A DNA stretch of 15,905 bases. Origin: Chloroflexota bacterium (GTDB lineage: Bacteria; Chloroflexota; Anaerolineae; Promineifilales; Promineifilaceae). A program made the position numbers and the translations under genes. A model generated the notes under the pieces. The model saw nothing but the letters and a program-made list of their open reading frames with translations. It did no database searches and was not told the origin of the DNA. Location: the NCBI GenBank assembly GCA_030599405.1, contig JAUVOB010000001.1:1-15905 (forward strand), given 5' to 3'. Shown piece by piece: positions 1 through 15,905 of the stretch (positions within the stretch are counted from its first letter, which is position 1; each line of letters opens with the position of its first letter).

Positions 1-2
1 AA

Positions 3-431
3 AGGCCAATCCGTTTATACATTAATTCGCCTGGTGGGCAGGTATATTCTGGTATGGCTATTTATGATACGATGCAGCAAATTGAGTGCCCCGTCTCGAC
101 GGTAGCCCTGGGACTCACCGCGAGCTTTGGCACAGTCTTGCTAACAGCCGGAACCAAAGGCTTGCGTTACGCGTTGCCGAATACCACGGTTCACATGCAC
201 CAACCGCTCGGCGGGGCGCAGGGCCAAGCCTCTGATATTGCCATTCAGGCCAACGAGATTTTGCGACTGCGTAAGTCATTGAATGAGATCCTTAGTAAGC
301 ACACGGAACAACCGATCGAGAGGATTGAAGAAGACACCGATAGAGATATCTTCATGAACGCTACGGAGGCTCAAGAGTATGGATTGGTTGACGAGGTGTT
401 GACCGGTCCAGGAGAAGAGACCGAGGAATGA
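3..431 (+). CDS. clpP: ATP-dependent Clp protease proteolytic subunit ClpP (5'-truncated by window edge)
   Basis: The reading frame is open from base 3, so the N-terminal part of the gene lies outside the window. The visible 142 residues match the core and C-terminus of ClpP, the serine peptidase that forms a barrel and degrades proteins fed to it by Clp ATPases in the cytoplasm. The catalytic triad is all present: Ser in T-A-S-F-G (codon 123-125), His in M-H-Q-P-L-G-G (codon 198-200) and Asp in D-R-D-I-F-M (codon about 345). The Y-I-N-S-P-G-G oxyanion and handle segment is at the start, and E-Y-G-L-V-D marks the usual end. The A-S-F-G variant of the usual A-S-M-G is, from memory, common in Chloroflexota ClpP. 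The ATG at 54 lies inside the conserved core and is not the real start. No clear terminator follows before the next promoter. Confidence 0.95.
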
Positions 432-477
432 TCTTGCATTCCCTGATGAGACTTCAGTGACAAGCAGCTACCCTAGT

Positions 478-506
478 TTGCTCTGTGGTACGGTGTTATC
501 TATAAT
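478..506 (+). promoter_or_regulatory. sigma70-type promoter for the surface-protein operon
   Basis: A perfect TATAAT -10 box at 501-506 sits 17 bp after TTGCTC (478-483, 3 of 6 matches to TTGACA). A transcript starting near 513 would have a leader of about 100 nt before the ATG at 612. The leader can fold into a bulged hairpin (517-527 with 538-547). Confidence 0.6.
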
Positions 507-611
507 TTTACTTGATTGGGTCAGCTTGGGACTATCTAAGCAACCCAGAGCATAGAAAATGCATAACGCCGCTACCCGTCTCGTCTTGATCCAGGTTGCT
601 TGGGGGCATTA

Positions 612-2234
612 ATGAACCGCTCCGGGCTCAGACGGTTGATACGGGTAAGTATCGGATTGCTAATAGTAGCGATCCCAATGCTTGCCTTTTTCTCAACCCA
701 AACATTTCCCACGGCTGAGTATTTGGTTCAGGCGGCGCCGCCGCTTGAATCTAATGCCGTGGCTTTAACGACCCAGGAGACGCAAACGGCTGTAGCTGAG
801 ACTCAAACGTCGTTTGCAGTGACTGTGCAGGCGGCGGGAACCCAGACGGCTGTGGCTGGAACCCAGACGAGCATCGCGCGGACACAAACCGCTGTGGCAT
901 CGACCCAGACAGCCGTAGCCCAGCCATCAAGCACAGCCATATTTGTCGATGCCTTCGAGCCTAACAACACTATCCAGACTGCGTACACTACCGCGCCTGA
1001 TGCGGTCGCGCTCACGAACATCACCTTATGGCCAACTGGCGACATCGATTACTTTAGTTTCTCGGGGAAGGCGGGTTCGGCGTACCAGGTACAGACCAGC
1101 CATCTCACGGCCGGTTTGGACACAGTCCTTACCGTTTACGATACCCAGGGAAATGAGATCGAAACGAACGATGACTACGAGCCCGATAATCGCGCGTCGC
1201 GGGTTACTTTTTCAGCCCACGTGAACGGTTTTTACTTCGCCAAGATCGTTAACATAAACCCCGGCGATCCGGCCAACCTGACCTATCGTTTCCAGGTCCA
1301 GCAGATCCAAGGCACCGCCACTCCGACAGCATTTCCAACAAGTACACGCGTGCCCGGCCCCGATATCTGTGAATACAACGGCGATTTCGACTCAGCTTGT
1401 CTAATTGGTACAGGGCAGCCGCTAGATATGAACTTTGTTCCTCTTCACGGCGAAGGACCTGACAACGATTTCTTCCGGCTTTGGGTGAAAGCGGGCCTTT
1501 ACTATACCTGCCAGTCGTTCGATCTTTCAAGTGTTAATGACACCAACATGATCGTGTACGATCAGAATAGAAACGGCCTGGCTGGCAATGACGACAAGGC
1601 TCCGGGAGATCTGGGCAGTATGGTGAGCGTGCCTGCTACCTATACCGGGTGGTTGTTCATCTTGGTAGGGCCGTATGCACCCCCAGAATACGCCTTGTCG
1701 TACTTATATACCTATAGTATCAGGTGCGATGAGACCGTTCCCACACCGACGCCTACGTCGCCTCCCTATATTCCTCCCCCAAGCAGCGGTGGGACGCGTC
1801 CTCCTACGCCAACGCCTATTGTCTTTCCGACCTTCCCGCCGACACCGACACCCATTACTTTTGTGACGCCTCAGCCAACCCCGAGGCCGATTATTCAGGT
1901 TATCCCGCTTCCAACGAACACGCCGGTTTCAGTATTTCAACCAACGATCGACCTAAATCTCACCGTCTATTTTGATCGGAACGGCAACTTTACGCCCGAG
2001 CTGACCGAAGGTGTGGAGGATGTCGCCGTGACCATCTATGATAACGCCACCGCGGAACTACTGGCCTTTGGCTATACAAATGAAACAGGGGCAATTCGCT
2101 TCGGCGCTTTGGCAGTGTCAGGACCGGTCCGCATCTCAATTCCATTCCTTCAATTTAACCAGGTTGTAACGAGCGATTCGACGATATTCATTCGAATTGC
2201 GCCTATGCAGCCGTTGCCGCCTGGTGGATCATAA
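612..2234 (+). CDS. secreted or membrane-anchored protein with TQT heptad stalk, two PPC-like domains and a C-terminal beta domain
   Basis: Residues 8-30 form a basic-then-hydrophobic segment, either an uncleaved anchor or a signal peptide. Residues about 57-104 are seven-residue repeats of the type T-Q-T-A-V-A-x. Two domains resembling bacterial pre-peptidase C-terminal (PPC) beta-sandwiches follow: about 112-223 (D-x-F-E-P-N-N opening, G-D-I-D-Y-F-S-F core) and about 235-365 (G-P-D-N-D-F-F core). A Pro/Thr-rich linker spans about 366-435. The last 100 residues resemble a CnaB/SdrD-like carboxypeptidase-regulatory fold (V-Y-F-D-R-N-G-N, then G-V-E-D-V-A-V). No catalytic domain is visible, so a structural or ligand-binding surface role is inferred. 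I chose the ATG at 612 because GGGGG lies 6 nt upstream; an in-frame TTG at 600 is the alternative. The next gene begins 1 nt after this stop. Confidence 0.85.
   Translation: MNRSGLRRLIRVSIGLLIVAIPMLAFFSTQTFPTAEYLVQAAPPLESNAVALTTQETQTAVAETQTSFAVTVQAAGTQTAVAGTQTSIARTQTAVASTQTAVAQPSSTAIFVDAFEPNNTIQTAYTTAPDAVALTNITLWPTGDIDYFSFSGKAGSAYQVQTSHLTAGLDTVLTVYDTQGNEIETNDDYEPDNRASRVTFSAHVNGFYFAKIVNINPGDPANLTYRFQVQQIQGTATPTAFPTSTRVPGPDICEYNGDFDSACLIGTGQPLDMNFVPLHGEGPDNDFFRLWVKAGLYYTCQSFDLSSVNDTNMIVYDQNRNGLAGNDDKAPGDLGSMVSVPATYTGWLFILVGPYAPPEYALSYLYTYSIRCDETVPTPTPTSPPYIPPPSSGGTRPPTPTPIVFPTFPPTPTPITFVTPQPTPRPIIQVIPLPTNTPVSVFQPTIDLNLTVYFDRNGNFTPELTEGVEDVAVTIYDNATAELLAFGYTNETGAIRFGALAVSGPVRISIPFLQFNQVVTSDSTIFIRIAPMQPLPPGGS
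780..923 (+). repeat. coding tandem heptad repeat (TQT[AS][VIF]Ax)
   Basis: About seven near-tandem 21-nt units encode T-Q-T-A-V-A-x or T-Q-T-S-F/I-A-x, with one imperfect unit (T-V-Q-A-A-G) in the middle. Nucleotide copies are diverged at third positions, so protein-level selection keeps the period. The period fits a helical stalk between the membrane anchor and the PPC domains. Confidence 0.8.
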
Positions 2235-2235
2235 A

Positions 2236-3654
2236 GTGAATCAAGAAATTCAGGACGTATCTCAGGAACCTCGGGGCGAGATACCTGGGCCAGAAGAGAC
2301 TCAAGAGACAGGCTGGCAAGCTCGCCTTCGACCCTTATTGTCGAATCAGCCGGCGCTGATCGTGGTCATTATTGCCACGGTCGGCAGTTTGGCTTTGCTA
2401 TGCCTTTTTGCATATTTACTCACCAGGTCGGACGAAGAGACGGAACCAACCCCTACTCCTTCGGAGATTATCGAATCGGAAGTTGATACCGATATCTTCG
2501 AGTATGTAGCGGTCAGCGATTCAGGCGCCATAAGCGTTACGATGGAAACCCCGATTTTCATCAGGATTGGCGGTGAGGAGTTTACAGTTCAGGCGGAGGT
2601 TGTTCCCGAGGACGAGCCCTGGGATCCGGAAGTCCCCAATGAGACCACGGCCATTTGGGTATACGGCTCGGTTATCAACTATATTTTTGGCCTCGATAAC
2701 ACGAAGGATAATAAGGAATTACTCGAGAGCATGGCATTGGGGGATGAAATCGTCCTGACCTCGCGAAGCGGCGCCTCAACGACCTTTACTCTAAGCAGCC
2801 GTCAAAGTCTGAGTAGGGCCAATCGTGATACCCTCGCCCAACGCTCACCAGCCGTTACGATCATCCTGGATAGTGACGATCCCGAAGAACTTCGTCTAAC
2901 GGTAAAAGGCAGATACGCAGCATCTGACCTAAAGAATGTTTCTGTAAACGAGCAGGTTGTAGAGTTGGGAGAAACCGCCCAACTCGAGGGACTGCAAATC
3001 ACGGCTAACAGTGTCAGTTATCAAGCCGGTCGAGTTGAGGTTCCTAACGGCTTTATGTTTTACACGGTTGACTACCAGGCCCAGAACGTCGGGGTCGCAC
3101 GCGTCGATTCGGGTCAATTGAACATGGTTCTTATCGACGATTTGGGAAACCAATACGCATTGAATCCGATTGCCTCCCAGCTGGGTAATTATCCGATGCT
3201 AAGCGGCACACTGGAACCTGGAGAGACATCTATCGCCACAGCCGGCTATCAAATTCCTCTCGGATTAAATAGCAGATTTTTACGCTGGCAGGTGTCACGA
3301 CTTGATTCGGGGAGCCAGATTCAGGTAAACATCCCATTCGCCGAACAGCAGGCAGCCGCCCAACAAGCGAACACGCAAATTCAAGAGGCCAACATTTCCG
3401 AAGATGGCAGTAGCCTGATAATTGTCGGGCAGATTACCAACTTTGGGGAACAGGAGTTGATCGTCGACGTTGGCGATCTATCATTGACAAGCCAGGGAAC
3501 TGTCTTCTTGATGTTATCCGTCAATCCTTCATTTCCCTGGCGAGTGGGAGCAGGGCAGACCATCCAGTTCCTGGTCACTTTCCAGAGACCTCTCGCTGAC
3601 ACGGCAGTTTTCACCGTGCTGAATCAATCCTTCCAGCTGACAGGACTACGTTAG
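2236..3654 (+). CDS. single-pass membrane protein with a degenerate sortase-like region and DUF4352-like beta domains
   Basis: A GTG at 2236 begins 1 nt after the preceding TAA, with GGTGGA 7 nt upstream; this fits a coupled start better than the overlapping ATG at 2197. The product is 472 residues: an acidic cytoplasmic tail of about 38 residues, one transmembrane helix (about 39-63), a short T-P-T-P linker, then extracellular domains. Residues about 80-220 resemble a sortase barrel by pattern: W-V-Y-G-S-V, then M-A-L-G-D-E-I-V-L-T, then T-I-I-L-D, then R-L-T-V-K-G-R-Y. The catalytic His and Cys positions are not occupied by His or Cys. Residues about 225-360 look like DUF4352, and about 365-472 like a second Ig-type domain. 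It is probably co-transcribed with the PPC protein and may act with it at the cell surface. The sortase resemblance is inference; the membrane topology is clear. Confidence 0.8.
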   Translation: MNQEIQDVSQEPRGEIPGPEETQETGWQARLRPLLSNQPALIVVIIATVGSLALLCLFAYLLTRSDEETEPTPTPSEIIESEVDTDIFEYVAVSDSGAISVTMETPIFIRIGGEEFTVQAEVVPEDEPWDPEVPNETTAIWVYGSVINYIFGLDNTKDNKELLESMALGDEIVLTSRSGASTTFTLSSRQSLSRANRDTLAQRSPAVTIILDSDDPEELRLTVKGRYAASDLKNVSVNEQVVELGETAQLEGLQITANSVSYQAGRVEVPNGFMFYTVDYQAQNVGVARVDSGQLNMVLIDDLGNQYALNPIASQLGNYPMLSGTLEPGETSIATAGYQIPLGLNSRFLRWQVSRLDSGSQIQVNIPFAEQQAAAQQANTQIQEANISEDGSSLIIVGQITNFGEQELIVDVGDLSLTSQGTVFLMLSVNPSFPWRVGAGQTIQFLVTFQRPLADTAVFTVLNQSFQLTGLR

Positions 3655-3694
3655 TAGTAAATCGTTGCTATCCGGTGAGTCGCGCTCCGGCCGG

Positions 3695-4177
3695 CTACGC
3701 TTTGTCGTTCTTGAGAAGGGACTCTAAAGAAGATGTCTGGCGGGAGCCACGGCTGGTCATGTAGAGGAGCAGACCAGCGGTGATTATCAGCACACCGATC
3801 AGCAAGCCACCTAATTGTATGGGTCCAACAAATGGGCGGTCGAAAGAGGGATCAACGTGAGTGCCGATCCCGATGAGATCGGACACGCCTGAAACATAAG
3901 CAAAAACCAGACCGGTGGCTCCCATTCGTATTCCAACGTCCGCCTGCAGAGATCGTGGTGTATCGGCAGATCGTAGACTGTGGATTCGCAAGAAACCGGC
4001 AATGGTCAGTAGCGTAAGCCCGATGAGCAACTGAAACATCTGCACCATGCCAAAACCAGGTGTCAGATCCAAGCCCATTATCTCGGCTCCGAGGGAGATC
4101 AGGCTCAATACCATTCCTAGAACGGCCAGTATCAGGCTGAAGATAACCTCGAGTTGAGTTACCAAATCCTTTCTCAT
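3695..4177 (-). CDS. four-helix integral membrane protein of unknown function
   Basis: The 160-residue product has four hydrophobic segments, at about 9-31, 43-64, 81-103 and 116-139, and a short polar C-terminal tail. I do not recognise a family and see no catalytic motif. The ATG at 4177 is preferred over the upstream GTG-type start at 4219 because GAGGTG lies about 7 nt before it, and the extra N-terminal residues would run into the terminator region. It lies convergent with the surface-protein operon (40 bp apart) and downstream of the tRNA-Pro gene on the same strand. The hairpin between them suggests it is transcribed separately or by read-through. Confidence 0.75.
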   Translation of the reverse strand: MRKDLVTQLEVIFSLILAVLGMVLSLISLGAEIMGLDLTPGFGMVQMFQLLIGLTLLTIAGFLRIHSLRSADTPRSLQADVGIRMGATGLVFAYVSGVSDLIGIGTHVDPSFDRPFVGPIQLGGLLIGVLIITAGLLLYMTSRGSRQTSSLESLLKNDKA

Positions 4178-4231
4178 GCGGACACCTCGCCCGATGTTAT
4201 AAGCAGGAGCACGGCACAACTGGCGGCATAG

Positions 4232-4261
4232 AAAACGCCGCGGCGAAAGCGGCGTTTTTTT
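4232..4261. terminator. rho-independent hairpin, potentially bidirectional
   Basis: A 10-bp stem pairs 4232-4241 with 4249-4258 around a 7-nt GGCGAAA loop. It has six G/C pairs plus four A-T pairs at the base. On the plus strand it is followed by a run of seven T. On the minus strand the tract is four T, directly after the tRNA-Pro gene. It can end the tRNA transcript and block plus-strand read-through into it. Confidence 0.8.
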
Positions 4262-4265
4262 GATC

Positions 4266-4342
4266 TGGTCGGGGCAGCGGGATTTGAACCCACGACCTCT
4301 TCAACCCCATTGAAGCGCGCTACCAAGCTGCGCCATGCCCCG
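4266..4342 (-). tRNA. tRNA-Pro (anticodon GGG), CCA encoded
   Basis: The 77-nt cloverleaf reads on the minus strand. A 7-bp acceptor pairs CGGGGCA with TGCCCCG; then a GCGC D-stem, an anticodon stem CTTCA/TGAAG, and a T-arm GTGGG/CCCGC closing TTCAAAT. The anticodon loop is ATGGGGT, giving GGG at positions 34-36, which reads CCC and CCU proline codons. The discriminator base is A and the 3' CCA is in the DNA. No second copy of the 3' end was noticed in the window, so there is no sign of an integrated element here. Confidence 0.96.
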
Positions 4343-4352
4343 AATCGCTGGC

Positions 4353-4381
4353 ATTGTAGCAGAGCGGAATGGGGGGCGCAA
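4353..4381 (-). promoter_or_regulatory. promoter of tRNA-Pro
   Basis: On the minus strand TACAAT (complement of 4353-4358, 5 of 6 matches) is preceded at 17 bp by TTGCGC (complement of 4376-4381, 3 of 6). The predicted start is about 4 nt before the mature tRNA 5' end, typical of a tRNA promoter. Confidence 0.55.
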
Positions 4382-4540
4382 ACCAGACTAAAGTAGACTT
4401 GACTACCTAAACCCGCCAAAGACTCCAGGTGTACCTGCCTATCTTTATCTCGAAACCTATCAATTGGCATCTGGCTGAGCAAAGCGGACGCAGGATCAAT
4501 GCCTATTAGGTCTGGATCACTCAAAATCCGATGGCAGTCT

Positions 4541-4570
4541 TTGACTGGGCATAAGTCGCTCGCTTAGGAT
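4541..4570 (+). promoter_or_regulatory. possible upstream promoter (weaker) for the sugar-nucleotide operon
   Basis: TTGACT (4541-4546) and TAGGAT (4565-4570) are separated by 18 bp. Its -10 box matches the consensus less well than that of the promoter at 4589-4617, so it may be a secondary start or chance. The gene-free stretch 4343-4768 otherwise holds only the tRNA promoter, the promoter at 4589 and the leader hairpin at 4644. Confidence 0.3.
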
Positions 4571-4588
4571 CTTGCCCCTCGGGCACAA

Positions 4589-4617
4589 TTGACCGTCACT
4601 CTCCAAGACCATAGAAT
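4589..4617 (+). promoter_or_regulatory. strong sigma70-type promoter for the GalU-like / kinase-pyrophosphorylase operon
   Basis: TTGACC (4589-4594, 5 of 6) and TAGAAT (4612-4617, 5 of 6) are separated by exactly 17 bp. Transcription from about 4624 would give a leader of about 145 nt before the ATG at 4769. Confidence 0.65.
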
Positions 4618-4643
4618 ACACAAGCTGTAAATCTACTCGCTAC

Positions 4644-4666
4644 TCGCGATCGCAAAATGGTCGCGA
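4644..4666 (+). other. leader hairpin or paired operator with two TCGCGA palindromes
   Basis: TCGCGA occurs at 4644-4649 and 4661-4666. Each is a palindrome, and they can pair with each other around an 11-nt loop. The first overlaps the 8-bp palindrome GCGATCGC (4646-4653). The pair lies about 20 nt after the predicted transcription start, where it could be an operator or a leader structure. Confidence 0.3.
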
Positions 4667-4768
4667 AAAGATGCTGTTTATATTGAATCGCGTAATATGT
4701 GGACCTGTTTATTGCTTTAATCCGGGCGGCTATCGCCAGGAACCAGGCAGAATAAAGGGAAGGGGTTC

Positions 4769-5629
4769 ATGGAGGTCACAAGAGCTGTTATCGCTGCCGC
4801 CGGTCGGGGCCAACGAACATTGCCCCTCCAAACACTGGTCGACAGCGATGGGACCGAGAAATCTGTTTTATGCATCCTCATCGAGGAGGTATTGCGAGCC
4901 GGCGTAGAAGAGATCTGCTTCGTTGTTCGGCCTGGTGATGAAGTACCATATGCGCAAGAAGCAGCGAAATATGGCGGCCGAATTCACTTTGTACACCAGG
5001 AAGAGCCATTGGGGCATGGGCATGCCGTCTACTGTGCCCGGAATTTTGTCGGAAACTGGCCTTTTCTCCACCTTGTAGGCGATCATCTATATGTCAGTCA
5101 CAGCCGCGATAGCTGCACCCAACGCCTGGTGCGGGTGGCCCAGAGTGAAGCTTGCTCGGTGTCGACCGTACAAGCTACGCGGGAAAATTACCTGCCCTAT
5201 TATGGCGCTGTCGGTGGGCAGCGAATCAGGGAGAAGGCCGATATATACCGGGTGGAAAGCGTCATCGAAAAGCCCACGCCAACGATTGCTGAGCAACGCC
5301 TTATGGTTCCAGGTCTTCGTGCAGGGCATTACCTGTGTTTCTTTGGCATGCACGTGCTGATGCCGGCCATATTTGATATTCTGGAGGAGCAGGTTGGGGC
5401 CGGCGACGGGCAGATTGAAGTCACACTGGCCGATGCGCTCTCGGAATTAGCCCGGCGCGAACAATATCTGGCCCTGGAGATGCACGATCGGCGATATGAT
5501 ATTGGCGTTCGGTATGGCTTGATGACCGCGCAATTGGCCCTAGCCCTAAGCGGCCAGGATCGCGACCTTGTCCTAACCCAGCTTCTAGAACTCCTCGCTG
5601 GGCGTGAACTTGGCCGGAAGGCTGATTGA
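4769..5629 (+). CDS. GalU-like nucleotidyltransferase (UTP:sugar-1-phosphate uridylyltransferase-like)
   Basis: The 286-residue product has the layout of NTP_transferase/GalU enzymes, which make an NDP-sugar and pyrophosphate from an NTP and a sugar-1-phosphate. Visible motifs are the nucleotide loop A-A-G-R-G-Q-R (residues 10-16), E-P-L-G-H-G-H-A (79-86), the metal-binding G-D (D105), E-K-P (167-169) and Y-D-I-G (D244). Unlike standard GalU, the segment after the loop lacks the usual K-x-x-P-K-E signature; it reads L-V-D-S-D-G-T-E-K instead, with only K31 retained. Substrate or nucleotide specificity may therefore differ, or activity may be reduced. GGAAGGGG lies 4-6 nt before the ATG. The next gene starts 10 nt after the stop (or overlaps it), so both genes are probably one operon acting on the same sugar. 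Confidence 0.85.
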
Positions 5630-5639
5630 AAAACTAATC

Positions 5640-8600
5640 ATGAGCCACCTGATTGAGATAATCACTGCCTCAGATCCAGATATCCGAAATCGTTCGTTGG
5701 ATGCCTTCTGTCGCACCGCTTCAAGGGAACTATTGTTAGCTGAATGCACCGCTCTCGACGAATTCCGTCGACAGAGCGACAATCTCTACGAGCGTGTCCG
5801 TGCTCTATTCTTCCTGTACGCCATTCATCGTTTTCACTTACCGCTTAAAGAAGGTATGGATCAGGGGGGCATCATACCCTTTGACGGTTACATGAACTTG
5901 CTGAACCGCCGATATCAGGAAGCGATCGAGGTGTTCGTTGCCGAACAGGTCGGGGAGGGGCCCAACGACAGCATATCCAGCGCTCTGGCTGTAGCTTATC
6001 GAGGCTTGGGCTTTCAAACGCTAGCTGACCAGGTGCGTCGAAGCGTCCGTTCGGTATGCGGCAACCAGTGGATGTTTCGCACGGGTCATCCGGCCGATCA
6101 CCCATTACGCGTCCGGCATGAGCTGAGACGTCGCCAGAACGATATGTTTCCCATCCTGCGGGAAGTGACCCCGGTGCGAATGGATCTCACCCACAGTGGT
6201 TGGAGTGATATTTTCTTCTTGGGCATGGATTTTCCAGAAGGGGCGCGGGTAATTAACACGTCCATTGATCTAAGCGTGCGCCATAATGGCCGATCTACTC
6301 CACCTGCACCACCCGTGGAAGCTTACTTCCGGGTCATCGATGAACCGCTTTTACGCCTGACAAGCGTCGACCTAGGGGCAACGGCCGTCGTTACTTCCCT
6401 ATCAGAGATATTTGATTTTGCCCGTGATTACCTTGGTTTGCTCAAAGCCGCGGTGATCGCCTCCGGCATTGTACCCCCCGGCATGGAGGGCGCAGGCCAA
6501 CCATTGGCCGATCTGCTTGCCCAGCTGGTAGGACCGGGATATGGCATAGAAATAGTCAGCCGGGTGAATGACATACCAAAGGGTTCTCGTTTGGCGGTGT
6601 CCACGAGCTTACTAGCCAGCCTCATCGCCGTCTGCATGCGGGCGACGGGACAGGCCGAAAATCTTACGGGAAAACTTAGCGAGAATGAACGCAGGCTAGT
6701 GGCGGCTCGGGCAATCCTGGGTGAGTGGCTGGGGGGATCCGGAGGTGGCTGGCAGGATTCAGGCGGTGTTTGGCCGAGTATGAAGCTGATTAGTGGAGAA
6801 CTTTCCGGCCCATCTGATCCGGAATACGGCACAAGCCGGGGGCGGTTACTGCCCAGTCACCGAATTTTCACGGACGATGAAGTGTCGGCTGAAACGCGTC
6901 GCCAATTGCAGGACAGCCTGGTTCTCGTTCATGGGGGTATGGCCCAAGATGTAGGTCCGATCCTGGAAATGGTAACGGAAAAATATCTGCTTCGATCGGA
7001 GGCGGAATGGGCTGGACGACAGGAGGCGATAAGCATCCTGGACGAAGTGGTTGAACTTCTACGCCAGGGCGATGTGCAGGCCATTGGCAATGCGACGGAC
7101 CGCAACTTCCACGGACCGATCCAGACGATCATTCCCTGGACCGGCAATTTGTACACTGACCTGCTCAACCAACGGGTGAAGGCGGAGTTCGGCGACGATT
7201 TTTGGGGTTTCTGGATGTTAGGTGGCATGGCCGGCGGCGGAATGGGTTTCATTTTTAATCCGCTACGCAAAGAAGAGGCTCAAGACCGATTGCAGCATAT
7301 CATGAGCGAGACGAAGCAGGAGCTTGAACGGGCTGTTCCATTTGCGATGGAGCCTGTTGTTTACGATTTCTCCATAAACGAGCTGGGCACCTATGCCGAG
7401 CTATCGGTTGGCGATGCAGCCTTGATGCCGCCCGGCTATTATGCCCTTATAGTGCCGAGTCTCTTGCGGATGGATATGGGGCGTCTTCCACTATTCCGTC
7501 GTGCAGAATTAGATCGTTTTGGCGAGGCATGTCGCAATGAACCCGAATTGGGGGGCATGGTCCAGATGCTGTTCGATCGCTTGCTGCCGCGAGAGCTTGA
7601 CGATGGCGGCTCGGTCCAAGATCTCGACACGCTCCTGAATGAATTTGGCTTCGACCGCATGCAGCACGAGCAGATACGCGCCGATCTGCGCGGCGGCCGG
7701 ATCGGTCTGGCCAAGAATCGACTGCCCGTCAATAGTCAGATCGAAGATGTTACTCCGGAAGATTTGTATGATGCCACCGGTGGTATGGCCGAGGTATGGC
7801 ATGACCTGGGTACGGATGCCATGGCCAACGGCGCAGTAGCTGTCGTGTCCTTGGCTGGAGGTGCGGGAAGCCGCTGGACCAAGGGCGCAGGCGTTGTAAA
7901 AGCCCTGAATCCTTTCGCGAAGTTGGGTGGCGTACATCGAAACTTCGTGGAGGTGCATCTTGCCAAGAGTCGTCGCATGGGACGGAAAGTCGGAAAGACA
8001 ATACCCCACGTCATCACAACCAGTTATCTGACTCATGATCCAATCGCATCTTACCTGGCCCGTGAGGACAACTATCACTATCCAGGACCCCTTTTACTCT
8101 CTCCCGGTAGGGTTGTTGGCCTGCGGATGATTCCCATGGTACGGGATCTTCGTTTTGCCTGGGAGGAGACGGCTCAGCAGCTCCTTGATGAACAGGCCCA
8201 GAAGGTGGTCGATGGCCTGCACAATGCGCTGATCGGCTGGGCGAGACAGATGGGAGAAGGAAATGACTATTCTGATAACCTACCGATGCAGTGTCTGCAT
8301 CCAGTAGGACACTGGTATGAGATTCCCAACCTCATGCGTAATGGCGTATTGGCCCGATTGCTGTCCGTTCGGCCGGAACTTCAATACCTCATGGTCCACA
8401 ACATCGATACATTGGGTGTGGACGTCGACCCGGCGATTCTTGGGTCTCACATCGACAGAGGCTCGGCCTGGACGTCGGAAGTTATCACCCGCCAGATAGA
8501 GGATAGAGGCGGCGGATTGGCCCGAGTCGACGGCCATGTTCGCCTGATTGAAGGACTGGCCCTACCCCGCGAGGAAATTGAATTCGATCTTTCTTACTAT

Positions 8601-8960
8601 AACACTAACACTTACTGGATATCCATTGACCGGCTGTTGGAACTGTTTGGTCTTACTCGCGCTGAACTTGACGATGAGGTACTTGTGGCCACGGCCGTCC
8701 GAAAGCTAGCTACCAGAATGCCCACCTATATCACGATCAAGGATGTAAAGAAGCGTTGGGGACACGGGCAAGAAGATATCTACCCCGTAACCCAATTCGA
8801 AAAACTGTGGGGAGATATGACCGCTTTGCCCGAGATGGACTGCTCCTATGTCGTTGTTCCCAGGCTGCGCGGGCAACAGTTGAAAGAGGTCGCGCACCTC
8901 GATGGCTGGCTTCGCGATGGATCGGCTACCTACCTGGAATCTCTGTGTGAGTGGGGGTGA
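5640..8960 (+). CDS. fusion of a GHMP sugar kinase-like (fucokinase-like) module and a UDPGP-type sugar-1-phosphate uridylyltransferase module
   Basis: The product is about 1,106 residues. Residues 1-175 are largely helical with no recognised family. Residues about 176-590 resemble the GHMP kinase half of L-fucokinase: [11 protein letters not shown] (180-190), a P-K-G-S ATP loop (313-316), G-G-G-W-Q-D (368-373) and the C-terminal G-G-M-A-G-G-G (528-534). After a linker (G-L-A-K-N-R-L-P near 690), residues about 730-1106 match UDPGP pyrophosphorylases: L-A-G-G-A-G-S-R (738-745), H-N-I-D-T-L-G (920-926), E-V-I-T-R (947-951) and N-T-N-T-Y-W (988-993). The expected role is phosphorylating a sugar at C1 and converting it to a UDP-sugar in the cytoplasm, but the ATP loop lacks its usual glycines (S-R-L-A-V). 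ATG 5640 was chosen because it follows the previous stop by 10 nt; it has no clear ribosome binding site, and an in-frame GTG at 5604 overlapping the previous gene is possible. The sugar cannot be named from sequence. Confidence 0.82.
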
Positions 8961-9099
8961 TCCGTCGTTAGCCGGGTATGTTAGTACGGGATCCAAGTGT
9001 TTGTTGTCTTAATAACCAGCTATTTGGTTGTTGCGATAGAAGCGGTAATCCTACTGGCGATGAATTGACACCAATTAGAAAAAGGTGTGACCGATTACT

Positions 9100-9118
9100 G
9101 AGAGAATTGCATCCTCTC
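9100..9118. terminator. weak hairpin between convergent genes
   Basis: GAGAG (9100-9104) can pair with CTCTC (9114-9118) around a 9-nt loop, with TT following. It sits between the convergent end of the fusion gene and the minus-strand fragment. There is no long T tract, so it is at best a weak terminator. ACACC/GGTGT (9068-9072 with 9084-9088) is a second small hairpin nearby. Confidence 0.25.
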
Positions 9119-9121
9119 TTC

Positions 9122-9385
9122 CTACTCTAGCCATTCAAAACTCTGAGCTATTATTTCGAATAGTTCCTCGTATTCGTCGCTCAATTCAGAGAGCGTACCA
9201 AACGTTACGATAATCAGCTTACGATCAACGATTATCAAATACTGAGCATTCTCCTTTTTTACGGTTCCAATGATCTCGTTAACCTTCATCTGGTACGTCA
9301 ATTTTGCGGCCGAGATGCCACCAATTTTCAACCTCTGCACTCGAATCGAATCGGCGAGATCAAATACACTTTCTATCTGAGGCAC
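9122..9385 (-). pseudogene. C-terminal fragment of a PsbP/DUF1795-like secreted protein (probably 5'-truncated)
   Basis: The 87-residue frame from GTG 9385 reads like the C-terminal third of small secreted PsbP-like/DUF1795 lipoproteins: a strand with L-I-I-V, then I-I-V-T-F-G-T, then Y-E-E-L-F-E-I-I and a final Q-S-F-E-W-L-E. The resemblance is from memory of the pattern and is not secure. Full-length relatives are about 150-200 residues and carry a signal peptide; none is present here. The frame stays open for another 17 codons upstream, up to a TAG near 9437. AAGGAGGGG (9402-9410) lies 15 nt before the GTG, too far for a good start. It is more likely a decayed remnant than a working gene, though a short cytoplasmic protein cannot be excluded. 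Confidence 0.45.
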
Positions 9386-9430
9386 TGTTAGACCAACCGT
9401 CCCCTCCTTCGTAGCTTTCTGCTGCCGGCG

Positions 9431-9935
9431 GATCGACTATTGCTCGGTAAACTACACAGAGGATTTTCCGTTATTTGCCGAACGGGTGTCAGAACGCATA
9501 GCGTGAGTGCGAGAGAATCCGATCGTAACGGACGAGCCAGGTAAAGACGATCAAATGGACATGAGCGCGATGCCCTGGGTGTCTTTCACCAGCGTTATGC
9601 ATCCGCTTCAAATGAACCCTCCTGATTCTGTGCCGAGGATCGCCTGGGGGAAGGTCTTCGAAGAAAGGCTTATCCTGAAGATGCCGCTGAGTGTTCAGGT
9701 CCACCACGCCCTTCTGGATGGTATACACCTCGGGAGGTATTATTCACTTGTGCAGGAGTACCTTGACCATCCGGAGAACTTATTTGTTGACCGTTTGGGG
9801 CTTAGTAATGTAATCCATTCCCGCCTTCCACTGAGCACGTTGACTTCAGCATCCAACCGGGGTTCGCAGGCTACCCGGGCATCAATTGGAAAGCAAAACT
9901 TAGGGGCTAAGGCAGGGGACAGGGGATTCGTCTAG
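9431..9935 (+). pseudogene. chloramphenicol O-acetyltransferase (CatA-like) remnant with frameshift, stop and 5' truncation
   Basis: The segment 9510-9790 encodes the C-terminal part of a trimeric chloramphenicol acetyltransferase: P-W-V-S-F-T-S, then S-V-P-R-I-A-W-G-K, then the catalytic V-H-H-A-L-L-D-G-I-H (His codons 9702-9707, Asp codon 9717). Family members are about 215 residues and use this His to deprotonate the drug's hydroxyl for acetyl-CoA transfer. Upstream, homologous-looking sequence continues in two pieces: one frame gives Y-C-S-V-N-Y-T-E-D-F-P-L-F-A-E up to 9481. One extra A in the AAA run at 9480-9482 then shifts into R-V-S-E-R-I-A, which ends at an in-frame TGA (9504-9506). 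The first half of the enzyme is missing. After about 9790 the frame runs into unrelated sequence until 9935. An expressed 142-residue fragment from GTG 9507 would lack the fold needed for activity. Confidence 0.8.
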
Positions 9936-10043
9936 CAACCTAGGCGCTTGCCAGCAACCTGAAAGCAATTCAGATCCTACTAGCGAAACCTGTTTGAAAG
10001 GTCGGGTAAATGATCGTCGCCGTGCCGGATCTCGCTCTGATTA

Positions 10044-11036
10044 TCAGGTGACAAAATCCTGGAGGTAGGCGGCAAGCAGAGCCAACAAACCCAGAGAAAA
10101 GTTGTAGCCAACATGCACAAAAATGGTAATTGTTGTGCTGTAATAACGCCTCATAACTCCAAGGACGATGGCGATCAACACGACAAATAGTGTAACAGGC
10201 GTATAGCCATATTGGATGTGGATGAGGGCGAAGAGGATGGAAGTGAATCCCAGGCCTAACGCTGGTTGGAGCGCACCCCTGAAGAGCAGTTCCTCGCCGA
10301 TTCCGGTTGCTAGGGCTATCACAAACCACTCCCATACCGTATCGATTTCAGTGAGCAATGTAGCGCTAACATCCTCAAGTATCTTTGATTGTTCGGGGTT
10401 TAGGATTCCCCAGATTAATCCAGCGCATGCCTGAAGCATGACCAGGATGAAGATCAGGCTTACTGCAACTAATATCTGCATCGGTTGAGGGCGTTCAAGG
10501 CCTAGCCGTTTTGCCAATTCACGACCACGACGCCTTAATATGAAACCGACGCCGAACAGGGCAACTACCGCAAACAGGAGTTCAGATAGGACCAAGAAGT
10601 ATAATGGCGCCGGCTCGGCCGACTCTGCCAACCCTGACAGACCCCCTTGGCTTAACAGCAATGCGGAGTAGCCCATCAAGTAAACGGACAAGACGAGGGC
10701 TAACGAATGCACGGGGGATTCTGGATTCAACGGCATTATACGTGCTAATATCTGTCGCACTTTTTCGACGGATAGGACCATGGCCCATCCACCCGTAATC
10801 GCTAGAACCAGCCCGAAGGCGCGTGTATCCAGCAGATTAATCGATATATCAGCCGCTTGCTGATAGATACCAGGCGGGATCAGCACGAACATGGTCCCGA
10901 GGAAAAGGATCAGGGCGCTGATGAGGAAGAGGAATGCGTCGAACGCCAATTTCTCGATCCTTCGATTCCTGACATATAGGATGTTAGCCAGTAAAATAAT
11001 GGCCAACATCAATGTACCTATGATCAGAATGTCCAC
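10044..11036 (-). CDS. CPBP (CAAX protease/bacteriocin-processing) family intramembrane metalloprotease
   Basis: The 330-residue protein is strongly hydrophobic, with about eight predicted transmembrane segments. The Abi/CPBP glutamate motif E-E-L-L-F-R (E248, E249, R253) and the metal-binding histidines H273 (A-L-I-H-I-Q) and H308 with N312 (H-V-G-Y-N) are all present, so an active type-II CAAX prenyl-endopeptidase-like membrane protease is expected. Substrates of bacterial members vary (bacteriocin self-immunity, protein maturation) and cannot be inferred here. The start is a GTG with AAGGA about 10 nt upstream. It is transcribed divergently from the exonuclease gene; the shared upstream region carries a 14-bp palindrome. 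Confidence 0.9.
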   Translation of the reverse strand: MDILIIGTLMLAIILLANILYVRNRRIEKLAFDAFLFLISALILFLGTMFVLIPPGIYQQAADISINLLDTRAFGLVLAITGGWAMVLSVEKVRQILARIMPLNPESPVHSLALVLSVYLMGYSALLLSQGGLSGLAESAEPAPLYFLVLSELLFAVVALFGVGFILRRRGRELAKRLGLERPQPMQILVAVSLIFILVMLQACAGLIWGILNPEQSKILEDVSATLLTEIDTVWEWFVIALATGIGEELLFRGALQPALGLGFTSILFALIHIQYGYTPVTLFVVLIAIVLGVMRRYYSTTITIFVHVGYNFSLGLLALLAAYLQDFVT

Positions 11037-11063
11037 GTGACTTAGTCCTTATTCATTGGCAAT

Positions 11064-11077
11064 CGCCATCGATGGCG
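11064..11077. promoter_or_regulatory. 14-bp perfect palindrome upstream of the CPBP protease gene
   Basis: CGCCATCGATGGCG is a perfect 14-bp palindrome located 28 bp before the GTG start of the minus-strand protease gene. The position suits an operator for a dimeric regulator overlapping the 5' leader. No matching second copy was seen in the window. Confidence 0.4.
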
Positions 11078-11246
11078 CACGGCGGCTGGTCAATAGATAA
11101 CGGCGACAAGTATAAATCATCTACATACAATAACCAGGAAGCCCTCTCAGCACCGAGATCCTCTAGGGTGACGGTGATTTAGCGGACAGGGCTATCATTG
11201 CCATGCTTGGAACCGTTACTCATGCGAAGTTCTCTATGAAGCGCCA

Positions 11247-11312
11247 ATGCAAAGAGCAACCGGCATTTTTATTCACATTACGTAATCGCCTCTTCTCGGT
11301 TGCTCTTCGCAT
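11247..11312. repeat. long inverted repeat (16-bp arms, one mismatch) around a central 10-bp palindrome
   Basis: The arms at 11247-11262 and 11297-11312 are complementary at 15 of 16 positions (core AAGAGCAACCG / CGGTTGCTCTT). The 34-nt spacer includes the perfect palindrome ATTACGTAAT (11277-11286), placed almost at its centre. It ends about 30 bp before the exonuclease ATG. It could be an extended operator, a leader stem-loop or a small transposon relic. The rest of the 11037-11342 gap shows only the 11064 palindrome. Confidence 0.65.
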
Positions 11313-11342
11313 CTCTTGCTCCTCACCGTAGATAGACATAAA

Positions 11343-12698
11343 ATGAGGGCCATGGAAGACGACCTCGAAAGAAAGCTGCGCCGTCTCGGCGTCGTTAAAG
11401 GAACCGAGAACCTTAGACATGAAGCCGAGAAGCTCTCAGGTTCTTCGCGGATTCGGGATCGGGTCGCCTATCATGACACTCGATCTTCTGAAGGAGAAGC
11501 CGGGCACATATCCGTGTTATTACCAGGCGCTTATCTTGCAGAAAACGAATTGGGAGCCTGTCTGGTACTAGATCACGTCTTTCCCTCCGATTACCAGCAT
11601 GGGCAACTGATCTTGGGCGAACTACTGGACCTCTCGACGAATTTTCAAGCGGCCTTCTTTGGTGATCGACGGCTGGCCAAGATGTCCTTCGACGAGTTTA
11701 TCTTTCTCGATACAGAAACAACAGGACTGATGGGCGCCGGCACGTTCGCCTTTATGGTTGGAGTTGCCTTCATTGAGCATGATGGCGATCAATCGGTGTT
11801 TATCGTTCGGCAGTATTTCCTGAGAGACCAAGCAGACGAGCCGGCGATGCTGCTTTTCCTTGCCGATTTGTTATCGGAACGACCCGGGCTGATAACTTTT
11901 AACGGCCGCTCCTTTGATCTACCTCTGCTCGACAAACGCTACGTGATCCAACGTCTAGACAACCGGATCGGTGACTTGGTTGACCGGCCACATATTGATC
12001 TACTACATCCAGCCCGCCGTCTCTGGCGGAGGAGAATAGGCTCGTGCTCGCTTAGTTCCCTTGAGCAGAAAATACTTAAATTGAAGCGGAGCCAGGAAGA
12101 TGTACCTGGGTGGATGATACCTGGCCTGTACATGGATTATCTGCGCAGCGGGGACGCGACCGAACTGCTCAGGGTCTTCTACCATAATCGGCTCGATATG
12201 CTATCAATGGTGGTCCTCACCGCCCAGATAATCTACCAGTTCGAGCAACCCCAGAAGATCGATGATCCAATAGACTTGCTAAGCCTGGCTCGATGGCAGA
12301 ATGCTCTTGGCATGACCGGTGAAGCGGAATCCACCTTGCTCCATGCCGCGACGCAGGAAATGCCTCTGGAGCATTTCCACTTGGCTTTACATGAGATGGG
12401 TATGCTCCTTAAACGATCCGGCCGGCGGCAGGAAGCGGCGCTGCAGTGGCAACAGATCGCGGTAACTCACGTCGAAGGAATGACTCAGAGCCAGCTTGCC
12501 CTTGAAGCGCACGTCGAATTGGCTAAATATTTTGAGTGGCATCAGCGCGACCTAAAAGAAGCGCATCGCTGGACCCAATTGGCGATCTTATTAGTAACCG
12601 GCTGGGGATCAAGAAGATCGAGTCTGGTGATTGCCGAACTCCGGCACCGCTTGGCGCGTCTCGAACGAAAGTTAATCCGAAGTGATCTTTCTAATTAA
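11343..12698 (+). CDS. DEDDh-type RNase H-like exonuclease (YprB family) with helical C-terminal repeats
   Basis: The 451-residue protein carries a DnaQ-like 3'-5' exonuclease core of the YprB/RNase_H_2 type. Acidic metal ligands are visible: F-L-D-T-E-T-T-G (D123, E125), F-N-G-R-S-F-D (D192) and H-N-R-L-D (H281, D285), completing a DEDDh set. Between them, the H-I-D-L-L-H-P-A-R-R-L-W segment is typical of YprB proteins. Residues about 300-440 are alpha-helical and resemble TPR repeats, probably for partner binding. A nuclease acting on DNA or RNA ends in the cytoplasm is expected; the substrate is unknown. The start is uncertain: ATG 11343 is used, while ATG 11352 and TTG 11316 are in frame, and none has a convincing ribosome binding site. 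The next gene starts 1 nt after this stop. Confidence 0.88.
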   Translation: MRAMEDDLERKLRRLGVVKGTENLRHEAEKLSGSSRIRDRVAYHDTRSSEGEAGHISVLLPGAYLAENELGACLVLDHVFPSDYQHGQLILGELLDLSTNFQAAFFGDRRLAKMSFDEFIFLDTETTGLMGAGTFAFMVGVAFIEHDGDQSVFIVRQYFLRDQADEPAMLLFLADLLSERPGLITFNGRSFDLPLLDKRYVIQRLDNRIGDLVDRPHIDLLHPARRLWRRRIGSCSLSSLEQKILKLKRSQEDVPGWMIPGLYMDYLRSGDATELLRVFYHNRLDMLSMVVLTAQIIYQFEQPQKIDDPIDLLSLARWQNALGMTGEAESTLLHAATQEMPLEHFHLALHEMGMLLKRSGRRQEAALQWQQIAVTHVEGMTQSQLALEAHVELAKYFEWHQRDLKEAHRWTQLAILLVTGWGSRRSSLVIAELRHRLARLERKLIRSDLSN

Positions 12699-12699
12699 A

Positions 12700-13833
12700 A
12701 TGGGCGGCGAAATTAGACGGGGCAGATCTGTTAGGTTTCCCATTCTGTTATCGGTGGGTGTCATCGTCGTTTTTGGGCTTGCCCTCTCAGGATGTAGCCC
12801 ACCTGAGATCCTACTGATGCCGACTATCGCCTCGAGCGCTCAGGTGCCAGACGTGCCAAATTCAGAAGTGTGGAGCTTGTCGGTGCCGGTTACCTATACC
12901 GCTGCCGCGCCAGCTTGGGTGGTTACCGCCGGTGTGGCTACCGGCGAGCCAACGGTGATGCCTACACCCACCCTGCGGGTAACCTATACGCCCAGCCCCG
13001 TACCGGTCGTACCTTCCGAGTACCGTCCAAGAGATGTGGGAGCGCCATTCGTTGAAAGCCCGCCGGAGAGTGTTCCCTGCGATGGAGAGGGTTTTTATTT
13101 TCGTAGCCGCTTTCCTAGCGAAGTAGGCGGCAGTTGGCGTGAGTACCACGGCTATCTTCCACCGTGCTATGGACATGACGGCCGGGTATACCCGGTAGTC
13201 TATCTCATACACGGCTCGGTCCAGACCGATAGCCATTGGCTTGACTTGGGGCTGGCGAGGGTAATCGACGAAGGTATTGCTAGTGGGCGCTATCCACCAT
13301 TTATCGCCATCATGCCCTTCAGCGACAGACTAGGGAATATGAGTTCTGGAGGGGATAACAGCATCGAGGACATAACCGTCAATTACTTATTGCCCTTCGT
13401 CGAAAATTACTACTGTACCTGGAATGAAAAATCAGGACGTTCCATTGGCGGCATCTCGCGCGGAGGTTATTGGGCTTTAGAGATCGCCTTTCGTCAGGCG
13501 GAGCTCTTCGGCGCCGTCGCCGGACATAGCAGTCATCTGCGATTTGAGACCGATTCGGCTAAGTACAATCCGCTAGCTACCTATGCTACGGCCGACCTCT
13601 CGAATATGAGAATATGGCTTGACAGAGGCCAGAAGGATTTTCTCCGCGTGGGACAGGAGCAATTGCATGAGAGCTTGTCCGATCTAAGAATTCGGCACGA
13701 GTACCAAATCAATCCCGGGGGACACAGCGATGCCTATTGGGCCACGCACCTGCAAGAATACGTTGACTGGTATGCCAAGGAGTGGCCTTTAGACCGCGAC
13801 GCATATTCTCGGTGCAATTCTCAATTGGGATGA
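12700..13833 (+). CDS. esterase-family (alpha/beta hydrolase) lipoprotein
   Basis: The 377-residue product begins with a basic segment, a hydrophobic stretch and the lipobox L-S-G-C (cysteine about residue 32), so it should be a lipid-anchored extracytoplasmic protein. A variable Pro/Thr-rich region with T-P-T-P-T runs to about residue 105. The rest is a putative esterase (esterase D/PF00756-like) domain: V-Y-L-I-H-G oxyanion segment, nucleophile elbow G-I-S-R-G-G (S253), D313 in G-Q-K-D and H342 in G-G-H-S-D. The triad is intact, so hydrolysis or transfer of an ester is likely, with unknown substrate. ATG 12700 follows the exonuclease stop by 1 nt and is probably translated by coupling; GTG 12682 is an overlapping alternative. 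No functional link to the exonuclease is obvious. Confidence 0.87.
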   Translation: MGGEIRRGRSVRFPILLSVGVIVVFGLALSGCSPPEILLMPTIASSAQVPDVPNSEVWSLSVPVTYTAAAPAWVVTAGVATGEPTVMPTPTLRVTYTPSPVPVVPSEYRPRDVGAPFVESPPESVPCDGEGFYFRSRFPSEVGGSWREYHGYLPPCYGHDGRVYPVVYLIHGSVQTDSHWLDLGLARVIDEGIASGRYPPFIAIMPFSDRLGNMSSGGDNSIEDITVNYLLPFVENYYCTWNEKSGRSIGGISRGGYWALEIAFRQAELFGAVAGHSSHLRFETDSAKYNPLATYATADLSNMRIWLDRGQKDFLRVGQEQLHESLSDLRIRHEYQINPGGHSDAYWATHLQEYVDWYAKEWPLDRDAYSRCNSQLG

Positions 13834-14030
13834 CCGGTTAAGGGAGCGGAAAGAAAGGCAATCATCTGTGAAACTCTGGTATTCAGATGGCGCCGTGACC
13901 AGGCTCAAGTTCCTATATGTTGCTCGACTATGATAGAATATATACATCGTGCACGCCGACAAAACGTAGTGGTTTTCACACCTTCAATAGAAAAATCCAA
14001 GGTTGTGACGGGCGATTAGGACCGCGATTT

Positions 14031-14951
14031 ATGGCTGAAGTAGGAAGTCAACAGGCAAAAGTGCTGGCGGTCGTCAATAGAAAGGGGGGAGTAGGCAAGA
14101 CGACCACGGCTGTCAATCTGGCCCACGGCCTCTCTCGCAAACTTATTCAACGAGTTAGGCCCAAAGATCTCGACCGCGTTCCCGATCTGGACCACCTTTA
14201 CCAGTACAGGGATCGTCACTATTATGTTGAAGGGCATGTGCTGCTAATCGACCTTGATCCCCAAGGCCATTGTTCCCGAGCTCTGGGTGTAGAGACCGGA
14301 GATGCCGATGTCGGTGAGGTGCTCCTGGGGCGCCAATATCTTAACAGGGCTGTCGTACCAGCCGACAAATCAGCTGAACGCCTTCCACGACCGAATTTGT
14401 GGTTACTACCGTCCTCGGACAACCTAGAAGATGCCAAAGACAATCTGCGCAGCCGGTCATTTGAATACATCGTAACCGGACATGAGAATAGAGACGAGTG
14501 GCTGCTCTCGGTTATGCGACAGCGAATCGGCTTTGCTTCTGATCGATTCCTATTCATCATCTTGGATTGCGCGCCAGGATTGGACGTGTTTGCCCATGCT
14601 GTATACCAATTCGCCGAAGCGGCGATAGTCCCGGTCAAACCGGATTTCTTGAGCATGGTTGGCACATCTCATAAGATTAGTGATATTCGCGACGTCCAAT
14701 TGCGAGGGATAAATATCCAGATTCATACAATAGTGCCTACTCTATGCGTTGAGCGGCAAAAACTCGACAGGGAGATGGTTAGCGAATTAAAGCGACTTCA
14801 TGGTGACCTTGTAACCGATCCTATACCTCGAAGCCAACTCGTTGTTGAGGCGACGGCGAATCAAAAGACAGTCTTCGAATACGATCCTTTAATGCGCAAC
14901 CCGGCAACGGCCGCATACCAAAGATTGGTAGACAGAGTGTACTATGGCTAG
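14031..14951 (+). CDS. orphan ParA/Soj-family ATPase
   Basis: The 306-residue product has a deviant Walker A, K-G-G-V-G-K-T-T (K18 signature lysine, K23), Walker A' L-I-D-L-D-P-Q-G (D74, D76), Walker B F-I-I-L-D-C-A-P, and the ParA C-terminal segment (I-P-R-S-Q-L, then V-F-E-Y-D-P). Such ATPases dimerise on ATP, bind DNA or membrane non-specifically and position chromosomes, plasmids or protein cargo. The gap between Walker A and A' is about 20-25 residues longer than usual, with a charged Arg/Asp-rich insert (about 36-66). ATG 14031 is preferred over ATG 13917 because it places Walker A at the usual distance from the N-terminus and has AGGA 9 nt upstream. No parB or parS is seen. The 3' end overlaps the coiled-coil gene by 8 nt, so that protein is the likely partner. 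Confidence 0.9.
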   Translation: MAEVGSQQAKVLAVVNRKGGVGKTTTAVNLAHGLSRKLIQRVRPKDLDRVPDLDHLYQYRDRHYYVEGHVLLIDLDPQGHCSRALGVETGDADVGEVLLGRQYLNRAVVPADKSAERLPRPNLWLLPSSDNLEDAKDNLRSRSFEYIVTGHENRDEWLLSVMRQRIGFASDRFLFIILDCAPGLDVFAHAVYQFAEAAIVPVKPDFLSMVGTSHKISDIRDVQLRGINIQIHTIVPTLCVERQKLDREMVSELKRLHGDLVTDPIPRSQLVVEATANQKTVFEYDPLMRNPATAAYQRLVDRVYYG

Positions 14952-15678
14952 AAAATCAAAATCGAGTGACCAGGATATGGCCCAAGATCCATTGAAAGGA
15001 GTTGCTACCTTCGACCCTGAAGAGGAAAAGAAAAAGGGCAGTGTGACAGCTATACCGGTTTCACCCTTGTCGCCCCTGGGGACTGCACCGGATGCCCGGG
15101 GAACAGAACTCCAACCTGTCGAAGTTGTATTGCTTGAAGCAAACAATCGGATCAAGCAACTCCAATCAAAACTGGCTGACGAACGAGAGAGGAGAAGGGA
15201 GCTTGAAAGCCAGCATTACAAGCTAGAGGCACTCGCCTCGCAGAGCGAGCAATTTACAGAAGAACTCGAGATGGAGCGGGGCAGAAGAAGGGAATTGGAG
15301 CATCAGAACACTGTCATAGAGACAGAGCTGAAGCATTCACGGGCCATGTTGGCGGATCTTGAAGGGGAGCGCGAAGCACGCCTTGAGCTAGAGCGAAAAA
15401 TAGGCTCTTTAGAAGTCCGGGCTCAAAACACAATGGAGCTGGCAGAGGAAGTAGCGGACGCGCGCGAGGCTAGACTTGAACTTGAACGAGATAAGGCGAC
15501 ATTAGAGATTGAGGTGGTGCATGCCCAGAAACTCGAAGCTCTGTTAGTTGAGGAACGCCAGTCTCGAGCAAACGCCCAGATGAGAGCCTCAACTGCCGAG
15601 GCGAAGCTTGCCCAAATGGAGGGGGAGAGGTCCGCTCGCGACAGTAAAAATCGAGGTCGCTTCTGGAGCAGGGGATAA
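14944..15678 (+). CDS. coiled-coil protein, probable ParA partner
   Basis: The 244-residue product has a charged, disordered N-terminus (about 1-55). A continuous coiled coil (about 57-235) follows, rich in Glu, Arg, Leu and Ala, with a recurring E-R-x-x-R-x-E-L-E module (near residues 78, 115, 142, 175). It ends in a basic tail R-F-W-S-R-G. There is no transmembrane segment or enzyme motif. The ATG overlaps the last 8 nt of the ParA gene (ATGGCTAG), so translation should be coupled and production matched. By analogy with other ParA/MinD systems, it may be a scaffold, adaptor or cargo-binding partner; this is inference. No recognised family name applies. Confidence 0.85.
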   Translation: MARKSKSSDQDMAQDPLKGVATFDPEEEKKKGSVTAIPVSPLSPLGTAPDARGTELQPVEVVLLEANNRIKQLQSKLADERERRRELESQHYKLEALASQSEQFTEELEMERGRRRELEHQNTVIETELKHSRAMLADLEGEREARLELERKIGSLEVRAQNTMELAEEVADAREARLELERDKATLEIEVVHAQKLEALLVEERQSRANAQMRASTAEAKLAQMEGERSARDSKNRGRFWSRG

Positions 15679-15719
15679 ATGAGATACCTGCGTTCGTCAC
15701 AGACACACTTGCCAAAAAA

Positions 15720-15748
15720 TTGACTTCATGATCACTCTCTGATAGACT
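15720..15748 (+). promoter_or_regulatory. sigma70-type promoter
   Basis: TTGACT (15720-15725, 5 of 6) and TAGACT (15743-15748, 4 of 6) are separated by exactly 17 bp. Transcription would start near 15755, just before the strong ribosome binding site at 15763-15771. The gap 15679-15719 holds no gene or terminator that I can see. Confidence 0.6.
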
Positions 15749-15781
15749 TTTTCCATCTTTGTAAAAGGAGGCGCATTGAAT

Positions 15782-15874
15782 ATGGCACAACTTGTGTACG
15801 AAACCATTCCCAGTTTGAGCCTGTGTCAAAATTTGACCCTGTGTCAAACCGATGCGCCTGTAAACCCCGCCTGA
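15782..15874 (+). pseudogene. start of an unidentified gene, possibly interrupted by an insertion-sequence end
   Basis: AAAAGGAGG (15763-15771) is the best ribosome binding site in the window and lies 10 nt before ATG 15782; an in-frame TTG at 15776 is closer. With the promoter at 15720 this looks like a genuine gene start. The frame ends at a TGA after only 30 codons. The first 11 codons are ordinary, but the remainder runs through two tandem 17-bp palindromes, so it does not look like native coding sequence. Either a gene was cut by an inserted element whose end begins near 15814, or this is a small leader ORF. The product cannot be identified. Confidence 0.4.
15814..15848. repeat. two tandem 17-bp imperfect palindromes, 18-bp period
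   Basis: TTTGA[G/C]CCTGTGTCAAA occurs at 15814-15830 and 15832-15848. The second copy is an inverted repeat, TTTGAC and GTCAAA around 5 nt; the first differs by one base. Repeated short sites at an element's end are typical of transposase-binding ends such as those of IS21-family elements, but a tandem operator is also possible. The window ends before this can be decided. Confidence 0.6.
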
Positions 15875-15905
15875 GAGTTGCCCCATCGAGCTTTCTTGGC
15901 CACGG

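Follow-up and report, generated by a model that had tools for sequence, protein, structure and literature searches.

A bacterial gene family that joins a GHMP-fold half to a C-terminal UDPGP-family half

What would a protein make that carries a sugar kinase-like module and a sugar-1-phosphate nucleotidyltransferase module in the order opposite to that of the fucose-salvage enzyme FKP? The FKP of Bacteroides fragilis (PDB 9iit, 9iip, 5yys) is a bifunctional L-fucokinase/GDP-L-fucose pyrophosphorylase, in which a GTP-using pyrophosphorylase of another family comes first. In the window analysed here, a stretch of 15,905 nucleotides from a Chloroflexota draft genome (453 contigs, 69.94% completeness), a preliminary description had pointed to a gene with the kinase-like module in front and a UDPGP module behind it. 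We examined its layout, its conserved residues, its neighbourhood and its relatives.

Layout of the fused gene

The gene at 5640-8960 on the forward strand is intact, with 1,106 codons and a stop in a frame without interruption. Its product begins with a helical domain (residues 1-165; 5640-6134, +), for which fold comparison gave no significant match. This is followed by a kinase-like half (about residues 172-591; 6153-7412, +) and a UDPGP-family half (residues 652-1106; 7593-8957, +), both in one polypeptide. Profile matches together with a confident AlphaFold2 model, which supports both a GHMP and a UDPGP fold, confirm the two modules and their order relative to FKP. The first module had been placed at about residues 176-590, which agrees well with the FKP-model match and the predicted fold although Pfam contributed no GHMP match; the second, noted at about 730-1106, extends further upstream here and is indeed a UDPGP-family member, unlike the pyrophosphorylase that FKP carries.

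The middle of the fused protein matches the kinase end of the NCBIfam FKP model (1.8e-19), and the best PDB sequence match of the kinase half is the FKP kinase (4.2e-11). With 69 bits against a cut-off of 721 bits, the protein stays below the threshold of that model (NF009948). As a Pfam scan of the fused protein reported no GHMP model, Pfam alone could not confirm the GHMP call. Among the hallmarks of the GHMP superfamily, the fold is present in the predicted structure, and the catalytic Asp and Glu and the glycines of motif 3 are present in the aligned members. The glycine-rich ATP loop, for which the GHMP consensus is of the G-(L)-G-S-S kind, retains the hydroxyl pair but not two of the glycines. 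Because the fold is present but the loop departs from the consensus, we refer to this region as the GHMP-fold half, which probably works as a GHMP kinase. The second half scores 50.5 bits against Pfam UDPGP (PF01704; cut-off 22, E 1.7e-13), matches eukaryotic-type UDP-glucose pyrophosphorylases (3.6e-10) and has the UDPGP fold in the predicted structure.

The fused protein shares with FKP the joining of a GHMP kinase to a sugar-1-phosphate nucleotidyltransferase, as well as the kinase fold, the catalytic residues and most sugar contacts, but it differs in its rewritten ATP loop, its additional N-terminal helical domain and its GalU-like partner gene. A second comparable fusion is zebrafish DrGKUP, described in excerpts of PMC3938481 as a glucuronokinase/putative UDP-glucuronate pyrophosphorylase, in which a GHMP sugar 1-kinase and a nucleotidyltransferase lie in one polypeptide and serve a UDP-sugar. 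According to the same excerpts, its nucleotidyltransferase is N-terminal, of about 260 aa and of bacterial type, and its kinase is C-terminal. Thus, as far as the excerpts of PMC11982464 (FKP) and PMC3938481 (DrGKUP) go, the kinase comes last in both characterised fusions. A search of the open-licence literature found no description of a kinase-first family, nor one from the UDP-fucose side. The preliminary description had called the layout unrecognised: this holds insofar as no characterised kinase-first fusion was found, but the layout belongs to a widespread family, as relatives with the same order and the same upstream neighbour occur in several phyla. The parts are known; as far as we found, neither their combination nor the loop of the kinase half is.

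Conserved and rewritten residues in the two halves

Residues were counted in 114 aligned members, equal to 111 distinct ones as three genomes were reached twice (L002/L021, L059/L097 and L077/L114); this kinase set excludes L081, which has a stop, and L012 and L093, which are pieces. In FKP, as described in excerpts of PMC11982464, R592, E751 and D762 act in catalysis, W599, D601, T602, Q761 and D762 bind fucose, with T602 contacting the C3-OH, and loop 712-720 holds the ATP phosphates. R180, W188 and D190 in motif 1 of the fused protein (residues 180-190; 6177-6209, +) align with FKP R592, W599 and D601 in all 114 members, and E362, Q372 and D373 in the catalytic segment (residues 361-373; 6720-6758, +) align with E751, Q761 and D762 in 113, the last member having a gap. 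The glycine-rich motif 3 (residues 528-536; 7221-7247, +) is longer than in the compared FKP loci, and its G532-G534 are present in 114/114. Also invariant is S321, which aligns with the metal-ligand serine of FKP. The equivalent of T602, however, is I191 in every member. Apart from T602, the equivalents of the FKP catalytic and sugar-contact residues are kept in divergent extra members as well.

The ATP loop (residues 313-322; 6576-6605, +) reads GSRLAVST, or GSRFAVST in 2/114 members, versus GSGLGTSS in the 12 FKP loci compared. R317, A319, V320, S321 and T322 are found in all 114 members and L318 in 112, the other two having F. The comparison rows were selected by a standard-loop pattern that matched 12/12 FKP loci and 9/17 others, and they cannot show how frequent the standard loop is because the pattern itself demands it. 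In a tree, the kinase halves form their own clade (100/100), which joins FKP weakly (86/66), its stem being 5.5 changes per column long and flagged with a long-branch warning; GHMP_L144, which has no motif 1, was excluded from this tree.

The UDPGP half was aligned with four UGP-like and nine UAP/USP-like bacterial proteins, labels that we assigned here from Pfam score and motifs; three further candidates, in which the pattern used picked out no ORF, are outside this set. It retains the (A/G)-G-x-G loop, K754, the GH pair, N921-x-D923, E971, N988, K1034, E1054 and K1082. The best fit to the UGP-like group is at N921, E971 and N988, and the tree places the half with the UGP-like against the UAP/USP-like proteins (100/99). 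K1082 (8883-8885, +), present in 114/114, occupies the position of the lysine in the UGP-like 'PVK' motif, and N988 is S in L185, the most divergent member. Other positions have changed. The nucleotide loop (residues 738-754; 7851-7901, +) has two additional residues, with R745, W746 and K754 in 114/114 members; PPGHG of the compared UGP-like proteins has mostly become PVGHW (residues 888-892; 8301-8315, +), and N-x-D-N has mostly become N-x-D-T, within H-N-I-D-T in the window (residues 920-924; 8397-8411, +). Compared with the UDP-glucose pyrophosphorylases Ugp1p (2i5k) and plant UGPase (2icx), the C-terminal half shares the fold and the common residues but has altered PGHG, N-x-D-N and NTNN motifs, the longer nucleotide loop and an attached kinase half.

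The GalU-like partner gene, FKP and the proposed activity

The GalU-like transferase reported immediately upstream turned out to be a conserved partner. In the window, its 286-codon gene (4769-5629, +; Pfam NTP_transferase 1.8e-11, NCBIfam galU 3e-33 but below cut-off) ends 10 bases before the fused gene on the same strand. Of 117 loci, 109 have such a gene directly upstream of the fused gene and in the same orientation (106/114 without repeat genomes), and the median gap between the tblastn matches of the two is 29 nt. Six of the eight loci without an adjacent partner have less than 1 kb of upstream DNA (L012, L019, L035, L037, L075 and L089); the other two, L076 and L087, have no partner next door. 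A close partner copy (E 1.3e-93 or better) was found in 10/10 genomes searched, including those of L076, L087 and L037. Among 13 further loci, which exclude the repeat genomes L182 and L192 and include L183, with the same values as L090 and possibly a repeat of it, the partner is present in nine and absent in four (L185, L188, L189 and L191). Some Planctomycetota are without it, and a genome search at E 1e-5 gave no match in five of eight further genomes (G1042, G1147, G1188, G1032 and G1176). The two genes are therefore strongly but not invariably linked, with the fused one as the constant member.

The partner is itself divergent, scoring 115.5 bits against TIGR01099 (galU), below the cut-off of 326.8. 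In the signature motif of GalU, G-x-G-T-R, the second glycine is found in only 21 of 103 partner rows and Q takes the place of T in 95, with D105, E167, K168 and R242 identical in all 103; rows with stops (for example, L071) or far from full length were excluded from this set. In the pathway of the fused protein, the partner would probably act as a second nucleotidyltransferase or have a regulatory role. No third conserved neighbour was found among 210 flanking ORFs (at most two of 130-900 aa per side), of which the largest shared family comes from five related Caldilineaceae loci. Wider ORF clustering over 80 loci (L013-L092) gave, in 26 loci, a family found exclusively on the opposite strand, which we took as antisense shadow ORFs; the next largest family, which looks oxidoreductase-like by eye, occurs in six.

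Elsewhere in the window, two neighbouring genes (600-3654, +) encode PPC- and DUF4352-domain proteins that by eye look secreted or membrane-anchored, and ARAGORN predicts a tRNA-Pro (GGG) at 4266-4342 (-), which Rfam gives as 4269-4342. A 142-aa ORF at 9507-9932 (+) matches the chloramphenicol acetyltransferase family over no more than its C-terminal third (Pfam CAT 136-202 of 205) and looks like a remnant. A ParA-like ATPase gene (13917-14951, +) is followed, with an 8-base overlap, by a gene (14944-15678, +) for a protein that by eye abounds in charged, coiled-coil-like sequence.

True FKP, scoring above the model cut-off, occurs in 9/35 carriers of the fused gene versus 0/45 non-carriers (p 3e-4), namely in 8/18 carriers of the Verrucomicrobia sample, 1/6 of the Bacteroidota sample and 0/11 of the Chloroflexota sample. 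When sub-threshold matches (E below 1e-100) are counted, the numbers are 10/35 versus 3/45 (p 0.013). The 45 non-carriers were the first listed and not matched for genome size, which the association may partly reflect. As both proteins coexist in nine carriers, none of them Chloroflexota, the fused protein is not a general replacement for FKP, at least outside this phylum. A replacement of GalU is likewise rejected: canonical GalU is above cut-off in 5/35 carriers versus 4/45 non-carriers, no difference.

We consider it probable that the fused protein is a bifunctional sugar 1-kinase/sugar-1-phosphate nucleotidyltransferase, with UTP as the most likely nucleotide. The kinase half would phosphorylate a free monosaccharide at C1, and the UDPGP half would convert the resulting sugar 1-phosphate and a nucleotide, most likely UTP, to an NDP-sugar and pyrophosphate. 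We infer that both halves are active and act in sequence with UTP, and the product is probably a UDP-sugar. The preliminary description had suggested a sugar other than fucose; this may hold, but most FKP L-fucose contacts are kept in the kinase half, in favour of a sugar resembling L-fucose (L-fucose, L-galactose or D-arabinose), whereas the UGP-like second half suggests a substrate more like glucose. The FKP kinase yields beta-L-fucose 1-phosphate and the substrate of UGP is alpha-D-glucose 1-phosphate; as the nearest relatives of the two halves disagree on the sugar, at least one half has probably shifted in specificity.

Several observations weigh against a bifunctional kinase/nucleotidyltransferase. 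The two glycines by which the loop differs from FKP in 114/114 members mean that ATP use is not assured, and the invariant I191 removes a fucose contact of FKP. The join of the kinase clade to FKP is weak, with its long stem, N988 is changed in L185, and the partner was not found in the five genomes mentioned above. Furthermore, the nearest relatives of the two halves come without a common intermediate, and no third gene names the pathway.

An alternative that we regard as unlikely is a second GDP-L-fucose route, in which L-fucose is converted via beta-L-fucose-1-phosphate to GDP-L-fucose as by FKP, with the parts reordered. The kept equivalents of FKP R592, W599, D601, E751, Q761 and D762, the FKP kinase as best PDB match and the lack of FKP above cut-off in all 11 Chloroflexota carriers are in line with such a route. 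However, T602 is replaced, and the second half is UGP-like and not the FKP guanylyltransferase; together with the FKP found in nine carriers and in none of the non-carriers, this argues against plain GDP-fucose salvage. A redundant GDP-fucose route is unlikely in those nine genomes, an argument that is weaker in the window's own phylum, where no carrier has FKP.

It is also improbable, and marginally more so, that the UDPGP half alone is enzymatic, as a UDP-glucose pyrophosphorylase, and that the kinase half has degenerated, its ATP loop broken, into a sensor or scaffold. The change from GSGLGTSS to GSR(L/F)AVST in all 114 aligned members and the NCBI name of relatives, UTP--glucose-1-phosphate uridylyltransferase, would fit such a reading. 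Dead kinases usually lose catalytic residues, but here the general base D373 and E362 (113/114, one gap) are kept, as are R180 and S321.

Quite improbable in our view is the more specific proposal that the family makes a UDP-linked L-fuco sugar (of the UDP-L-fucose, UDP-L-galactose or UDP-D-arabinose type) via an arginine-loop kinase with an unusual phosphate donor, conceivably the pyrophosphate from its own second half. To our knowledge, no biosynthetic enzyme is proven for UDP-linked sugars of L-fuco configuration. Clostridium perfringens capsule-locus genes are labelled as making UDP-L-fucose in excerpts of PMC5964661 that show no assay.

About as improbable is an active kinase half whose substrate is something else than a free fucose-like sugar, such as a heptose phosphate, in heptose or glycoconjugate synthesis, as the GW(S/T)D and GGGWQD motifs are common to the family and the FKP loci, whereas the eight comparable single-domain GHMP proteins have GGGTD (seven) or GGWTD (one) and none has GGGWQD, eight more loci (L135, L136, L139, L141, L142, L143, L145 and L146) lacking the selection pattern and standing outside this comparison. 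The heptokinase WcbL and related proteins (4usk, 3k85) share the kinase fold but, unlike the fused protein, are single-domain, and their motif 1 presumably has no tryptophan.

If the bifunctional kinase/nucleotidyltransferase reading is true, the family would represent a one-polypeptide sugar-salvage route, built from other parts than FKP and joined in the opposite order. A kinase with an invariant non-standard ATP loop would be of interest to enzymologists, and a compact two-step enzyme could be useful for nucleotide-sugar production.

Spread of the family

A search of 5.8 billion proteins gave at least 8,000 clusters at E 0.001 or better, and among the best 120 of these all but the query are 72-94% identical. 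A contig scan confirmed at least 585 encoding stretches, of which 80 were kept. Full-length relatives are spread over several phyla. Members of the family come from Chloroflexota, Verrucomicrobiota, Planctomycetota, Acidobacteriota and Bacteroidota, among others; the nearest ones, among the matches listed and in the tree, are from Chloroflexota. NCBI names 15 of 119 relatives among the matches listed 'UTP--glucose-1-phosphate uridylyltransferase' (for example, P0010, P0022 and P0035); this name covers the uridylyltransferase half only and hides the kinase half in annotation.

To gauge frequency, evenly drawn genomes were sampled by phylum, each sample counting its own seed and taking its phylum name from the record title of the seed. 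Matches were found in 12/400 genomes of the Chloroflexota sample (E 1e-30 or better; the match in G301 covers a piece of 99 residues). With the limit at E 1e-60 or better, carriers number 18/194 genomes for the Verrucomicrobia seed's phylum, 6/198 for Bacteroidota, 2/199 for Acidobacteriota and 15/199 for Planctomycetota. The family is therefore patchy, with 53 carriers in 1,190 genomes. Most matches are 54-76% identical, some in the Planctomycetota sample 43-49%. In a tree of 80 members, the grouping follows phylum for the most part, with Chloroflexota and Planctomycetota each split; this mostly phylum-ordered tree disfavours rampant gene transfer, and the patchy occurrence more closely resembles the outcome of old spread and loss.

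A few loci depart from the intact form. On plasmid unnamed4 of Hymenobacter volaticus, a cultured member of the Bacteroidota, a copy with 53% identity follows a GalU-like gene (L093, 9001-12327); this copy is not confined to a single reading frame and is apparently broken. In L185 (956-5644, -; G1188, Planctomycetota sample), the halves share a frame but have a TAG between them, and the stretch that separates them exceeds that of the window by about 295 codons; the gene may be naturally split or may be broken. Finally, a 619-aa kinase-half protein (P0159) and a 514-aa UDPGP-half protein (P0311), both on contigs of equal length (213,657), perhaps represent one locus with the halves as separate ORFs.
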